Source: Cellvibrio zantedeschiae (GTDB lineage: Bacteria > Pseudomonadota > Gammaproteobacteria > Pseudomonadales > Cellvibrionaceae). Taken from it: DNA of 64,000 nt. Position numbers and translations under genes: made by a program. Under the pieces are notes generated by a model. The model was not told the DNA's origin. It saw nothing but the letters and a program-made list of their open reading frames with translations, and made no database searches. This document shows, piece by piece, positions 1 through 64,000 of this stretch (the first letter of the stretch is position 1; every line of letters starts with the position of its first letter). The stretch spans positions 186,001 through 250,000 of the forward strand of contig NZ_BMYZ01000001.1 of NCBI RefSeq assembly GCF_014652535.1, written 5' to 3'.

Positions 1-362
1 TTGTCATAGTGAATGTTGTAAAGAGCTTTTAATACTGCACTGTTGCCGGGGAACTGCTTAATAACTTCCGTTAAGTAAGTTTCGGCGAGTTGTATTTCCT
101 GCGGGTTTTTACTGCGTATGCCATTTTGCATGTGCAGGTAGCCCAAGCTATAGAGAGGCTCTGAATTGCTGGGGTCTTGCTGTGCGGTTTGGATGAGCTG
201 GCTGACAGTATCGGAGTTGTTAAGTTTGCGCGATTCCTGAAAATGACTAGACATTTTATGCTCATTCACAGGCACTAATACCGACGCTACACGTTCGGCT
301 TTTTTTTGCGTTGTGCAACTGGCAAGCAGCATTAACAAGACAAGCGTAACTACATATTTCAT
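1..362 (-). CDS. TPR-like lipoprotein, C-terminus cut by window edge
   Basis: The reading frame runs open from an ATG at 362 to base 1, giving 120 codons and no stop, so the C-terminus lies outside the window. The N-terminus is a lipoprotein signal: a short hydrophobic stretch ending in the lipobox LLASC with Cys at residue 16. The rest is hydrophilic and contains a helical-repeat pattern resembling a TPR (SEPLYSLGYLHMQNG, then a helix ending in TYLTEVIKQFPGNSAVLKAL). This suggests an outer-membrane-anchored periplasmic protein-interaction protein, but no specific role can be given. It lies 27 bp downstream of the DUF3857 gene on the same strand and probably shares its transcript. Confidence 0.75.
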   Translation of the reverse strand, partial: MKYVVTLVLLMLLASCTTQKKAERVASVLVPVNEHKMSSHFQESRKLNNSDTVSQLIQTAQQDPSNSEPLYSLGYLHMQNGIRSKNPQEIQLAETYLTEVIKQFPGNSAVLKALYNIHYD

Positions 363-389
363 GGTGTGCACTGGAATTCAGTATCCGCG

Positions 390-2645
390 TTAAAGGTCAA
401 AGCCCAATTCTTCTGCTTTGGCAAAAGACTTTTCAGAATCGTAAAGTAAATTGTTGTAGCCTTGCGCTAAACCGAGCACGTAATAAGCCTCAGCATTTTT
501 TGGCTCGCTCTTTACTGCTTGTTTGGCTGCCTCCAAGGCTTTGTCATAAGTACCATTTTTTATTTGCAGTTTGGCCAGAGCGATAAAACTTTCTGCTTTG
601 CCGGTTTTTGCAGCGGCTTCTTTTAATGAAGCTAAATCTGCTGCGTTTTTGTCGTAGCTATATACCAGTGTCCATTCGCTAGCTTCGAGCAGCTGATGAA
701 TTTGTTCGTAATAACGTGCGTATTCCTGCGCTGAAATGCGAGTGGCTTTCACAATTAACTTTATGTCGACCACGTAATTGCCATTTTCTTCGCGGCCTTT
801 TTGTGAGAGAGAGAAAAATTCATTATCAAAATTTTGACCTTGGCTGGCGACATTAACAACGTGGTTAGCTGAGGGACGGCCAAACACAATATGGGTGGAT
901 ATAGTAAAGCCCGGGTCAACTTCATATTCCTGGATGCGATCTTTAGGCTTATCCAGGCCGCGGAAATCGGTGAAAAGATTAATTAATTGCGTGATATTAA
1001 ATCCATAGGTAAGTGGCTCTTTCGGGCCGCTCCACACGTTGTTGAATTTGTATTGGCCGTTAAGATTAAAACTTTGCCACAAGCTGTCTGCATTGTTGGC
1101 GGTAACCTTGGTGACTTCGGCGCTGGAATAAATATGGCCAACCATTTCACGAAAACTTTTGTCGCGTTCACGCGAGTATTGCCATATACCACGCAAGCGC
1201 TGCTCAAATTCACCGCCCAGTTTTAAGGTGAAACTGCCTTCAGTGTTTTTGCCTTCAAACTTATCGAACACTAAATCCAAATGTGCGAAGTGTTTGTCGT
1301 TAGTGAGCGCAGGAATAGTAACTATGTTTTCCGTTGCGTCGTTAACGATGAGTGACGGTTGGCCTTCAAGCCCCACGGAGAATCCGGGAAACAAGCCTTT
1401 ATCACCGCTAGTATCCATCCATATTTCTTCCAGCCCTGCTTGTGCTGGAATATGCACAATCATGTGGTCGAAACTGACGCTAGTGATCTTCATGTCGGGA
1501 ATGCCGCGCGAACGAGTGATAACCAATGCAGGATCGGCTTTTATGCCCAATTTGCGCAGCATAGTGACGGCGAGAATCGTTTGGTCTTTGCAATCGCCGT
1601 AGCCATTGGTCAGCACTTCAAACGCGTTGTGGGGTTCATAACCACCACGACCAACGTGAGCAAATACGTAGCGAACTTTTTCTTGCAATGTTTGGTAAAC
1701 CGCTTTTACTTTTGCATCGGGTGTCGTTGCTTTTTTGCTAAGGTCGGCAATTAATTTTTCCAGATTTGCATCGGTTACTACATGAGGCGCACTTAATTGA
1801 TTCGCCCATTTCGCAATGTCTTGCCAAGAGCCCATGGTGCTCGCGCGCAATTGTGTGCTGCGGCGGTCATCACGGGGCATGCTGTCTTGCAACACGATTT
1901 TCGGTAAATTTTTTCCTTTCCATGAGAGTATTTGTTGATTGCCTTTTTCCTGACGTGAATAATTAATACCTATATTGTTTAAATCATTGCTAAACAACAC
2001 CACATTTTTGGGCGCGGTGATGCTCAATTCAGTATTGCTAATGGCGTCTGAGCGAGAGCCTTGCCCTGCGGCGCGGCCTTCCCACCAATTCATGCTAAAA
2101 CTGTCGAACCATTGGTTGGGAACAATTTTTTTTGTGTCGGTGTACCTATATTGGAACTCAATCACCGAGCCTTTGCGCACGTTAGGTAATGAAAATAATA
2201 AATCTTTCCGGTCCTGGTAAAAATTTTCGTCGCTGGGGCTTTGAATCTGGGTTGCATCGGGTTTGATGCTATCCATATCACCTTCCGGCGTGCGCACGTT
2301 GGCAAATTCAAGATTTATATCTTCATAAAAGCTGTTGAAGCTAATACTGATTTGGCTGTAATCGCGTACGGCTTCGTCGCTGTTGATATAAATGGCTACA
2401 TAAGAAACCGAGTGGCTTAGAAAATTTTCATCGATAGTAATTTCGGTCTTGCGGGAAATAATTTCCGCTTCTGCATTTGGATCATGTTTAAATTGTTTTA
2501 GCAGGTTTGCCAAAGGCGGTGTAATTCTCACCACGTTTTTTGCGGTTGTAGCGCTAACAGGGTTCGGCAGAGGCGCCTCGGCTGAAACCTGTAAGCATGT
2601 AGTTGCAACTATTAGGGCAAACAATACGGCAATAGACTTCGTCAT
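390..2645 (-). CDS. Exported DUF3857 / transglutaminase-like protein with C-terminal TPR
   Basis: The 751-residue protein starts with a Sec signal peptide (cleavage near VSA-EA, residue 22). A DUF3857-type beta-rich region (about 60-220) is followed by a transglutaminase-like core (about 275-420). Its papain-like triad can be read: Cys352 in GDCKDQ, His394 in FDHM and Asp411 in WMDTS. The C-terminal 70 residues form a TPR pair (YDKALEAAKQAVKSEPKNAE). Family members are periplasmic and poorly characterised; peptidase or amide-bond chemistry is possible because the triad is intact, but the substrate is unknown. It lies upstream of, and probably co-transcribed with, the TPR lipoprotein that ends at the window edge. 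Confidence 0.85.
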   Translation of the reverse strand: MTKSIAVLFALIVATTCLQVSAEAPLPNPVSATTAKNVVRITPPLANLLKQFKHDPNAEAEIISRKTEITIDENFLSHSVSYVAIYINSDEAVRDYSQISISFNSFYEDINLEFANVRTPEGDMDSIKPDATQIQSPSDENFYQDRKDLLFSLPNVRKGSVIEFQYRYTDTKKIVPNQWFDSFSMNWWEGRAAGQGSRSDAISNTELSITAPKNVVLFSNDLNNIGINYSRQEKGNQQILSWKGKNLPKIVLQDSMPRDDRRSTQLRASTMGSWQDIAKWANQLSAPHVVTDANLEKLIADLSKKATTPDAKVKAVYQTLQEKVRYVFAHVGRGGYEPHNAFEVLTNGYGDCKDQTILAVTMLRKLGIKADPALVITRSRGIPDMKITSVSFDHMIVHIPAQAGLEEIWMDTSGDKGLFPGFSVGLEGQPSLIVNDATENIVTIPALTNDKHFAHLDLVFDKFEGKNTEGSFTLKLGGEFEQRLRGIWQYSRERDKSFREMVGHIYSSAEVTKVTANNADSLWQSFNLNGQYKFNNVWSGPKEPLTYGFNITQLINLFTDFRGLDKPKDRIQEYEVDPGFTISTHIVFGRPSANHVVNVASQGQNFDNEFFSLSQKGREENGNYVVDIKLIVKATRISAQEYARYYEQIHQLLEASEWTLVYSYDKNAADLASLKEAAAKTGKAESFIALAKLQIKNGTYDKALEAAKQAVKSEPKNAEAYYVLGLAQGYNNLLYDSEKSFAKAEELGFDL

Positions 2646-2707
2646 TGGGATAAAGATTTTCCTGAATTCAAACGCGATACTAGTTGGCAGAAATTTTTTA
2701 ATAGAAA

Positions 2708-3700
2708 TTATTTAATCGAAAACCAGCAACCGTCTTTAGCGCTCGCAAAAATTGCGTCGATAATTTTCATGTTAGCGAGTGCATCATTAAGCGGAGTTGG
2801 AACCGAATTTTTTTGGTTCACACTTTCGGCAAATGCATCGGCCATATTGCGATAATGGTCGCTTGGAAGCTGTACGATTTGTTCGCGGACTCCATCGCGC
2901 TTTAATTCAATGTGCGTGATGGTGTCAGCAATCGGATTAAAAGGTAGTGGAATTAAAATGCTGCCTTGCTCGCCATGAATTTCAACATATTGTTCGCCTT
3001 CACTTTTGGTGGTGGCGGTAAAGGTTGCGTTGCCTTGCGCAAATTCCATAATGCCAGATACAAAACAATCCACATCGTAACCTGCAAAAGGTGTTATTTG
3101 CCCAATCACTCGCGATGGTTCTGCATCGTAAATAAAACGCGACAGCGAAATGCAATAGCAACCAATGTCCATTAAGGCACCGCCGCCCCAATCGACATTA
3201 TTGCGAATGTTATCGAGTTCGCGATTGTTGTAAGCAAAGTGAGAGTGAATGCTGCGAACCTGGCCTATGCGGCCTTCACGCACTAATTTTTTCGCCGTTT
3301 GCCACTGCGGATGGAAGCGATACATAAAGGCTTCCATCACACTTAGCTGTGGATGTGCTTGTGCAACTTTAATGAGTTGCTCTACATCTGCGGTGTTTAA
3401 ACCTAAAGGTTTTTCACAGAGAACGTGCTTGCCAGCTTCAATTGCTTTAATTGACCAAGGCACATGTAAATGATTGGGAAGCGGGTTATAAATTGCATCA
3501 ACATCTGGGTCCGCGAGTAATGCTTCATAGCTGGCGTGGGCGCGTTTAATTCCCAATTCTTTCGCAACTTTGTCGGCACTTTCCTGGCTGCGCGATGCTA
3601 TTGCAACAACTTCGCCGAGCAGAGAGGTTTGAATAGCAGGAATAACTTTTGTGCGGCCAATTTTAGCGCTGCTAAGCACGCCCCAACGTAACTTTTGCAT
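2708..3700 (-). CDS. Gfo/Idh/MocA-family NAD(P)-dependent oxidoreductase
   Basis: The 330-residue protein has the family architecture. An N-terminal Rossmann fold starts at residue 5 (WGVLSSAKIGRTKVIPAI), the EKPLGLN signature containing the conserved Lys is near residue 97, and the C-terminal alpha/beta substrate domain carries GGGALMDIGCYCI. The sequence around EKPLGLN and the dimer-domain pattern resemble the glucose-fructose oxidoreductase/dihydrodiol dehydrogenase branch, so a sugar or polyol substrate is likely. The exact substrate cannot be told. It is cytoplasmic, with no signal peptide. The gene lies between the DUF3857 gene and a small lipoprotein gene. A strong GC hairpin without a T-run (3741-3760) lies just upstream. 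Confidence 0.85.
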   Translation of the reverse strand: MQKLRWGVLSSAKIGRTKVIPAIQTSLLGEVVAIASRSQESADKVAKELGIKRAHASYEALLADPDVDAIYNPLPNHLHVPWSIKAIEAGKHVLCEKPLGLNTADVEQLIKVAQAHPQLSVMEAFMYRFHPQWQTAKKLVREGRIGQVRSIHSHFAYNNRELDNIRNNVDWGGGALMDIGCYCISLSRFIYDAEPSRVIGQITPFAGYDVDCFVSGIMEFAQGNATFTATTKSEGEQYVEIHGEQGSILIPLPFNPIADTITHIELKRDGVREQIVQLPSDHYRNMADAFAESVNQKNSVPTPLNDALANMKIIDAIFASAKDGCWFSIK

Positions 3701-3777
3701 AAGAATCTCTTTGTGATATTGAGCAGATTGAACGGATGCCGCGCGCTGGTTTCAGCGCGCGCGTTTGAATCTATGGC

Positions 3778-4068
3778 TTATTGCCCTTTATATGAGTTTG
3801 CGATGTAGTCGCGCGCGTCTTTGGCATTGTTGTAACAAGCATCAAAATTTTCGGCAACTTGCATGGTGCGTGCGGCGGTTAACAGGCTCAAGGCTTTTGC
3901 ATAACTCACAGTGCCGCCAAAACCTTTTGCTTTGGCTAGGGATAACTCCTTCCAGGCTGCGTCACTTTCGCTTGCGCAACTGCTGCGCATTTCAGGTTTT
4001 GCCGCACAGGCCAGTAAAAGCGCAGCGCAAATGGGAACAAGAAGGGTAAGGCTGAATTTGTGCGACAT
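3778..4068 (-). CDS. Small lipoprotein of unknown function
   Basis: I chose the ATG at 4068 because AAGGAG sits 6 bases upstream; a longer frame starting at 4173 adds an unlikely hydrophobic extension. The 96-residue product has a lipoprotein signal with lipobox LLAC (Cys about residue 20). The mature part is mostly helical, with several Ala-rich stretches (SYAKALSLLTAARTMQVAENFDAC) and three Cys after the lipobox, two of them possibly paired. It resembles short DUF4398-like or TPR-like envelope lipoproteins only in general character. No function is assigned. A GC hairpin at 3741-3760 follows the stop and may end its transcript. Confidence 0.7.
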   Translation of the reverse strand: MSHKFSLTLLVPICAALLLACAAKPEMRSSCASESDAAWKELSLAKAKGFGGTVSYAKALSLLTAARTMQVAENFDACYNNAKDARDYIANSYKGQ

Positions 4069-4189
4069 AATTAGCTCCTTTCGTGATGCCAATCGGAATA
4101 TTGGTGAACAGCTGATTAGCAGGATGGGGCTTATTGTGGCGATAAGTGACGGGCTTGCCAATAAGAGAATCAAGCCCGTTAAAAGAGTT

Positions 4190-4783
4190 TTAGGCTTGCG
4201 AGCTTGTATGCGTCTGGGTAACTAAATGCTGATCGATAATATTGCGCGCATGGGCAATTACTTGATCCACAGGTGGCCATACATCAATCAAGTGAACATC
4301 CTGTTCGTCCAGCGGGTTTTCCATTCCGGCAAACTGGCTATCTAACAGGGCGGGGGACATAAAATGGCCCGTACGGCTGGTAATGCGATCCCCAATGGTT
4401 TCTTTGCTGCCATTTAAATAGAGCACTATGGTGCGCAAACCTGCGGACCGCAGTTCATCGCGATGTTTCTTTTTTAATCCTGAAAACGCCAGGATAGTGT
4501 GAATGTGCTGCGAATCGTTGCTTTGTAACCGATGTTTGATTGCAGCAACCCAAGGGGTTCTGTGCTCATCGGTGAGGGGAATGGCCTGTGCCATAAGTGC
4601 GCGTGATTCAGCGCTATGAAAATCGTCGCCATCAAGGTATTCATAGCCGTAGATATCGCCCAAAGCCTTTGCCAGTGTTGACTTTCCGCTACCGGAGACG
4701 CCCATAACAATGATGAGGTTGGTAGTTGCTTTAGGGTTGGAAACGGTATTTTGAGGAATCATTAAGGCTGGCCAATAAGTCAT
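4190..4783 (-). CDS. gntK: Gluconokinase (GntK type)
   Basis: This enzyme phosphorylates D-gluconate with ATP to 6-phosphogluconate, which enters the Entner-Doudoroff or pentose phosphate pathway. The Walker A motif GVSGSGKST lies at about residues 29-37. It is followed by LDGDDFHS and the gluconokinase-type DEHRTPW and SGLKKKHRD segments; RTGHFM comes later. The length (197 residues) is slightly above E. coli GntK because of an N-terminal extension, and a start at 4762 is equally possible. The gene is divergent from a LacI-family regulator, which leads into a transporter and a GH94 phosphorylase. In this context the gluconate is best explained as released by phosphorolysis of cellobionate inside the cell. 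Confidence 0.9.
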   Translation of the reverse strand: MTYWPALMIPQNTVSNPKATTNLIIVMGVSGSGKSTLAKALGDIYGYEYLDGDDFHSAESRALMAQAIPLTDEHRTPWVAAIKHRLQSNDSQHIHTILAFSGLKKKHRDELRSAGLRTIVLYLNGSKETIGDRITSRTGHFMSPALLDSQFAGMENPLDEQDVHLIDVWPPVDQVIAHARNIIDQHLVTQTHTSSQA

Positions 4784-4810
4784 ATTAATTGTGTGATGGT
4801 ATCATATCGT

Positions 4811-4832
4811 CAAATGATAGCGCAATCATTTG
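4811..4832. promoter_or_regulatory. LacI-family operator between gntK and the regulator
   Basis: A 22-bp interrupted palindrome with half-sites CAAATGAT and ATCATTTG flanks AGCGCA, giving the central CG and TGAT...ATCA symmetry of LacI/GntR-type operators. It sits in the 131-bp gap between the divergent gntK and lacI-family genes, so one bound repressor could control both directions. The site is read directly; the binding protein is inferred from adjacency. Confidence 0.6.
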
Positions 4833-4914
4833 TCTTGTGTTATGGTGCGCAAGGTAAGTTGAAACCATAGCTGTCTTTTGGCGGCGTGTCATCTCTAATG
4901 GAGATAAAAAAACA

Positions 4915-5946
4915 ATGAAAGTAGCTAAACAAAGCTCTGATAAAAAGCTCACGCTGATCGATGTTGCCGTCGCAGCAGGAGTAAGTGCAATCACCGTGTC
5001 GAGAGTTATAAATCAACCTGAAAAGGTGTCTGAAGCTTTGCGCCAGCAAGTGCAAAAGGCAATCGACATGCTTGGATATATCCCGAACCAGTATGCGAGT
5101 TCGCTGGCTTCATCCAAATCAAAAGTAATTGGGGTTTCTATTCCCTCGTTATCCAACGTGGTTTTTACCGATGTGCTGCGCGGTGTTTACGATGTTATGG
5201 GAACAGCGGGTTACAAGGTGCTGTTGGTGGACACTCACTACTCGCCTCTTGAAGAAGAAAAAATGATTCGCACGCTGTTAAGTCAGTCACCTGAAGGATT
5301 GATTATCACAGGCGGTGATCAAACTAGAACCTGCCATAACCTGCTGCAAAAATCCCGCGTGCCTGTGGTGCAAATCATGGAATTGTTGAATGAACCGCTT
5401 GATATGAATATCGGTTTTTCACACTGGCAAGCTGGCTACGATGTAGTCACACATTTGATGGAAGAAGGTTACGAGCGCATTGGTTTTATAGCCGCGCGCA
5501 TGGACCCACGTGCGCAACAGCGTATGTTAGGTTTTAAAAAGGCGTTGGAAAATGCCGGTAAGTCCTGGAAAAATTTTATCGTCACTACGCCTGAGCCCTC
5601 ATCGATAGCAGTGGGCGGTGAATTATTTAAAAGTTTACTGGCATCAACCGATGGTACCGTCGATGCAGTTTTTTGTGTGAACGATGACTTGGCTCTCGGC
5701 GCTTTATTTGAAAGTCAGCGTATGAATATTAATGTCCCGGGCGATTTGGCCATTTGTGGTTTTAACGATATCGAAGCATCGCGCTTTGTAAATCCTTCGC
5801 TCACAAGTGTTCAGGTAAATCGATATGAAATGGGTGTAAAAGCCGCTGAGATGATCATTGATCGTTTAAACGGAAAAATGGATCAGCCCAAGGTTGTTGA
5901 TATGGGATATCAAATTAAACGACGTCAGTCCTCTACCAATCGCTGA
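4915..5946 (+). CDS. LacI-family transcriptional regulator, gluconate/cellobionate type
   Basis: The 343-residue protein has an N-terminal LacI helix-turn-helix (LTLIDVAVAAGVSAITVSRVIN, residues about 13-34) and the hinge helix region (YASSLASSKSKVIGV). A periplasmic-binding-protein-like effector domain then runs to the end (FCVNDDLALGALFESQ, AICGFNDIEASRFVNPSLTSV). The sequence resembles GntR of the LacI family, the gluconate-responsive repressor. The likely effector is gluconate, 6-phosphogluconate or cellobionate. It is divergent from gntK with a palindromic operator between them and lies 72 bp upstream of the symporter gene, so it probably controls the locus and itself. Confidence 0.88.
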   Translation: MKVAKQSSDKKLTLIDVAVAAGVSAITVSRVINQPEKVSEALRQQVQKAIDMLGYIPNQYASSLASSKSKVIGVSIPSLSNVVFTDVLRGVYDVMGTAGYKVLLVDTHYSPLEEEKMIRTLLSQSPEGLIITGGDQTRTCHNLLQKSRVPVVQIMELLNEPLDMNIGFSHWQAGYDVVTHLMEEGYERIGFIAARMDPRAQQRMLGFKKALENAGKSWKNFIVTTPEPSSIAVGGELFKSLLASTDGTVDAVFCVNDDLALGALFESQRMNINVPGDLAICGFNDIEASRFVNPSLTSVQVNRYEMGVKAAEMIIDRLNGKMDQPKVVDMGYQIKRRQSSTNR

Positions 5947-6018
5947 TTTCAAATCTAACAATTGTTGCGTTGTACCAGGCAATCCGACAACACAATAACC
6001 ATAGCGGAGAATAATTAA

Positions 6019-7386
6019 GTGAATACAACTGCAAGCGATGATCGTTTAGCCAAACTCAGTTGGCGTGAGCGGATTTGTTATGGTTTGGGAGACACGGGTT
6101 TCAATTTTTATTGGACAAATATTTCCGCTTTTTTGTTATTTTTCTACACCGAGGTGTTTGGTATTACCGCAGCTGTTGCTGGCTCCATGATGATTATTGT
6201 AAAAGTCATCAATGCTTTTACTGATGCTGGATTGGGTGCAATTGCGGATCGAACCCAAACGCGCTACGGAAAATATCGGCCATTTTTATTGTGGGGCGCT
6301 TTACCTCTTTGTTTTTCCGGTGTGCTCTTGTACACCACCCCGGACCTCGGTGGTCAGGGCAAAGCTATATGGGCATTTTGTACTTATCTGTTGATGATCA
6401 CTTGCTACACCTTCGTCAGTATTCCTTACTCCGCTTTATCGGGTGTGATAACGGCGAATCCTGCAGAACGGGATACCATTAATAGTGCGCGCTTTGTGGG
6501 CGGCTATCTGGGAGCTGCTTTAGTAACCTGGGGAACACAGAAATTAGTGAAGCTATTTGGCCAGGGCGACGACGTGCTTGGGTGGCAATTGGCGATGGTG
6601 TTTTGGGGTGTTGCGGCATCCACTATTCTTATTACGACATTTTTGAACACGCGTGAACGTGTTGCAGCTGTGGCGACCACCCAACCAAAAATTATGGATG
6701 ATATAAAAGACCTGGTTTCCAATGTGCCTTGGATTGCTGTTTTCACGTTGAATTTAATGGTGATGATATTGCTAACCCTGCGCACAAGCACAACGCTTTA
6801 TTATTTTAAATATTATGTAGGTAAGCCTGATTTTTCTGCGCAGTTTCTACCAATTTTTATGTTGTCGGCGGTGGCCGGTGCTTTCTCCGCTCCCTTCCTC
6901 TTGCGTTTTTTTGAAAAGAAAGCCTTGCTAATTTTGCTCATGCTCGCCACGGGTATATTTTCCGTAGCATTTTATTTTGTTCCACCAGATGGAATTATTT
7001 ATATGGTAATTCTTCAGGTGCTTATTGGCTTTGCCTTGGGTGTGAAGCCGCCGCTGACATTTTCAATGTTGGCAGATACTGCCGATTACAATGAATGGAA
7101 GCGTGGACGTCGCGCCACAGCTATGACATTTGCAGCAGGTGTGTTTTCGCAAAAGCTGGGCTCGGTGCTGGCCACTTTGTTTATCACAGCAGTGTTTACC
7201 GCGTTAGGGTATCAAGCTAATCAGGAGCAAACCGCAGACTCATTAAAAGGCATTGTGTTATTAATGTCGTTTATTCCTGCTGCCCTTGCGTTTTTATCAG
7301 TCGGCGCTTTGGTATTTTACAAATTAGATAAGCTCACCATGACAAAAATTCAGGAAGATTTGTTGGCGAGAAAAACCCAAGTGTAA
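6019..7386 (+). CDS. GPH-family (MelB-like) sugar:cation symporter
   Basis: The 455-residue inner-membrane protein has about 12 hydrophobic segments. The N-terminal signature (GLGDTGFNFYWTNISAFLLFFYT) is typical of glycoside-pentoside-hexuronide:cation symporters, as is the DAGLGAIADRTQTRYGKYRPF loop with its conserved Asp residues. It starts at GTG, with GGAG about 10 bases upstream. Between regulator and GH94 phosphorylase, the likely cargo is a disaccharide, here inferred as cellobionate, imported by sodium or proton symport so that the phosphorylase can act in the cytoplasm. A strong terminator-like hairpin follows before the phosphorylase gene. Confidence 0.85.
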   Translation: MNTTASDDRLAKLSWRERICYGLGDTGFNFYWTNISAFLLFFYTEVFGITAAVAGSMMIIVKVINAFTDAGLGAIADRTQTRYGKYRPFLLWGALPLCFSGVLLYTTPDLGGQGKAIWAFCTYLLMITCYTFVSIPYSALSGVITANPAERDTINSARFVGGYLGAALVTWGTQKLVKLFGQGDDVLGWQLAMVFWGVAASTILITTFLNTRERVAAVATTQPKIMDDIKDLVSNVPWIAVFTLNLMVMILLTLRTSTTLYYFKYYVGKPDFSAQFLPIFMLSAVAGAFSAPFLLRFFEKKALLILLMLATGIFSVAFYFVPPDGIIYMVILQVLIGFALGVKPPLTFSMLADTADYNEWKRGRRATAMTFAAGVFSQKLGSVLATLFITAVFTALGYQANQEQTADSLKGIVLLMSFIPAALAFLSVGALVFYKLDKLTMTKIQEDLLARKTQV

Positions 7387-7403
7387 ATTTATATATGCAT
7401 TTC

Positions 7404-7431
7404 AGCGCTGCTTTAGGCAGCGCTTTTTTTT
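7404..7431 (+). terminator. Rho-independent terminator after the GPH symporter
   Basis: An 8-bp stem (AGCGCTGC / GCAGCGCT) with a 5-base loop is followed by a T-run. It lies 32 bp before the GH94 start, so the phosphorylase depends on partial read-through or its own promoter. The stem is read directly; termination strength is inferred. Confidence 0.75.
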
Positions 7432-7463
7432 AACTTTATCAAGATACGGATCAGGTAGACATC

Positions 7464-9821
7464 ATGTTACAACCCACACACAACGGCGAACGTTTTGATT
7501 TAACAACTCCTACTGCAATGCCGCGTGCTGCAGGTTTTTTGTGGAATCAAAAAATGATGATGCAGATGACTTGTCGCGGCTACGCAGTTGCGCAGTTTAT
7601 GCAGCCTGAACCAGCAAAATATGCTTACGCCCCTAATCTGGAAGCAAAAACATTTATGCAGCCAGAGCAGCCCTATTATGCGCATCATCCAGGCCGATTC
7701 TTTTACATTAAAGATGATGAAACGGGCAAATTTTTTTCTGCTCCTTATGAGCCTGTGCGTGCGCAATTGGATAAATTTAATTTTTCCGTTGGTAAAAGTG
7801 ATCTGGCCTGGACAATTGAGCATCTCGGTATTCGCGTAGAAATGAGTGTGAGCTTGCCGGTGAATGATGTCGTAGAACTGTGGAGTCTGCGTGTTACAAA
7901 CATCTCTGGCGGTGCACGCAAGATAAGTGTTTATCCTTATTTTCCAATCGGTTTTATGTCATGGATGAATCAGTCGGCAGAGTACCGTGCAGATTTAGGT
8001 GGCATAGTTGCCAGTTGCGTAACTCCCTATCAAAAAGTGGCTGATTACTTTAAAAATAAAAATTTCAAAGACAAAACTTTCTTCCTGCACGATCAGGAGC
8101 CTAGCGCCTGGGAAGCTAAACAAGAAACTTTCGAAGGCGAGGGTGGCCTGCATAATCCTTCAGCATTGCAGCAGGAGTTGTTGGCAAAAGGTGATGCGCG
8201 TTACGAAACACCGGCAGCAGTTTTGCAATATCGTTTGCATTTGGGTGAAGAGCAATCGCGCGAATTGCGATTTATTTTTGGACCCGCGTTTGACCATAAC
8301 GAAATCGCTCAATTGCGCGCTAAATATTTAGGCAAAGATGGTTTTGAAAATGCGAAGGCTGAATATGAGGCCTATGTAAATGCTGGTCGCGGCTGTCTGC
8401 AAATTGAAACGCCCGATAAAGAGCTTAATAATTTTGTAAACCATTGGTTGCCGCGTCAGGTTTTCTATCATGGTGACGTAAACCGTTTAACAACAGATCC
8501 GCAAACGCGCAATTATCTGCAAGATAATATGGGCATGAGTTACATCAAGCCGCAGGTTACCCGCGCTGCATTTTTACATGCGCTCAGTCAGCAAGAAGCC
8601 AGTGGTGCTATGCCCGACGGAATTTTGTTGGCAGAAGGCGCAGAGCTTAAATACATCAACCAAATTCCCCACACAGATCACTGCGTATGGTTGCCCGTTT
8701 GCTTAAAAGCTTATCTGGATGAGACTAATGATTATTCCATTTTGAATGAGCAGGTTAAGAGTGCGGAGGGCGATGAATCCTTTAGCGTGTTCGAGCGCAT
8801 TAGCCGTGCAATGGATTGGTTACTGAGCGCGCGCGATTATCGTGGTTTAAGTTTTATTGCCCAGGGCGATTGGTGTGACCCAATGAATATGGTGGGTTAC
8901 AAAGGCAAAGGTGTATCGGGTTGGTTGTCGGTTGCTACAGCTTATGCATTGAATTTATGGGCAGATATTTGCGAGCATGAATCGCAAGCTGAATTTGCAA
9001 AAAAATTCCGCGCTGGTGCGCAGGACGTGAATGAATCCGTCAATAAATATTTGTGGGATGGTGATTGGTTTGCGCGCGGTATTACTGATGACGATGTAGT
9101 CTTTGGTATCAGCAAAGATCCTGAAGGTCGCATTTATTTAAATCCGCAAAGCTGGGCAATTTTGGGTGGCGCTGCCAGTGAAGGTCAGCGCGAAAAAATG
9201 TTAGCTGCTGTTGAGCAGCAATTGGAAACTCCTTATGGTGTCACCATGTTTGCACCTGCTTACACTGCCATGCGCGATGATGTTGGTCGTGTTACACAAA
9301 AGCATCCGGGCTCAGCAGAAAACGGTTCGGTTTATAATCACGCTGCCGTGTTTTATATTTACAGTTTGTACACTGTTGCGGAAAGTAATCGTGCGTATAA
9401 ATTATTGCGTCAAATGATTCCGGGACCAAGCGAGCAAGATTATTTACAGCGTGGTCAGTTGCCGGTGTTTATCCCAAATTATTATCGCGGTGCCTATCAT
9501 CAATATCCGCGTACTGCGGGTCGTTCCAGCCAATTATTTAATACAGGTACTGTGTCCTGGGTATATCGTTGTTTGGTGGAGGGCTTGTTTGGGTTGAAAG
9601 GCGATGCAACCGGTTTGCAAATTAATCCGCAATTTCCCAAAGAGTGGCAGCACGCCAAGGCAGTGCGCGAATTCCGCGGCGCAAATTTCCATGTGAATAT
9701 TCAGCGTGCCGATGTGGCAGAAATTACTGTTACGCTGGATGGTGTGAAGTTAGCTCAACCGCATATCGATAACATAGTGGCGGGCAAAAATTACCAAGTG
9801 GATGTAGTCTTGCCGTTGTAA
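7464..9821 (+). CDS. GH94 phosphorylase, probable cellobionic acid phosphorylase
   Basis: The 785-residue protein is a GH94 inverting phosphorylase. It has an N-terminal beta-sandwich, an (alpha/alpha)6 barrel with the catalytic motif GDWCDP (Asp469 and Asp472, one being the general acid), and the C-terminal phosphate-site segment [17 protein letters not shown]. Cellobiose phosphorylases normally carry GDWND there. Arg609 and Lys613 lie in GRVTQKHPG. From memory, Arg609 and Lys613 are the residues reported as essential for gluconate-moiety recognition in the Saccharophagus degradans cellobionic acid phosphorylase, and the numbering matches. Such an enzyme splits cellobionate with phosphate into glucose 1-phosphate and gluconate. 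The neighbouring gluconokinase consumes the second product. It is cytoplasmic, without a signal peptide. A laminaribiose or N,N'-diacetylchitobiose specificity is much less likely. Confidence 0.88.
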
Positions 9822-9836
9822 TCAATATCTGAAAAT

Positions 9837-9876
9837 AAAAAAGGCGCTCATATCTCAGGATAGAGCGCCTTTTTTA
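9837..9876. terminator. Bidirectional terminator between the GH94 and MaoP-like genes
   Basis: A perfect stem (AAAAAAGGCGCTC / GAGCGCCTTTTTT) with a 13-base loop has A- and T-runs on both sides. It lies between two convergent genes and can stop transcription from either direction. Confidence 0.85.
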
Positions 9877-9893
9877 TTGCTGTGTATACCAGA

Positions 9894-10727
9894 TTATTTC
9901 GTTTTCTTTGCGACCGGCTTTTTTGCGGCAACTTTAGGTTCGGCTTTTTTAGCAGGAGCTTTTTTAACTTCTACTTTTTTTGCTTCTACCTTTTTAGGCT
10001 CCGCTTTTTTGGGTGCAGCTTTTTTAGCTTCTACTTTCTTTGTTTCTTTTTTTGCATCAGCCTTTTTGGGTTCAACTTTTTTTGCTGCTGGTTTTTTAAT
10101 TTCGGGCTTTTTGGCTTCTGCTTTTTTTACTTCAGTTTTTTTTGCTTCAGGTTTCTTCACTTCAGCTTTTTTTGGTGCCGCTTTAGTTGTCACCGCTTTC
10201 TTTGGCGGCTCTACCTTTTTGGCGGCGGGTTTTGTGGGTGCTTTTACTGCTACCGGTTCAGCTTTTTTTGCGGCAGGTTTGGCTTTAACCTCAACCGGTG
10301 CTGGCTCTACCTTTTTTGTGGCGGCTTTGGCTGCAACAGGTGCCTTCTCTACGGGCTTTGCAGTTTTTTCGGTCTTAGGGGCGGGTTTGACGGGTTCAGG
10401 AGCTGGCTCTTCGGCAGGCTTGGCTGCTTTTGTTTTCCCTTTCCCTTTCGGCATGGTCGCTGCCAGGCTTTTTACTACGCTTAAATATTTGATCCAGGCT
10501 TGCTCGACTGGATTTTTTGGAGAGCTCTGGTTGGCAATTACTTTGAGGATGTGCAGGTCTTCTGTTGTCGGGTCAGACACTTCATCGGCAACGAGTGCGT
10601 TGATGAGTGTGCCATTTTTGCGTACCAGCCGCGCCTGTATATCCGACAGGCCGCCTTTCTCAAAGCCGTTAGGAAAGTGTACGGAATCTAGAAACGCCTG
10701 CTTTAGATAGTGTTCACGTGGCAGCAT
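9894..10727 (-). CDS. MaoP/DUF413-like domain with histone-H1-like Lys/Ala/Pro tail
   Basis: Residues 1-95 match the pattern of the DUF413/MaoP family: HFPNGFEKGGLSDIQARLVRKNG, then DPTTEDLHILKVI and PVEQAWIKYL correspond to the E. coli MaoP segments [32 protein letters not shown] and TEAERVWSKYM. E. coli MaoP helps organise the Ori macrodomain. The remaining about 180 residues are almost only Lys, Ala, Pro, Val and Glu in repeats such as KKAEVKKPEAKK and AAPKKAEPKK, like bacterial histone-H1-like tails (AlgP, HctA type), and would bind DNA non-specifically. The tail codes for a mirror Phe-rich frame on the other strand that should be ignored. DNA binding is inference. Confidence 0.75.
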   Translation of the reverse strand: MLPREHYLKQAFLDSVHFPNGFEKGGLSDIQARLVRKNGTLINALVADEVSDPTTEDLHILKVIANQSSPKNPVEQAWIKYLSVVKSLAATMPKGKGKTKAAKPAEEPAPEPVKPAPKTEKTAKPVEKAPVAAKAATKKVEPAPVEVKAKPAAKKAEPVAVKAPTKPAAKKVEPPKKAVTTKAAPKKAEVKKPEAKKTEVKKAEAKKPEIKKPAAKKVEPKKADAKKETKKVEAKKAAPKKAEPKKVEAKKVEVKKAPAKKAEPKVAAKKPVAKKTK

Positions 10728-10922
10728 AGAGATTTCTCCGTTCTTAGTATGTGCACTCTTTGTTATTGGTAGCCGTTAAAAGTGAACGCGGCCAAAATTG
10801 TACGGCGAATGTAATCTGTTTTTATGACAGTGTATAGATGATTTTTTGCTCTTTGCTGCTCTTGATGACGGCTTTGCGAACAAGTCTCACTTGGCGGATG
10901 CTTGATGGGCGATTTACAGGCG

Positions 10923-10949
10923 AAAAAAAACCGGCAAAAGCCGGTTTTT
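10923..10949 (-). terminator. Terminator of rpsT
   Basis: A 10-bp stem (AAAAACCGGC / GCCGGTTTTT) with loop AAAA is followed in the minus direction by a run of T. It lies 34 bp past the rpsT stop. Confidence 0.85.
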
Positions 10950-10982
10950 GGGCCGCTGGTGTTCCAGCGAAAGCAGAGGCTA

Positions 10983-11246
10983 TTAAGCCAGGGCTTTGAT
11001 TTTTGCGTTCAAACGGCTCTTGTGACGAGCAGCTTTATTCTTGTGAATAAGGCCTTTGTCAGCAATGCGGTCGATAACAGAAACAGCAGCAGTGTAAGCA
11101 GCAGTTGCAGCAGCTTTGTCGCCAGCTTCAATTGCACTGATTACTTTCTTCAGGTAGGTACGCCCCATTGAGCGCATGCTGCCGTTATGCTTGCGAGCTT
11201 TTTCGTTTTGACGCGCGCGTTTTTTGGCTTGGGGTGAGTTTGCCAC
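10983..11246 (-). CDS. rpsT: 30S ribosomal protein S20
   Basis: The 87-residue basic protein has the standard S20 sequence pattern: [20 protein letters not shown] at the N-terminus, then [13 protein letters not shown] and the C-terminal [22 protein letters not shown]. It binds 16S rRNA early in small-subunit assembly. The start codon is GTG at 11246 with AGGAG about 8 bases upstream; non-ATG starts are common for rpsT, where weak initiation allows autogenous control. It stands alone, with its own terminator, between the MaoP-like gene and the nitronate monooxygenase gene. Confidence 0.97.
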
Positions 11247-11603
11247 CGTGGTGCTCCTATAAAAAGCTTAAAAATGAAACTAAAAAATACTGAGATTCGC
11301 CCCTTTAGGGACTGAAATCAAGGACGCGACATTATCCCGTTTTTCGGCGGGCTGTCAACCCAAAAAAGCATCTCCACGCCAATCGTTTTGTTTGCGATCT
11401 TTATGTTCGAAAGAGGGCGTTTGGGCAGGCAGAAGCTTTGAAGCAGATAGCCATAAACGGTGCTTTCCAGAATGGTGCTTTTCCAGAGTCCCCATATTCT
11501 CTCATCCTTGATAAGTCGCTCATTCTTGCGTCTTTTCGCTCCCTCTGTGATAAAGGGCGGCGGCAGTTCTATACCAAAATCCGCCGCCACCCCTTATTTC
11601 TGT
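11247..11603. other. Intergenic region upstream of rpsT, no convincing gene
   Basis: The 357 bp between rpsT and the nitronate monooxygenase gene must hold the rpsT promoter and leader on the minus strand. Short frames on both strands lack family resemblance and plausible ribosome binding sites. I see no repeat or clear terminator here. Confidence 0.5.
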
Positions 11604-12680
11604 CTACTTCCCTAGGTAGATCTGGTCTGTTTGCTGGATCAGGCTTGTTAATAACACCTGAGCTTCAGTGTGTTTTAGTAAGGGCGCAGACTGGCCGCAC
11701 CATAAAGACATGAGTTCCGCGCGCGCTTGCTCGGTTGCCGCAAGTTTGAGCTTTCCCGTGAGCCAATTCTGGATTGGATAGGGTGCAAGTGCGCTATCGC
11801 GTAAGTCGTTCATAAACCGGTTTTGGATGCCGCGCGCAAGGCGCCCGCTAAATGCACGGGTTAGGCCGGTGTATTTAGCCTCATTGCTCAAAATTTTATT
11901 GCGATGCAATTGGCTGGTGCCCGACTCTACACAGGCTAAAAAAGCGGTGCCGATTTGTACCGCATCTGCGCCAAGCGTTAATGCGGCGGCTATGCCACGG
12001 CCATCGGCAATACCGCCCGCGGCTACGACAGGAATCCTGACCGCATCAACCACTTGCGGGATCAGGCTAAAGGTACCCATCAGCGACTCTTCTGGTTTAC
12101 GCAAAAAGGAAACCCGGTGGCCACCCGCTTCAAATCCAGTAGCTACCACCATATCAACGCCTCCTGCTTCTAAGGCGCGAGCTTCATCAGGCGTAGTTGC
12201 TGCACCCAGCGTCATAATCCCCAAGGATTTGCATTGCTCTATAACCCAGGTTGGAGGCACACCGTAAACGAAACTGAATACCTTGGGGCGAGCTTCCAAT
12301 ACAGCATGCATCTGCTCATCAAAATCCGGTGAGAAGTGTTGCGGTTGTTCTGGTACCGGTAACCCCAACTCGGTGTAATAGGGCAGAAGAGGTTGCAGGT
12401 ACTCCTGGTATTGCACAGGGCTTGGTTGTGCGTCGCTCTGGTCAAACGGTAGCCATAAATTGAGTGCGAAAGGTTTTTGGGTTTGTGCACGTATGGCGGC
12501 TGCGACTTTGCTGATGTCTGGCGCCGTTAAATGATGCACACCAAATGAGCCGAGGCCTCCTGCCTCGGACACGCACGCCGCCAAATTCACGCTCGACAAG
12601 CCACCGCCAAACGGCCCCTGAATAATGGGCACGTCTAATCCCAGTCGCTGGCTCACGCGGGTTGTGCGCCAAGTGTTCAT
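11604..12680 (-). CDS. Nitronate monooxygenase (2-nitropropane dioxygenase family)
   Basis: The 358-residue FMN-dependent TIM-barrel enzyme opens with the family signature PIIQGPFGGGLSSVNLAACV and GGLGSFG. The phosphate-binding end is AAGGIADGRGIAAALTLGADAVQIGTAF; ATGFEAGGHRVSF carries the conserved His of the active site. It oxidises nitronates to carbonyl compounds plus nitrite, detoxifying propionate 3-nitronate-type plant toxins. Its ATG overlaps the stop of the upstream GST gene by 4 bases (12677-12680), showing translational coupling, so the two are probably part of one detoxification operon. Enoyl-ACP reductase FabK is the main alternative for this fold. Confidence 0.88.
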   Translation of the reverse strand: MNTWRTTRVSQRLGLDVPIIQGPFGGGLSSVNLAACVSEAGGLGSFGVHHLTAPDISKVAAAIRAQTQKPFALNLWLPFDQSDAQPSPVQYQEYLQPLLPYYTELGLPVPEQPQHFSPDFDEQMHAVLEARPKVFSFVYGVPPTWVIEQCKSLGIMTLGAATTPDEARALEAGGVDMVVATGFEAGGHRVSFLRKPEESLMGTFSLIPQVVDAVRIPVVAAGGIADGRGIAAALTLGADAVQIGTAFLACVESGTSQLHRNKILSNEAKYTGLTRAFSGRLARGIQNRFMNDLRDSALAPYPIQNWLTGKLKLAATEQARAELMSLWCGQSAPLLKHTEAQVLLTSLIQQTDQIYLGK

Positions 12681-13282
12681 GATAAAAGCCCCTCCGCTTG
12701 CATGGCCGCCTTGACTGCAGGGCGATTTTTAATTCTCGTTAAATAAGCTTGTAAGTTAGGTAAGTCCGCTAGCGATAAATCTACATGTGCTGCCCAACCG
12801 GTGACGGTAAACAGGTAAGCGTCTGCAATTGTAAATTCATTACCGGTCAGATAATCCCGCTGAGCCAGTTGAGTTTCCAGCCACTCGTACTTTTTACGCA
12901 GAACACTGCGCAGCGTAGCCTTGGCGCTGGCATCCAGTTTCGCGTTAAAGAGTGGGGTAAAAGATTTATGTAATTCGGACGTTATGTAGTTTTGCCATTC
13001 AGTGACGCGATAACGCGTCATTTTGGATTCCGGCAGCAAAGAGTCTTCCGCAGACATATCCGCAATAAATTGCGCGATGATTGGCCCTTCGGTCAGTCGG
13101 CTGCCGTCTTCCAGTTCAAGTGTTGGAACCTGACCTTTGGGGTTTATCGCATAAAAATCGGCTCCGCCCTGGGTGCGGTGTGAATTCAAATTGACCTGCT
13201 CAAGATCAAAGTTGAGCCCCGCTTCACGCAGCACAATATGAGGGGCAAGTGAGCAGGCGCCGGGAGAAAAATAAAGTTTCAT
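12677..13282 (-). CDS. Glutathione S-transferase, beta-class-like
   Basis: The 201-residue cytoplasmic protein begins with a thioredoxin-like domain, MKLYFSPGACSLAPHIVLRE, where Ser/Cys near residue 10 is the usual glutathione-activating site. GQVPTLELEDGSRLTEGPII forms the cis-Pro/glutathione-binding segment, and the helical C-terminal domain carries DYLTGNEFTIADAYLFTV, the conserved folding motif. It conjugates or reduces electrophiles with glutathione. It is translationally coupled to the nitronate monooxygenase gene and divergent from a LysR-type regulator, which probably controls both. Confidence 0.9.
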   Translation of the reverse strand: MKLYFSPGACSLAPHIVLREAGLNFDLEQVNLNSHRTQGGADFYAINPKGQVPTLELEDGSRLTEGPIIAQFIADMSAEDSLLPESKMTRYRVTEWQNYITSELHKSFTPLFNAKLDASAKATLRSVLRKKYEWLETQLAQRDYLTGNEFTIADAYLFTVTGWAAHVDLSLADLPNLQAYLTRIKNRPAVKAAMQAEGLLS

Positions 13283-13396
13283 AGTAAAAGTCCTCTGGGT
13301 TTGTTCTTGGGTTGTTTATGCTGGACTCATTCTATTTATTGCTTTATGGTTAATAAATATTCAAAAAATCAAATTATATGTTCTATGGAGTAACAA

Positions 13397-14323
13397 ATGA
13401 CTCGCGTCTTTAACGAGGTAATGCTGGGGTCTATCGAATTATTTTGCCTCTGCGCGGAGCAGGGTAGCTTCTCAGGTGCTGCTGTTGTTGCCGGGGTTAC
13501 GCCTGCAGCCGTCAGCCGCAGTATTGCCCGGCTCGAAGCGCGTTTGGGGGTGACTTTATTTGCCCGCACTACGCGCCGCGTCAGCCTTACGGATGCAGGT
13601 TATTTATATTTTCAGCGCTGCAAGGAAGTGCTTGGTCAGTTGGCGGATGCAGAGCGTGAATTGGCGGGGAATCAATTGTCACCATCGGGCGTGGTGCGTA
13701 TCAGCATCCCGACTCCTTTTGGGCATTTTCGTATCTTGCCGTTGATTCCTGCTTTTAATGAGCTCTATCCGGATGTGCGCTTGGAAGTTCAGCTCAGCAA
13801 CCAAAATGTTGATCTCACTGGCCAATTTGATTTGGCCATTAGAGGGCGCAACATTCCCGATTCCAGCCTGATTGCGCGCCACCTTGAAGATGCGAAATTA
13901 GTTACCGTGGCTGCGCCTGCTTATCTTGCCAAAGCAGGCATTCCGGAAACGCTGGATGATCTGGATAAACACAACTGCATCCAATTTCAATTGCCGAGTA
14001 CAGGGCAGCCGATTCCATGGTTATATAGGACTGATGGTCGAGAGATCGATAAATTAACGAGTGGAACTGTCTGTTTTTCAGAAGATATTCTGGGTGCAGT
14101 AAGCCTTGCTCGCCACGGCGGGGGCCTTATGCAGACTTACGATTTTTGTGTGCAGGAGCGTCTCAATCGCGGTGAGCTAGTGGAAATTTTGCCGCACTAC
14201 AAAGGTAGCTTTAGGCCATTTTCGCTGCTCTATTCCAAAGATCGCCATATGCCAATCAGGGTAAAAAAATTCATTGAATTTTTGATAGAGCAGCTTGGTG
14301 CTAACAAAGCATTACCTGAGTAA
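13397..14323 (+). CDS. LysR-family transcriptional regulator
   Basis: The 308-residue protein has the LysR winged helix (residues about 12-70: LFCLCAEQGSFSGAAVVAGV, then AAVSRSIARLEARLGVTLF) and a periplasmic-binding-protein-like effector domain (SGVVRISIPTPFGHFRILPL). GGAG lies about 8 bases before the ATG. It is divergent from the GST-nitronate monooxygenase pair across a 114-bp gap, the usual arrangement for a LysR regulator and its target. The inducer is unknown; nitroalkanes or electrophiles are possible from context. Confidence 0.9.
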   Translation: MTRVFNEVMLGSIELFCLCAEQGSFSGAAVVAGVTPAAVSRSIARLEARLGVTLFARTTRRVSLTDAGYLYFQRCKEVLGQLADAERELAGNQLSPSGVVRISIPTPFGHFRILPLIPAFNELYPDVRLEVQLSNQNVDLTGQFDLAIRGRNIPDSSLIARHLEDAKLVTVAAPAYLAKAGIPETLDDLDKHNCIQFQLPSTGQPIPWLYRTDGREIDKLTSGTVCFSEDILGAVSLARHGGGLMQTYDFCVQERLNRGELVEILPHYKGSFRPFSLLYSKDRHMPIRVKKFIEFLIEQLGANKALPE

Positions 14324-14340
14324 AAAGACTGCGTAAAAAG

Positions 14341-14766
14341 TTAGCTTTCCAATTTTGCATCCAGCGTAATCTTTGCGTTTAACAATTTTGAAACGGGGCA
14401 ACCTTCTTTTGCCTTGTTGGCAATCTCCAAAAATTTGGTGTTATCGGCACCAGGAATTTTTGCGGTTAAATCCAAATGGGATGCGGTGATGGTAAATCCG
14501 GATTCCTGTTTTTCCAGCGTAATGGTTGCTGTGGTTTTAATTGTATCCACAGTCAAACCTGCTTCGGTTAAGGCAAGCGAAAGCGCCATACTGAAGCAGC
14601 CTGCGTGGGCGGCGCCAATCAATTCTTCCGGATTGGTGCCAGGGCCATCTTCAAATCGCGTATTAAAACCATATTGTGCGTCGCGCAGAGCGCCGCTTTG
14701 GGTAGAGATTTTTCCTTTACCTTGTTTGAGGTTTCCGATCCATTCGGCATTGGCTGAGCGTTGCAT
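14341..14766 (-). CDS. OsmC-family peroxiredoxin
   Basis: The 141-residue protein has both redox-active cysteines of OsmC: the first in GAAHAGCFSMALS and the second in EGCPVSKLL. It also has the N-terminal Arg-containing strand (AEWIGNLKQGKG) and the GTNPEELIGAAHA active-site loop. OsmC proteins reduce organic hydroperoxides using thiols and are often induced by osmotic or stationary-phase stress. It ends 17 bp from the LysR gene, in convergent orientation. ATG at 14766 follows AGGAG. Confidence 0.92.
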   Translation of the reverse strand: MQRSANAEWIGNLKQGKGKISTQSGALRDAQYGFNTRFEDGPGTNPEELIGAAHAGCFSMALSLALTEAGLTVDTIKTTATITLEKQESGFTITASHLDLTAKIPGADNTKFLEIANKAKEGCPVSKLLNAKITLDAKLES

Positions 14767-14997
14767 AAGTTACTCCTGAAACGATGATTAATCAGGCTTA
14801 GCATTATTTCTGTGGCAAGGATTAGGGTCTGTGCGTTGTCTAGCTTAAATGACCTAAGGGAACCGGCAATTTTTGTGAGCTTGATCACACTTGGCTGGAT
14901 TTGATTCAAATTATTTTTGACGCCTGAAATTGCCTTGGGCAGACTCAGCATAGTTCTTCCGCATCATCTTTTAATAATTAATCAGGGAGTTAATGGT

Positions 14998-15240
14998 ATG
15001 CATCTCAGTCCTTTTCGCGTTGCATTATTGGTTGTGATTTTCGTAGCTTCACATTTAGTATTTGCCGATCAAAAAATAAAAACCAAGAGCAATATCAAAA
15101 ATGATCGCTTGGCTGAGTCGTCTTCTGCGGCAGCCTGTGTTGATGCAAAAGAAGGTTCTGCGGATGGAAAGACAGCTTGCAAAACGGAGTCTTCACAAAG
15201 TTCGGCAGCAAGCAAACCAGCTGACACATCCAAACCTTGA
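14998..15240 (+). CDS. Small exported protein of unknown function
   Basis: The ATG at 14998 is preferred to 14917 because AGGGAG lies 8 bases upstream and a clean signal peptide (RVALLVVIFVASHLVFA) follows directly. The 80-residue product has a predicted mature part of about 57 residues. This is Ser-, Ala- and Lys-rich with two Cys (AAACVDAKEGSADGKTAC) that could form a disulfide. I do not recognise a family. It has a strong terminator right after its stop and is probably monocistronic. Confidence 0.65.
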   Translation: MHLSPFRVALLVVIFVASHLVFADQKIKTKSNIKNDRLAESSSAAACVDAKEGSADGKTACKTESSQSSAASKPADTSKP

Positions 15241-15253
15241 TTTGAGAAGTTTA

Positions 15254-15285
15254 CGGCCCCGAGAAGGGGCCGGATCGTGTTTTTT
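15254..15285 (+). terminator. Terminator after the small exported protein
   Basis: A 7-bp GC stem (CGGCCCC / GGGGCCG) with loop GAGAA is followed within 8 bases by TTTTTT. Confidence 0.75.
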
Positions 15286-15398
15286 GTTAGGTGATGTGCG
15301 GAGGCAAGGCGGTACGGAACCGTTTATAAAAAGCAGGGATTTGCGGAAAACTAAAGTTGGACCTTAGGTCCCTACCAAAATGCTGAATGCTGCTTAAA

Positions 15399-16406
15399 TC
15401 AAATCAAGTGACGATTAATTAATTCCTGCTTTAAATAGGCGTAGAAAATGGGTGCCGCTACTACGCCTGCAATCCCGAATATAGATTCCATTACCAGCAT
15501 TGCGATTAACAGCTCCCAAGCCTTGGCTTGAATTTGCGTGCCGATAATTTTGGCGTTGAGAAAATATTCCAGCTTGTGCAACACAATTAAGAAAACGAGT
15601 GAGCTCGCTGCGACCGGAATACCAAAAGGCAGTGCGACTATCACAAGAATAGTGTTGGAAATAAGATTGCCGACAATTGGCAATAGACCCGCCACAAAGG
15701 TGATTACCACCAAACTTTTTGCCATGGGTAAATGGATATCCAGCAGCGGTAAAACCACGAGAACATAAAGCCCCGTAAAAAAAGTATTCACAGCTGAAAT
15801 ACGCACTTGCGCAAATACAACTTTCTTAAAAGCGCGACTTAAGGTTTTTATTCTATCAAGCAGTGCGGCGGCGAGCGGCGCGCTGGGTAATTGATTAACC
15901 ATGTGTAGGGAAATCATCGCACCAATAATCATCCCCAATAAAATACGAACTAAGGTGTGGCCTGCATGGGTACTAATAGATTGTGCGTATTGTGAATGCT
16001 CGCGCATCCAGTTGGCGATGAATTCGCGCAGCTCTTCGGTGTTATCAGGCAGGTGGCTGCAAATCCATACCGGGCATTGCGCGCGCGATGCTTCAACTAT
16101 ATCGGCCATTTTTTGCAGTAGCGCATGAGTGCTGCCAGCTTCACTTTGAAAAAATGAAATTGCACCCCAAACGGCCAGTGTGAGCGCTGTAATAATAAAT
16201 GTTCCAATCACGCTGACTGAAACCATACGCGCGCGGCCTTTGCCAACGCCTAAATCTAAACTGGGGGATAAAATCAGGACTAGTGAATGCACCAACAATC
16301 CTGCAAAAAGCGCAACCAGGAGGCCGTAGGTCAGGATTACCAGCAGAGCACCTGCAATTAAAATGTAGGATGCAATTTCCGGATAAGTGATTTTATTATT
16401 AATCAT
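15399..16406 (-). CDS. AI-2E-family (PerM-like) membrane transporter
   Basis: The 335-residue inner-membrane protein has about 7-8 hydrophobic segments, two close to the N-terminus (YILIAGALLVILTYGLLVALFAGLL). A long extracytoplasmic stretch near 110-160 contains paired Cys (RAQCPVWICSHL), followed by the conserved C-terminal membrane core (VITFVAGLLPIVGNLISNTI). The family includes the AI-2 exporter TqsA and sodium/proton antiporter-like members, so the substrate cannot be assigned. A second family member lies at 56812-57906. Confidence 0.8.
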   Translation of the reverse strand: MINNKITYPEIASYILIAGALLVILTYGLLVALFAGLLVHSLVLILSPSLDLGVGKGRARMVSVSVIGTFIITALTLAVWGAISFFQSEAGSTHALLQKMADIVEASRAQCPVWICSHLPDNTEELREFIANWMREHSQYAQSISTHAGHTLVRILLGMIIGAMISLHMVNQLPSAPLAAALLDRIKTLSRAFKKVVFAQVRISAVNTFFTGLYVLVVLPLLDIHLPMAKSLVVITFVAGLLPIVGNLISNTILVIVALPFGIPVAASSLVFLIVLHKLEYFLNAKIIGTQIQAKAWELLIAMLVMESIFGIAGVVAAPIFYAYLKQELINRHLI

Positions 16407-16531
16407 GAAGGCTTACCGATGAGTGTCTGGTTTGGTCTTATCATAGTGATATTCAACCAATAAGGGAAACTGTGGGCGCGTTACAAATTGTTGGGGGCAC
16501 AGTCTAATGATTGCAAGCTAAGTACGCGGCT

Positions 16532-17170
16532 TTAAACCTGCGCGGCGGCGCTAAGTAATTTGGGAAGTTGGTGTTTGGGCGTTTTGCACAGCTGCGCCAT
16601 AAATGCGAAGGAGGGTGCTGCCAATTCATGCCGGGTTTGCAATTCTTCCAATAAACTCAACCACAAGTGCGCAGTAATTTCTGCATCTGCCAGGGCCCGG
16701 TGGTAAATACCCTCGCTCGGTAGATTTTTATATTCAACCAAGGTGACTAATTGGTGGTTGGGCGCTTGCTGAAAAAGTCTGCGCGATGCCAATAAGCTGC
16801 AAGCAATTCCGCCATTAAAACTGCGTTTAATTCGTTTGAATTCTGCGCGCAAAAAGCGCTCATCAAAAGACGCGTTGTGGGCAACTAAATTGTGGCCATC
16901 GATAAATTCAAAAAACTCCTGCATTACTTCTGCATTTTTACGGGCTTCGCTGGCCATGCGGTTGGTGATGCCGGTGAGATTCTCAATAAAAAGTGGAATG
17001 CGTACACCGGGATTCATGAGTTGTTGAAAGCGCCGCGTTATTTGTCCGTTCTCAATTAAGACTGCACCAATTTCAATGCTGCGATCACCCATGTCGGGCG
17101 ACAGACCTGTGGTTTCAAAATCGAAAACGATCAAGGTATCGGCAGGGCGTGCAGCTAGGTGTATGGTCAT
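16532..17170 (-). CDS. DEDDh 3'-5' exonuclease, DnaQ-like
   Basis: The 212-residue protein carries the DEDDh exonuclease motifs: ExoI VFDFETTGL (Asp and Glu), ExoII NLVAHNASFDERFL (Asp) and ExoIII HRALADAEITAHLW (His and Asp). It acts on DNA or RNA 3' ends using two metal ions. It is shorter than the polymerase III epsilon subunit and lacks an obvious clamp-binding tail, so it may be an accessory proofreading or repair exonuclease rather than dnaQ itself. The gene is divergent from ppc, with a 439-bp gap. Confidence 0.85.
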   Translation of the reverse strand: MTIHLAARPADTLIVFDFETTGLSPDMGDRSIEIGAVLIENGQITRRFQQLMNPGVRIPLFIENLTGITNRMASEARKNAEVMQEFFEFIDGHNLVAHNASFDERFLRAEFKRIKRSFNGGIACSLLASRRLFQQAPNHQLVTLVEYKNLPSEGIYHRALADAEITAHLWLSLLEELQTRHELAAPSFAFMAQLCKTPKHQLPKLLSAAAQV

Positions 17171-17609
17171 TTAAATGCAGTAATTATTTGCGGTGGGCGA
17201 GGGTCATAGCTTACCGCGTTGGCTGGATTTTTTCTCGCACACTATTTAAACGTTAATCTCCAAGCCAGCAGGGGACTGGCCCCAAACCAGTTACTCCAAT
17301 GTCATTCACAGACTTATTCACAGCTTCTGTGGATAAACGATTGCTCGCTTTCACAACAGTTTGAATGCACCCTAATCAGGCATTGGCATAAATACTGCTG
17401 ACCATTCTTTGTCGCTAGCCCTGGCGGGCGCCAGTTCACGCGAAATTTCGCCATTTTTACAATAAGCGCGCGGGTATTTTCTACCCAAGCTGGGGCTGAT
17501 GACGTAGAATGCCGCCCTATTTTGAAGCTTCATTTAATTTCATTGATCTTTGTTTGTTGATCTTAATTGGTCCCCTGATTTTGGCCCCGTTTTTTTGGAG
17601 AGACGTCCG
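17171..17609. other. Intergenic region between exonuclease gene and ppc
   Basis: This 439-bp gap holds divergent promoters, the DnaA-box pair at 17314-17336, and a short GGGTA/TACCC hairpin near 17472-17486. Short frames here (for example 17219-17401) show no family resemblance. A longer ppc frame begins at 17550, but the first 20 codons are non-conserved. Confidence 0.5.
17314..17336. promoter_or_regulatory. Inverted pair of DnaA-box-like 9-mers
   Basis: TTATTCACA on the plus strand and TTATCCACA on the minus strand both match the TTATNCACA DnaA consensus. They face each other across CTT-centred spacing and form a nearly perfect 10+3+10 palindrome. It could be a DnaA titration or regulatory site. 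It is not an origin by itself. Confidence 0.5.
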
Positions 17610-20222
17610 ATGTTAAAGCTACCTGAAACCCTGCGCGAGAATGTACGCCTGCTAGGGGAGCTCTTGGGTGAGACGATTCACGCCCATGAAGGCGAGGATC
17701 TATTTGCTAAAGTCGAGGGGATTCGTAAATTAGGCAAGGCTATTACCCGTACTGAGAATGGCGACTCTGCACCTTTGGTTAAGCTGTTGGGCGAGCTGGA
17801 TGACGCTGACATTCTGCCGATAGTTCGCGCGTTTAACCAATTCCTAAACCTGGCGAATATTGCTGACCAGGAGTACTTCTCAAGTGCTGAATCTGAGCGC
17901 GAAGATGTTCTCCAGGCCATGTTGCTGGAGTTCTCTGACAAATACGGCAAAGAAGAGCTGGCAAAAAAAATCAGCGAGCTGAGCATTGAGTTGGTGCTTA
18001 CTGCGCATCCTACCGAAGTCACTCGCCGCACCCTGATTCGCAAATACGACCAAATCGTAGATACCTTGGCCGACAAACAAAACGGCAGCCTTTTAACGTT
18101 CGAACAAGACAAATTGCGTGGCCGCTTGCACCGTTTGGTGGAAGAAATCTGGGCTACTGATGAGATTCGTACTACCCGCCCAACAGCTATTGACGAAGCC
18201 AAGTGGGGCTTTGCCGTTATCGAAAACAGCTTGTGGGAAGCGGTGCCTGATTTTATTCGCCACCTCGACCGTTTGAGCAAGCGTCACCTTGGCACTGGTT
18301 TGCCAACAGACGTTCAGCCGTTCAAGTTCTTCTCGTGGATGGGCGGCGACCGCGACGGTAACCCCAACGTAACCCATAAAATTACCCGCGAAGTTCTTTT
18401 GCTTGGCCGCTGGATGGCGGCTGAGTTGTACTCGCGCGATGTGTACAGCTTGGGCGGCGACTTGAGTATGAGTGAGGCGAGCGACGAGCTGCGCGCGATC
18501 TACCCAAGTGCAACGCCTTACCGCGATGCCATGTTCACCCTGCGCAAGCGCATTCAGGCGACCTTGGAGTGGGCAGAAGCTCGCTTGCAAGGCCGCATCG
18601 TAGAAACACCGGAAGATTTGATTGTTAGCCGCGAAGATTTGCTTGAACCTTTGATGGTTTGTTACAGATCTCTGAACGATGTGGGCTTGCCGCACATCGC
18701 CAACGGCCCATTGATGGATACCATCCGCCGCATCCACTGTTTCGGCATCAACCTTGTTCCGCTGGATATTCGCCAAGACGGCGAGCGTCATGTTAAAGCT
18801 GTCGATGAATTGGTTTCTTATCTGGGCTTGGGCGAATATGCCAAATGGTCAGAAGAAGAGCGTCAGGCATTTCTGCTCGAACAATTGGGCAGCAAGCGTC
18901 CGCTGATGCCACTGCAATGGCCGGTAAGTGATGATACCGCTGAAGTGCTGGCTACCTGCCGCGTAATTGCGAGTGAGCCGCGCGAAATTCTTTCTCATTA
19001 CATTATTTCTATGGCGCAACAGCCATCCGACGTACTTGCGGTAGCGCTCTTATTGAAAGAGTGCGGCATGACGTGGGATATGCCGATTGTTCCCTTGTTT
19101 GAAACCCTTGATGACCTCGACCGCGCGCCCATCGTAATGGATCGTTTGTGGAGTCTCGACTGGTACCAAAAATACAGTGCGAAAGACCAAACCGTGATGA
19201 TCGGTTATTCAGATTCGGCGAAAGACGCCGGCAAGTTCTCTGCAACCTGGGCGCAATATAAGGCGCAAGAGAAGTTGGTTGCACTGGCTGAAAAATATGA
19301 AGTGTCATTGGTTCTGTTCCACGGCCGTGGCGGTACCGTTGGCCGTGGCGGTGGCCCGGTAGAAAAAGCTATGGCATCGCAGCCACCGGGCTCGATTCTT
19401 GGGCGTATCCGTGTAACTGAGCAGGGCGAAATGATTCGCTACAAGTTTGGTTTGCCGCGTGTAGCTTTCAGCAGCTTGTCCTCATATGTAGTAGCTACCC
19501 TGCGCGCAACCATATCACCGCATGATGCACCAGCACCTGAATGGCGTGACCTGATCGAGCGTATGGGTGCATCCAGTTTGGAAGCCTACCGCAGCGTTGT
19601 TCGCGGTCACGACCACTTCGTACCTTATTTCCGCAGTCTGACTCCTGAACAAGAGTTGAGTTTGCTGGCCTTGGGCAGTCGTCCGGCCAAACGTAAATCA
19701 ACCGGCGGCGTAGAAAGCCTGCGTGCGATTCCCTGGGTATTTGCCTGGACGCAAGTTCGCTTGAACTTGCCTGCATGGTTGGGTGCGCGCCAAGCGCTTG
19801 AATATGCTTTAGAGCATGAACCCAAAACTCTGCAAGACATGGTAACCAACTGGCCATTCTTCTCCAGCTTCCTTGATTTGCTGGAGATGGTAATTGGTAA
19901 AGCCGATGGTCCAATCTGCACTTACTACGAAGAGCAGTTGGTACCGGCGGAATATCATGGCCTTGGCAAGCAATTGCGCGATGATTTGAAAGCGCTGGAA
20001 ATGTTGATCAATGAGTTGAAGAAGCAAGACATTTTGTTGAAAGACGAACCTTTGCTACGTCAATCATTGGAAGTACGTAAGCCTTATGTTGATCCGCTCA
20101 ACTACTTGCAGGCGGAGTTGTTGAAGCGTTACCGCAGCAGCAAGTCTATTAGCCCTGATCTTGAGCGCGCATTGAAAGTAACAATGGCCGGTATTGCCGC
20201 CGGTATGCGTAATACGGGTTAG
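17610..20222 (+). CDS. ppc: Phosphoenolpyruvate carboxylase
   Basis: The 870-residue cytoplasmic enzyme converts phosphoenolpyruvate plus bicarbonate to oxaloacetate, replenishing the TCA cycle. The active-site motifs are visible: ELVLTAHPTEVTRRT with the catalytic His, GGDRDGNPNVTHKITREV, LVLFHGRGGTVGRGGGPV (the mobile glycine-rich loop) and RVTEQGEMIRYKFG. The C-terminus ends AGMRNTG, as in other bacterial PEPCs. ATG at 17610, with GGAG about 10 bases upstream, gives the normal N-terminus LPETLRENVRLLGELLG. Family members are allosterically controlled by acetyl-CoA and aspartate. Confidence 0.97.
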   Translation: MLKLPETLRENVRLLGELLGETIHAHEGEDLFAKVEGIRKLGKAITRTENGDSAPLVKLLGELDDADILPIVRAFNQFLNLANIADQEYFSSAESEREDVLQAMLLEFSDKYGKEELAKKISELSIELVLTAHPTEVTRRTLIRKYDQIVDTLADKQNGSLLTFEQDKLRGRLHRLVEEIWATDEIRTTRPTAIDEAKWGFAVIENSLWEAVPDFIRHLDRLSKRHLGTGLPTDVQPFKFFSWMGGDRDGNPNVTHKITREVLLLGRWMAAELYSRDVYSLGGDLSMSEASDELRAIYPSATPYRDAMFTLRKRIQATLEWAEARLQGRIVETPEDLIVSREDLLEPLMVCYRSLNDVGLPHIANGPLMDTIRRIHCFGINLVPLDIRQDGERHVKAVDELVSYLGLGEYAKWSEEERQAFLLEQLGSKRPLMPLQWPVSDDTAEVLATCRVIASEPREILSHYIISMAQQPSDVLAVALLLKECGMTWDMPIVPLFETLDDLDRAPIVMDRLWSLDWYQKYSAKDQTVMIGYSDSAKDAGKFSATWAQYKAQEKLVALAEKYEVSLVLFHGRGGTVGRGGGPVEKAMASQPPGSILGRIRVTEQGEMIRYKFGLPRVAFSSLSSYVVATLRATISPHDAPAPEWRDLIERMGASSLEAYRSVVRGHDHFVPYFRSLTPEQELSLLALGSRPAKRKSTGGVESLRAIPWVFAWTQVRLNLPAWLGARQALEYALEHEPKTLQDMVTNWPFFSSFLDLLEMVIGKADGPICTYYEEQLVPAEYHGLGKQLRDDLKALEMLINELKKQDILLKDEPLLRQSLEVRKPYVDPLNYLQAELLKRYRSSKSISPDLERALKVTMAGIAAGMRNTG

Positions 20223-20250
20223 AAGCTATCTACGTTGCTTTTGCGGCGTT

Positions 20251-20308
20251 AAAAATGATTTGGAAATGCTCACTTATTTCAATAAGCTCCGCTTTCAAAA
20301 TCATTTTT
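20251..20308 (+). repeat. Long hairpin downstream of ppc
   Basis: An 11-bp perfect outer stem (AAAAATGATTT / AAATCATTTTT) is continued by GAAA/TTTC, an internal loop and a CTTATT/AATAAG tip. It sits 28 bp past the ppc stop. The TGCTCACTTA...CTCCGC core resembles dispersed hairpins in other gammaproteobacteria, from memory only. It probably protects the mRNA 3' end. Confidence 0.5.
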
Positions 20309-20346
20309 GCCTTGCATAAGCTGCCTCGATAACGCTTCTGCGAAAT

Positions 20347-20377
20347 AAAAAAACCGCGCAACTGCGCGGTTTTTTTA
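20347..20377 (+). terminator. Terminator of ppc
   Basis: An 8-bp stem (AACCGCGC / GCGCGGTT) with loop AACT is followed by a run of T. The same stem sequence recurs after the GH2 gene at 36401. Confidence 0.85.
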
Positions 20378-20430
20378 TGGTATTAAATTAGTTTTAGCTT
20401 TGGGTTTAAGCTTCATATTTAGTAGGGGGT

Positions 20431-20518
20431 GTCATCCTCGCGCAGCGGGGATCCACGGGGCTGGCGCTCCAGCTCTTTATGTTGCTTAAAAACTGGATCC
20501 CCGTTGCGCGAGGACGAC
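20431..20518. repeat. Dispersed inverted repeat, full copy
   Basis: The two 25-base arms (outer parts GTCATCCTCGCGCAGCGGGG and CCCCGTTGCGCGAGGACGAC) are near-perfect inverted complements, each carrying GGATCC. They flank about 38 bases of spacer. The left arm plus spacer (CACGGGGCTGG...CCAGCTCTT) recurs on the opposite strand at 56064-56111, showing a dispersed element of REP/BIME type. Confidence 0.75.
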
Positions 20519-20542
20519 GACTCCCTTCTTGTGTAGATCGGT

Positions 20543-22057
20543 TTAACGATTATGCGCCAACTTAAAGAACTCCATCATTTCTTGAAGTTGCATGGCCTGA
20601 TGTGAAAGTTCTTCAGCCGTTGAGTAGAGTTCTTCCGCTGCCGTTGAATTCTGTTGGGTAGCTATGCTGATTTGGGAAATTGCTGTTGTAATCTGGTTTG
20701 CGCCCATACTTTGCTCGTGACTTGCCGCTGAAATTTCTTGCACAAGGTCGGCAGTTTTGCGAATTGACGGTACCATCGCGTTTAGCAGGCTACCTGCATC
20801 CACCGCTTGTTTTACCGAGCTATTAGCCAGCTCGCCAATTTCTTTTGCGGCAGTTTGGCTGCGACCGGCTAACTTGCGCACTTCGCTGGCGACTACCGCA
20901 AACCCGCGTCCATGTTCGCCAGCGCGGCCTGCTTCAATGGCGGCGTTGAGCGCAAGCAAATTGGTTTGGTAGGCAATGTCATCGATAACGCTGATTTTCT
21001 CCGCAATCTTTTGCATGGCTTCTACTGTATGTGTCACTGCATCGCCGCCGCGGGCAGCTTCTTTGGCACTCTGCGTGGCAATGCTATCGGTGATTTTTGC
21101 GTTGTCGTTGTTTTGGCTGATCGAGGCTGAAATCTCCTCCATAGAAGCGCTCGTCTCTTCCACACTTGCCGCCTGTTCTGTTGCCGCCTGGCTAAGCGAC
21201 TGCGCGGTCGCACTTACTTCCTCTGATGCAGATGACAAAGAATCAGCAGTGGAGCGAACATCAGTAATAATGGAAGAGAGCTTCACTATCATCTGGTTAA
21301 TCGCAAACAGAATACTGCTTTGGTCTTTGCTACGCAGTTGTGCGCGCACGGCTAGGTCGCCATTGGCAACGCGCGAAATAATGTCGGCGGTGTAATTGGG
21401 TTCGCCCCCCAGTTGCAATAGCAAGCTGCGGGTAATGGCGAAGCCTAAAACAGTTGCAACCAACAAGCTGAGCAGAATCATGGAGATGTTAATCAGGCGG
21501 GTTTGCTCGTAGCGTTTAACCGATAATTCAAACTCATGCTTAGCCACTTTGGCCTGCAACTTGTTGAGTCTGCTAAACACATCGTTGAGCGGGTCAAAAA
21601 TGGGGTAGATGCCGCTTTGAGTAAAATTGTTAATCGAAACTGTATCTTTATTGGTGTACCAATTTTGCAGATTGCTGAGTTGCTCGTCGGCCTTTTTCAA
21701 TAAGGGCGTTGCTTCCTTTATAAGCGCGACTTCTTCGTCAACCAGTTCGGTCGCCAAATATGCTTGCCAAAGTTGGGTTGCATGCGGATGTATTTCGGCG
21801 GTTATACGCTGGGCTTCCTGAATCGTAATGATATTTTTGGCTGACTTTTGCGGTGTGTCTACCAGTATAAGTGCGTAGTCATCTATGACGTCTTTGAGTT
21901 GTTGCATAGGTACAACGCGATCGTTGTAAACGGTTTGCATGCCCAGGTTCGCATCGCGCATACCCGATATGCCCATAATGCCGATAACAAGCATCAGTGC
22001 AATCAATGTCCCTGCAAGAATGGCCAAACGCATGGCCACGCGCATATTGTTTAACAT
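20543..22057 (-). CDS. Methyl-accepting chemotaxis protein, 4HB sensor type
   Basis: The 504-residue receptor has an N-terminal transmembrane helix (RLAILAGTLIALMLVIGIMGI), a periplasmic four-helix-bundle-like sensor domain to about 190, a second membrane helix (LINISMILLSLLVATVLGFAI), HAMP, and the cytoplasmic signalling domain. The signalling tip reads [41 protein letters not shown] is nearly identical to the two receptors at 27333 and 28992, so these are recent paralogues. It is divergent from the main chemosensory operon and is probably part of its array. It has no C-terminal CheR-docking pentapeptide. Confidence 0.93.
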   Translation of the reverse strand: MLNNMRVAMRLAILAGTLIALMLVIGIMGISGMRDANLGMQTVYNDRVVPMQQLKDVIDDYALILVDTPQKSAKNIITIQEAQRITAEIHPHATQLWQAYLATELVDEEVALIKEATPLLKKADEQLSNLQNWYTNKDTVSINNFTQSGIYPIFDPLNDVFSRLNKLQAKVAKHEFELSVKRYEQTRLINISMILLSLLVATVLGFAITRSLLLQLGGEPNYTADIISRVANGDLAVRAQLRSKDQSSILFAINQMIVKLSSIITDVRSTADSLSSASEEVSATAQSLSQAATEQAASVEETSASMEEISASISQNNDNAKITDSIATQSAKEAARGGDAVTHTVEAMQKIAEKISVIDDIAYQTNLLALNAAIEAGRAGEHGRGFAVVASEVRKLAGRSQTAAKEIGELANSSVKQAVDAGSLLNAMVPSIRKTADLVQEISAASHEQSMGANQITTAISQISIATQQNSTAAEELYSTAEELSHQAMQLQEMMEFFKLAHNR

Positions 22058-22555
22058 GAGAATCTCCTTAGATACTTATACTTTTAAGCAGCAACTGAGG
22101 TCGCTTTTATTCTGGAGGCGAAGTGTAAGTCGCGTCCTTAAGTGGAGTTTTATTTTCAGCACTATTGGAATAACCCTAGTTAACGACCTATAGCTTGTCA
22201 AAACCGCTTCATTGAGTAGGTTTACTTAAAAAGCAGATCTAAACTTTCGTTATTTGCGTTACTAAAACATCATAGAAATTTTTTTTAATTCAGATTTTAA
22301 ATAAGGAGAAAGTTTTTCCAACTTCCTTATTCGTCCTTACATGAATGGCGCATCAGTACTTTATATTAGCTGCCTGCGATAGAGTATTTTTACCTAGACG
22401 TTCCTGCCGGATTGTCCCTCCCTTCTTTTGACACCCATTTAAACGGGGTCTATACCTAAATTTGTTTAAAGCAAGGCTCTCTATTGAGTCCTGATTGCTA
22501 TTTGTCATTTTTTCGCTTCTTTTCTTGCAAGTAAATTTATAACGGACTGAGTGCT
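22058..22555. other. Divergent regulatory region of the chemosensory locus
   Basis: This 498-bp gap has no gene. It is AT-rich and separates the minus-strand receptor from the plus-strand operon. One sigma-70-like promoter is recognisable at 22428-22456. I do not see a convincing sigma-28 flagellar promoter. Confidence 0.6.
22428..22456 (+). promoter_or_regulatory. Sigma-70-like promoter of the chemosensory operon
   Basis: TTGACA at 22428-22433 and TATACC at 22451-22456 are separated by exactly 17 bp. They lie about 100 bp before the first operon gene. The fit is close, but no start-site data are available. Confidence 0.5.
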
Positions 22556-23836
22556 ATGAACTCTCGCAACTATTCACAGACCCATAACGGGTCACAGGCT
22601 CAAAACTCATATCAGTCCAATAAGTGGGCAAATGCAGATTCTGCAGCGCCTTCTTCATTATTACTTTTGGGTGGGCTTGGTGTTACAGCGCTGCTCGCTG
22701 TTGTTGTTATTTTTTTAGGCGCTTTTTCGTTTTTTATAAAAGCAGTGTTATTTCTTTTGGTGGTGGCGGGTAGCGCTATTGCATTTCTGCAAGCGCAAAC
22801 TTTTATTCGTAATAGTCAGAACCAAGAGCAAATGCGCGCAGCTGGCTTGCGTCAGCAAGAGCAGTTGCATCAGCTCAAACAAATCACTAGCAATTACCAA
22901 CAATTAATTCGCGAGTTATTGCCACTCTGGCAACGCCAAACTGATTTGGCGAAATTCCAAATGGAACAAAGTATTACGGAATTGGTAAATCGTTTTTCCG
23001 AAATTCACCAGCGTTTGCAATCTTCTGTTGAAAGTGCGCAAGCAACTGCAAGTGGTATGAGCGGCCAACAAGGTCTTAGTGGTGTTATCGATTTTGCCAA
23101 CGTAGAGTTGGGGCAGCTCGTACAAACCTTACGCAATGCGATTCAACAGCGCGATGAACTATTAACAGAAATTTCCGGGCTTTCAGAAATTACGAATGAG
23201 TTGAGCACCATGGGTGCGGATGTCGCGGGCATCGCATCGCAAACAAACTTGTTAGCTTTGAACGCTGCTATTGAAGCTGCACGCGCTGGCGAATATGGGC
23301 GCGGATTTGCGGTAGTGGCTGATGAAGTGCGCACGCTTTCCAGTCGCTCTGGCGAAACAGGTTCTCGAATTGGTAAGCGTATTCAGCAAGCAAATGCTGC
23401 ATTGCAAAAAACTTTGGACCGCACGACTGAATACGCCGCGCAAGATGACCAGCGTTTAACACAATCAGAATCGTCTATCGAAGAAGTTCTCAAGCAATTT
23501 CAAAACTCAAGCGAACGCATTATGCAATGCGCGGGCTCGTTGGAAAGTGAAAGCTCACACGTTCAACACAGCGTTGAGGAAGTATTGGTCAATTTGCAGT
23601 TTCAAGATCGGGTTGGACAAATTCTCAGCCACGTTACTAACGACATCGAAAAATTTGTAGCTGTTATTAATGATCATCATCAGCGATTGGACGCTGGCCA
23701 GGATGTAGAGCCCATTGATGTTCAGCGTTGGCTGGCGGATGTACGTAAAACTTACACCACTCTTGAACAAGTGGATGTACATCATGGCAAACACGATTTT
23801 AATAAACCCAATAATTCTGACGTAACACTTTTTTAG
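22556..23836 (+). CDS. Membrane MCP without a periplasmic sensor domain
   Basis: The 426-residue protein has a hydrophilic N-terminus and a hydrophobic hairpin (residues about 35-85, [22 protein letters not shown] then [18 protein letters not shown]). A coiled coil and an MCP signalling tip follow ([20 protein letters not shown]). Unlike the other receptors it has no HAMP domain and almost no periplasmic part, so it may sense membrane state, a partner or a cytoplasmic signal. The tail contains [14 protein letters not shown], typical of a short CheB/CheZ-type MCP subset. It is the first gene of the operon, 9 bp before cheY. Confidence 0.85.
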
Positions 23837-23845
23837 GAGTAAGGC

Positions 23846-24211
23846 ATGTCCAAGGTTATTTTGGTAGTGGATGATTCCGCCAGCGTAAGACAAGTTGTCG
23901 GTATTGCATTGCGCGGAGCAGGCTATACCGTTGTTGAAGCATCTGATGGCAGAGATGCGTTGTCCAAATTGGATGGCCAGCAAAAAATTAATTTAGTTAT
24001 TTCCGATGTAAATATGCCCAATATGGATGGCATTACCTTTGTTAAAGAAATGAAACAAAAAGCCAATTTCAAATTTACACCCGTCATTATGCTTACCACC
24101 GAAGGTGCAGATGACAAAAAGCAAGAAGGTAAGGCTGCTGGTGCTAAAGCGTGGATTGTAAAACCCTTCCGCCCTGAACAATTGTTACAAACCGTTTCTA
24201 TGTTGATTTAG
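23846..24211 (+). CDS. cheY: Single-domain response regulator, CheY type
   Basis: The 121-residue protein is a stand-alone receiver. Acidic residues Asp9-Asp10 (VVDDSAS), phosphoacceptor Asp54 in VISDVNMPNMDG, Thr in MLTTEG and Lys in WIVKPF are all present. It receives phosphate from CheA. It follows the MCP by 9 bp and precedes the STAS gene, typical of an early position in chemosensory operons. Whether it targets the flagellar motor or another output is not visible. Confidence 0.95.
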   Translation: MSKVILVVDDSASVRQVVGIALRGAGYTVVEASDGRDALSKLDGQQKINLVISDVNMPNMDGITFVKEMKQKANFKFTPVIMLTTEGADDKKQEGKAAGAKAWIVKPFRPEQLLQTVSMLI

Positions 24212-24270
24212 TAAAAATTTCTTCGCACATCACGGCGCGTATGGCCAGCTCAAGGTAAGGATGGCAATTA

Positions 24271-24576
24271 ATGAACATCACCCGCAAGAATAATAAATCA
24301 GGCACCATCTTTAATGTTGATGGTGAGCTAACGATTTATACAGTGTCCCAAGCCAAGCAGACATTTCTGGATGATTACGAAAATTTCACCAGCCCGGTTG
24401 CGCTCGATCTTCGCAGTGTGAGTGAAATTGATACGGCGGGTTTACAGCTTCTTTTGTTTTTGCACAAGCAACTCAGTGCCATAGGTAAGGCAGTGCATGT
24501 AAGCAAAAGTAATGAACATGTCGATGCACTTTTAAAAAACCTGGATGTAGCTTCTTACTTTACCCTGGACAATTAA
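24271..24576 (+). CDS. STAS-domain protein
   Basis: The 101-residue protein fits a SpoIIAA-like STAS fold: GTIFNVDGELTIYTVSQAKQ at the start and LDLRSVSEIDTAGLQLLLFL around the usual phosphorylation loop. Where anti-sigma-factor antagonists have DSSG, this one reads DTAG, so a Thr could take the phosphate role. STAS proteins work as protein switches opposite Ser kinases or transporters. Its stop is one base before the cheA start, so it is probably translated with cheA and may modulate the kinase. Its partner is unknown. Confidence 0.85.
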   Translation: MNITRKNNKSGTIFNVDGELTIYTVSQAKQTFLDDYENFTSPVALDLRSVSEIDTAGLQLLLFLHKQLSAIGKAVHVSKSNEHVDALLKNLDVASYFTLDN

Positions 24577-24577
24577 C

Positions 24578-26758
24578 ATGAATTTCGACAGCGCCTTGCA
24601 AACATTTTTTGCCGAAGCAGAAGAGCTACTGGTTTCCATGGAATCTGCACTTTTGCGTATGGATGAAGGTGAAACTACACCGGATATTATTAATGAAGTA
24701 TTTCGCGCAGCGCACACCATAAAAGGTTCCGCTGGCTTATTCGGGCTTGATGACATTGTTGCGTTTACCCACAAAGTCGAAAACGTTTTGGATTTGGCAC
24801 GCGATGAAAAAATAAGTATTAGCAGCGATTTACTTAGCGTGCTTTTACCCTGTCGCGACCATATCGCGCATTTGGTTGATAACGCTTTGCAAGAAAATGC
24901 CAACGATGCGGAATGTATTGCAAAAGGCGATGCATTGATCAACGCACTATCACCCTGGTTGGGAGCTCCGCCAAAACCAGCAGCACCAGCGCAAGCCGTT
25001 CTCTCATCCAATATGGATAAAGCCGTCGCAAGCGAGCGCGATTTATGGCATATCTCAGTTCGCTTGGGCCCGGATTTGTTGCGTAATGGTATGGATCCGG
25101 TTTCCATTATTCGCTTTTTAGGGACCATGGGAACCATTACCCACATAGCAACCCTGACCGACAATTTACCGGAGCTGGCAGAATTCGATCCTGAACAATT
25201 GTATTTAGGTTTTGAAATTACTCTGGAAAGCTCTGCAACCCAATCTGAAATTGAAAACGCATTTATGTTCGTGCGCGACGATTCAGACATCCAGATTATT
25301 CCGCCGCGCAGCAATATCAGTGCCTACATAGATTTAATTAAGTCCCTACCAGAAAACACTCATCGCTTGGGTGAAATTCTGGTGAAGAGCCATGTGATTA
25401 CTTATCAGGACCTCGAACAGGCATTAGCAACCCAAAAAGCACAAGCGGTTGCTCAGGTGCAAATCCCGTTGTTGGGACAAATCCTGATTGACGATCAAGA
25501 CGTTTCCCCAGAATTAGTAAATGCTGCACTGGATAAGCAAAAGAAAAATCAGGAGCGTCGCGCTGGTCCAGAGAATCGTTTTATTCGTGTTGATGCAGAG
25601 CGCCTGGATAAATTAATTAATTTAATTGGCGAGTTGGTGGTAAATCGTCAGCGTGTTGATTTGCTCGCTTCTAAATTGGGTAACACCAATTTGACGGAAG
25701 CTATTACATCAATGGGAAATTTCACCGAGCAAATTCGCGATGCAGCGCTTACCTTGCGTATGGTGCCCATGGCAGAAACCTTCCAGAAATTTAAGCGCGT
25801 AGTGCGCGACACTGCAAAAGAATTGGGAAAAGAAATCGAGCTGGATATTGAAGGCGCGGAAACCGAGCTGGATAGATCCATGGTGGAAAAATTAAATGAT
25901 CCGCTTATGCACATTGTGCGCAACGCAATGGATCACGGCATTGAACCTGTCGCAGTTCGCCAATCGCGCAACAAACCGAGTGCCGGCACTATTTCACTTA
26001 AGGCGCGCCACGATGCTGGCAATATCGTCATAGATATTAGCGATGACGGTGGCGGTTTGGATTTGGAACGCATTCGCAAAAAAGCTATTGCCAATGGTGT
26101 GATTGAAGAGGGCGTGCATTTAAGTCGCCACGAACTCTACCAACTTATTTTCCACCCCGGCTTATCCACTGCTGAAAAGGTCACCAATATTTCCGGTCGC
26201 GGTGTAGGTATGGATGTGGTGAAGCGCAACATCACCGAGCTGCAGGGCGCTATTGAAATTGATAGCGAAGTTGGAGTGGGTACGCAATTTACCATACGTT
26301 TACCACTTACTCTGGCAATTATCGATGGCTTCCATGTGGGTGCAGGCAATATTGATTTTATCGTTCCGCAAAACACCATTCTTGAATGCGTTGATTTAGG
26401 TTCACTCAATCACGTGCAAGGCCAAAGTTGTGTGAACCTGCGCGGCGAACAAATTCCCTATATACGTTTGCAAAAATTATTTTCGTTGAAAGCAGTCGAC
26501 GAATCGCGAGAAAAATTAGTGGTGGTTCAGTTTGGCGATAAGCGCGCCGGTATTGTTGTAGATGTATTACACGGTGAGATACAAACCGTGGTGAAACCCA
26601 TGGGCCCAATTTTCCAGGCATTAAAAGGTATTGGTGGCTCAAGTTTGTTGGGAACAGGCGCCGTCGCATTAATTTTGGATGTACAGCAGCTTATTGGTTT
26701 CGCCATCAATAAAGAGCATTCGCGTACAGGTTCTTTAGTGCCAGGCGCACAGGAGTAA
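24578..26758 (+). CDS. cheA: Chemotaxis histidine kinase CheA with an extra middle domain
   Basis: The 726-residue kinase has an HPt domain with phosphoacceptor His46 (AAHTIKGSAGLF) and a CheY/CheB-binding-like region (about 150-245). It then has the dimerisation helices (FIRVDAERLDKLINLIGELV), HATPase with HIVRNAMDHGIE (N box), DDGGGLD and GRGVGMDVV, and a CheW-like C-terminal P5 domain. Between binding region and dimerisation helices, residues about 262-325 contain two repeats, RLGEILVKSHVITYQDLEQAL and LLGQILIDDQDVSPELVNAAL. These resemble the N-terminal domain of type II secretion ATPases (GspE N-type fold). This is unusual for CheA. Its autophosphorylation passes phosphate to CheY, CheB and possibly the receiver-EAL protein. 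Confidence 0.95.
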   Translation: MNFDSALQTFFAEAEELLVSMESALLRMDEGETTPDIINEVFRAAHTIKGSAGLFGLDDIVAFTHKVENVLDLARDEKISISSDLLSVLLPCRDHIAHLVDNALQENANDAECIAKGDALINALSPWLGAPPKPAAPAQAVLSSNMDKAVASERDLWHISVRLGPDLLRNGMDPVSIIRFLGTMGTITHIATLTDNLPELAEFDPEQLYLGFEITLESSATQSEIENAFMFVRDDSDIQIIPPRSNISAYIDLIKSLPENTHRLGEILVKSHVITYQDLEQALATQKAQAVAQVQIPLLGQILIDDQDVSPELVNAALDKQKKNQERRAGPENRFIRVDAERLDKLINLIGELVVNRQRVDLLASKLGNTNLTEAITSMGNFTEQIRDAALTLRMVPMAETFQKFKRVVRDTAKELGKEIELDIEGAETELDRSMVEKLNDPLMHIVRNAMDHGIEPVAVRQSRNKPSAGTISLKARHDAGNIVIDISDDGGGLDLERIRKKAIANGVIEEGVHLSRHELYQLIFHPGLSTAEKVTNISGRGVGMDVVKRNITELQGAIEIDSEVGVGTQFTIRLPLTLAIIDGFHVGAGNIDFIVPQNTILECVDLGSLNHVQGQSCVNLRGEQIPYIRLQKLFSLKAVDESREKLVVVQFGDKRAGIVVDVLHGEIQTVVKPMGPIFQALKGIGGSSLLGTGAVALILDVQQLIGFAINKEHSRTGSLVPGAQE

Positions 26759-26761
26759 AAA

Positions 26762-27271
26762 ATGAATAGTTTGAGCAAACAAAAGAAAAACCTTGCCGAA
26801 AAAATTTCCAAACAATTTCTCACGTTTCGTATTGGCAATGAACATTACGGGCTTGAGTTGTCACAAACCCGCGAAATTATTGAATACAGCGGTATTACCG
26901 AAGTGCCACTTATGCCGAGCTTTTTACGCGGTGTCATAAATTTGCGTGGTGAAGTGGTGCCGGTTATCGATTTGGCTGTACGGCTTGGGCGCAAGTCGAT
27001 AGAAGTTCAGCGCCGCACCTGCATTATTGTGGTGGAGTTAACCAATAACGATCAGCATCACGTGCTGGGTTTGCTGGCTGATGCAGTGAGCGAAGTTATC
27101 GAAATGGACGACGAAAATATCGAAGATGCCCCCTCCTTTGGAGCCAATATTCGTGCGGAGTTTATTCAGGGCATTGCCAAGCAAGGTGAAGAATTTGTGG
27201 TGTTGCTGGACGCAAACAACGCCTTGTCGATTCGTGAATTAGCGCATTTGGTTGAGGCAGAGTTGCAGTAA
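26762..27271 (+). CDS. cheW: Chemotaxis coupling protein CheW
   Basis: The 169-residue protein is a single CheW domain: FLTFRIGNEHYGLELSQTRE near the N-terminus, then VPLMPSFLRGVINLRGEVVPVIDL, the conserved segment that docks to receptors. The C-terminal half includes LGLLADAVSEVIEM. It links MCP signalling tips to CheA in the array. It starts 3 bp after cheA and is followed by two receptor genes, so stoichiometry may be set by operon order. Confidence 0.95.
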   Translation: MNSLSKQKKNLAEKISKQFLTFRIGNEHYGLELSQTREIIEYSGITEVPLMPSFLRGVINLRGEVVPVIDLAVRLGRKSIEVQRRTCIIVVELTNNDQHHVLGLLADAVSEVIEMDDENIEDAPSFGANIRAEFIQGIAKQGEEFVVLLDANNALSIRELAHLVEAELQ

Positions 27272-27332
27272 CTGTTACTGCATTCCGGGCTTATAAACGT
27301 ATTTAAATTTTCAATATTGTTGGAGTATATCC

Positions 27333-28970
27333 GTGACTATCGCACAGAAAATGATTTCACTCGTAGCATCTGCACTTATTGGCATTTTGCTGTTGGCAGG
27401 TTTGGCCCAGTATCAAATTGAGCACGTATTTGAGAAGGCAAATTTTGCCAACGTCAATACGGTTCCGGCAATGAAATTCCTGGGCATTATGCAGACAAAT
27501 ATTTTATTCATTCGTCTCTCGGTTTCGCAAAATGCAGAATTGAAAACGGTAGACGAGCGAGTAGCCTCTGAGACCAAAATTAAAACCTATATCGAAAAAG
27601 CTGATAAGGCTTTTAAAGATTACGAAGGCACTATTGCAGATGACACCGATAAAAAGATGTTTGAAAAAGAATCTGCCGCGTACAAAAAATATGTAGAGTT
27701 GTTGCCGGGAATTCTGGCTGCTTCACGTGCAGGCAATGTGGAAGAAAATAATCGCCTGCGTGCAATCTCCAGAGAGTTTTCCGGTGGCTCTATAGATGCC
27801 ATTACCGAGCACCTGGATTACAACGTTAAACTGGGCCAGGAAGGTGCTGATGCTGCATTGGCAACCAAAAAGAGTGCCGTATTAACAGCAATTGTTATTG
27901 CATCCATTACTTTGTTTGTTATTGCCGCTATCGGGTTCTTTATTACGCGCAATTTATTAAAACAATTAGGTGGTGAACCAAGTTATGCATCGGAAATTCT
28001 GGGTCGTGTCGCTGTAGGTGATTTAACAACCGATATTCACATCAAACATGGTGATACCACCAGTATGCTTGCGGGCATTAAGGATATGGTTTCCAAACTC
28101 ACCGATATCATTCACGACGTTAACAGTTCGGCCAATGCGCTGGCATCTGCCTCTGAAGAAGTAAACGCGACTGCACAATCATTAGCCCAAGGTGCATCTG
28201 AGCAAGCGGCGAGCGTTGAAGAAACTTCTGCTTCGATGGAAGAAATGTCTGCGTCTATTGCGCAAAACAATGACAACGCCCGTGTAACTGACGGCATGGC
28301 TCAGAAATCAGCGCGCGATGCGGTGAGTGGTGGTGAAGCTGTATCGGAAACTGTACACGCCATGCAAAAAATTGCCGAACGTATTGGCGTTATTGATGAC
28401 ATCGCTTATCAAACCAATTTGCTCGCATTAAACGCTGCGATTGAAGCAGGCCGTGCAGGCGAACATGGCCGCGGTTTTGCTGTGGTGGCTTCGGAAGTGC
28501 GCAAGCTTGCTGAGCGCAGCCAAATTGCTTCACAGGAAATTGGCGAGTTGGCAACGTCCAGCGTGAAGCGCGCAGAGCTTGCTGGAACCTTGTTACAAGA
28601 CATGCTGCCTTCAATTCGCAAAACTGCAGATTTGGTGCAAGAGATTGCTGCTGCATCTTCTGAGCAAACAACAGGTGTAACGCAAATTAATACCGCGATT
28701 GGGCAGGTTAGCCAGACCATGCAACACACAGCAGCCGCTTCTGAAGAGTTAAGTTCTACGGCAGAAGAAATGAGCTCACAAGCTATTCGCTTGCAAGAGG
28801 CTATGACGTTTTTCAAATTGGTGAATGACGGCAGCAATCACAAGCCACGTGCTGCCTCAGGTAAATCGCAAAAAGCGCCAGCCATTAAAGAACCAAAGCA
28901 GTCTGTTGTTAAAAAATCGGGTCGTGTTGTGGATTCTGACCTCGACAAAAACTTCGTCAGTTTTAATTAA
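27333..28970 (+). CDS. Methyl-accepting chemotaxis protein with long C-terminal tail
   Basis: The 545-residue receptor starts at GTG. It has an N-terminal membrane helix, a periplasmic four-helix-bundle-like sensor (about 30-185), a second helix ([22 protein letters not shown]), HAMP, and signalling helices with [20 protein letters not shown] at the tip. A basic, Ser/Lys-rich tail of about 45 residues ([15 protein letters not shown]) extends beyond the signalling domain; the paralogue at 28992 lacks it. In other systems such tails tether CheR, CheB or CheD, but here the end FVSFN is not the classical NWETF. The signal sensed is unknown. Confidence 0.93.
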
Positions 28971-28991
28971 GCCTAACAAAAGGACAGGTAT

Positions 28992-30527
28992 ATGTTGAGC
29001 AACCTGAGTTTGAAAACAAAAATATTAATGCTGAGTGCTCTGGTCGCCCTTGGTTTGTTCTTCCTTGGTTTTATTGCCTATGTGCAGATTCGCGAATTTA
29101 ACGACATAGTCAGTGAGGATGCGCAGATCACTCAACAGCGTTCTGATCTTGCCGCTGAAATCGAGCAGGCTTCAGTCGCCTTTAAATCCCAGGTGCAGGA
29201 ATGGAAAAACATTTTACTACGCGGGAATGATGAGGAAAAACTGGAACGATACACCAAAGGGTTTAACAAAGAAGAGGCCGAGGTGCAAAGTCATTTGACC
29301 AAGGCAGTTAGTTTGCAAAAGAAACTTGGTCAAGCGTCTACAGAAATTGAAGTCTTTCAGAAAGAGCATTTAGGTCTTGGTAAAAATTACCGTGAAGCTC
29401 TGGCGACTTTTAAAGCGGCAGATCCAGAATCTGGTAAGAAAGTTGACAAGCTCGTGACAGGTATGGATCGCGAAGCCACTCGCCAAATGGCAGATTTGTC
29501 GGCGGGTATGAGCGCAAGCTTTAAAAAATACCTTGAAGAATCGCGCGCAAAAACCGATAAGTTATACGGCGATTCCGTTAAAAAGCTGGTCGTTATTAGT
29601 TTGATTGCCTCGCTCTTTATCATCGGCATCATGAGTTTGGTTTTCCTTGATTTATTTAAATTGTTGGGCGGCGAGCCTGCTTATACCGCCGATGTTGTTA
29701 CGCAGGTAGCGGCGGGCAATCTCGCCATTGATATCGCGCTTAAACCGAAAGATACGACGTCGCTATTGGCTTCAGTTGCGCGCATGCGTGAACAACTTGC
29801 GCAAATTATTACGGAGGTAAGCAGCTCTGCAGATGCTTTGTCGTCGGCCTCTGAAGAAGTTAATTCAACGGCACAGTCGCTTGCACAAGGTGCATCTGAA
29901 CAAGCGGCAAGTGTTGAAGAAACCTCAGCGTCCATGGAAGAGATGTCTGCTTCCATCGCGCAGAACAATCAAAACGCGAGCATTACTGATGGCATGGCCC
30001 AAAAAGCAGCGCGGGATGCTGCAACGGGTGGGCAAGCAGTTTCAACTACAGTTGATGCCATGCAAAAAATTGCAGATCGAATTGGTGTAATTGATGACAT
30101 TGCCTACCAAACTAATTTGCTTGCGTTGAACGCGGCGATTGAAGCAGGTCGCGCTGGCGAACACGGGCGCGGATTTGCAGTGGTTGCATCTGAAGTGCGC
30201 AAGCTTGCTGAGCGTAGCCAGGTTGCATCCCAGGAAATTGGTGCGCTCGCGCGCGAAACAGTGGTGCGCGCAGAAGAGGCTGGAAAACTTCTTGAAGATA
30301 TGGTGCCGTCTATTCGCAGAACAGCAGATCTGGTTCAGGAAATTGCCGCAGCGTCCGGTGAACAAGCCTCAGGTGTTGGCCAAATTAATACGGCCATTAA
30401 TCAAGTAAGCCAAACCATGCAGCACAATGCGGCGGCCTCTGAGGAATTGAGTTCCACTGCAGAGGAAATGAGTGGCCAGGCAATTCGCCTGCAAGAAGCT
30501 ATGACTTATTTCCGATTGGCGCGTTAG
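28992..30527 (+). CDS. Methyl-accepting chemotaxis protein, tandem paralogue
   Basis: The 511-residue receptor has an N-terminal membrane helix, a periplasmic helical sensor (about 30-190), a second helix ([21 protein letters not shown]), HAMP and an MCP signalling domain. From the HAMP onwards it is almost the same as the preceding receptor ([40 protein letters not shown]), while the sensor parts differ. This pattern shows duplication with diversified input. It ends soon after the signalling domain and has no tail. The gap to cheR holds two hairpins. Confidence 0.93.
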
Positions 30528-30536
30528 TGTGTTTAA

Positions 30537-30600
30537 GGCTTTGGTGCCTGAGCATCAAAGCCGGTTGGTCAGTGGCTGTCAACCTGCAATACGCAGGTTG
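30537..30600 (+). other. Two hairpins between MCP and cheR
   Basis: Two stable stems are visible: GGCTTTGGTGC / GCATCAAAGCC at 30537-30562 and CAACCTGC / GCAGGTTG at 30580-30600. Neither is followed by a T-run. They may be mRNA processing or stabilising stems that lower cheR expression relative to the receptors. Confidence 0.5.
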
Positions 30601-30629
30601 AATAATGAAAGCTAACCATTATTTGTTTT

Positions 30630-31466
30630 ATGGGTGCTGTTTCAAGTATGACTGTGGAATCAATTAATCATCTGCCCAGTGACAAAGAGTTTTATTTATT
30701 TCAGCAGCTTATTTTGGATAAGTTGGGAATTTTTCTACCTTTGCAAAAAAAAGCGCTATTGAGTAATCGTTTGTGGAAGCGATTGCGTGAATGCGATTTG
30801 AATTCCTATCAGGATTACTACCGGCTTATTGTTGATAAAAAAGGCGAAGCGGAATTACATGTGGCGTTGGAACTTGTCACTACCAATGAAACCTATTTCT
30901 TTCGTGAGCAAAAACATTTCGACTACATGGAGCAATCTATATTCCCCATGTTTAGAAACGGTAGCAAATTGCGTGTATGGAGTGCTGCTGCTTCTACCGG
31001 TGAAGAACCTTATAGCATTGCCATGATGCTGGCGGATAAGTGCCAATCTAATTGGGAGCTGGAGTGTTCAGACGTAAACAACACGGTTATTGAGCAAGCG
31101 CGCCGAGGGGTCTATCCCGAGTCCAGGATTCGCAATATTCCGCAACATTATTTACATCGCTTTTGCCGCAAAGGTATTGGCCCGCAAGATGGTTTCGTGC
31201 GGGTTACACAGGATTTGCGTGATCGCGTTAATTTTTTTACATTGAATTTGCATTACGATTTTCCGGATATTGGAAAATTTGATTTGGTTTTTTTGCGCAA
31301 TGTATTGATTTATTTTGAAAATGACACCAAGGAGAAAGTGCTTGAACGCATAGCCAAGGTGTTAAATCCCAACGGCGTTTTATTTGTTGGGCATTCAGAG
31401 AGTTTGCACGGCGTGACACAACGATTTGCGCCTATCAAGCCAGCAATATACAGGCTTGTTAATTGA
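30630..31466 (+). CDS. cheR: Chemotaxis methyltransferase CheR
   Basis: The 278-residue protein has the all-helical N-terminal domain (FYLFQQLILDKLGIFLPLQKK) and the SAM-binding Rossmann domain. The N-domain motif TTNETYFFRE, SAM loop WSAAASTGEEPYSIAM and FLRNVLIYFE are typical CheR signatures. It methylates receptor glutamates using S-adenosylmethionine to reset sensitivity. The first in-frame ATG is at 30630; a second at 30648 is equally possible because neither has a clear ribosome binding site. It stops 10 bp before the chosen cheD start. Confidence 0.95.
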   Translation: MGAVSSMTVESINHLPSDKEFYLFQQLILDKLGIFLPLQKKALLSNRLWKRLRECDLNSYQDYYRLIVDKKGEAELHVALELVTTNETYFFREQKHFDYMEQSIFPMFRNGSKLRVWSAAASTGEEPYSIAMMLADKCQSNWELECSDVNNTVIEQARRGVYPESRIRNIPQHYLHRFCRKGIGPQDGFVRVTQDLRDRVNFFTLNLHYDFPDIGKFDLVFLRNVLIYFENDTKEKVLERIAKVLNPNGVLFVGHSESLHGVTQRFAPIKPAIYRLVN

Positions 31467-31476
31467 GTTATCCGTT

Positions 31477-31959
31477 ATGAGTAAGGAATTAACGCCTCAG
31501 GATGCACGCTTAAGTATTCATCCGGGCGAATGGTATTTTGGTAATGAATACGAGAGCCTCTATACCGTTTTAGGTTCTTGTGTGGCATTAAGCGTATGGC
31601 ATCCTACACTGAAAATAGGCGGCTTGTGCCATTACCTGTTGCCCGTTCAGCCCAGCCATTTAAGCGACAAAGGTTACGACGGGCGCTACGGAAAACTGGT
31701 TTTGCCGCTACTGAAGCAGGCCATGCAGCGATTTGCGCCCGCAGGGGAATATGAGTTGGGTTTGTACGGTGGCAGCGACACTATGGCTACTAACACGTCC
31801 AACTACAGTATTGGTAAACAAAATATTTTGTTCGCCCAGCGTTGGTTGCAAGATGAAGGTTTAGTGGTAATGCGCACTGACCTGGGTGGTAGGCACTCCC
31901 GTTCGCTGGTGATGGAAATGTCATCGGGTGACCTAAGCATCAAACACTATCCCGTATAA
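31477..31959 (+). CDS. cheD: Chemoreceptor glutamine deamidase CheD
   Basis: I chose the ATG at 31477, which gives the expected 160-residue length. An upstream in-frame start at 31426 would overlap cheR. The deamidase catalytic Cys35 (LGSCVALSVWHP) and His52 (GGLCHYLLP) are present, together with the GGSDTM and NTSNYSIGKQN segments. CheD deamidates receptor glutamines to glutamates, which CheR can then methylate. Its place between cheR and cheB matches several gammaproteobacterial chemosensory clusters. Confidence 0.93.
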   Translation: MSKELTPQDARLSIHPGEWYFGNEYESLYTVLGSCVALSVWHPTLKIGGLCHYLLPVQPSHLSDKGYDGRYGKLVLPLLKQAMQRFAPAGEYELGLYGGSDTMATNTSNYSIGKQNILFAQRWLQDEGLVVMRTDLGGRHSRSLVMEMSSGDLSIKHYPV

Positions 31960-32014
31960 ATTGGCCCAAGTTTATTGCGAGTAAAAATAGAATGAGTTGC
32001 GAGAATTTTTCACT

Positions 32015-33061
32015 ATGGCCATAAACGTTTTAGTCGTCGATGACTCTGCAGTTGTGCGTCAGGTGCTGCGTGAAGTTTTGGGCGAAGCGCCCGATATTAA
32101 TGTATATGCTGCCGTGTCTGACCCTATTTTTGCGATGCAAAAAATGCAGCAGGAATGGCCGGATGTCATAGTGCTGGATATAGAAATGCCCCGCATGGAT
32201 GGCCTGACCTTTTTGCGGCAATTGATGAGTGAGCGGCCTACGCCCGTGATTATTTGCTCGTCACTTGCTGAGAAAGGTGCTGAGCTTTCACTCCAGGCTT
32301 TGGCCGCCGGTGCGATTGATATTTTCACCAAGCCGCAATTGGGTGTTAAAGATTTTCTGTTAGATGCCAAGCAACAATTTTGGAACAGCGTTCGTGGTGC
32401 AGCATCGGCACGTTTAACCAAACGCGCAGCCGAGCCACAAGCTAATAAAAAAGAAATTACCCATAAGCCAGTGCATGCCGATCTGGTGAGCATGACCAGT
32501 ACGACGGATCGCATTAGCGTTATAGGTACTTCAACCGGTGGCACGCAAGCACTGGAAACTATATTGGTAAATCTGTCGCGCACTTGCCCCGGCATTGCTG
32601 TGGTGCAGCATATGCCAGAAAAATTTACCGCCGCATTTGCCAAGCGTTTGGACAGTGTCTGTGAAGTGGATGTTAAAGAAGCTGAAACGGGCGATCGTTT
32701 AATTCCCGGTCGTGTACTCATAGCGCCGGGCGGTCATCATTTGGAAATACAGCGCTCCGGTGCGCAGTATATTGCCAAAGTATTTCGCGGGCCTGCCGTT
32801 AATCGCCATTGCCCGTCGGTAGATGTTTTATTTCGTTCTGCGGCACGCGCTGCTGGCCGCAATGTAACAGGAATTATTATGACAGGTATGGGAGACGACG
32901 GCGCAAGAGGTTTGCTCGAAATGCGACAAGCTGGAGCGCGAACCATTGCACAGGACGAAGCTTCGTGCATTGTGTTTGGTATGCCTAAAGAAGCCATTAA
33001 CCTGGGTGCGGCTAAGGAAATTTTATCCCTGACACAAATACCAGCAGTATTGGAGGGATAG
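32015..33061 (+). CDS. cheB: Chemotaxis methylesterase/response regulator CheB
   Basis: I preferred the ATG at 32015; a TTG at 31997 is possible. The 348-residue protein has a receiver domain with acidic pair Asp9-Asp10 and phosphoacceptor Asp55 (VIVLDIEMP). It has a linker and then a methylesterase domain with the catalytic triad: Ser in GTSTGGT, His in QHMPEKFT and Asp in GMGDDGARG. It removes methyl groups from receptors when phosphorylated by CheA. Its stop abuts the next gene's ATG with no gap, suggesting coupled translation. Confidence 0.95.
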
Positions 33062-34285
33062 ATGAAAACAGCGGTAAATGAATTAAGTATCTTGGTTGCC
33101 GACGATAGCATTACGCAGAGGATGCACGCGCAGGCAATTTGTTCTGAATTAGGTTTACAAGATGTTCACGGCGCAACTGATGGCCGCGATGCGCTCAAAG
33201 TTTTGCTTGCACATAAAGTAGATGTTGCACTTATAGATCTCGAAATGCCCATCATGGATGGCATTGAATTGCTGCGCAGCATTGCACAAGAAAAATGTGT
33301 AAAAAGCGTTATCATCCTCAGCGCAAAAGATCCTATTTTAATTGCTAGTGTTGGCACTATGGCCGAAGCGGATGGTTTACATGTGCTCGGTACCTTTCAA
33401 AAACCTTTACAACGCGATTTGCTTGAAACCAGCTTGTTGCGTTTTGTTCGCGATTTGAAAAACAATCAAACCGATGAGCCACCGCCGCCCAGCGAAGTTA
33501 CTGTCATAGATTTTTGCAACGCGCTGGATGCGGGCGATATTACTCTCGCATATCAACCAAAACTCACCGTACAAGGATTGATCTTGCGCGGTGTAGAAGC
33601 GCTTGCACGTTGGAAGCATCCGCAAAAAGGCAATATTTCCCCTGGTGTATTTATTCCCCTGGCCGAACGTCATGGGTTAATTGATACGCTCACGCGCGAG
33701 TTATTGCAAAAAGCCTTTAAACAAAAGCAAGCCTGGCAACAAATGGGTTTGCGTTTTCATATCGCATTTAATTTATCACCCCTATCTTTGGCTGATGCAG
33801 GTTTGTCAGATTGGCTGGCGGATTTGGCGCAAGAATATTCAATACCTCCTGACGAAATCACCCTGGAAGTTACGGAGAACGCTTTGCTTGGCGAACTGGC
33901 TTGTGCAATTCGCACCCTGGCTCGTTTGCGTTTGAAAGGCTTCAATATTGCAATTGACGATTACGGTACTGGCTTCGCCAATGCGCAACAATTGTCGCGC
34001 GTGCCGGCGACCGAATTGAAAATAGATCGCTCCCTGATTCATCAAGTTGCCACTCGCCCGCAGCAGGGCACTATTTTGGCTAGCACTGTTGATCTCGCTA
34101 AAAATTTAAAATTAATTACGGTTGCTGAAGGTGTGGAAACACTGGAGGACTACCGCATTTTGGTTGATTTAGGTGTGGATCAGGTGCAGGGCTTTTACTT
34201 TTCAAAGCCCCTGTACCCGGATGATTTATTGGAATGGATTAAATCCGGTTTATCAAAAATACGTCGCCAGGTGCACGGAAAGTGA
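33062..34285 (+). CDS. Receiver-EAL response regulator, probable c-di-GMP phosphodiesterase
   Basis: The 407-residue protein has an N-terminal receiver (VADDSITQ, phosphoacceptor region ALIDLEMPIMDG) and a C-terminal EAL domain starting near residue 155. Motifs needed for c-di-GMP hydrolysis are visible: YQPKL, GVEALARWKHP with the EAL core, FNLSP, LEVTENAL, DDYGTG, LKIDRSL, AEGVET and QGFYFSKP. No GGDEF domain is present. It is the last gene of the operon and starts one base after cheB. The likely role is to lower c-di-GMP when CheA phosphorylates it, joining sensing to a motile or sessile decision. That link is inferred from the operon. Confidence 0.9.
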   Translation: MKTAVNELSILVADDSITQRMHAQAICSELGLQDVHGATDGRDALKVLLAHKVDVALIDLEMPIMDGIELLRSIAQEKCVKSVIILSAKDPILIASVGTMAEADGLHVLGTFQKPLQRDLLETSLLRFVRDLKNNQTDEPPPPSEVTVIDFCNALDAGDITLAYQPKLTVQGLILRGVEALARWKHPQKGNISPGVFIPLAERHGLIDTLTRELLQKAFKQKQAWQQMGLRFHIAFNLSPLSLADAGLSDWLADLAQEYSIPPDEITLEVTENALLGELACAIRTLARLRLKGFNIAIDDYGTGFANAQQLSRVPATELKIDRSLIHQVATRPQQGTILASTVDLAKNLKLITVAEGVETLEDYRILVDLGVDQVQGFYFSKPLYPDDLLEWIKSGLSKIRRQVHGK

Positions 34286-34580
34286 TTTACTAAAAAATAC
34301 AATAATAGTTACAAGATTTAATTGAAGGAGGCGCAATTCAGTTACAGGAGTGTTAGTATCGCTCGCTTAGGGAGATGAGCGTTGAATTGGTCGTTTCGCA
34401 TGCTGGCTGCCGCTATCTTGGCCAGCGCCTATCAAGTCTGCAACAGTTTTCGCGTTCACATCCTTAGTATAAAAATTATCTAAAGTGTTGTTTGCAATCG
34501 GCACAGTGTTAAAGATGCTGTTGAGCTATTGCATAACACATGGAAAACATTCTCCAAGTAGCAATTACTCAGGTGACAAC

Positions 34581-36392
34581 ATGCGCTATCTAAAGCTTAC
34601 CGCATTTCTATTGGGAGCATGCGTTGCTCTTACTAATGCCATCGCCGACATCGCCATTCAAAACCCCGATTCTCGCAACGCCATCATTTTGGATGGACGC
34701 TGGGATACTATTATTGATCCCTATGAAAATGGTTACTACAACCACCGCTACGAAGAATCTGATAAAGGTTATTTTAAAAATGCGAAACCGGCGAACCCCA
34801 GTGATTTGGTGGAATATGATTTCGCGCGCTCACCAAAGCTGAATGTGCCCGGCGACTGGAATACCCAAGACGAAAAACTGTTTTTGTACGAGGGTACTAT
34901 TTGGTATCACCGCGATTTTGATATAGGCAAAAAAACTGACCAAAAATATGCCATTTATTTCGGTGCTGTTAATTACCACGCAACTGTTTATTTAAACGGT
35001 AAAAAAGTGGACGTGCACGAAGGTGGCTTCACACCTTTTCAATTTGATATTTCAGAACAGGTGAAATCGGGCGTGAATTCGCTGGTGGTAAAGGTTGATA
35101 ATCACCGCGAGCGCGACCAAATCCCAACGGTTAATACTGATTGGTGGAATTATGGTGGCATCACACGTTCGGTAAAGGTATTGCAATATCCTAAAGCCCA
35201 TATCCAGGATTACTTTGTTCAGCTAAGCAAGACGGAAGAAGGAGTGTTGGAAGGCTGGGTGAAAGTTGAGAATTTTTCTAAAGAAAATGCCGATGCCCAA
35301 AAAGTAGAATTGCGAATTCCCGAGTTAAATATCTCGCAAAAAATTCCGCTAAATAAGAATGGTGAAGCTAAATTCGAAATCGCGACCAAGCCTATTTTGT
35401 GGAGCCCGGAGTCGCCAAAACTTTACACGGTTGATTTGCATTACATGCAAGACGTTGTGCACGATAAAATCGGTTTCCGCAGCATTCAGGTGCAAGGCGA
35501 AAATATTTTGCTCAATGGAAAATCAGTTTTCTTGCGCGGTATTAGTATTCACGAGGAGTCGCCTCTACATGCTGGCCGCGCATGGAGTGAAGAAGATGCC
35601 CGTATTTTGCTGACATGGGCAAAAGAATTGGGTTGTAATTTTGTGCGCTTGGCGCATTACCCCCACAGCGAATCCATGGTGCGTATGGCCGATCAAATGG
35701 GTTTATTAGTATGGTCGGAAATTCCGGTCTACTGGACAGTATTATTTAATAATCCTACGGTATACAGCAAAGCTGAAAATCAGCTGGAAGAAATGATTTC
35801 ACGCGATAAAAACCGTGCATCAATTATTATGTGGTCAATGGCAAACGAAACACCTAATTCTCCTGCACGTTTGAAATTTATTGGCCAGTTGGCGCAAAAG
35901 GCTCGTGAACTTGATTCTACCCGCTTGATTACGGCGGCGCTTGATACCCAAAGCGATGAGAATGGTGTTAAAGCTATTGATGATCCTTTGTCATCCATTG
36001 TTGATGTGATTGGTGTGAATAGCTATTGCGGTTGGTATGCTGCCACACCGGGAAGCTGTGCAAGTTTGAAGTGGGTATCGCGGTATCGCAAACCTGTCAT
36101 CATGAGTGAGTTTGGTGCCGATGCTTTACAAGGCCTGCATGGGGACAAAGCACAGCGTTGGACAGAAGAGTATCAAGCCGATGTCTACAATAATAATCTC
36201 GCTATGATTGATAATATGAGCTTCTTACGTGGACTTTCACCATGGATTTTAAAAGATTTTCGTTCGCCGCGTCGCCCCTTGCCCGCGGTGCAGGATTTCT
36301 GGAATCGTAAAGGCTTGCTTTCTGACAAAGGAATTAAGAAAAAATCCTGGTATATTTTGCATGATTACTACATGAAAAAAGCAGGTGATTAA
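34581..36392 (+). CDS. Exported GH2 glycosidase, beta-glucuronidase-like
   Basis: ATG at 34581 gives a clean signal peptide (YLKLTAFLLGACVALTNAIA); an upstream in-frame ATG at 34485 would add 32 unlikely residues. The 603-residue protein has the GH2 sugar-binding, immunoglobulin-like and TIM-barrel domains. The acid/base is Glu423 in WSMANETPN and the nucleophile Glu510 in VIMSEFGADA. Near the C-terminus, WNRKGLLSDKG carries an Asn575-x-Lys577 motif like the NxK that binds the uronate carboxylate in beta-glucuronidases. The fold also covers beta-galactosidase and beta-mannosidase. It probably removes glucuronosyl groups from plant oligosaccharides in the periplasm. Confidence 0.87.
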   Translation: MRYLKLTAFLLGACVALTNAIADIAIQNPDSRNAIILDGRWDTIIDPYENGYYNHRYEESDKGYFKNAKPANPSDLVEYDFARSPKLNVPGDWNTQDEKLFLYEGTIWYHRDFDIGKKTDQKYAIYFGAVNYHATVYLNGKKVDVHEGGFTPFQFDISEQVKSGVNSLVVKVDNHRERDQIPTVNTDWWNYGGITRSVKVLQYPKAHIQDYFVQLSKTEEGVLEGWVKVENFSKENADAQKVELRIPELNISQKIPLNKNGEAKFEIATKPILWSPESPKLYTVDLHYMQDVVHDKIGFRSIQVQGENILLNGKSVFLRGISIHEESPLHAGRAWSEEDARILLTWAKELGCNFVRLAHYPHSESMVRMADQMGLLVWSEIPVYWTVLFNNPTVYSKAENQLEEMISRDKNRASIIMWSMANETPNSPARLKFIGQLAQKARELDSTRLITAALDTQSDENGVKAIDDPLSSIVDVIGVNSYCGWYAATPGSCASLKWVSRYRKPVIMSEFGADALQGLHGDKAQRWTEEYQADVYNNNLAMIDNMSFLRGLSPWILKDFRSPRRPLPAVQDFWNRKGLLSDKGIKKKSWYILHDYYMKKAGD

Positions 36393-36400
36393 ATTTGGAT

Positions 36401-36427
36401 AAAACCGCGCAATGCGCGGTTTTTTTA
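36401..36427 (+). terminator. Terminator of the GH2 gene
   Basis: An 8-bp stem (AACCGCGC / GCGCGGTT) with a 3-base loop is followed by a T-run, 8 bp after the GH2 stop. Confidence 0.85.
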
Positions 36428-36461
36428 ATTAGATGCGATGAAAGCTGTGCTGGGGAAACTT

Positions 36462-37403
36462 ATGAATTTATTTCAAATAAAATCATTCACAAGAGTTACA
36501 GTGTTAATGCTGGCTGCATTTTTTTCCGCTGCGACACAGGCGCAGGAAGTTGTGCTGGCCTTTACCGATACTCTTGGCCCATCAACCAGCCTCGACGGTA
36601 CAGCCCGCAGCAAAATGCTTATTAGAAATATGGCACGTGCAGATGTAAAGCAAGCCATGTTTTTAATCAAAACCAAACGGGTTAACGCCAATACTATAGA
36701 TCGTTTGGATTTTTATGATGAGACCGGACAGCTTTTGGTAAACGCAGGTCATAATTTTTCAGTGGTGCACCGTCAAAAAAGCTTCGGCTACCCCATAGAT
36801 ATTATGAAAGCTAACGGTATCCTGGAGTCTTTTGCTAACTATCATAAGCATGTAAATTTTCCCTATCTGTATGGCAATAGCGACCCGGAAATATTATCCC
36901 AATTAGAGAATTTTTTAGCTGAGCACAATTATCTACCTACCTACGTTACTACGCGCGTGCACGATGAATACATGAATCATCTCTATCAGTTGCGCATTGG
37001 TAGTGGCCGCACAGTTGATATTCGCGCTTTGGAAAAAGCCTATGTGAATATGATTGTTAAGGCCGTAACTCATTATGATGCCAAGGCCCATATGATGCTG
37101 GGTTTCAGTCCGCGCCAGGTGCTTTTGCTGCATGAAAATGATTTGGCGGCTTATTGCATAGTGGGTGTGATTGATGAACTCAATAAGCGCGGATTTAAAA
37201 TAGTTGCGCCAGAGAAAGTATTCACTGATCCGATTTCAAATCCGTATTTTATCTCAGGCTTTTCGGCCACTAGCTATATGCCCTACGTAACAGGTCTGCC
37301 AGAAGAAAAACCAATTTGGTACGAAGACGCTAGCACAAAAGATAAAGACGAAATTCATGGCTATTTACGCGAGCAAGGCTTGGATGGGTTGCTTCCTCAA
37401 TAA
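36462..37403 (+). CDS. Exported polysaccharide-deacetylase-like protein
   Basis: ATG at 36462 is preferred because GGGGA lies about 6 bases upstream and a signal peptide follows (TVLMLAAFFSAATQAQ). The 313-residue protein resembles a divergent CE4/NodB fold. AFTDTLGP replaces the usual TFDDGP, AGHNFSVVH supplies two His, and FSPRQVLLLHENDLAAYC matches the last NodB motif. The HxxxxxH spacing is unusual, so metal binding should be judged with care. Possible substrates are acetylated xylan or chitin-like polymers. It sits just downstream of the GH2 terminator and may have its own promoter. Confidence 0.65.
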   Translation: MNLFQIKSFTRVTVLMLAAFFSAATQAQEVVLAFTDTLGPSTSLDGTARSKMLIRNMARADVKQAMFLIKTKRVNANTIDRLDFYDETGQLLVNAGHNFSVVHRQKSFGYPIDIMKANGILESFANYHKHVNFPYLYGNSDPEILSQLENFLAEHNYLPTYVTTRVHDEYMNHLYQLRIGSGRTVDIRALEKAYVNMIVKAVTHYDAKAHMMLGFSPRQVLLLHENDLAAYCIVGVIDELNKRGFKIVAPEKVFTDPISNPYFISGFSATSYMPYVTGLPEEKPIWYEDASTKDKDEIHGYLREQGLDGLLPQ

Positions 37404-37439
37404 GATGTTAGTGTTATTCATAATGCCGGGAATACAACT

Positions 37440-37712
37440 ATGAAAGGAAATATCTGGGCTAAAGTATTTATTGTTGTCTTAATATTACCCTTGGTGATTT
37501 ATTTTTTAAGTTTGGACGTGAATGCGTTGACAACTGGAGCTATTCGCGGAAAGAGTGGCGATGTTTATGTTTTAGGCGTGCAAAGCGAACTTTTTTGGGG
37601 AAAGTTTATTCTTAATTTGGTGTATGGCTTTGCAAGCACGCTGGCAGCTGTGTTGATTATTTTTGGCGAATCAGACGAATCAGACGAATCAGACGAATCA
37701 AACAAAAAATAG
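37440..37712 (+). CDS. Small two-helix membrane protein with acidic repeat tail
   Basis: The 90-residue protein has two hydrophobic helices (KVFIVVLILPLVIYFLSL and ILNLVYGFASTLAAVLIIFG). The short polar loop between them probably lies outside. Its C-terminus is a tandem DES repeat (ESDESDESDESNKK) encoded by four copies of a 9-bp unit. I do not recognise the family. It follows the deacetylase-like gene by 36 bp and may be co-transcribed with it. Confidence 0.6.
   Translation: MKGNIWAKVFIVVLILPLVIYFLSLDVNALTTGAIRGKSGDVYVLGVQSELFWGKFILNLVYGFASTLAAVLIIFGESDESDESDESNKK
37668..37703 (+). repeat. 9-bp tandem repeat inside a coding sequence
   Basis: GAATCAGAC occurs three times in a row and a fourth copy ends GAATCAAAC. 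Because the unit is a multiple of three, copy-number slippage changes the DES tail length without shifting the frame. Confidence 0.8.
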
Positions 37713-37763
37713 GGACAAAGATTTTTATGAGTTATGTTGATGTTGATGTGGCCTCGTAAAAAA

Positions 37764-38273
37764 TCAATGCAGATTTTTACCTAAATAAGCTCTTTTCAAA
37801 TCATTAATATTTAATTTCTTCATGTGTAGCATTGCATCTATTACACGGTCTGATTTGTCACTATCTTGATCGGTGATCATGTCGATCAGGCTTGTTGGCA
37901 CAATTTGCCATGACACACCGTACTTATCTTTTAGCCAACCGGATTGCTGTTCTTTTTTATCACCACCGTCTGACAAAGTCTCCCAGTAATAGTCCAACTC
38001 TTCCTGGTTTTTGCAATAGACCTGAAGTGAAATGGCTTCATTAAATTTACTGTCTGTTCTACCGTTCATTGCAATAAATGTTTGTCCGTTCAACTCAAAT
38101 GCAATTGTCATTACGGTTCCTGCAGGTTTTCCGTGCAATTCAGATCCTGAACTTCCGTAAAGAGCGACTTTAAGAATGCGGGAATTTTTAAAAATTCCCG
38201 TATAAAACTTCACCGCTTCTTCTGCCTGATTATCGAACCAGAGGCAGGGAGCTATGGTCTGGATGCTTGCCAT
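37764..38273 (-). CDS. VOC-family protein, PhnB-like
   Basis: The 169-residue protein has the paired beta-alpha-beta-beta-beta units of the vicinal-oxygen-chelate superfamily in the PhnB/DUF1338-like branch: PCLWFDNQAEEAVKFYTGIF at the start, FIAMNGR in the middle and YGVSWQIVPTSLIDMI near the end. PhnB-like members are usually of unknown catalytic role. It follows a second VOC gene by 17 bp on the same strand, so the two form a short operon. Confidence 0.85.
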   Translation of the reverse strand: MASIQTIAPCLWFDNQAEEAVKFYTGIFKNSRILKVALYGSSGSELHGKPAGTVMTIAFELNGQTFIAMNGRTDSKFNEAISLQVYCKNQEELDYYWETLSDGGDKKEQQSGWLKDKYGVSWQIVPTSLIDMITDQDSDKSDRVIDAMLHMKKLNINDLKRAYLGKNLH

Positions 38274-38290
38274 CTTATTTTCCTTTGGTG

Positions 38291-38647
38291 TTATTTCGCC
38301 ATGGTGGGGTCAATCGCTTCAGCAAAGGCGATGCTATTTCCATCGAGATCTTTAATCATCAGCGTTTTAACTTTTTCGGTGATGGAGGGAGTTCCGGGAT
38401 TTAGATTGAGCTTTTTCAACGCGGAAATTTGTTCACTCATATTGTCTACCGCCAAGGTTACAGAGCTTGACCCGGCACGCTCTTCGCCCTCATAAACCTG
38501 CAGCCAACCGCCGCCTTCAAATTCCCATTCGCACACCCCTTGCATGGGTTTTGAATCAGGTGAGCGGCCCAGGAGCTTTTCATACCATTTTGTGGCAGAA
38601 CTAATGTTCTTTACAGCCACACTGGCGAGCGCATTTTTAATTGCCAT
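38291..38647 (-). CDS. VOC-family glyoxalase-like protein
   Basis: The 118-residue protein is a single VOC module pair: SVAVKNISSATKWYEKLLGR, GGWLQVYEGEERAG and LMIKDLDGNSIAFAEAI. Its metal-site residues are not all obvious from the reading, so it could be a bleomycin-resistance-like binder rather than an enzyme. AGGAG precedes its ATG. It is the upstream partner of the PhnB-like gene. Confidence 0.83.
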   Translation of the reverse strand: MAIKNALASVAVKNISSATKWYEKLLGRSPDSKPMQGVCEWEFEGGGWLQVYEGEERAGSSSVTLAVDNMSEQISALKKLNLNPGTPSITEKVKTLMIKDLDGNSIAFAEAIDPTMAK

Positions 38648-39011
38648 TTTAAACTCCTGATTTTTGCTCTTTGTTTTTTTATGGCGGGCATGATCGGGCG
38701 TAGGCTATATAGGCATTTTAAATCTATCTGTGCGCTAACTCGCGTAAATAAAAAGTGGATATTAAAAATAATTTTTAAACAATATTTGGTGCCAAATAGT
38801 TGCTTTAGGCGGCATACAATTCGAAATCTATTACTTTGCAGAACCGTTAATATCACTGCGTTATGTTGGTGGTTTCTGTCGTGTTTAATTGGTCTAATTC
38901 GTTGAGTGATCTGTGGGCGCCAACAATTTATACTGGATTGGTTATCAGTTTATAGCTATGCATATTTGTTGCGGTACGAAGGCATGCACGCAAAATAAGT
39001 GGAGGTTAGTT
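38648..39011. other. Intergenic region with divergent promoters
   Basis: The 364 bp between the VOC pair and the Yip1-like gene contains AT-rich sequence and must hold promoters for both. A longer frame starting at 38913 and short minus-strand frames lack ribosome binding sites and family resemblance. I see no repeat here. Confidence 0.5.
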
Positions 39012-39608
39012 ATGATAACTCACGTCACCGGGCTTTTTACTCACCCATCGCAAGAATGGAAATCAATTCGCGATACTCAAGAAAACATCACCCATATTTA
39101 TTTGGCGCAAGTATTTTTACTGGCATTAATTCCGCCAGTTTCTGCATATGTTGGTGCAACCAAAATTGGTTGGACTGTTGGGCAGGGTAGTCGAGTTGTG
39201 TTAACGGAATCGAGCGCAATGGCGATGGCGATATTGATGTATGTCGCTATGCTGTTAGGTGTAGGTGTGATGGGGGCTTTTATTCAATGGATGTCCCGCA
39301 CTTATCATTCCTCCCCAAGTTATTCTCGCTGCGTCATTTTCGCAACTTATACAGCAACACCTTTATTCGTAGCTGGGCTCACCATGCTCTACCCAACTCC
39401 CTGGAGCATAATGCTATTTGGTGCTGCGGCACTTTCATATACAACTTATTTGCTTTACTCCGGTGTGCCTACTTTCATGAATATTTCTGAAGAAGAAGGC
39501 TTTATGTTTTCCAGCTCAATTTTAACGGTAGGGCTGGTTATGCTGGTGACCTTAATGGCATTTACGGTATTGATCTGGAGCTTGGGTTTTGGCCCCATCT
39601 ACGTTTAA
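39012..39608 (+). CDS. Yip1-family inner membrane protein
   Basis: ATG at 39012 is preceded by GGAGG, so the longer frame from 38913 is rejected. The 198-residue protein has five hydrophobic segments. The N-terminus is typical of bacterial Yip1-domain proteins (LFTHPSQEWKSIRD, then IYLAQVFLLALIPPVSAYVG), and GIGVMGAF-like and YSRCVIFATYTATPLFV segments follow. The function of bacterial members is unknown; some affect membrane or capsule properties. It converges on the nrt operon with a shared terminator between them. Confidence 0.83.
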   Translation: MITHVTGLFTHPSQEWKSIRDTQENITHIYLAQVFLLALIPPVSAYVGATKIGWTVGQGSRVVLTESSAMAMAILMYVAMLLGVGVMGAFIQWMSRTYHSSPSYSRCVIFATYTATPLFVAGLTMLYPTPWSIMLFGAAALSYTTYLLYSGVPTFMNISEEEGFMFSSSILTVGLVMLVTLMAFTVLIWSLGFGPIYV

Positions 39609-39692
39609 GTGCTAATTGAGTTTATAGAAAGATAATCAGCAAGTGCGGATTGCGTACGCCCTACAGGGAAGTTTTAGGCGGGTGGGTAAAAC

Positions 39693-39728
39693 AAAAAACC
39701 TATGGCATCTAACCATAGGTTTTTTTTC
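39693..39728. terminator. Bidirectional terminator between Yip1-like gene and nrtD
   Basis: A perfect stem (AAAAAACCTATGG / CCATAGGTTTTTT) with a 7-base loop has T-runs for either strand and lies between convergent genes. Confidence 0.9.
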
Positions 39729-39735
39729 GAATTGA

Positions 39736-40587
39736 TTAAGCGACTTGTTTGTTGCTATCTTTTTCGGCGGCTTTTTCCGCGCGTTTAGTGGCAATAGGTT
39801 CAATTTTTTTTTGCTTCTCATAAAGGAAGCGTAAGACCGCGGTACGGTAACCGTTGTATTCCGGATCATCAGCCAATTCCAAACGATTGCGTGGACGCGC
39901 TAATTTCACATCCAGAATTTCGCCTACGGTTGCTGCTGGTCCGTTGGTCATCATCACAATACGATCAGAAAGCAATACTGCTTCATCAACATCGTGGGTA
40001 ATCATAATTACGGTGTTGCCTAAGGTATTTTGAATTTCCATCAAGGAATCTTGCAAGTGCGCGCGTGTTAATGCATCCAGCGCACCAAAGGGTTCATCCA
40101 TTAATAACACCTGTGGCTCCATCGCCAGCGCGCGAGCAATACCCACACGTTGTTTCATTCCGCCGGAAATTTCATCGGGGCGTTTATGCATGGCATGGGT
40201 CATGTGCACCAATTCTAAATTGTGTTCAATCCATTCACGCATTTCGGCTTTGGTTTTTTTGCCTTTAAAAACACGTTTAACGCCTAGCTCAACGTTTTGG
40301 TAGGCGGTAAGCCACGGCAATAAGGAATGGTTTTGGAATACTACGGCACGTTCTGGTCCAGGTTCATTTACTTCGCGACCGTTCAACATAACGCCGCCGG
40401 TTGTTGCTTGGTAGAGGCCAGCAACAATATTAAGTACGGTAGATTTTCCGCAGCCCGAATGACCTATCAGTGATACAAATTCGCCTTTGTTAATTTTTAA
40501 ATTGACATCTTGCAATGCGCAAAAAGGTCCGCGTGGTGTTGGAAATTCAATTCCTACTTTGGAAATTTCTAAATGCAATTCAGGCAT
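39736..40587 (-). CDS. nrtD: Nitrate ABC transporter ATP-binding protein
   Basis: The 283-residue ATPase has Walker A GHSGCGKST, Q-loop VFQNHSLLPWL, signature EISGGMKQRVGIARAL, Walker B VLLMDEPFGALD and H-loop MITHDVDEAV. The subfamily details (IEFPTPRGPF, DVKLARPRNRLELADDPEYN) match NrtD/TauB-like nitrate and sulfonate uptake systems. It powers nitrate import with the permease and substrate-binding protein encoded upstream. It is the last gene of the operon, 65 bp after nrtB. The C-terminal tail is Lys/Glu-rich and probably not conserved. Confidence 0.9.
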   Translation of the reverse strand: MPELHLEISKVGIEFPTPRGPFCALQDVNLKINKGEFVSLIGHSGCGKSTVLNIVAGLYQATTGGVMLNGREVNEPGPERAVVFQNHSLLPWLTAYQNVELGVKRVFKGKKTKAEMREWIEHNLELVHMTHAMHKRPDEISGGMKQRVGIARALAMEPQVLLMDEPFGALDALTRAHLQDSLMEIQNTLGNTVIMITHDVDEAVLLSDRIVMMTNGPAATVGEILDVKLARPRNRLELADDPEYNGYRTAVLRFLYEKQKKIEPIATKRAEKAAEKDSNKQVA

Positions 40588-40652
40588 GATCTTTTCCTCT
40601 GCTCCGGGTTACGGAAAATTAAAATCTATTCGAAAACTGTTGTGTTTAAGGC

Positions 40653-41678
40653 TTAGCGAACTACAGCAGATTTGTCCCAATTGACATAGCTTTGGATTAA
40701 CAAGAGCGTGCGATCCAGTCCGAAGCCGATAAAGCCGATAGTCAAAACTGCTACGCAAATGCGGCTAAGAGATTCGGATGAGCCGTTTTGAAATTCATCC
40801 CACACAAATTTACCGAGACCCGGGTTTTGCGCGAGCATTTCGGCAGCAATTAATACCATCCATGCAATGCCGAGTGATAAGCGCAAACCGGTGAACATCA
40901 TAGGAATAGAAGATGGCAGTACAATTTTGCGCACGTGTGTGAGCCAACCCAAGCGCAATACACGACTTACGTTCACCAAATCTTTACTCACACCTGCAAC
41001 ACCTACAGCGGTGTTGATCATGGTGGGCCACATGCAGCAGAGGCTTACAGTGAGCAGCGAAATAATGAATGATTTGGAAAACATAGGCGCATCGCTTACG
41101 TATACCGAACTGACTACCAAGGTGATGAGCGGCAACCATGCTAATGGTGATACAGGTTTAAAAATTTGGATTACTGGATTAAAAGCTTGATAAAGCGGTT
41201 GGCTCAGGCCAATGACTATACCTATGGGAATCGCAATAAGTGTGGCGATTAAAAATCCGCTCAACACAGTGACTAAACTGGTTTTAATTTTTTCAAAAAA
41301 TGTTGGGCGACCGTTGTATTCGCGCTTTTTAATTTCCGCGTTGGGGTCCGCTTTAAGTGCTTCTTCATTACGTTTAGCTTGACGCTCATAAAAAGCAGCT
41401 TCGCGCGCTTTTTCTTCTTTGTATTCGACAATCATATTGCCGGCTTGTACATAAACTTCTTTAGGACCGGGAAAAGTACCCAAAGATGTTTTAATACTTT
41501 GCGAACCCACTTGCCAGAAGAGTAAAAAAATCACCAAGCCGACACAGGGAATAAAGGTGCCCAAAACAATATCGCGCCATTTGGCTGCGGAAATTTTTCC
41601 AATTTTTAGCGCTGCCAGTGGCGATGCTTTTACAGCGCTAGTAGATGCGGCGGCCAGGTTGGTAGTTGCTTCACTCAT
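40653..41678 (-). CDS. nrtB: Nitrate ABC transporter permease
   Basis: The 341-residue protein has about six membrane helices. The EAA-type coupling loop reads LVNVSRVLRLGWLTHVRKIVLP, and AWMVLIAAEMLAQNPGLGKFV is typical of NrtB/SsuC permeases. An extra charged segment (residues about 84-125, YKEEKAREAAFYERQAKRNEE) lies between the first helix and the core. This is longer than in cyanobacterial NrtB and may form a periplasmic or cytoplasmic helical insertion. It follows nrtA by 80 bp. Confidence 0.9.
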   Translation of the reverse strand: MSEATTNLAAASTSAVKASPLAALKIGKISAAKWRDIVLGTFIPCVGLVIFLLFWQVGSQSIKTSLGTFPGPKEVYVQAGNMIVEYKEEKAREAAFYERQAKRNEEALKADPNAEIKKREYNGRPTFFEKIKTSLVTVLSGFLIATLIAIPIGIVIGLSQPLYQAFNPVIQIFKPVSPLAWLPLITLVVSSVYVSDAPMFSKSFIISLLTVSLCCMWPTMINTAVGVAGVSKDLVNVSRVLRLGWLTHVRKIVLPSSIPMMFTGLRLSLGIAWMVLIAAEMLAQNPGLGKFVWDEFQNGSSESLSRICVAVLTIGFIGFGLDRTLLLIQSYVNWDKSAVVR

Positions 41679-41758
41679 GGTTTTTCTCCAGCGTTTATTA
41701 AGCTCGCCTCATGCGCTCCCGGTAATTACCGGGAGCAAGGCTTGATACAAAGTTGCTA

Positions 41759-43174
41759 TTACAGTTTCTCGTCGCCTTTCAAACCAATTTTGAATTGCTT
41801 CAAGTAATCATTTGGTTTGTGTCCATCGAATTTGATTCCATCAATCCATTCAGTTGCATCGGGTGCACGGAATCCATCCACTTTGCTAAGGTCAGTTGGG
41901 AAATCAGCAGCAGTGAATTTTCCCTCTTCGATCAAATCCTTAGCAGCTTGTTGATAGACTTCTGGTTTTACAATTTTCTTAGCCAAATCTATGTACCAGC
42001 TGTCGGGTTTTGCTTCAGGAATTTGACCCCAGCGACGCATTTGCGTTAAGTACCAGATCGCATCTGATTGATAAGGATAGGACGCGTTGTAACGGAAGAA
42101 AACGTTGAAGTCCGGCTCTGAACGTTTGTCACCGCGCTCGTATTCAAAGACACCGGTCATTGAGTTAGCGATAACTTTTTCATCCGCGCCTACGTAGTTA
42201 GCATTTGAAATCATTTTTGCGCCTGCTTTGCGGTTCGCATTCTCTTTTTCATCTAACCACTTGCCGGCACGAATCAGTGCTTTCACAACGTGAATGTGGG
42301 TGTTCGGATTTTTTTCAGCCCAGGCTTTGGTCACACCAAAAACTTTGTCGGCCATTTGGTTGTGCACTGTTAAAAGCGGTACACCAATGCCGCGGAAAAC
42401 TGCTTGTTGGTTCCATGGCTCACCCACGCAATAACCGTTAATAGTTCCAGCTTCAAGTGTTGCGGGCATTTGTGGTGGCGGGACTACGGAGAGCATTGCA
42501 TCTGAACCAATTTGGCCGGTGATATCACCTTTTTGCGGTGCGTACATGCCAGGGTTAATACCACCGGCGGCTAACCAATAACGCAAGCCCATATTGTGTG
42601 TGGATACGGGGAATACCATACCCATATTGAATGGTTTGCCCTGGTTTTTGTAATTTTCAATTACCGGTTTTAATACGGCAGCTGACATAGGATGTGTAGG
42701 TTTTCCGTCTGCACCTTTGGGAACATTTTTCTTAATCATGTTCCAAATATCATTGCCCACGGTACAGGCATAACCGTTTTGGTTGAGTGTGTAAGCCCAT
42801 ACCAATTCACCTGCGGTACCAAAACCTGCTGCAGCGCCAACGGGTTGACCAGCCAGCATGTGTGAGCCGTCAAGCTGTCCTGTTAGCACGCGGTCTAAAA
42901 CAACTTTCCAGTTTGCCTGTGCTTCAAGTTCTACGTTTAACCCTTCATCTTCAAAGTAACCGTTTTCCAGTGCAACGGCGAGCGGGATCATGTCGGTGAG
43001 TTTAATAAAGCCGAATTTTAAATTTTCTTTTTCAGGTTTTCCGGTGGCTGCTTCAGCGGCATTCATCAAAGTAAATGCAGCTGCGAAACCGATGGTGGTT
43101 TTAATGAGTTTGCTAAGCATGCTCATTTTTTTTGAAAAAGGTTTTACCGATTTGTTGTCTAGCTTAACGCTCAT
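41759..43174 (-). CDS. nrtA: Nitrate-binding periplasmic protein
   Basis: ATG at 43174 has AGGAG about 10 bases upstream; the in-frame extension to 43273 is rejected. The 471-residue protein has a charged N-terminus followed by a Sec signal (IKTTIGFAAAFTLMNAAEA). It is a NrtA/CmpA-type binding protein: FGFIKLTDMIPLAVALENGYF, LDGSHMLAGQPVGA, GYCVGEPWNQQAVFRG and KPDSWYIDLAKKIV. It captures nitrate (or nitrite) for the NrtB-NrtD transporter. No NrtC-type fused subunit is present. Bicarbonate-binding CmpA is a close alternative, but it is not expected outside cyanobacteria. Confidence 0.9.
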   Translation of the reverse strand: MSVKLDNKSVKPFSKKMSMLSKLIKTTIGFAAAFTLMNAAEAATGKPEKENLKFGFIKLTDMIPLAVALENGYFEDEGLNVELEAQANWKVVLDRVLTGQLDGSHMLAGQPVGAAAGFGTAGELVWAYTLNQNGYACTVGNDIWNMIKKNVPKGADGKPTHPMSAAVLKPVIENYKNQGKPFNMGMVFPVSTHNMGLRYWLAAGGINPGMYAPQKGDITGQIGSDAMLSVVPPPQMPATLEAGTINGYCVGEPWNQQAVFRGIGVPLLTVHNQMADKVFGVTKAWAEKNPNTHIHVVKALIRAGKWLDEKENANRKAGAKMISNANYVGADEKVIANSMTGVFEYERGDKRSEPDFNVFFRYNASYPYQSDAIWYLTQMRRWGQIPEAKPDSWYIDLAKKIVKPEVYQQAAKDLIEEGKFTAADFPTDLSKVDGFRAPDATEWIDGIKFDGHKPNDYLKQFKIGLKGDEKL

Positions 43175-43885
43175 AACCCTGCTCCTGATAAGTGCTGAAT
43201 CAAACAAGTCGAAATGAATCTTTAAAATTTTCTGTCTGGTCAGTGTGGCTTGTGTTGTGTGCTCTAACTGCACGCATAAATGTTTTTGTTACAAGGTGAC
43301 CTATTCAAACTCTGTGCCAAGCACTTTTAAAAAATCTATTTGTGCATTTTTGGTTCGCGAAAAATCACGAATTTTCAGATGTGCACATTTATGATTCAGG
43401 CGCGCTGATGAAATGGAATTTTTGGTTTCACAGATTTTTGGATTTTTGAACGCTTACAAGGCTAATTAAAAAACCTGTGCATTTTTTTGATGCATTGTGT
43501 GAACCTTATGGCGAAGGGGCTTTGAATGTGGTGTGTCAATTTTAAGAATTGTTGTTTAAATTCAACGAATTATTTATTAGGCGTTGAGCGACGTTTTATG
43601 CGCTCGCATGGGTCTTCAGGGAAAATAGTGAGCTTTAATCCTTAAGAATTCTTAAGGATTACGGAAATGCCGCTGCAAATATGTTCATCTCCAGTGCACT
43701 TCGGCTATTGTTTAGGGCGATGAAGTGTCATCTTCGATAGAAATGGTCAAATGAGGACCGCCTGTCCCCCAAACTCCGGGAGCATGCATTCCCATTTGCA
43801 GGCTAGTACCCGTTAGCCGGGGGCCGGGAATTGAATAAGCTCCATTTGGCCTATACTTAGCGGGCAGATAAACCGGAAAACCATA
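43175..43885. promoter_or_regulatory. Long divergent regulatory region of nrtA and the lipoprotein gene
   Basis: This 711-bp gap has no convincing gene. Reading the minus strand at about 43321-43305, TGGCAC-N5-TTGAA resembles a sigma-54 -24/-12 element but has GA rather than GC at -12. At 43478-43494 TGCAT-N7-ATGCA fits the spacing of an NtrC site, and a 10-bp palindrome ATGTGCACAT lies at 43379-43388. A perfect 26-bp palindrome occurs at 43636-43661. The region next to the lipoprotein gene (43757-43850) is GC-rich and can fold. Confidence 0.5.
43636..43661. other. Perfect 26-bp palindrome
   Basis: TAATCCTTAAGAA is followed directly by its exact reverse complement. It is AT-rich, has no spacer and no adjacent T-run, and lies midway in a long intergenic region. 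An operator for a dimeric regulator is more likely than a terminator. Confidence 0.7.
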
Positions 43886-45043
43886 ATGATAAGAGTTTGT
43901 TTAGTAAAATTTTTTATAGTGCTATGCGCACTGGCGGCAGCGGGTTGCACCACCGTAGGCTCCGGGCAGCCCGTGCAAGCCTATTCTGCAAATGTGGCTG
44001 ACCTGCTCTCAGGTAAAGCTATTCTGGGACATCCCGTAAGCGATGCAGAGCTGCCCGACCTTGATATTTTCCAGGTTACCCCCGAAATGGAGGCGTTTGC
44101 CAAAAAGGCGACCCGCCATGGGGAAAGCTATTACGCGAAAGTGAAAAACCTGCACATAGCGCTCTTATCCTCTGAACAATATGGCGGTCGCGCCATTGCT
44201 TATCACGCCTATGTGACTGAGGTGCCCGCAGTGACTTTTGAGCAGCGGCGCGCCAATTGCCTGAGTTTTACCTTGCTCTATGTGGCCTTGGCGCGCTCGG
44301 TGGGGATTAATGCGCTGGTAAATGAAGTGGAAATTCCCCCAACCTGGGATTTGCGTAATAAGAAGGAGATGGTTTTTCTGCGTCATGTGAACGTCAAGGT
44401 GCCCATGTCGCGCGAAAACCCTAATATCTTAAATAATGATGACGTCATCATTGATCTGGAAATGGACAGATACAGATCTAACTACCGTCAGCATTCAATC
44501 AGCGATGTGTTGGCAGCCGCGCAGTTCTACAGCAACCGGGCGATGGAGTATCTGGAGAATAAAAATTATATCGATGCGTTCCTGAGCTTGCGCAAATCTA
44601 TCAGCCTGAACGATCGCCAAACCTACGTTTGGAGTAATTTGGGGGCACTCTACAGTCGTATGAATTTATGGCGCGAAGCGGAGCTATCCTATTTACACGG
44701 ATTGGAAATTGACCCGGAAGATTTGACGGTCATGAATAATCTTTCTTACCTATATCGCCAAATTGGCAATAAAGACCTGGCTGCAAAATATTCGCGTATG
44801 GCACAACGCTATCGTGAGTCCAATCCTTTCTTCCAATACAATCTTGCATTGTCAGCTTACGACCAGAGCGATTATGCAGCTGCGCTGGATTTTGTAACAC
44901 GGGCGCTTCAACTGGAAGCGAATGACATTCGTTTTTATGAGCTGGCGGCGAGTATTTATGAAAAGCAGGGCCGCGTTAGCAAGCGTGCCGAAATGCTTAA
45001 AAAAATTAAAAAGCTCAAGCCTCTGGAACTCTATAAAGATTAA
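43886..45043 (+). CDS. Transglutaminase-like and TPR lipoprotein
   Basis: The 385-residue protein has a lipoprotein signal (lipobox AAAGC, Cys about residue 21). A transglutaminase-like segment (about 110-190: RRANCLSFTLLYVALARSVG, FLRHVNVKV) contains Cys and His positioned as in the catalytic pair. Four TPR repeats follow (TYVWSNLGALYSRMNLWREA, YLHGLEIDPEDLTVMNNLSYLYRQ). It is expected on the outer membrane facing the periplasm. A role as peptidoglycan- or substrate-processing adaptor is possible, but unproven. It shares its domain pairing with the gene at 390-2645, although order and size differ. Confidence 0.82.
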   Translation: MIRVCLVKFFIVLCALAAAGCTTVGSGQPVQAYSANVADLLSGKAILGHPVSDAELPDLDIFQVTPEMEAFAKKATRHGESYYAKVKNLHIALLSSEQYGGRAIAYHAYVTEVPAVTFEQRRANCLSFTLLYVALARSVGINALVNEVEIPPTWDLRNKKEMVFLRHVNVKVPMSRENPNILNNDDVIIDLEMDRYRSNYRQHSISDVLAAAQFYSNRAMEYLENKNYIDAFLSLRKSISLNDRQTYVWSNLGALYSRMNLWREAELSYLHGLEIDPEDLTVMNNLSYLYRQIGNKDLAAKYSRMAQRYRESNPFFQYNLALSAYDQSDYAAALDFVTRALQLEANDIRFYELAASIYEKQGRVSKRAEMLKKIKKLKPLELYKD

Positions 45044-45082
45044 ACAGCGACATAATGTGCGCATTAAGATTTAAAATAGAAT

Positions 45083-45100
45083 TTGTCATTGTCTTGTCAT
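45083..45100 (+). promoter_or_regulatory. PhoB-box-like direct repeat 1
   Basis: Two TGTCA units occur at an 11-bp period (45084-45088 and 45095-45099), the defining spacing of PhoB boxes. It lies about 220 bp before the PstS-like/OmpA fusion start. Confidence 0.6.
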
Positions 45101-45232
45101 TTTAGTGTGGGTAAATAGCCTTGCAGTAAGCCTCTGCAGCATCCGATGTAAAATTCAGGCACCCTACCTGCAAGGACGCAGGTCCCCCATCATTCAGTTC
45201 GCTTTAAATCCCCCTTCGGTTCTACATTTTAA

Positions 45233-45266
45233 TTGTCATCTTTTTGTCATTTTTTCTTCATATAGT
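45233..45266 (+). promoter_or_regulatory. PhoB-box-like direct repeat 2 with -10 element
   Basis: TGTCA units at 45234-45238 and 45245-45249 again show an 11-bp period. TATAGT follows 11 bases after the box, where the -10 of a PhoB-activated promoter is expected, and no -35 is needed. The ATG lies about 40 bp further on. Confidence 0.7.
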
Positions 45267-45305
45267 GCGCGCACCTTTTTTCCTTTCGCGTTAGAGAAAA
45301 TAAAT

Positions 45306-47030
45306 ATGTCCCCTAAAGCTCACAAGCACCTGCACTACAATGTAGCGCTGGTGGATAAGGTGTGGAATTTAAAGCGCCTGTGCGAAACCCATTTAAAAAT
45401 GCATATTCCGCTTAACATGGTGCTTAAAGATGAAGAGTATCGTGCAGATTTATTAGAAAAAGCTTTAACCACTGAAAACGAAGAATTGGTTGCGCTGGTG
45501 TGGGAAATTCGCAAAATGGAAGATGCGATTGTGGCATCTACGGAAGATGCTGAAGCACAAAAGCAACGTAAAAAATCGCGCAATAGCTTTCGTATTCATG
45601 TGTTTAATGCAGCCGCATTTGCGTTAATTATTTTTATGAGCGGTTATTTGCTGCGTTCGTTTCTGCCTATGGATGCCGGTGAAGTGTTTTTATTTAAAGC
45701 CGTACAAAATGTTACGGTGGAGTCGCGTTTAAAAGCCAAAAGCGGCGCGGCTTCAGGCAATCTCACCAAGGCGGATAAACCGCTGTTCCGCCTGCATGGT
45801 TCTAATACCATTGGTGAAAAATTGGCGCCCCGTTTAATTGAAGCCTATTTAATGAGCCAGGGCGCAAATAATGTTCATACCGACGTAAACCCCGCAGCGC
45901 CCAATGAAAAAATTATTTCCGGCGAAATCAACGGCCATATTGAGTTTATTGAATTGCACGCCCACGGTTCAGGAACCGCCTTTAGTGGTTTGTTGAAAGA
46001 TGAAACTGATATGGGTATGTCATCGCGTCCTATTAAAGATAAAGAGCGCGAGGAGCTGTTGCCCAAAACTGGAGACCTTACTTTGCCAGGCAGCGAACAT
46101 GTGCTGGGTTTGGATGGTTTGGCCATTATCACGTCCCCAAGCAACGCTGTATCGAGTTTATCAATTGATCAGCTCGTAGGTATTTTTTCCGGCGAAATCA
46201 CTAATTGGTCGCAGCTGGGCGGCAAAGATCTCCCGATAAAAATTTATGCGCGTGATGATAAATCGGGTACCTGGGATTCGTTTAAAGCCCTGGTATTGGA
46301 TTCGCGCAAAGCAAAATTATCTGAGTCTGCGGTGCGAGTGGAATCGAGTAGTGAATTATCTGATTCGGTAGCGCGAGAAGCAGGTGCAATTGGGTTTATC
46401 GGCTTGCCTTATGTGCGCCACGCAAAATTAATTGCTATTTCATCTTCTGATAAAAACAAAGCGATTATGCCTACTCACTTTACCGTGGGCACGGAAGATT
46501 ATCCTTTGGCACGCCGTTTATTTTTCTACACACCGCAAGTTAATCCCAACATTGAAGCCCAGGAGTTTATCCATTTTGTGGTAACTGAACGCGGCCAATC
46601 GATTGTGGAAGACGTAGGTTTTGTCTCGCAAAATATTAAATTGGGTAAACCTTTTGATAATGATTTTTACCCAACGGATATGCGTGAGTTGACCGCGCGC
46701 TCTGAACGTTTATCGATTAACTTTCGCTTTAAAAGTGGCAGCGATGAACTGGATACTAAATCGCTTAACGATTTGGACCGTGTAGCGCGATATGTTGAAG
46801 TGAACGCCCCTAAACGTGTGCAATTGTTTGGTTTCTCTGACAGTGAGGGCGATGCTGGGAAGGGTAAGGAGTTATCTGAACGTCGTGCGAAAGTGGTTGA
46901 GCAACAATTAATTCAACGTGGTATTTACCCATTGGTCGCCAAAGGCATGGGCGATGCAGCGCCCTTGGCCGCGAGCAATACGGAAGAAGGTAAAAATATT
47001 AATCGTCGTGTTGAGGTTTGGATTTTGTAA
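45306..47030 (+). CDS. Membrane-anchored PstS-like phosphate-binding and OmpA fusion protein
   Basis: ATG at 45306 gives a conserved-looking N-terminus; the in-frame extension upstream overlaps the Pho boxes. The 574-residue protein has a cytoplasmic helical N-terminal part (1-95), one membrane helix (about 97-119, FNAAAFALIIFMSGYLL) and a PstS-like phosphate-binding domain (about 159-450). The latter contains LHGSNTIGEKLAPRL, GSGTAFSGLL and YARDDKSGTWDSF. A C-terminal OmpA domain (469-574) has INFRFKSGSDELD, LFGFSDSEGDAGKG, LSERRAKVV and NINRRVEVWI. The OmpA domain should bind peptidoglycan, so the protein would bridge inner membrane and wall with a phosphate sensor between. It is not a classical soluble PstS. 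Confidence 0.9.
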   Translation: MSPKAHKHLHYNVALVDKVWNLKRLCETHLKMHIPLNMVLKDEEYRADLLEKALTTENEELVALVWEIRKMEDAIVASTEDAEAQKQRKKSRNSFRIHVFNAAAFALIIFMSGYLLRSFLPMDAGEVFLFKAVQNVTVESRLKAKSGAASGNLTKADKPLFRLHGSNTIGEKLAPRLIEAYLMSQGANNVHTDVNPAAPNEKIISGEINGHIEFIELHAHGSGTAFSGLLKDETDMGMSSRPIKDKEREELLPKTGDLTLPGSEHVLGLDGLAIITSPSNAVSSLSIDQLVGIFSGEITNWSQLGGKDLPIKIYARDDKSGTWDSFKALVLDSRKAKLSESAVRVESSSELSDSVAREAGAIGFIGLPYVRHAKLIAISSSDKNKAIMPTHFTVGTEDYPLARRLFFYTPQVNPNIEAQEFIHFVVTERGQSIVEDVGFVSQNIKLGKPFDNDFYPTDMRELTARSERLSINFRFKSGSDELDTKSLNDLDRVARYVEVNAPKRVQLFGFSDSEGDAGKGKELSERRAKVVEQQLIQRGIYPLVAKGMGDAAPLAASNTEEGKNINRRVEVWIL

Positions 47031-47085
47031 GTTGGTATCTGTGTCGTTGAAAATTTTTCAGAAAGTTGTTGTTCAATTCTTTTGG

Positions 47086-47417
47086 TAGATTTATTTCGCC
47101 TGCTGGCGAGTCACTTTTCGTCCGGCAACTGCTCCTGCGTTGCTCTACCTCCTGCATCCAAGCAGTCGTGCTTGTCCACAAAATTGCAGGAGAGCAATTT
47201 TGCACAGCAAAGCTGCCCCAAAGGGGTGAAAGCCATGGATGGCTTTCATGAAAGAAAAGTAACCAAAAGAAAGGACACCCCTCTCGTTCCTGTTTCCTGT
47301 GCGCTTCAGAAAATTGCTGTCGTTCCGGTGCGACATCCATGTCGCATCGTCACTCAAACGCACATCCTGTGCGTTTGCCAACAATTTTCTTCCAGTGCTC
47401 GGGGAACTCGTAGGGGA
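47086..47417 (+). repeat. Structured dispersed element, copy A
   Basis: This element is shared with the minus strand at 55829-56041. It starts TAGATTTATTTCGCCTGC, continues TGGCGAGTCACTTTTCGT and ends in GTGCTCGGGGAAC. Its 3' half folds into a three-way junction: outer stem GAAAATTG (47309-47316) with CAATTTTC (47382-47389), hairpin GTGCGACA/TGTCGCAT (47328-47347) and hairpin AAACGCACA/TGTGCGTTT (47356-47376). Copy A carries an extra internal part with more hairpins, for example GAAAGCCAT/ATGGCTTTC. Frames through the repeat encode a look-alike peptide, but the structure is the better conserved feature. Confidence 0.75.
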
Positions 47418-47450
47418 TGGGAGGAATTGAGTAACAGTTTTGCTCTGCCT

Positions 47451-47843
47451 TTAGGTTGTACTCTTGCTGGCTATTTTTTCCAATAGCCAGCTTTTTGCTT
47501 TTTCAGTATCAGAAAATAATTTGCCGTAACCTATATTGCGATTAGCCAGAACCGTGCGGATAAATTCCGTGTGTTCAAACGTTTTGGGATTTTTATCGAC
47601 CCAAGCGATCACAAATTTTGATGTGATGCCTGCTTCCTCAAAAATCGTTTGGTGATTCCAGGCGTCCATTGTAGAAATTGCGCTCGACATATCCTGTTCG
47701 CCCAATACATAAAAACAATTATGTTGATTGCACGTGTCAGCAATTGTTCGCCACAGCATTACGGCGTTGTCATAGGTCGAGCTACCCGAGATAACCACAT
47801 GCAGATAATTGTCCTGCAGGGTTATGTCCATGGTGTTAGGCAT
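47451..47843 (-). CDS. SpoIIAA/STAS-like small protein
   Basis: ATG at 47843 is chosen because GGGAG lies 7 bases upstream; a start at 47864 is less supported. The 130-residue protein has an alpha/beta pattern like SpoIIAA-family proteins (ITLQDNYLHVVISGSSTYDN, then FVIAWVDKNPKTFEHTEFI and GYGKLFSDTEKAKSWLLEKI). No transmembrane segment is visible. Its stop lies about 30 bp from structured element copy A. A regulatory or membrane-associated role is possible, and no specific function is known. Confidence 0.68.
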   Translation of the reverse strand: MPNTMDITLQDNYLHVVISGSSTYDNAVMLWRTIADTCNQHNCFYVLGEQDMSSAISTMDAWNHQTIFEEAGITSKFVIAWVDKNPKTFEHTEFIRTVLANRNIGYGKLFSDTEKAKSWLLEKIASKSTT

Positions 47844-47918
47844 TAAGTCTCCCATGCGCCGCATTGCAGCGCGTTCAACAGTGTAAAAATCGAATTGATT
47901 TGATCCGCTAGTGGCGAA

Positions 47919-48599
47919 TTAGTTGCGCAAATCAGCAACAAGTTTTCCAGCGTCGAAAACTTCTTTTTCGTGGGCGGGTTCGCGCCAGGTTTCTATCAGT
48001 GCAGCTTCATACCAAGTTTTCATGGCGGGCAGGGCGAGCATGGTTTGCAGGTATTCACTTGCCGCTTTACCAAGTGGAAGTTGATAGGTTTGTGCACGGA
48101 AAACAACGGGTGCAAAAAAAGCATCTACGGCGCTGAAGTTTTCGCCTGCCAAAAATGGCCCACCAAATTTTTGCAAACCCTGGCTCCAAAGTTCGTCAAT
48201 GCGATCTATATCTTTTTGCAATGCAGGAGAAATATTGTGTAACGCAATGCGCACACCGCAACTCATTCCGCAATTATTGCGCAAGGTTTGAAAGCCCGAA
48301 TGCATTTCTGCTGCTGCAGAACGCGCCCAGGCACGCGCGGTTTTATCACTCGGCCATACATGGGGATGATGCTCTGCCAGGTATTCAATAATTGCCAGGG
48401 AATCCCAAATTACGCGGTCCCCATCTTGCAAACAAGGTACTTTGCCGCTGGGCGAAAAGCTACGGTATGCCTCCCATGCACCCTTTTCGGGGAAGGGGTG
48501 CAATTGTTCTGCGAAGGGAATTTCGAAGGCCGAAAGCACCAGCCAGGGGCGCAGTGACCAGGATGAATAATTTTTGTTAGCAATATGAAGTGTGTACAT
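47919..48599 (-). CDS. Glutathione S-transferase family protein
   Basis: ATG at 48599 with GGGAG upstream gives a normal N-terminus; the frame from 48626 adds nine residues. The 226-residue protein opens LHIANKNYSSWSLRPWLVLS, where SSW replaces the usual catalytic Ser/Cys/Tyr context of the YfcF/zeta-like branch. SGKVPCLQDGDRVIWDSLAI is the glutathione-binding segment. The helical domain has FLAGENFSAVDAFFAPVVFR, the conserved N-capping motif. Its substrate is unknown. It lies downstream of purK but is separated from it by a terminator. Confidence 0.85.
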   Translation of the reverse strand: MYTLHIANKNYSSWSLRPWLVLSAFEIPFAEQLHPFPEKGAWEAYRSFSPSGKVPCLQDGDRVIWDSLAIIEYLAEHHPHVWPSDKTARAWARSAAAEMHSGFQTLRNNCGMSCGVRIALHNISPALQKDIDRIDELWSQGLQKFGGPFLAGENFSAVDAFFAPVVFRAQTYQLPLGKAASEYLQTMLALPAMKTWYEAALIETWREPAHEKEVFDAGKLVADLRN

Positions 48600-48652
48600 C
48601 GTCGACTCCCAGTCATTAAAAAGCACTAAACAAAGCTAGTTGATAGGTAACC

Positions 48653-48685
48653 AAAATAAAAAAGCCAAGAGCTTGGTCTTGGCTT
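48653..48685 (-). terminator. Terminator of the purEK operon
   Basis: Stem AAGCCAAGA (48662-48670) pairs with TCTTGGCTT (48677-48685) with a 6-base loop; in the minus direction it is followed by a T-rich run. It lies between purK and the GST gene. Confidence 0.85.
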
Positions 48686-48698
48686 TAGTGTAGGGATC

Positions 48699-49781
48699 TT
48701 AATCCTGGTCTTCCAGCGCTTTGAGGCTCCATTCAATCGCCTCTTTATAGTATTGCTCTGGCAAGAGGTATTTGAGCTGTTGCAGGGTGCTGCGAATTTC
48801 ACCTAGATCCTTGCTTACCATATTGATGTGGCCAACTTTACGGCCCGGTAAAACGGCTTTTCCGTACCAATAGGTTTGCGCGACGGGCAGGTTGAGCCAG
48901 TTTGGATTGTATTCGGTGCCAATCAAATTGATCATCACGTTCTGGCCGAGGATTTGTGCTTTCGGGATAGCCATATCGGCAATTGCACGCAAATGATATT
49001 CAAACTGGCTGATGCTCGCGCCGGCTTGCGTCCAGTGACCACTGTTGTGTACGCGCGGGGCTAGTTCATTAATCATCAACTGGTCGCCAACGCGGAAACA
49101 TTCCATCGCCATAACTCCCACGTAATCCAATTCATTCAATAGTTTGCCCAGCATGTCTTCCGCTTGCGTTTGCAGCGCTTGCAGACGAGTTAAAGGCGCA
49201 ACTGAGGCGTACAAAATACCGTTTAAATGTAAATTGAGTGTAAGGGGATAAAACACGCATTGACCCGCACGGTTGCGCACACCAACGAGGGATACTTCTT
49301 CATCAAACGGAATAGCTTGCTCTGCAATCGCCTGACCTTGCCAATCCGCAGGAACTTCATCGTCTTGTGCGCGAATCCAGTATTGGCCTTTGCCATCGTA
49401 ACCACCAGTGCGGCGCTTAAGTAGCACTCGCTCACCCAACTGGTCACGTAACTCATTTGCGCTTATTTCATTAGCTACATTGCGCCAGGGCGCCGTGGAA
49501 AGGCCAAGGGAATCAATCAGTTCTTTTTGTGTTTTGCGATCCGCCAAGCGGCCAAATACCGGCTTATTAACAAAGTGTGCATGGTGCGCCAGGGTATTGG
49601 TCACGAGTGTATCCGGCCATTGCTCGCGCTCGGCAGTAACCAGATCATCAGCTTGCAGGGCAGGTGCGCTGCTTTCGTTAATATCTACCGGGCGTACATC
49701 CAGTGCTAAAGGCATGCCCGCATGCTTAAGCATGGCACCCAATTGACCTGCACCTAATACCCAAATTGGCTTACTGCTCAT
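48699..49781 (-). CDS. purK: N5-carboxyaminoimidazole ribonucleotide synthase
   Basis: The 360-residue ATP-grasp enzyme converts AIR, ATP and bicarbonate to N5-CAIR in purine synthesis. The N-terminal IWVLGAGQLGAMLKHAG loop, the ATP-grasp motifs LLKRRTGGYDGKGQYWI, IAEQAIPFDEEVSLVGVR and NELAPRVHNSGHWT are all present. It follows purE on the same strand and supplies its substrate. A REP-like repeat occupies the purE-purK gap. ATG at 49781 gives the expected length. Confidence 0.95.
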   Translation of the reverse strand: MSSKPIWVLGAGQLGAMLKHAGMPLALDVRPVDINESSAPALQADDLVTAEREQWPDTLVTNTLAHHAHFVNKPVFGRLADRKTQKELIDSLGLSTAPWRNVANEISANELRDQLGERVLLKRRTGGYDGKGQYWIRAQDDEVPADWQGQAIAEQAIPFDEEVSLVGVRNRAGQCVFYPLTLNLHLNGILYASVAPLTRLQALQTQAEDMLGKLLNELDYVGVMAMECFRVGDQLMINELAPRVHNSGHWTQAGASISQFEYHLRAIADMAIPKAQILGQNVMINLIGTEYNPNWLNLPVAQTYWYGKAVLPGRKVGHINMVSKDLGEIRSTLQQLKYLLPEQYYKEAIEWSLKALEDQD

Positions 49782-49836
49782 TCACTACCTACAAAAATTA
49801 ACTTTGGAAATATTTTAAAGGTTACTGCTTTCTAGT

Positions 49837-49915
49837 CCCCCTCTTTAGCAAAGAGGGGTTAGGGGAGATTTGATTTTCGTTCACTACCTCCCCAACCCCC
49901 TTTTATAAAAGGGGA
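49837..49915. repeat. REP/BIME-like inverted repeat between purE and purK
   Basis: The left half contains hairpin CCCCTCTTT/AAAGAGGGG (49838-49858) and the right half an 18-bp perfect palindrome CCCCTTTTA/TAAAAGGGG (49897-49914). The two halves are also inverted copies of each other (GGGGTTAGGGGAGAT with ACCTCCCCAACCCC), so one long hairpin is an alternative fold. Confidence 0.75.
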
Positions 49916-49926
49916 GCGCAGACTGC

Positions 49927-50418
49927 TTAATCCACGCTTGGATCAGGATTATCTAAAACGGCTTGTGTCTGGGTATAGCGGAAATCTTCAATGCGCGCCG
50001 CCAATTCAGCATCGTTCAGCGCCAGAATCTGACAGGCCAACAAGCCAGCATTAAAGGCACCCGCGGTGCCAATCGCCAAAGTGCCAACCGCAATGCCTTT
50101 TGGCATTTGAACGATAGAGAGCAAGCTATCCATACCGTTTAAGGCTTTACTTTGTACGGGAACGCCGAGCACTGGCAAACGCGTGTGAGCAGCAATCATC
50201 CCTGGCAAGTGAGCGGCACCACCGGCACCGGCAACTATAACGCCATAACCGTTGCTGACAGCCTCTTCAGCGAAGCTGGCCAGCTTCTGCGGAGTGCGGT
50301 GGGCAGAAACAACCTCGGTATGGTACTCCACACCTAATTTCTGCAGGATTTCAACAGCAGCTTGCATGGTCGCCCAATCACTTTTGGAACCCATCACAAC
50401 GGCAACTTTAGTGCTCAT
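49927..50418 (-). CDS. purE: N5-CAIR mutase
   Basis: ATG at 50418 gives the standard 163-residue protein; an extension to 50472 is rejected. Class I PurE motifs are visible: [26 protein letters not shown] (with the catalytic His) and [20 protein letters not shown]. It rearranges N5-CAIR to CAIR, the next step after PurK. The downstream gene is purK, with a 145-bp gap that includes a REP-like repeat. Confidence 0.96.
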
Positions 50419-50524
50419 AGCATTGTCTCGAACGAAAAATAACCAATGGAAAAAAGGCGCGCATAGTATCACATACTGGGCTACAAGCTAAAATTCGGAA
50501 GGAAAATTCATCAATAAGAGGGGC

Positions 50525-51694
50525 TTATTGGGGTGATGGCGCTGGAGTTGACGATGCCTGTTGAGATGAATCGACATCCGGCAATGCAACTGCAGGCGCT
50601 GATGTTTGCTTGCTGATAGAACTGGAGGAAGGCCGCTGTTCTCGGCTAGCGGATTCAACCCGAGGTTTGGTTTGTGCTTCTGCATCCACCACCTGAAAAC
50701 GCAAAATCCCAATAATCTGATTCGCTTCGGTCACTACCTGAATTTGCCAGTCGCCTTTAGCATCTGCGGGGAAATTGGTTTTGTGCGTCCAGGTTTGGTA
50801 GCCCTGGTCGTTGCCGCCGCTGATGTTCAGGGCAATTTTGTCGAACTTCTTACCCTTGTGAATCCACTGGTGATAAATACGTTCACGCAATCCGCGTGGT
50901 GCGTGTATAGCGGTGTAGGCGTAAATTCCTGCATGTAATTGTGCGCTGGTGATTGTTTTGAATTGCTGTTTGGGGGCGCGATTGCGGTCGTCAATGTGAT
51001 CGGTGATGGCGACCTTGGTTAGCCAGAGCGATGCCGGTGGAATCCATGGGCGAACTAAAATACCGAATCCACCAGCGCATAACATTAAAGACACTACAGC
51101 TATAGTACGCTTCCACCACACCACCGACATACTGCGAACTAAACCCGGGCCTGTTAGCAGCACGGCAATACCCAGCGACCACAAATAACTTTGCGGTGTA
51201 GGCAAATGGAAAATAAGTGGCAGTGCGGTTAAGAGCGCTGCAAACAGCGTAATGCCGTGAAAGCAGTAATACAGCCAGCGACGTGCCGCCAGCCAGTGGT
51301 AATAAATTGGGTCGATAATTGAGACGAGCGCTGCAGCAATTAATACGGACGTAAAGAAAACTTGTCCGGTATTCCATGCGGTGGTGATAAAGAAAAACGG
51401 AATGACAAAAAACAAACTCTCCTGATGCACCAGCTGATTCACGTATCGCAATACAACCGGCGGCACTGTTATACCAAACCAATGCGAGATTCCCTTGCGC
51501 AATAAATTTTCCATCGCGAGCCAAACCCAACTTGCCAGCATTAACACTGAAATTATTTGTGCAAATTGTTCCTGCTTTCGCTCCACTAAAAGAAAGCTGG
51601 CCACGCCCGATACAAACCCAAACAAAGGAATAATCCAGGGCCTGCGTTCAGCAATTTTTAGGGTTCGCCTGATCAGCTTTTTGATAACTGCCAT
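50525..51694 (-). CDS. DUF5924/DUF2914 membrane protein
   Basis: The 389-residue protein has about seven hydrophobic segments in residues 18-225. The soluble C-terminal part (about 230-350) fits DUF2914: ITSAQLHAGIYAYTAIHAPRG, YHQWIHKGKKFDKIALNISG and GDWQIQVVTEANQIIGILRF. The last 40 residues are Ser/Pro/Gln-rich and probably disordered. The N-terminal domain matches the DUF5924 family, common in gammaproteobacteria, function unknown. It converges with nothing obvious and is separated by 106 bp from purE on the same strand. Confidence 0.82.
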   Translation of the reverse strand: MAVIKKLIRRTLKIAERRPWIIPLFGFVSGVASFLLVERKQEQFAQIISVLMLASWVWLAMENLLRKGISHWFGITVPPVVLRYVNQLVHQESLFFVIPFFFITTAWNTGQVFFTSVLIAAALVSIIDPIYYHWLAARRWLYYCFHGITLFAALLTALPLIFHLPTPQSYLWSLGIAVLLTGPGLVRSMSVVWWKRTIAVVSLMLCAGGFGILVRPWIPPASLWLTKVAITDHIDDRNRAPKQQFKTITSAQLHAGIYAYTAIHAPRGLRERIYHQWIHKGKKFDKIALNISGGNDQGYQTWTHKTNFPADAKGDWQIQVVTEANQIIGILRFQVVDAEAQTKPRVESASREQRPSSSSISKQTSAPAVALPDVDSSQQASSTPAPSPQ

Positions 51695-51732
51695 GATGTT
51701 TTGTCTTTAACTTTTCCCTAACCTTGATGTAA

Positions 51733-52653
51733 TTAATTGGCCGAGCTCACACTTGGTTTCAGGATTTCGATCATCCAATTCATAAATGCCTGAACGCGTT
51801 TTGGTAAATGGCGGCGATTCGCATAAATCAATGAAACCGGCATGGGCGCCGAGCGATAATCCGGTAAAACCTCGATAAGTTGCCCGCTTTGTAAATACGG
51901 CTTTGCCGTTGCGCCATTTTCTGGAATTTGAATAATACCGAGCCCTGCCAAACACGCGCTTAGATAGGCCTCCGCATTATTCACGATTAACGCACCTTCC
52001 ATATCGATGTATTGAGTGACAGATGTTAGTGGGTCCACGTACTCGAATCCGTACGATTTACCACCAAGCACCGAAACATAGTGGACCAATTTATGGCGGG
52101 CAAGATCTTCAAGTGTTTGTGGAACGCCGTAAGTTTCAATGTAGCTCGGCGATACGCAATTGATGAGTTGATATTCGCCAATCGGGCGAGCCACCAAACT
52201 CGAATCAAGCAAGTTGCCGACACGTACCACGCAATCAAATCCTTCTCGCACAACATCTACCCGGCGATCTGTGCTGCTCAGTTCAATTTCCAAATGCGGA
52301 TGTTCGCGTAAAAACTGTGGGAGCGCAGGGATGACCAAGCCCCGCGCCATGGCTGTGGGCATGTCCACGCGCAAGCGTCCGCTCAACTGGTTTTGCTGAT
52401 TGTTGAAGAGGGTTTTGAGTTCATCGAAGTCGGCAAGTAAATCTTTGCTGCGCTCGTAAAACGCCTGACCATCGTGAGTCATCTGCACGCGGCGTGTGGT
52501 GCGGTGTAGCAAGCGTGTCCCCAACATAGATTCCAACTGCTGTACGGCGCTGGAAACATTGGCTTTAGCTATGCCCAAACTATCTGCAGCCTCGGTAAAA
52601 CTCGCTAGTTCAGCAACGCGCAAATAAATCTGTATTGCATCCAACTGATTCAT
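51733..52653 (-). CDS. LysR-family transcriptional regulator
   Basis: The 306-residue protein has the LysR winged helix (residues 6-65: IYLRVAELASFTEAADSLGI, then NVSSAVQQLESMLGTRLL) and an effector-binding domain with RLRVDMPTAMARGLVIPALP. It is of the CrgA/DmlR-like branch common next to oxidoreductase genes. It is divergent from an SDR gene across 193 bp, so the SDR is its likely target, with an unknown inducer. Confidence 0.9.
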   Translation of the reverse strand: MNQLDAIQIYLRVAELASFTEAADSLGIAKANVSSAVQQLESMLGTRLLHRTTRRVQMTHDGQAFYERSKDLLADFDELKTLFNNQQNQLSGRLRVDMPTAMARGLVIPALPQFLREHPHLEIELSSTDRRVDVVREGFDCVVRVGNLLDSSLVARPIGEYQLINCVSPSYIETYGVPQTLEDLARHKLVHYVSVLGGKSYGFEYVDPLTSVTQYIDMEGALIVNNAEAYLSACLAGLGIIQIPENGATAKPYLQSGQLIEVLPDYRSAPMPVSLIYANRRHLPKRVQAFMNWMIEILKPSVSSAN

Positions 52654-52846
52654 AGGTCAGCCCTATTGTTCCAATTTTATGAACAGTAAATTCAAAATTA
52701 GTGTCTTTATCCAGAATTTCAAGATTAATAGACTGGCAACCATCAAGCAATAAGCTTGAAAAACTTAAGGTGTGTTGGATGTTTGTCTCGCGGATATATC
52801 AACACTCTCCTTTTGAATCACTGGCTTTAATCATTGGAGATACGTT

Positions 52847-53605
52847 ATGAATCATAAAATCGCAATCGTAACCGGCGCTAGCCGCGGTCTTGGTAGAAAT
52901 GCAGCACTGCGTTTAGCAAGCAGGGGCGTTGACATCATCATCACTTATCACAGCAAACGTGATGAAGCCGAGAAGGTCGTTGCCGAGATTGAGGCGGCGG
53001 GCGCTAAAGCAGCGGCGCTCCAGTTGGACGTTTCACAAAGCAAAAGCTTCACTCAATTTGCTGTAGGTGTGAAAGCAATTTTGCAATCAAAATGGCAGCG
53101 CAATAATTTTGATTATTTGGTCAATAACGCAGGGACCGGAATCAACATTCCCTTCATTGAAACCAGTGAAGAACAGTTTGACCAAATGATGAATGTGCAC
53201 TTGAAAGGTGTTTATTTTCTTACGCAAAAACTCGTGGGACTTATGGCAGACGGAGGCAGCATTCTCAATATTTCCAGCGGGCTGGCGCGCTTTAGTTTCC
53301 CGGGTTATTCAGCCTATGCCGTAATGAAAGGCGCTGTTGAAGTTTTAAGTAGATATCTTGCCAAAGAATTAGGTGCACGCGGCATCAGGGTTAATACGCT
53401 TGCACCTGGCGCCATAGCAACAGACTTTGGGGGTGGCGCCGTGCGCGATAATCAGGAGTTGAACCAACATATAGCATCGCTTACGGCCTTAGGGCGTGTT
53501 GGTTTACCGGATGACATTGGCGGTGTAATTGCGTCTATGTTGTCTGATGACAACCGCTGGGTCAACGGACAGCGAATTGAAGCCGCAGGTGGAATATTTT
53601 TGTAA
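52847..53605 (+). CDS. Short-chain dehydrogenase/reductase
   Basis: The 252-residue enzyme has the NAD(P) motif TGASRGLG (residues 9-16), NNAG, and the catalytic Ser-Tyr-Lys arrangement (SSGLARFSFPGYSAYAVMKGA). Basic residues after the second strand (YHSKRDEAEK) favour NADPH. It reduces or oxidises an unknown carbonyl compound. It starts after GGAG with normal spacing. Divergence from the LysR gene suggests inducible expression. Confidence 0.9.
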   Translation: MNHKIAIVTGASRGLGRNAALRLASRGVDIIITYHSKRDEAEKVVAEIEAAGAKAAALQLDVSQSKSFTQFAVGVKAILQSKWQRNNFDYLVNNAGTGINIPFIETSEEQFDQMMNVHLKGVYFLTQKLVGLMADGGSILNISSGLARFSFPGYSAYAVMKGAVEVLSRYLAKELGARGIRVNTLAPGAIATDFGGGAVRDNQELNQHIASLTALGRVGLPDDIGGVIASMLSDDNRWVNGQRIEAAGGIFL

Positions 53606-53613
53606 CACGCGAT

Positions 53614-53645
53614 GCCCACTGAAAAAATTCAGTGGGCGATTTTTA
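53614..53645. terminator. Terminator between SDR and apbE genes
   Basis: Stem GCCCACTGAA / TTCAGTGGGC with loop AAAA is followed by T-rich sequence on the plus strand. It separates convergent genes. Confidence 0.85.
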
Positions 53646-54677
53646 TTATTGGTCTTGTTTGGCGTCTTCCAGTTTTACACTGGTTAGTTTTTCCAACGCA
53701 GAAGATTTCTTTTCAATTAATTGTTCGCCCTCCTGGTCTACAAACAAAGCGGCAATGCCATGTTCGTTGGCAAGCTGTATGCCCACATCGCTGCCCACGC
53801 ATAAAAGTGTTGTAGACCAGGCATCCGCAAGTGCCGGGTCTGCCATAAAAGCGCTGGCCATTGCAGTCTTGTGCTCAATCGGTTTGCCGGTGCGACCATC
53901 AAGAATGTGGCTAAAACGTTTGCCATTGCTGTCAAAGTAATGGTGATAGGTTCCCGATGGCATGAGTGATACAGGTTCGCCCGTTGCGAATATTGCTACC
54001 TTTTCTACTTTGCGTTCGGTTGAAATAGGTTTTTCCATAGCGATTCGCCACGGGCTACCATCGGCTTTTTTCCCGCGAACTTTCATTTCACCACCGATCT
54101 CAACAATGTAACTGGTGGCGCCGTGTTTTTCTAAAATATCTGCCAGCCTGCCCACGCTGTAGCCTTGGCCAATAGACGATAAATCTACGCGCAAATTAGG
54201 TAATGTTTTTTGTAGGTGTGTTGCGTCTACAGTGATGAGTTTATCCATACCGACGAGCTGCAAAGTTTGTTGTAATACTTCATCGCTCGGCAAATTAAAC
54301 ACATTTTTTTTGAATCCCCACAAATCAAATAAAGGTTTGATTGTTAAATCGTAACAGCCTTTGCTGGCTTTGCTGATGGCCCGTGCTTGCTCCACCAGTT
54401 TTACGATTTCTTCGTTGACTTCATGAGGTTCAGTATCCAATTGCGCGTTAAATAATTCGATGGTGGAGTCTTTGCGGTAATTGGAGATAGAAGCATCAAT
54501 ACGCTTCAACTCATCAGTCACTTCTTTTGCAACCAATGCTTGGTCTTCCGGCTTGGGCAGTAAGGCGGTGAGGTGATAAGTCGTGCCCTGCGCAAAGCCT
54601 TCAATTTTGATAGGCTCAGGTGTTTTAGTGCAGGAGGCGAGAAGGCCAGCGAAAGCGAGCAAAAAGATTTTACGCAT
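53646..54677 (-). CDS. apbE: FAD:protein FMN transferase, lipoprotein
   Basis: ATG at 54677 gives a lipoprotein signal (LLAFAGLLASC, Cys about 15). The 343-residue protein has the ApbE fold: GTTYHLTA, SNYRKDSTIELFN, DLSSIGQGYSVGRLADIL and SHILDGRTGKPIEH. The metal-binding Asp and Thr region is near ADAWSTTLLCVG. The enzyme attaches FMN to Thr residues of Nqr or Rnf subunits in the periplasm. No nqr or rnf genes are in the window, so its target lies elsewhere. ApbE usually neighbours nqr, and isolation here is mildly unusual. Confidence 0.92.
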   Translation of the reverse strand: MRKIFLLAFAGLLASCTKTPEPIKIEGFAQGTTYHLTALLPKPEDQALVAKEVTDELKRIDASISNYRKDSTIELFNAQLDTEPHEVNEEIVKLVEQARAISKASKGCYDLTIKPLFDLWGFKKNVFNLPSDEVLQQTLQLVGMDKLITVDATHLQKTLPNLRVDLSSIGQGYSVGRLADILEKHGATSYIVEIGGEMKVRGKKADGSPWRIAMEKPISTERKVEKVAIFATGEPVSLMPSGTYHHYFDSNGKRFSHILDGRTGKPIEHKTAMASAFMADPALADAWSTTLLCVGSDVGIQLANEHGIAALFVDQEGEQLIEKKSSALEKLTSVKLEDAKQDQ

Positions 54678-54848
54678 TGTTGAATCCAAGCTAGATGAGA
54701 TTGGTTCGCATTATAGCTTGGCTGATCAGTGAAGGCGTTTTAAATCGTGCAACCAATGTGAATAATTAAAAGCCAGATAAATTTTGTGGTTTTATAAGGT
54801 GGGAGCGAGCGGATTGGCAATACCAACCCGCGAGCAAGAAATAAAAAA

Positions 54849-55757
54849 TTAAACTGGATCTGTCTCGCCGCCAAAGGCTGCGAGCAAAGCGGTTATAAAG
54901 TTTTTCAGTTCGCCGCTCATAATTGCAAAATCTGCATCGAATTGTTCAGCTTTGCTTTCTGGATTGCGCTCGTTGGCTTTTTCGCTGATGACGTCATCAA
55001 ATTTCAAACGTTTAACAGCGAGCTGGTCGTCGAGTACGCAGTGAATAGATTCTTTCCAGGTCACCGCAAGTTTGCTTACAAACATGCCGCTGTTAAGGTG
55101 GCTGAGCATTTCATCGGCTGTTAAGTCTTGTTTTTTGCAGCGGATCACGCGTTCATCTTTACTCGCGTGCAATTCGCATTCTTCACCCAACTCAAAATCA
55201 TTGGTCAGCTTGCCGGTTTGTACCCAGTGGGTCATAACTTGGGTGGGAATATTTTTGGCGCTGATGGGAATACAGCGCAAACTACCTAAAGCTTCGCGCA
55301 ATTTGCTGAGCAAATCTTCTGCGCGTTTTGCAGACGATGAGTTAACCACAATTAATTTTTCTTGCGGGGCGATATAGGCAAAATCCAGCGATGATTTTGC
55401 AAAGGCTTTCGGCATCAATGAAAAAATAATTTCGTCTTTCAATGTCTGCTTTTCTTTGCGGCCAACACTGCGCGATTCGGCTTCGCTAATCGCCAAAGCT
55501 TTTTCTTCCAGGTGTTCGTTCACTACGGCGGCGGGCAGGATTTTTTCCTGCTTTTTTGCGCAAATCATGATGTAGCCGTTGGTCACGTGAATAAATTCAC
55601 TGCCATGGCGCCCTAATGGCTCGATAAAACCATAGCGTAAAGGGTCGAGGCTACCGCAGGGATTAAAGCAGTGTGCTTCGAGTGCTTCGTTGAGTTGTTC
55701 GGGGGTATGAGTCCATTCTTCGGTAAGGCGGTATAAGCGGAGGTTTTTGAACCACAT
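54849..55757 (-). CDS. rdgC: Recombination-associated protein RdgC
   Basis: ATG at 55757 gives the typical start MWFKNLRLYRLTEEWTHTPE and a normal 302-residue length. The longer open frame to 56024 runs into a dispersed repeat and is rejected. RdgC forms a ring-shaped dimer on double-stranded DNA and limits RecA activity. Conserved segments include GSLDPLRYGFIEPLGRHG, the SVGRKEKQTLKDEII region and HWVQTGKLTNDFELGEECEL. Structured repeat copy B lies about 70 bp upstream and probably includes or borders its promoter. Confidence 0.93.
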   Translation of the reverse strand: MWFKNLRLYRLTEEWTHTPEQLNEALEAHCFNPCGSLDPLRYGFIEPLGRHGSEFIHVTNGYIMICAKKQEKILPAAVVNEHLEEKALAISEAESRSVGRKEKQTLKDEIIFSLMPKAFAKSSLDFAYIAPQEKLIVVNSSSAKRAEDLLSKLREALGSLRCIPISAKNIPTQVMTHWVQTGKLTNDFELGEECELHASKDERVIRCKKQDLTADEMLSHLNSGMFVSKLAVTWKESIHCVLDDQLAVKRLKFDDVISEKANERNPESKAEQFDADFAIMSGELKNFITALLAAFGGETDPV

Positions 55758-55828
55758 TGAATTAAATCCAGAATAAATTCGATCTAAAAATTGTTTTTGC
55801 CTTAAAAGCTGCGAGTGGCACCAGCGGG

Positions 55829-56041
55829 GCCCCCTGCGCGTTCCCCGAGCATTGGAAGAAAATTGCCGTAAAACAAACAGGACGTTTGTTTTAGTGACTA
55901 CGCGACAAGGATGTCGCGTCGGAACGACGGCAATTTTCTGAAACGCGCAGGAAATGGGAACGAGCGGGGTGTCTTTTCTTTTGGTTACTTTTCGTTGGAC
56001 AAGCAACGAAAAGTGACTCGCCAAGAGGCGAAATAAATCTA
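55829..56041 (-). repeat. Structured dispersed element, copy B
   Basis: This is the inverted-orientation relative of 47086-47417. Its three-way junction is better formed: perfect 12-bp outer stem (55858-55869 with 55927-55938, sequence GAAAATTGCCGT). Inside are hairpin AAACAAAC/GTTTGTTT (55871-55891) and hairpin ACGCGACA/TGTCGCGT (55900-55919). A further long hairpin lies at 55984-56017 (arms GTTACTTTTCGTTG and CAACGAAAAGTGAC), replaced in copy A by a longer insertion. Confidence 0.78.
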
Positions 56042-56063
56042 AAACAAAGTAAAAAATAAGAGC

Positions 56064-56111
56064 AAGAGCTGGGTGGCCAGCCCCGTGGATCCCCGCTTAC
56101 GCGAGGATGAC
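56064..56111 (-). repeat. Dispersed inverted repeat, half copy
   Basis: Read on the minus strand, GTCATCCTCGCGTAAGCGGG leads into GATCCACGGGGCTGG and then CCAGCTCTT, matching the left arm and spacer at 20431-20480 with few changes. The right arm is absent. It lies 23 bp beyond structured element copy B. Confidence 0.75.
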
Positions 56112-56137
56112 GACTACCCAATGTAGGAATTCAGTGA

Positions 56138-56758
56138 TTAACCCACAATCTCCAACAACTCCACATCAAAAATCAATGCAGAGTAAGGCGCGATAGTTGG
56201 GCCTGCACCGCGCTCACCGTAAGCGAGGTTGTGCGGAATGTACAAACGCCATTTGGAACCAACTGGCATCAATTGCAAAGCTTCAGTCCAGCCAGCGATT
56301 ACACCGCCAACAGGGAAGTCGATTGGCTCGCCGCGTTGTACGGAGCTGTCGAACACAGTACCGTCAATCAATGTGCCGTGGTAATGGGTTTTAACACGTG
56401 ATTTCGCAGTTGGCTTCTCGCCAGTACCCGCAGTGATAATTTCATATTGCAGGCCAGATTCGGTCACAGTGATGCCGTCTTTCTTGGCATTTTCAGCCAG
56501 GAAAATTTCACCGACTTTTGCTTGTGCTTTTGCTTGCTGGGCTTGCTTCTCTTGCATGCGGGTACCGATGGTGCGGAAGGCTTCTTCCAACTCCGGGCGC
56601 GCTACCTGGCTGTCTTTGCCGTGGAGTGCATCGAGTACACCTTGGGCTACGGCTTCGGCATCTACGCCTTCAAAAGGGTTGGATGCGAGTTGCTCGCCCA
56701 TTTGGCGGCCCACGCCGTAAGAGGCGCGCAGTTCAATTGTGTTGTACTTGTCAGACAT
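56138..56758 (-). CDS. fklB: FKBP-type peptidyl-prolyl isomerase, FklB/FKBP22-like
   Basis: The 206-residue protein has an N-terminal dimerisation domain (about 1-90: IELRASYGVGRQMGEQLASN, then FEGVDAEAVAQGVLDALHGK) and the FKBP domain (about 110-206: VKTHYHGTLIDGTVFDSS, VIAGWTEALQLMPVG, YGERGAGPTIAPYSALIFDV). It catalyses proline isomerisation and resembles dimeric FKBP22. No signal peptide is visible, so it is likely cytoplasmic. It stands between AI-2E-family permease and rdgC genes. Confidence 0.92.
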   Translation of the reverse strand: MSDKYNTIELRASYGVGRQMGEQLASNPFEGVDAEAVAQGVLDALHGKDSQVARPELEEAFRTIGTRMQEKQAQQAKAQAKVGEIFLAENAKKDGITVTESGLQYEIITAGTGEKPTAKSRVKTHYHGTLIDGTVFDSSVQRGEPIDFPVGGVIAGWTEALQLMPVGSKWRLYIPHNLAYGERGAGPTIAPYSALIFDVELLEIVG

Positions 56759-56811
56759 GGAAATTCTCTCGTCGCAAAAGCGCTGGTTTAAAAGGCCGCG
56801 AATTCTAGCAG

Positions 56812-57906
56812 TTAGTTATCTGCTTTTGGGGGTTCTGGAGCCTTTTCGTTTTGGAGGTCCGGGTCATCCGCGTTTACGTCATGGATAAATATTCCCCAGA
56901 AAGCGATAAATAACGCGGCTACCAAAGGCCCAATAACAAATCCGTTAATGCCAAACATGGCAATGCCGCCCAAGGTAGAGAGCAGCACTATGTAGTCCGG
57001 TAGTTTGGTGTCGCGACCAACCAAAATAGGGCGCAGCACGTTGTCGAGCATGCCTATAACACCGGCGCCAACACCGGCCAGAATCAGTGCTGATGTGATT
57101 TCGCCAACGGCTGTGAGATACAGGGCGATGGGCACCCAAACCAATGCCGAACCCAGGGCCGGTATAAGTGAGGCAAACGCCATAAGTACACCCCACAGGA
57201 GCGCGCCGTGAACACCCAATGCCCAAAGCGTAATGCCGCCGATAGAGCCTTGCAGAATGGCAATAACTACGTTGCCCTTAATGGTAGCGCGAGTGACTTC
57301 TGCAAATAGCGCAAACAGCATGCGCTCACGGGTATCGCCCAGCGGCAGGGCGCGTACCATTAAATCCACCAAATAATTGCCATCGCGCAGCATGAAAAAA
57401 GCGATGTACAACATGAGCACCAGGTTCACCAAAAACCCAAAGGCATTTTGGCCAATCGTTAGCGTATGGCCCGCAATGAATTTTCCGCTCGACATGGCAG
57501 CATTGATTGCATCGTTTTTCAGGTTTTCGATATCAAAACCAAGCTTGGCCAGTAAATTATTGAGCGCAGGAAAGGCGGTGTGCATTGAGTCTATATAACG
57601 ACCGGGGCTGATTTCACCCGACTGCAATTTATCGTAAAAAACCACACCTTCGCTGATGACGGAGCTGATCACAATAACAACGGGAATGATCACCACGAGA
57701 ATGCAAAGCGTGAGGGTGGCGAAGGCAGAGCGGTTCGGGCTATTAGGCCAGCGTGCGGAAAATTTATCGTGCAGCGGCGCAAAAATTATGGCGATTGCGC
57801 AAGCCCAAAAAATAGTCCCAAAAAAAGGTTTCAACAGCAGGATAAACCCGATGGTAACTATGAAAAGGAATAGCAGGAAGGTGCGTGTTTCCAGTTTCTC
57901 GTGCAT
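56812..57906 (-). CDS. AI-2E-family membrane transporter
   Basis: The 364-residue protein has about seven to eight hydrophobic segments in the AI-2E family pattern: LETRTFLLFLFIVTIGFILL at the start and LAKLGFDIENLKNDAINAAM in the soluble part. The core has GSIGGITLWALGVHGALLWG, LASLIPALGSALVWVPIALY and YIVLLSTLGGIAMFG. The end is acidic and Pro-rich (DDPDLQNEKAPEPPK). The substrate cannot be assigned. It is a second, longer paralogue of 15399-16406. Confidence 0.85.
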   Translation of the reverse strand: MHEKLETRTFLLFLFIVTIGFILLLKPFFGTIFWACAIAIIFAPLHDKFSARWPNSPNRSAFATLTLCILVVIIPVVIVISSVISEGVVFYDKLQSGEISPGRYIDSMHTAFPALNNLLAKLGFDIENLKNDAINAAMSSGKFIAGHTLTIGQNAFGFLVNLVLMLYIAFFMLRDGNYLVDLMVRALPLGDTRERMLFALFAEVTRATIKGNVVIAILQGSIGGITLWALGVHGALLWGVLMAFASLIPALGSALVWVPIALYLTAVGEITSALILAGVGAGVIGMLDNVLRPILVGRDTKLPDYIVLLSTLGGIAMFGINGFVIGPLVAALFIAFWGIFIHDVNADDPDLQNEKAPEPPKADN

Positions 57907-58016
57907 GAAATAATCCTTGTAGAAGAACAGATGACGTGACTATACGGCAGCGAGTGCGGGCTGTCATCACAGTCTATGCTAGTCTTAAGCCCCTGAAACC
58001 TTGGCGGGAGATGTGG

Positions 58017-58889
58017 ATGCCATTTGTGCGTCGGCTCGGATTTATAATTTTACTTTGCTGCAGCCTCAAGGTTGTGGCTGCGCCACGTCCCTACATTGTA
58101 GATGTCCAGACCTCAGCGGTTGAGGGTGAATATTTTGCGGATTTGCTCGCGCTAATTTTAAATGCCAGCAAAGCGCCTGACGAAGTTATTCAAATTCGCT
58201 TTGCGCCTGAACAAATCTCGCAAGCACGTTGGGTTGCGGGTGTGGCCCAAGGCAAAGGTAATAATATTATTTGGACAATGACAAGCAAGGCGCGGGAACA
58301 AACTTTGCGCACCATACGCTTTCCGCTGATGAAAGGTTTGATGGGATATCGCGTATTGGTCATTCGTAAGGAAGATGAGGAAAAGTTTGCCAAGGTGAAA
58401 ACCCAGCAGGATTTAGTTAAGTTGAGTGCAGGCCAAGGTCTGCACTGGCCCGATACGAATATTTTGCGCGCCAACCAATTTTATGTTTTGGAGACTATGG
58501 CAAAAGAAAATCTCTACAAAATGCTTACAGCTAAACGGTTTGATTTTTTCCCGCGTGGGATTATCGAAATACCGGTTGAGCAAGATTTAATTCGCTCACA
58601 AAATCTCATGGTCGAGCCGCACATACTTTTGCATTACCCCACAGACCTTTATTTTTTTGTGAACAAAAATAACGATGAGCTGGCTGCACGCCTTGAGAAA
58701 GGTTGTGCAATTATTTTTAAAAATGGTGAGTTTGAGAAATTCTTTTCGGGTTACGAACGTATGACGGCTGCCATTGATTTCCTTAGCAAGCATAAGTATC
58801 TAATCATTGAATTGGAAAACCCGCTCATCTCCGATGAAACACTCAAAGCATCAAGGCAATACTGGATAGAGCCGAACAAAAAGCCGTGA
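58017..58889 (+). CDS. Exported periplasmic solute-binding-like protein
   Basis: ATG at 58017 has GGGAG about 10 bases upstream; 57936 and 58011 are alternatives. The 290-residue protein has a signal peptide (LGFIILLCCSLKVVAA) and resembles type 2 periplasmic binding proteins without a membrane permease nearby: PRPYIVDVQTSAVEGEYFAD, VLVIRKEDEEKFAKVKTQQD, FYVLETMAKENLYKML. These orphan proteins often act as sensors or as uncharacterised solute-binding domains. No function is assigned. Confidence 0.68.
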   Translation: MPFVRRLGFIILLCCSLKVVAAPRPYIVDVQTSAVEGEYFADLLALILNASKAPDEVIQIRFAPEQISQARWVAGVAQGKGNNIIWTMTSKAREQTLRTIRFPLMKGLMGYRVLVIRKEDEEKFAKVKTQQDLVKLSAGQGLHWPDTNILRANQFYVLETMAKENLYKMLTAKRFDFFPRGIIEIPVEQDLIRSQNLMVEPHILLHYPTDLYFFVNKNNDELAARLEKGCAIIFKNGEFEKFFSGYERMTAAIDFLSKHKYLIIELENPLISDETLKASRQYWIEPNKKP

Positions 58890-58913
58890 TTGAGCCTGAT
58901 GTGTTGAAGACGA

Positions 58914-59078
58914 TTAATGCGTTCCTTTTTCATCAGGATTGCTGCAACTTTTAGCGGTGCTGCACCCACCACAACCACCGCACGAGCTCGCGGATTTTTT
59001 ACCGAAAGGAAGCCACTGGCGAATCACGTAATAAAACGCTGTCAATACAATCACGCCAACAATTAATTCTTGCCACAT
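58914..59078 (-). CDS. FeoB-associated Cys-rich small membrane protein
   Basis: This 54-residue frame is short and easily missed. ATG at 59078 has GAGGA about 7 bases upstream and lies 16 bp after feoB. It has one N-terminal membrane helix (ELIVGVIVLTAFYYVIRQWL). A Cys-rich tail follows (SCGGCGGCSTAKSC; four Cys) that could bind iron or shuttle it to FeoB. Small Cys-rich proteins after feoB are a known pattern, sometimes termed FeoB-associated. It is not FeoC, because it lacks a winged helix. Confidence 0.85.
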   Translation of the reverse strand: MWQELIVGVIVLTAFYYVIRQWLPFGKKSASSCGGCGGCSTAKSCSNPDEKGTH

Positions 59079-59094
59079 GATAGGTCCTCGTTAA

Positions 59095-60969
59095 TTAAAC
59101 CAGCCAGCTCGCAATCGTGTAAGTGGCCCACGCCGCAAAATAGGCGAGTGCGAATAAATAAATCGCGAAAAATGTTGTGGATTTTGCAGAGTTAGTTTCG
59201 CGGCGCACTACAGCAATGGTAGATATACATTGGGGTGCGTAAACGAACCATGCAAGATATGCGAGTGCTGTCGGTAAACTCCAGGATTGACCCAAGGCAG
59301 AACCGAGTGCCGCGTCTACATTGTCGCCGCCTACCGCGTATACCGTTGCCAATGCACTCACGGCAACTTCACGCGCACCCATTGCTGGAATTAATGCGAT
59401 ACACATTTGCCAAGTGAAGCCGAGCGGTGCAAAAAAATGTTGCATCCAGCCGCCGAGCTGACCCGCAAAACTGTATTCAATAGCGGGGCGAGTTGCGTCG
59501 GCAGGTGCGCCGGGGAATGTAACCAAAAACCAGATCACAATCGAGAGCGCCAAAATAATTGTGCCCACGCGACGAATAAAAATCCACGAGCGTTCTTTCA
59601 GTCCCATCAATAAATGATATGCCATGGGCCAGCGGTAACTGGGCAATTCCAGCAGCAGAGGGTAGTGCTCGCGTGTTTGGTTGCGGCGCATAATTAACGC
59701 AACAAGGGCAGCGCTCGCCACACCGGCAAAATAAAGCGCGAATAAGGTTAAACCTTGCAGATTAAAAATGCCCCACACAGTTTGTTCGGGAATAAAAGCA
59801 CCAATAATTAACGCGTAAACCGGTAAGCGCGCTGAGCAGGTCATGAGCGGCGCAATCATGATAGTAATGAAGCGCTCGCGTGGATCAGAAATGGTTCGGG
59901 TGGACATAATCCCCGGTACGGCGCACGCAAAGCTTGAAAGCAGGGGAATAAAAGAGCGACCAGAAATACCGAGTCCACGCATAGGGCGGTCGAGCAGGAA
60001 AGCGGCACGTGTTAAATAGCCCGTGTCTTCCAGCACCAAAATAAAGAAAAACAGAATGATGATTTGCGGCAAAAATACGATCACGGCGCCAACACCGGCA
60101 ATCAACCCTTGAATCAGAAAATCTTTGAGTACGCCCTCCTGCATATTGAGGGATACAAATTCACTGAGCCAATCCTGCCCAAACGTAATGACATCTTTCA
60201 CCGGTTCTGCCCACGCAAAAACCGCTTGGAAAATGATGAGTAGGGTGGTGAACAATGCGATCAACCCAATTACCGGGTGCATCACCACCACGTCCAACCT
60301 TTCCTGCCAGCGCGGTAAATGCTCAGGCTGAACAACGTTGTCCAGCATGATGTTTTCGATGCGCTGATATAGCTCTTCAATCGAATCGTCACGGCTCAGC
60401 TCATCCAACTGACCAAGAGACAATGTTTGCGTATCGGCGGGCAGCGGATTTTTCGCATGATTCTCTGCAAACTCTGCGAGCAGCTTCCGCAGCTCATCAG
60501 TACCTTGGCGGTTAACCGCAACAGTTTCTATTACAGGAATGCCGATAGCACGCGCCAATCCGGCGGTATTGATAGTGATGCCACGGTTGCGGGCAGCATC
60601 CATTTGGTTGAGTGCCAATACCATGGGGCGATTGAGGGTTTTTAGCTCCATCACCAAGCGCAAGCCAAGGCGCGAGTTTGTGGCGTCGACTACCGCAACC
60701 AATACATCGGGTTTGGCTTCGCCAGCGATTTTGCCCAGGATAAGGTCGCGTGCGACCTGCTCATCGGGTGAGGTCACGAACAGGCTGTAGGTGCCTGGGA
60801 GATCCAATAATTCTGCGGGATGGGGTAAATCAATCGGACCGGAGCGGCGTTCCACGGTAACGCCCGGGTAGTTGGCTACTTTGGCGCGCGCCCCCGTCAG
60901 GCGGTTAAAAAGAGAGGTTTTGCCACAGTTGGGGTTGCCAATTAAAGCAAAGCGAATTGGCGCTGGCAT
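59095..60969 (-). CDS. feoB: Ferrous iron transport protein B
   Basis: The 624-residue protein has an N-terminal GTPase domain (GNPNCGKTSLFNRLTG, DLPGTYSL, NQMD) and a helical GDI-like spacer. The membrane core has two Gate motifs, including LSSFACAVPGIMSTRTI with its conserved Cys and RLPVYALIIGAF. It imports Fe(II) across the inner membrane. It is shorter than E. coli FeoB (773 residues), matching a compact FeoB type. Its ATG overlaps the stop of feoA by one base, so translation is coupled. Confidence 0.94.
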   Translation of the reverse strand: MPAPIRFALIGNPNCGKTSLFNRLTGARAKVANYPGVTVERRSGPIDLPHPAELLDLPGTYSLFVTSPDEQVARDLILGKIAGEAKPDVLVAVVDATNSRLGLRLVMELKTLNRPMVLALNQMDAARNRGITINTAGLARAIGIPVIETVAVNRQGTDELRKLLAEFAENHAKNPLPADTQTLSLGQLDELSRDDSIEELYQRIENIMLDNVVQPEHLPRWQERLDVVVMHPVIGLIALFTTLLIIFQAVFAWAEPVKDVITFGQDWLSEFVSLNMQEGVLKDFLIQGLIAGVGAVIVFLPQIIILFFFILVLEDTGYLTRAAFLLDRPMRGLGISGRSFIPLLSSFACAVPGIMSTRTISDPRERFITIMIAPLMTCSARLPVYALIIGAFIPEQTVWGIFNLQGLTLFALYFAGVASAALVALIMRRNQTREHYPLLLELPSYRWPMAYHLLMGLKERSWIFIRRVGTIILALSIVIWFLVTFPGAPADATRPAIEYSFAGQLGGWMQHFFAPLGFTWQMCIALIPAMGAREVAVSALATVYAVGGDNVDAALGSALGQSWSLPTALAYLAWFVYAPQCISTIAVVRRETNSAKSTTFFAIYLFALAYFAAWATYTIASWLV

Positions 60970-61295
60970 TAATGACTCCCGGAAATAACTTCCACACGGA
61001 TTTTCGCCGCTTCTGCACGGCGCAAAGCGAATTTGGTCCCATTAACCTGGACTGCCAGTGGGTCGCTACCTAAAAGGCCGAAACCAATAACTTTGAGCTG
61101 GGCGCCGGGTAAAAAGCCCAATTCTTTCAAGCGCAGGGTGACGCGTTCATCCTGGCTGCCAAACAGGCTTTGCGCTTGCAAATCTACGATACGCACTTGC
61201 GCGCCTTTGCGGCATTCATCCAAACTCAAGCTTCCTGTGTTAGCAATTGGCGCATGGGTATGCAAGGTGGAAAGGTTTGGAGAAGGGGCGTTCAT
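60969..61295 (-). CDS. feoA: Ferrous iron transport protein A
   Basis: ATG at 61295 is chosen; a TTG at 61316 gives seven more residues. The 108-residue protein has an SH3-like core (SLSLDECRKGAQVRIVDL, LKELGFLPGAQLKVIGFGLL, LAVQVNGTKFALRRAEAAKI) after an unusually long N-terminal extension of about 35 residues. FeoA binds FeoB and stimulates uptake. It is the first gene of feoA-feoB-Cys-rich protein. The upstream sequence (61296-61350) is AT-rich, but I could not read a convincing Fur box. Confidence 0.92.
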   Translation of the reverse strand: MNAPSPNLSTLHTHAPIANTGSLSLDECRKGAQVRIVDLQAQSLFGSQDERVTLRLKELGFLPGAQLKVIGFGLLGSDPLAVQVNGTKFALRRAEAAKIRVEVISGSH

Positions 61296-61481
61296 GGAAA
61301 TGATCTCTGAATGCAAATGAGAGTAATTACTATATAGGATAAACTATGTATCGCTCGGCCGCAAACCGAAAGCTGCAATTTGAACACTGGGGGTGGGGGC
61401 GAGTTGTCACTCTCAATTGGCTTTTAATGGCTTTTTTACCCCATAATCGCCACAACCTAATGAATGATGACAGGAGCTTTT

Positions 61482-62348
61482 ATGCAGTATAACGATCGCC
61501 CAACCGGTGGCTTAAGCGCTTTGGCAAAGTGGGGCGTGATATTGGTGGCGGTGGGCGCTATAGGCACAGTGGGTTATTTTTTAATGGCTGAGGAAGCCAA
61601 ACGCCCACCTAAACTGCATGATTTGCCTAGCCCTGCGCCCATCCAGCCGGGCGTTGCACCGGAGGTCGCAAGCACTGCCAAGCCGGTGTATGACGAACCG
61701 GAACCCGCACCGGCACCTATCCCCTTGCCCGATTTGGATCAAAGCGATGCTGCAGTCTTGGCCGCGCTCAAAGCTCTAAACATTAATGGCTTGGTAGAGA
61801 TGATTATTCCTCAGGAGATCCTGCGTAAATTTGTACGGGCAGTAGGCATTCTGGAAGAGGGCAAAGTCATCACTGAATATCGCCCCATTGCATCGCCGCA
61901 GGGCGCTTTTGTGGCAGATTCTTTTAACGTAAAGGTTTCCGGTGGCGAATTGGGTGAGCAGCAAGATGTAGAACAATTCCGCGTTAGTCCAAAAAATTAC
62001 CTGCGCTACACGATGTTCGTGCAAGTGATTTCTGCTTTAGATAGCGATGCCAGTATCGCGCTGTACAAGCGTTATTACCCGCTGTTAAACCGTGCCTATC
62101 AGGAGTTGGGGTTGGGCAAAGGTAATTTTCACTCAGTGCTTATTCGCGCTATTGATAAAGTACTGGCTGCGCCCGACGCCGGTGGCGAGATGTTGTTGAT
62201 TCACCCCAAGGTCTACTACCAATTTGCTGACCCGGCTTTAGAAAATTTGCCCGATGCACACAAACTAATGCTACGCATGGGGCCGGACAATGCAGCAAAG
62301 GTGAAGGAAAGCTTGCGCAATATTCGTATCAAATTACTGAAGAAATAA
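61482..62348 (+). CDS. DUF3014 membrane-anchored protein
   Basis: ATG at 61482 has AGGAG upstream; a start at 61464 is less likely. The 288-residue protein has one membrane helix (about 12-34, LAKWGVILVAVGAIGTVGYFLM) and a Pro/Ala/Glu-rich linker (40-80). A DUF3014 domain follows: IIPQEILRKFVRAVGILEEG, YLRYTMFVQVISALDSD and YKRYYPLLNRAYQELGLGKG. The topology is probably N-in with the domain in the periplasm. The family is conserved in gammaproteobacteria and its function is unknown. Confidence 0.87.
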   Translation: MQYNDRPTGGLSALAKWGVILVAVGAIGTVGYFLMAEEAKRPPKLHDLPSPAPIQPGVAPEVASTAKPVYDEPEPAPAPIPLPDLDQSDAAVLAALKALNINGLVEMIIPQEILRKFVRAVGILEEGKVITEYRPIASPQGAFVADSFNVKVSGGELGEQQDVEQFRVSPKNYLRYTMFVQVISALDSDASIALYKRYYPLLNRAYQELGLGKGNFHSVLIRAIDKVLAAPDAGGEMLLIHPKVYYQFADPALENLPDAHKLMLRMGPDNAAKVKESLRNIRIKLLKK

Positions 62349-62371
62349 CTGCCGTCGAGTTATAGATTCCT

Positions 62372-62415
62372 AAAAAAAGCCGCTCACATAAATACACTGT
62401 GAGCGGCTTTTTTTA
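62372..62415 (+). terminator. Terminator of the DUF3014 gene
   Basis: Stem GCCGCTCACA / TGTGAGCGGC with a 9-base loop is flanked by A- and T-runs. Confidence 0.88.
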
Positions 62416-62537
62416 TTTGATCTGTAATAATTTTTTCTGCTCCCCAATTCCGCTTCGTTTGTCTATCCGGTTCTATCTCACTGAAAACCAACAAGAAAGA
62501 TCATTTTTACGCCTGTGTGGCGAATTGACACAAGGGG

Positions 62538-62587
62538 TTGACAACGTTGTCCTGTAGGCATAATGTTGGCTCAACGACAACGTTGTC
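62538..62587 (+). promoter_or_regulatory. Sigma-70 promoter with twin LacI-type operators
   Basis: TTGACA at 62538-62543 and TAATGT at 62561-62566 are separated by 17 bp. The 12-bp perfect palindrome GACAACGTTGTC occurs at 62540-62551 over the -35 and again at 62576-62587 downstream of the expected start point, 36 bp apart. A third half-site (TTGTTGTC) lies directly after. This is the classical layout for LacI-family repression. Confidence 0.75.
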
Positions 62588-62632
62588 AGGTTGTTGTCAA
62601 AAAAATGAAAGTTAAAAATTAAGGGGAAAGTC

Positions 62633-64000
62633 ATGTATAACAAGCTTAGCGATGCAATTAAGGCCGCGAACTATTCGTTTGCTTTACGTAAAACCGTAGC
62701 CGTGGCAGGTACAGCTGCAACTTTGGCCTTGATGGGTATGACCTCTCAAGTGCACGCACAAGCTGCTGCCGAGGCGGAAGAAATTACTGTTACCGGTATC
62801 CGTGGTGCGTTGAAAAATGCAGTGGATATCAAGCGTAACGCTACCGCTATCGTTGATGCGGTATCAGCTGAAGATGTGGGTAAATTACCTGACTCAGACG
62901 TGGGTCAATCTTTGGGCCGTATTCCAGGTATCACTGTTGCCCGTTCATTCGGCCAAGGTGCATCTGTTTCTATTCGTGGTGCTGCACCACAAATGACCTT
63001 GGTTCAATTGAACGGTCATTCAGTAGCTTCAACTGGCTGGTTCGACCAGGTTCCAGTTGACCGTAGCTTCAACTACTCAATGTTGCCTTCAGAATTGATT
63101 GGCGGCATGGAAGTTTACAAATCATCTCAAGCTGACCTCGCTGAAGGTGGCATCGGCGGTACTGTAAACGTTAAAACCCGCAAGCCATTGGACCTAGATT
63201 CAGGTGAAGCTTTCGTTGGCGTTAAAGCCGGTACTGGCACCATCGCTGATGACATCACTCCAGAATTATCTGGTTTGTACAGCTGGAAAAACGAGGGTGA
63301 AACCTTTGGTATTTTGGTTGCCGGTGCAACCGTTGAAGGCGACTACATTCGTCGCGGTGATGAGACTGACGTAGGTTGGTCAAGCGCTGTTGTTCCAAGT
63401 ACTTTCATTCAAGAGCGTGAGCGCACTGCATTGAATGTTACTGCTCAATTTAAACCGACTGAAAATTTGGAATTTGGTGCCCAAATTCTGACGATGAAGT
63501 TAGTGGGCGACAACACCAACAACGGTTTGTATTTGTTTGCCGGAGCGACTCCGTGGGGTCTGTCTAACGGTGCGGTTTGTGGTCACACCAACTCAAACGG
63601 CGTGTGCGACAAATACACTGTACCTAGCAAAATCGCGACTGGCGGTTGGGGTTCAGACACTTCATTGTTCGGTCAAACCTGGGGCCGTAAAGCTGAGATG
63701 ACCTCAGACAGTTACGACTTCAACGCTGCTTATACCGGCGACGGTTTCAAAGCTACCGCAAGCATCGGTAAAACCGAATCTGACGGTGGTAGTGCGTTAA
63801 CCTTGAACTACAGCTATTTCAACGGTGTTGCTGGTTTCAACATGCCACACTTCACCGGTACTGTTGATGCGACCGGTAAGCAAATCAAAATTACTCCGAC
63901 AAGTGATTTGAACCAATCTTTGAACAATTACGCCAAGAGCTTGAATCCAGAAGGTTGGGCAGTTCAAAGAGGCCCAGTAAGCGATGAAGAGTCTTACGGT
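62633..64000 (+). CDS. TonB-dependent receptor, C-terminus cut by window edge
   Basis: The open frame starts at ATG 62633 (AAGGGGAAAG upstream) and runs 456 codons to the window end. It has a signal peptide (KTVAVAGTAATLALMGMTSQ, cleavage near AQA) and a TonB box-like EEITVTGIRG, followed by a plug domain. The plug has DVGKLPDSDVGQSLGRIPGI, VSIRGAAPQMTLVQLNG and GGIGGTVNVKTRKPLDL. The barrel then begins. The GKLPDSDV...LGRIPG plug pattern is typical of the large family of receptors for plant oligosaccharides in Xanthomonas, Caulobacter and Cellvibrio relatives. The cargo is unknown; the twin LacI-type operators favour a sugar. Confidence 0.93.
   Translation, partial: MYNKLSDAIKAANYSFALRKTVAVAGTAATLALMGMTSQVHAQAAAEAEEITVTGIRGALKNAVDIKRNATAIVDAVSAEDVGKLPDSDVGQSLGRIPGITVARSFGQGASVSIRGAAPQMTLVQLNGHSVASTGWFDQVPVDRSFNYSMLPSELIGGMEVYKSSQADLAEGGIGGTVNVKTRKPLDLDSGEAFVGVKAGTGTIADDITPELSGLYSWKNEGETFGILVAGATVEGDYIRRGDETDVGWSSAVVPSTFIQERERTALNVTAQFKPTENLEFGAQILTMKLVGDNTNNGLYLFAGATPWGLSNGAVCGHTNSNGVCDKYTVPSKIATGGWGSDTSLFGQTWGRKAEMTSDSYDFNAAYTGDGFKATASIGKTESDGGSALTLNYSYFNGVAGFNMPHFTGTVDATGKQIKITPTSDLNQSLNNYAKSLNPEGWAVQRGPVSDEESYG

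Follow-up and report, generated by a model that had tools for sequence, protein, structure and literature searches.

The window analysed here, a stretch of 64,000 nucleotides from Cellvibrio zantedeschiae, holds two copies of an element in opposite orientations, for which the original prediction offered two competing readings: a structured element with covarying stems, or a repeat encoding a short peptide. This raises the question of which of these the copies are and, if they are structured, whether the structure acts as RNA or as DNA.

Two inverted copies with a shared layout

The proposed pair of inverted copies with common ends is borne out by inverted-repeat comparison: 47251-47416 and 55831-55996 form an inverted repeat of 166 nt that is 84% complementary, and 47086-47121 and 56006-56041 one of 36 nt that is 94% complementary. 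The two copies comprise the following features:

55829..56041, + strand: copy B, whole element; the GGA strand is +
55832..55969, + strand: copy B outer stem P1; 5' arm 55832-55846, 3' arm ending at 55969 in the fold
55857..55939, + strand: copy B stem P3, 13 bp, 55857-55869 with 55927-55939; closes the two-GGA-hairpin junction
55870..55892, + strand: copy B hairpin P4; loop AGGAC, GGA at 55880-55882
55900..55919, + strand: copy B hairpin P5, ACAAGGATGT; GGA at 55909-55911
55983..56018, + strand: copy B long hairpin P6, GGTTACTTTTCGTTG/CAACGAAAAGTGACT
56019..56030, + strand: copy B small terminal hairpin P7, CGCC/GGCG in the DNA fold
47086..47417, - strand: copy A, whole element; the GGA strand is -
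47355..47377, - strand: copy A hairpin P4; GGA (- strand) at 47365-47367
47329..47346, - strand: copy A hairpin P5, ACATGGATGT; GGA (- strand) at 47336-47338
47123..47169, - strand: module M1 inside copy A P6; its GGA-tipped hairpins share the strand of the core
47178..47250, + strand: module M2 inside copy A P6; GGA hairpins at 47189-47191 and 47237-47239, on the opposite strand to the core

Most details predicted from these two copies are present as described. The first hairpin carries the paired changes (AAACGCAC/GTGCGTTT versus AAACAAAC/GTTTGTTT), the second carries the T-A to C-G swap, and the TCC noted in both loops is GGA on the opposite strand. The outer stem claimed for copy B is likewise real, but its length is 13 bp in the fold and not 12. 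The arms of P1 co-vary among copies (GTTCC/GGAAC, GGCTTC/GAAGCC and GGCTTTG/CAAAGCC, read by eye and without a count), a P6-like hairpin is also present in elements of other families, and the bases of P7 pair otherwise in the RNA fold of the + strand. The extra hairpins seen in copy A proved to be the two inserted modules M1 and M2, both of which also occur separately from the core element.

Fold stability and covariation

Compared with dinucleotide shuffles, the RNA fold of copy B reaches z = -7.3 for the GGA strand and -8.3 for its complement, and that of copy A z = -6.9, with no shuffle folding as well as either real copy. Covariation was assessed in 30 copies from the same genome, taken from blastn and covariance-model matches. 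Pairing is kept in 93.6% of cells across the 32 core pairs, 18 of which show change on both sides, and falls to 37-46% when the partner column is shifted by 1-3. Two-sided changes amount to 99 cells versus 28.1 in shuffles, and none of 500 shuffles matches the covariation score, so that the structured element with covarying stems, first proposed from two copies, is upheld across many copies of the genome. The repeat is dispersed and structured, and copies A and B are two of its diverged members.

One stem contains GA facing GA (columns 52-53 against 78-79) in 26 of the 30 rows, which we read as tandem G-A pairs; the exceptions are Watson-Crick in L004, L028 and L032 and a one-sided change in L018. 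The available part of PMC4333381 describes tandem G-A pairs in one stem of the Rfam family RF01731, which may not be the stem seen here.

Covariation of this kind need not mean selection on RNA, because the arms change jointly and almost without intermediates: helices 2 and 3 hold 64 two-sided versus 2 one-sided cells, with 16 unpaired (summed by hand from the per-pair table). A DNA-level process also fits this pattern, as template switching or a protein-recognised DNA hairpin would equally give joint changes in the two arms.

A many-copy match to RF01731

Copy B matches RF01731 (TwoAYGGAY) at 47.8 bits (55822-55978, + strand) against a cut-off of 43 bits; copy A, at 42.8 bits (47321-47377, - strand), lies 0.2 bits under it. 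The genome itself contains 29 matches at E <= 1, 12 of them above the cut-off, and blastn with copy B returns 43 matching pieces from it (best E 2.3e-116, to itself; next copy 6.1e-80). Multiple copies of RF01731 occur in unrelated families of Gammaproteobacteria, with 1, 3, 5, 6, 12, 14, 15, 16, 20, 27, 30 and 40 matches per genome at E <= 0.001 in the 12 genomes searched again, and matches are also found in a further family of the same order, perhaps Pseudomonadaceae. Set against the literal AYGGAY, the P5 loop is NGGA closed by A-U, reading AUGGAU in copy A, and the P4 loop is AGGAN, not AYGGAY. The clan label CL00106 is common to RF01731, RsmW and RsmY.

A pattern scan of genome contigs found seven stretches in one Cellvibrionaceae and two Gammaproteobacteria assemblies, likely G016, G013 and G012 again; the same kind of scan of viral contigs gave no match. 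In the plasmid collection, copy B has two partial matches, both covering the linker and P6, one in Aeromonas caviae, in a 4.9-Mb record classed as a plasmid, and one in Pseudoalteromonas. An RF01731 match lies beside each, at 41.5 bits for the first, which is below the cut-off, and at 51.3 bits for the second. Copy B has no match in the phage collection, and the element of a genome of the same order (G655) matched one plasmid and two phage records.

TwoAYGGAY was marked "probably RNA, probably not cis-regulatory", with occurrences in the human gut, gamma-Proteobacteria and Clostridiales, according to the accessible portion of PMC2864571. Its type label in Rfam is Cis-reg. The literature searched contained no description of RF01731 as a dispersed repeat, and a search with words for the element sequence found nothing relevant. 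Our finding that RF01731 in Gammaproteobacteria behaves as a many-copy, REP-like repeat is new.

GGA hairpins and CsrA/RsmA

GGA is kept in P5 in all 30 copies and in P4 in 27. The base 5' of the P5 GGA varies; P5 is ACANGGATGT in 22 of the 30, and the purine of the SELEX consensus RUACARGGAUGU is found in 9. We scanned 175 elements for hairpin pairs 18-45 nt apart, using a rule that sought NGA loops and favoured GGA when choosing pairs; the GGA-GGA distance was 27-30 nt, on one strand, in 134/134 elements with a qualifying pair, the other 41 having none. Both hairpins carry GGA in 112 of these 134, and one carries CGA instead in 21. Enrichment is confined to one strand in the Cellvibrio genome itself, with 5.83 GGA per 150 nt on the sense strand versus 3.61 in shuffles, and 1.07 versus 1.08 on the antisense strand. 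Sense GGA is not clearly above shuffles in G178, G289, G261 and the single G014 element.

A CsrA gene is present in 16/16 element-bearing genomes tested, which says little because CsrA is common in this class. A CsrB match (RF00018) in the genome, at 26.2 bits (E 3.7e-5) under a cut-off of 71, was taken as noise, since 5 of 14 controls were also positive in this search and the stretch resembles coding sequence.

The available text of PMC4333381 reports a motif scan with CsrA-site matches in both RF01731 hairpins, and proposes CsrA binding from these loop motifs. CsrA sites are spaced 10-63 nt apart with an optimum above 18 in the accessible part of PMC7652899, and the elements here do place GGA in apical loops at a spacing compatible with a dimer. 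SELEX hairpins are mostly of <=4 pairs in the same partial source, a preference and not an absolute rule; the stems here are longer, with 9 pairs in P4 and 7-8 in P5 over the 30 copies.

Genomic placement, strand and mobility

Using a rough gene caller, which left 38 of the 175 elements unplaced, we located 137 elements, none of them inside a called gene: 53 lie between convergent genes, 81 between co-directional and 3 between divergent genes. Among co-directional copies neither strand is preferred (43 sense versus 38 antisense), and copy B is antisense to both its neighbours.

Mismatches provide no clear RNA-strand signature, as three versions of the test disagree. A symmetric hairpin scan gives 23 G-U versus 24 A-C in GGA hairpins and 58 versus 43 in all hairpins, and the RNAalifold structure of 30 rows gives 16 G-U and 3 A-C, from a program that itself prefers G-U. 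Over the whole fold, G-U pairs number 496/8993 sense versus 422/8855 antisense (p = 0.08); by genome, Cellvibrio G000, G012, G013 and G016 lean antisense, and by family, in our own grouping, 6 of 8 lean sense. A tRNA control gave 8 G-U among 73 pairs sense and 0 among 64 antisense, from only three tRNAs, which is too few.

In some cases M2 lies in the opposite orientation to the core, and coordinates reveal head-to-head element pairs in several genomes. Y1-transposase genes (PF01797) are present in 8/8 genomes, at 15 loci, and no RF01731 match (E <= 2) lies within ~1.5 kb of any of the 14 loci scanned (L143, left out, adjoins the scanned L132). We therefore reject mobilisation by a RAYT for these genomes; the Cellvibrio genome's single Y1-transposase locus has a different palindrome adjacent. 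No clean target duplication was seen, no consistent duplication surrounds M1, and copy A has no clean empty site, relatives being too divergent there.

These data are pertinent to a distinctly possible, though not probable, alternative: that the element is a selfish hairpin repeat acting as DNA, its GGA tips being recognised as hairpins of single-stranded DNA, while replication or transposition is under way, by a transposase or some other DNA-binding protein, with any RNA incidental. The joint arm changes, the equal G-U and A-C counts in GGA hairpins, the head-to-head pairs and the modules away from the core all speak for it, as do the unbiased orientation and near-absence between divergent genes, which resemble REPs and Pseudomonas repeats in the parts of PMC3733652 and PMC2718517 available. 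However, it has no candidate enzyme, as the 14 scanned Y1-transposase loci indicate, nor a clean target duplication, and the GGA letters and their spacing closely fit CsrA sites.

An ordinary REP-like 3'-end hairpin that blocks 3' exonucleases or aids termination, its GGA being merely a stable loop, would agree with the distribution between genes and with a fold that is very stable on both strands. We consider this improbable, as the loop letters are conserved far beyond the needs of stability, and this on just one strand and with a constant spacing.

The peptide reading

The competing proposal was a short peptide or coding repeat on the strand opposite GGA (VTKRKDTPL...RHPC...ARGTRRG). Its frame is open in 23 of the 30 copies (by eye) and in the Cellvibrio genome continues in frame into rdgC, where the surrounding open frames reach 415 aa in G000 and 380 aa in G016, but only 323, 322 and 316 aa in G012, G013 and G014. 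Variation over all columns has a mild third-position excess (mean entropy 0.44, 0.48 and 0.54 at codon positions 1, 2 and 3), which is due to the paired columns only (0.43, 0.49 and 0.65). The third-position differences said to lie outside the hairpins disappear in the larger sample, unpaired columns giving 0.46, 0.45 and 0.42. Stops interrupt the frame in 5/30 copies and a 1-nt loop deletion shifts it in 2/30 (translations and shifts read by eye). Codon-position variation and broken frames together lead us to reject the peptide, which is now very unlikely.

Chance similarity or a two-copy artefact, in favour of which we found no points, is negligible given the 43 matching pieces, the next-copy E of 6.1e-80 and covariation unmatched in 500 shuffles, the copy count in itself refuting the artefact.

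Discussion

The element combines features of several known systems. Like TwoAYGGAY RNA (RF01731, CL00106), it has two adjoining GGA-loop hairpins closed by a longer stem, but it recurs in many dispersed copies, and it also has P6 and nests further modules. It recalls the CsrA/RsmA sponge RNAs CsrB, RsmY, RsmZ and RsmW in grouping several hairpins with GGA tips on a single strand, at a spacing that fits a dimer; those are single genes, whereas the element is dispersed and long-stemmed. Mitochondrial mobile double-hairpin elements, which are small pairs of hairpins lodged within other hairpins, share the nested insertions, although the element here is bacterial and GGA-tipped. As with the GTAG and CGTC superfamilies of REP/BIME, which the available part of PMC3733652 describes as dispersed, intergenic, 3'-end biased and often in inverted pairs, the element has all these properties; it differs in its branched fold of 200-330 bp rather than 20-40 bp, its GGA loops and the lack of a nearby Y1 transposase at the 14 loci scanned, and a GTAG or CGTC tag at the foot of the hairpin is not evident by eye. 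Two intergenic repeat families of P. fluorescens SBW25, R178 (101 bp, internal 11-bp inverted repeats, 18 copies) and R200 (320 bp, 47 copies), resemble it by their description in PMC2718517.

Building on what the computation shows, namely the fold, the RF01731 match, the number of copies, GGA loops on one strand at fixed spacing, the position between genes, the modules and the presence of CsrA genes in these genomes, we tentatively favour, at a little under even likelihood, a non-autonomous, REP/BIME-like TwoAYGGAY hairpin repeat whose transcripts serve as two-site docks for CsrA/RsmA. The unit consists of the long outer stem, the junction with two GGA hairpins 27-30 nt apart, the linker GGGTGTCTTTCTTTTGG or a near variant, and the terminal hairpin P6. 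We infer that it spreads as a foldable unit with help from a trans-acting enzyme. It also nests smaller hairpin modules. Read-through transcription would then copy the GGA strand, and the paired hairpins on the transcript could present a two-site dock to a CsrA/RsmA dimer. Such docking would let the copies either add to the CsrA sites available in the cell or mark the 3' ends of host mRNAs. Several observations weigh against the model: stems longer than in most SELEX ligands; unbiased orientation, with copy B antisense to both neighbours; equal G-U and A-C counts in GGA hairpins, where selection on the RNA strand would predict otherwise; whole-fold G-U counts leaning antisense in the four Cellvibrio genomes; CGA in place of GGA in 21 elements; M2 in some cases opposite to the core; and genomes in which sense GGA is not clearly above shuffles.

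Hairpin tips bearing GGA, the triplet that the global regulator CsrA recognises, hint at CsrA docking sites being spread across genomes by a mobile repeat, but are no proof of it. A bolder version, which we regard as doubtful, is that a selfish dispersed hairpin repeat made CsrA/RsmA sites mobile, that unrelated modules (M1 and M2, with one or more others in relatives) each gained GGA tips, and that these elements jointly determine a share of the CsrA left free in the cell. More generally, covariation in palindromic repeats is alone no proof of RNA function, and the behaviour of gammaproteobacterial RF01731 as a REP-like many-copy repeat with a fixed two-site GGA geometry means that it should be tested as a mobile decoy and not as a single cis-regulator. 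If the bolder version is true, changes in element copy number would retune a global regulator.

Structure and spread of the element

The two copies of the element, together with the repeat that neighbours one of them, are arranged as follows in the window, which covers 186001-250000 of contig C1.

47086-47417, GGA strand on the reverse strand: copy A, between two convergent genes
55829-56041, GGA strand on the forward strand: copy B, antisense to both of its neighbours, which we take from their protein sequences to be an FKBP-type gene and rdgC
56064-56097 and 20444-20477: second dispersed palindrome, GTCATCCTCGCG..GCGGGGATCCA, the first of these adjoining copy B

On the GGA strand, the fold runs from an outer stem (P1) through an internal loop and a closing stem (P3) to a junction bearing hairpins P4 and P5, both with GGA in the loop. 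After these come a linker, the long hairpin P6 and a small terminal hairpin, P7. The original prediction of a structured element with covarying stems, present as two inverted copies, is upheld: the arrangement by comparison of the two sequences, the covariation by a core alignment of 30 copies from the Cellvibrio zantedeschiae genome (4.27 Mb, 12 contigs), comprising 108 columns scored against the P3/P4/P5 structure. In this alignment 93.6% of 958 cells are paired, against 83.3% in shuffles; two-sided change affects 18 of 32 pairs (9.6 in shuffles), two-sided cells number 99 (28.1) and the covariation score is 0.305 (0.119), with none of the four values reached in 500 shuffles, although kinship among the copies inflates these tests. 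The signal from further standard pair types is less clear (33 versus 28.9, with 20 of 500 shuffles as high). Sliding the partner columns lowers the paired share to 37-46%, a control that retains kinship, yet favours any structure taken from one of the sequences. Unaided, RNAalifold predicted 34 pairs, 20 of them with two-sided change.

Both copies resemble RF01731 (TwoAYGGAY) in cmscan, copy B at 47.8 bits and copy A at 42.8 (cut-off 43), a family that shares the clan label CL00106 with RsmW and RsmY. Matches number 29 in the C. zantedeschiae genome at E <= 1 (12 above cut-off), and are found in 14 of 21 genomes of the genus at E <= 0.01 (5 above cut-off), 19 of 369 in the class sample at E <= 1e-4 (16 above) and 32 of 398 in the phylum sample (28 above), all 32 from the class of C. 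zantedeschiae; copy counts in samples of more than 40 genomes, where 6 or 7 candidates were scored each, are lower bounds. Twelve positive genomes re-searched at E <= 0.001 gave 1, 3, 5, 6, 12, 14, 15, 16, 20, 27, 30 and 40 matches, some below cut-off and several forming close head-to-head pairs. None of 14 well-known genomes used as controls gave a match in any of the searches (own genome, genus, class, phylum and re-search). On these counts, RF01731 is a dispersed repeat in this class.

By eye, several other families have elements in which the core is followed by a similar linker and P6; the compact subtype of distant Cellvibrio and of two other genomes, G206 and G311, is without them. In blastn the linker and P6 alone match an Aeromonas and a Pseudoalteromonas record, and in both an RF01731 match lies directly upstream (41.5 and 51.3 bits), which independently points to a single composite element.

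Inserted modules and other repeats

P6 of copy A holds two small modules, M1 (~47 nt) and M2 (~75 nt), whose hairpins are GGA-tipped too, with stems that vary from copy to copy. By eye, some copies carry these modules within P6 or next to P3, and at other places they occur apart from the core (e.g. loci L323, L324, L326-L329 and L331-L333). M2 sometimes runs opposite to the core, copy A being one case, and comparison of copies by eye revealed no consistent target duplication. The second palindrome resembles CGTC-type or dRS3 REPs, and one such repeat elsewhere (L323) has M1 inserted. The sole Y1-transposase (RAYT-like) match of the genome (L137, contig C4 near 101399) has a flanking palindrome of its own, GTAGGTACGATTAGCG.., which differs from the RF01731-type element. 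In a Pseudomonas phage record (L351, MT121968.1) an annotated transposase gene, presumably IS3-like, follows a truncated G655-type element. A weak Qrr-like match at 53555-53646 (24.9 bits, cut-off 50) is probably due to chance.

GGA hairpins as RNA or DNA

GGA occupies P5 in all 30 aligned copies and P4 in 27, P5 reading ACANGGATGT in 22 copies, with ACARGGATGT in 9 of these. Wider counts used 175 elements, 30 from C. zantedeschiae and 145 among the matches listed for 13 other genomes (G106 28, G178 15, G289 15, G045 14, G311 13 of 40, G013 11, G016 11, G206 10, G012 10, G029 8 of 27, G261 7 of 20, G007 2 of 8 and G014 1 of 4), with none from G166, G386, G182 or G238. The elements were scanned for two hairpins with NGA loops (any N) at 18-45 nt from each other, with a bonus for GGA when choosing between pairs, and 134 yielded a pair. 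Their loops are spaced by 27 nt (19 pairs), 28 nt (51), 29 nt (63) or 30 nt (1), and read GGA/GGA in 112, GGA/CGA in 18, CGA/GGA in 3 and AGA/GGA in 1. Among the 41 pairless elements are every one of the 23 from G206 and G311 and the two from G007, compact elements in which the second stem falls short of the five Watson-Crick pairs that the rule requires. A change of GGA to CGA in one hairpin recurs across unrelated genomes (e.g. L010, L025). Sense-strand GGA exceeds shuffles in C. zantedeschiae, G012, G013, G016, G106, G045, G206, G311 and G029, and is not clearly above them in G178, G289, G261 or the single G014 element.

Transcripts of these hairpins may serve as putative CsrA/RsmA sites. 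CsrA-motif matches in RF01731 are on record (PMC4333381); loop letters and spacing argue for this reading, as do the likeness of P5 to the SELEX consensus RUACARGGAUGU (PMC7652899), the presence of a CsrA gene in each of 16 genomes, and greater stability of the sense fold in 135 of 175 elements (Wilcoxon p = 1.5e-17), although loop energies by themselves can produce this difference. Against it, the stems are long, orientation bias is absent, G-U and A-C mismatches are equal within hairpins, stem arms change jointly without intermediates, and 21 of 134 elements carry CGA loops. Taken together, these points leave the CsrA reading tentative, falling just short of an even chance, with a hairpin repeat acting as DNA not far behind as a somewhat less likely alternative.

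Placement and history of the sites

A rough codon-score gene caller placed 137 of the 175 elements, all of them outside called genes. Of these, 53 lie between convergent genes and 3 between divergent ones, and the co-directional remainder comprises 43 sense and 38 antisense elements; these are raw counts, unscaled to the intergenic gaps of the genomes, that take paired elements separately. This follows the REP pattern, convergent or co-directional and rarely divergent; REPs lie chiefly between unidirectional and convergent genes (PMC3733652), and Pseudomonas intergenic repeats favour convergent sites and seldom occupy divergent ones (PMC2718517). Gene placement gives no support for strand-specific selection at the insertion site.

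At the copy A locus, where a 700-nt stretch lying downstream of the neighbouring gene was read in 6 of 20 genomes with a match, the element is present in C. zantedeschiae and G016 and absent from G014, G013 and G012, and the G019 locus offers too little sequence for a call. The flanking sequences have diverged too far to define a precise empty site.

At copy B, a frame opposite the GGA strand (54849-56024) continues in frame into rdgC, so that a gene caller could add a false N-terminal extension to RdgC. Close relatives also carry an element upstream of rdgC, in sense orientation to the gene in two of them (G012 and G014) and antisense to it in two others (G016 and G013), and most other Cellvibrio genomes have the compact subtype there (by eye). 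Inspection by eye of the fklB-rdgC gap (L145-L165) in 21 Cellvibrio-group genomes showed a TwoAYGGAY-like element in all but two, G009 and G004; of these 19 elements, 15 are antisense to rdgC and 4 are sense. An automatic rule finds it at 11 of the 21 loci versus 42 of 3000 control segments, and cmscan of 17 of the 21 loci gave 7 matches to RF01731 at E <= 3, spread over 5 loci, with one above cut-off. Subtype and orientation change among these elements (by eye), and the fklB-rdgC gap may be either a hotspot or the site of a conserved need.
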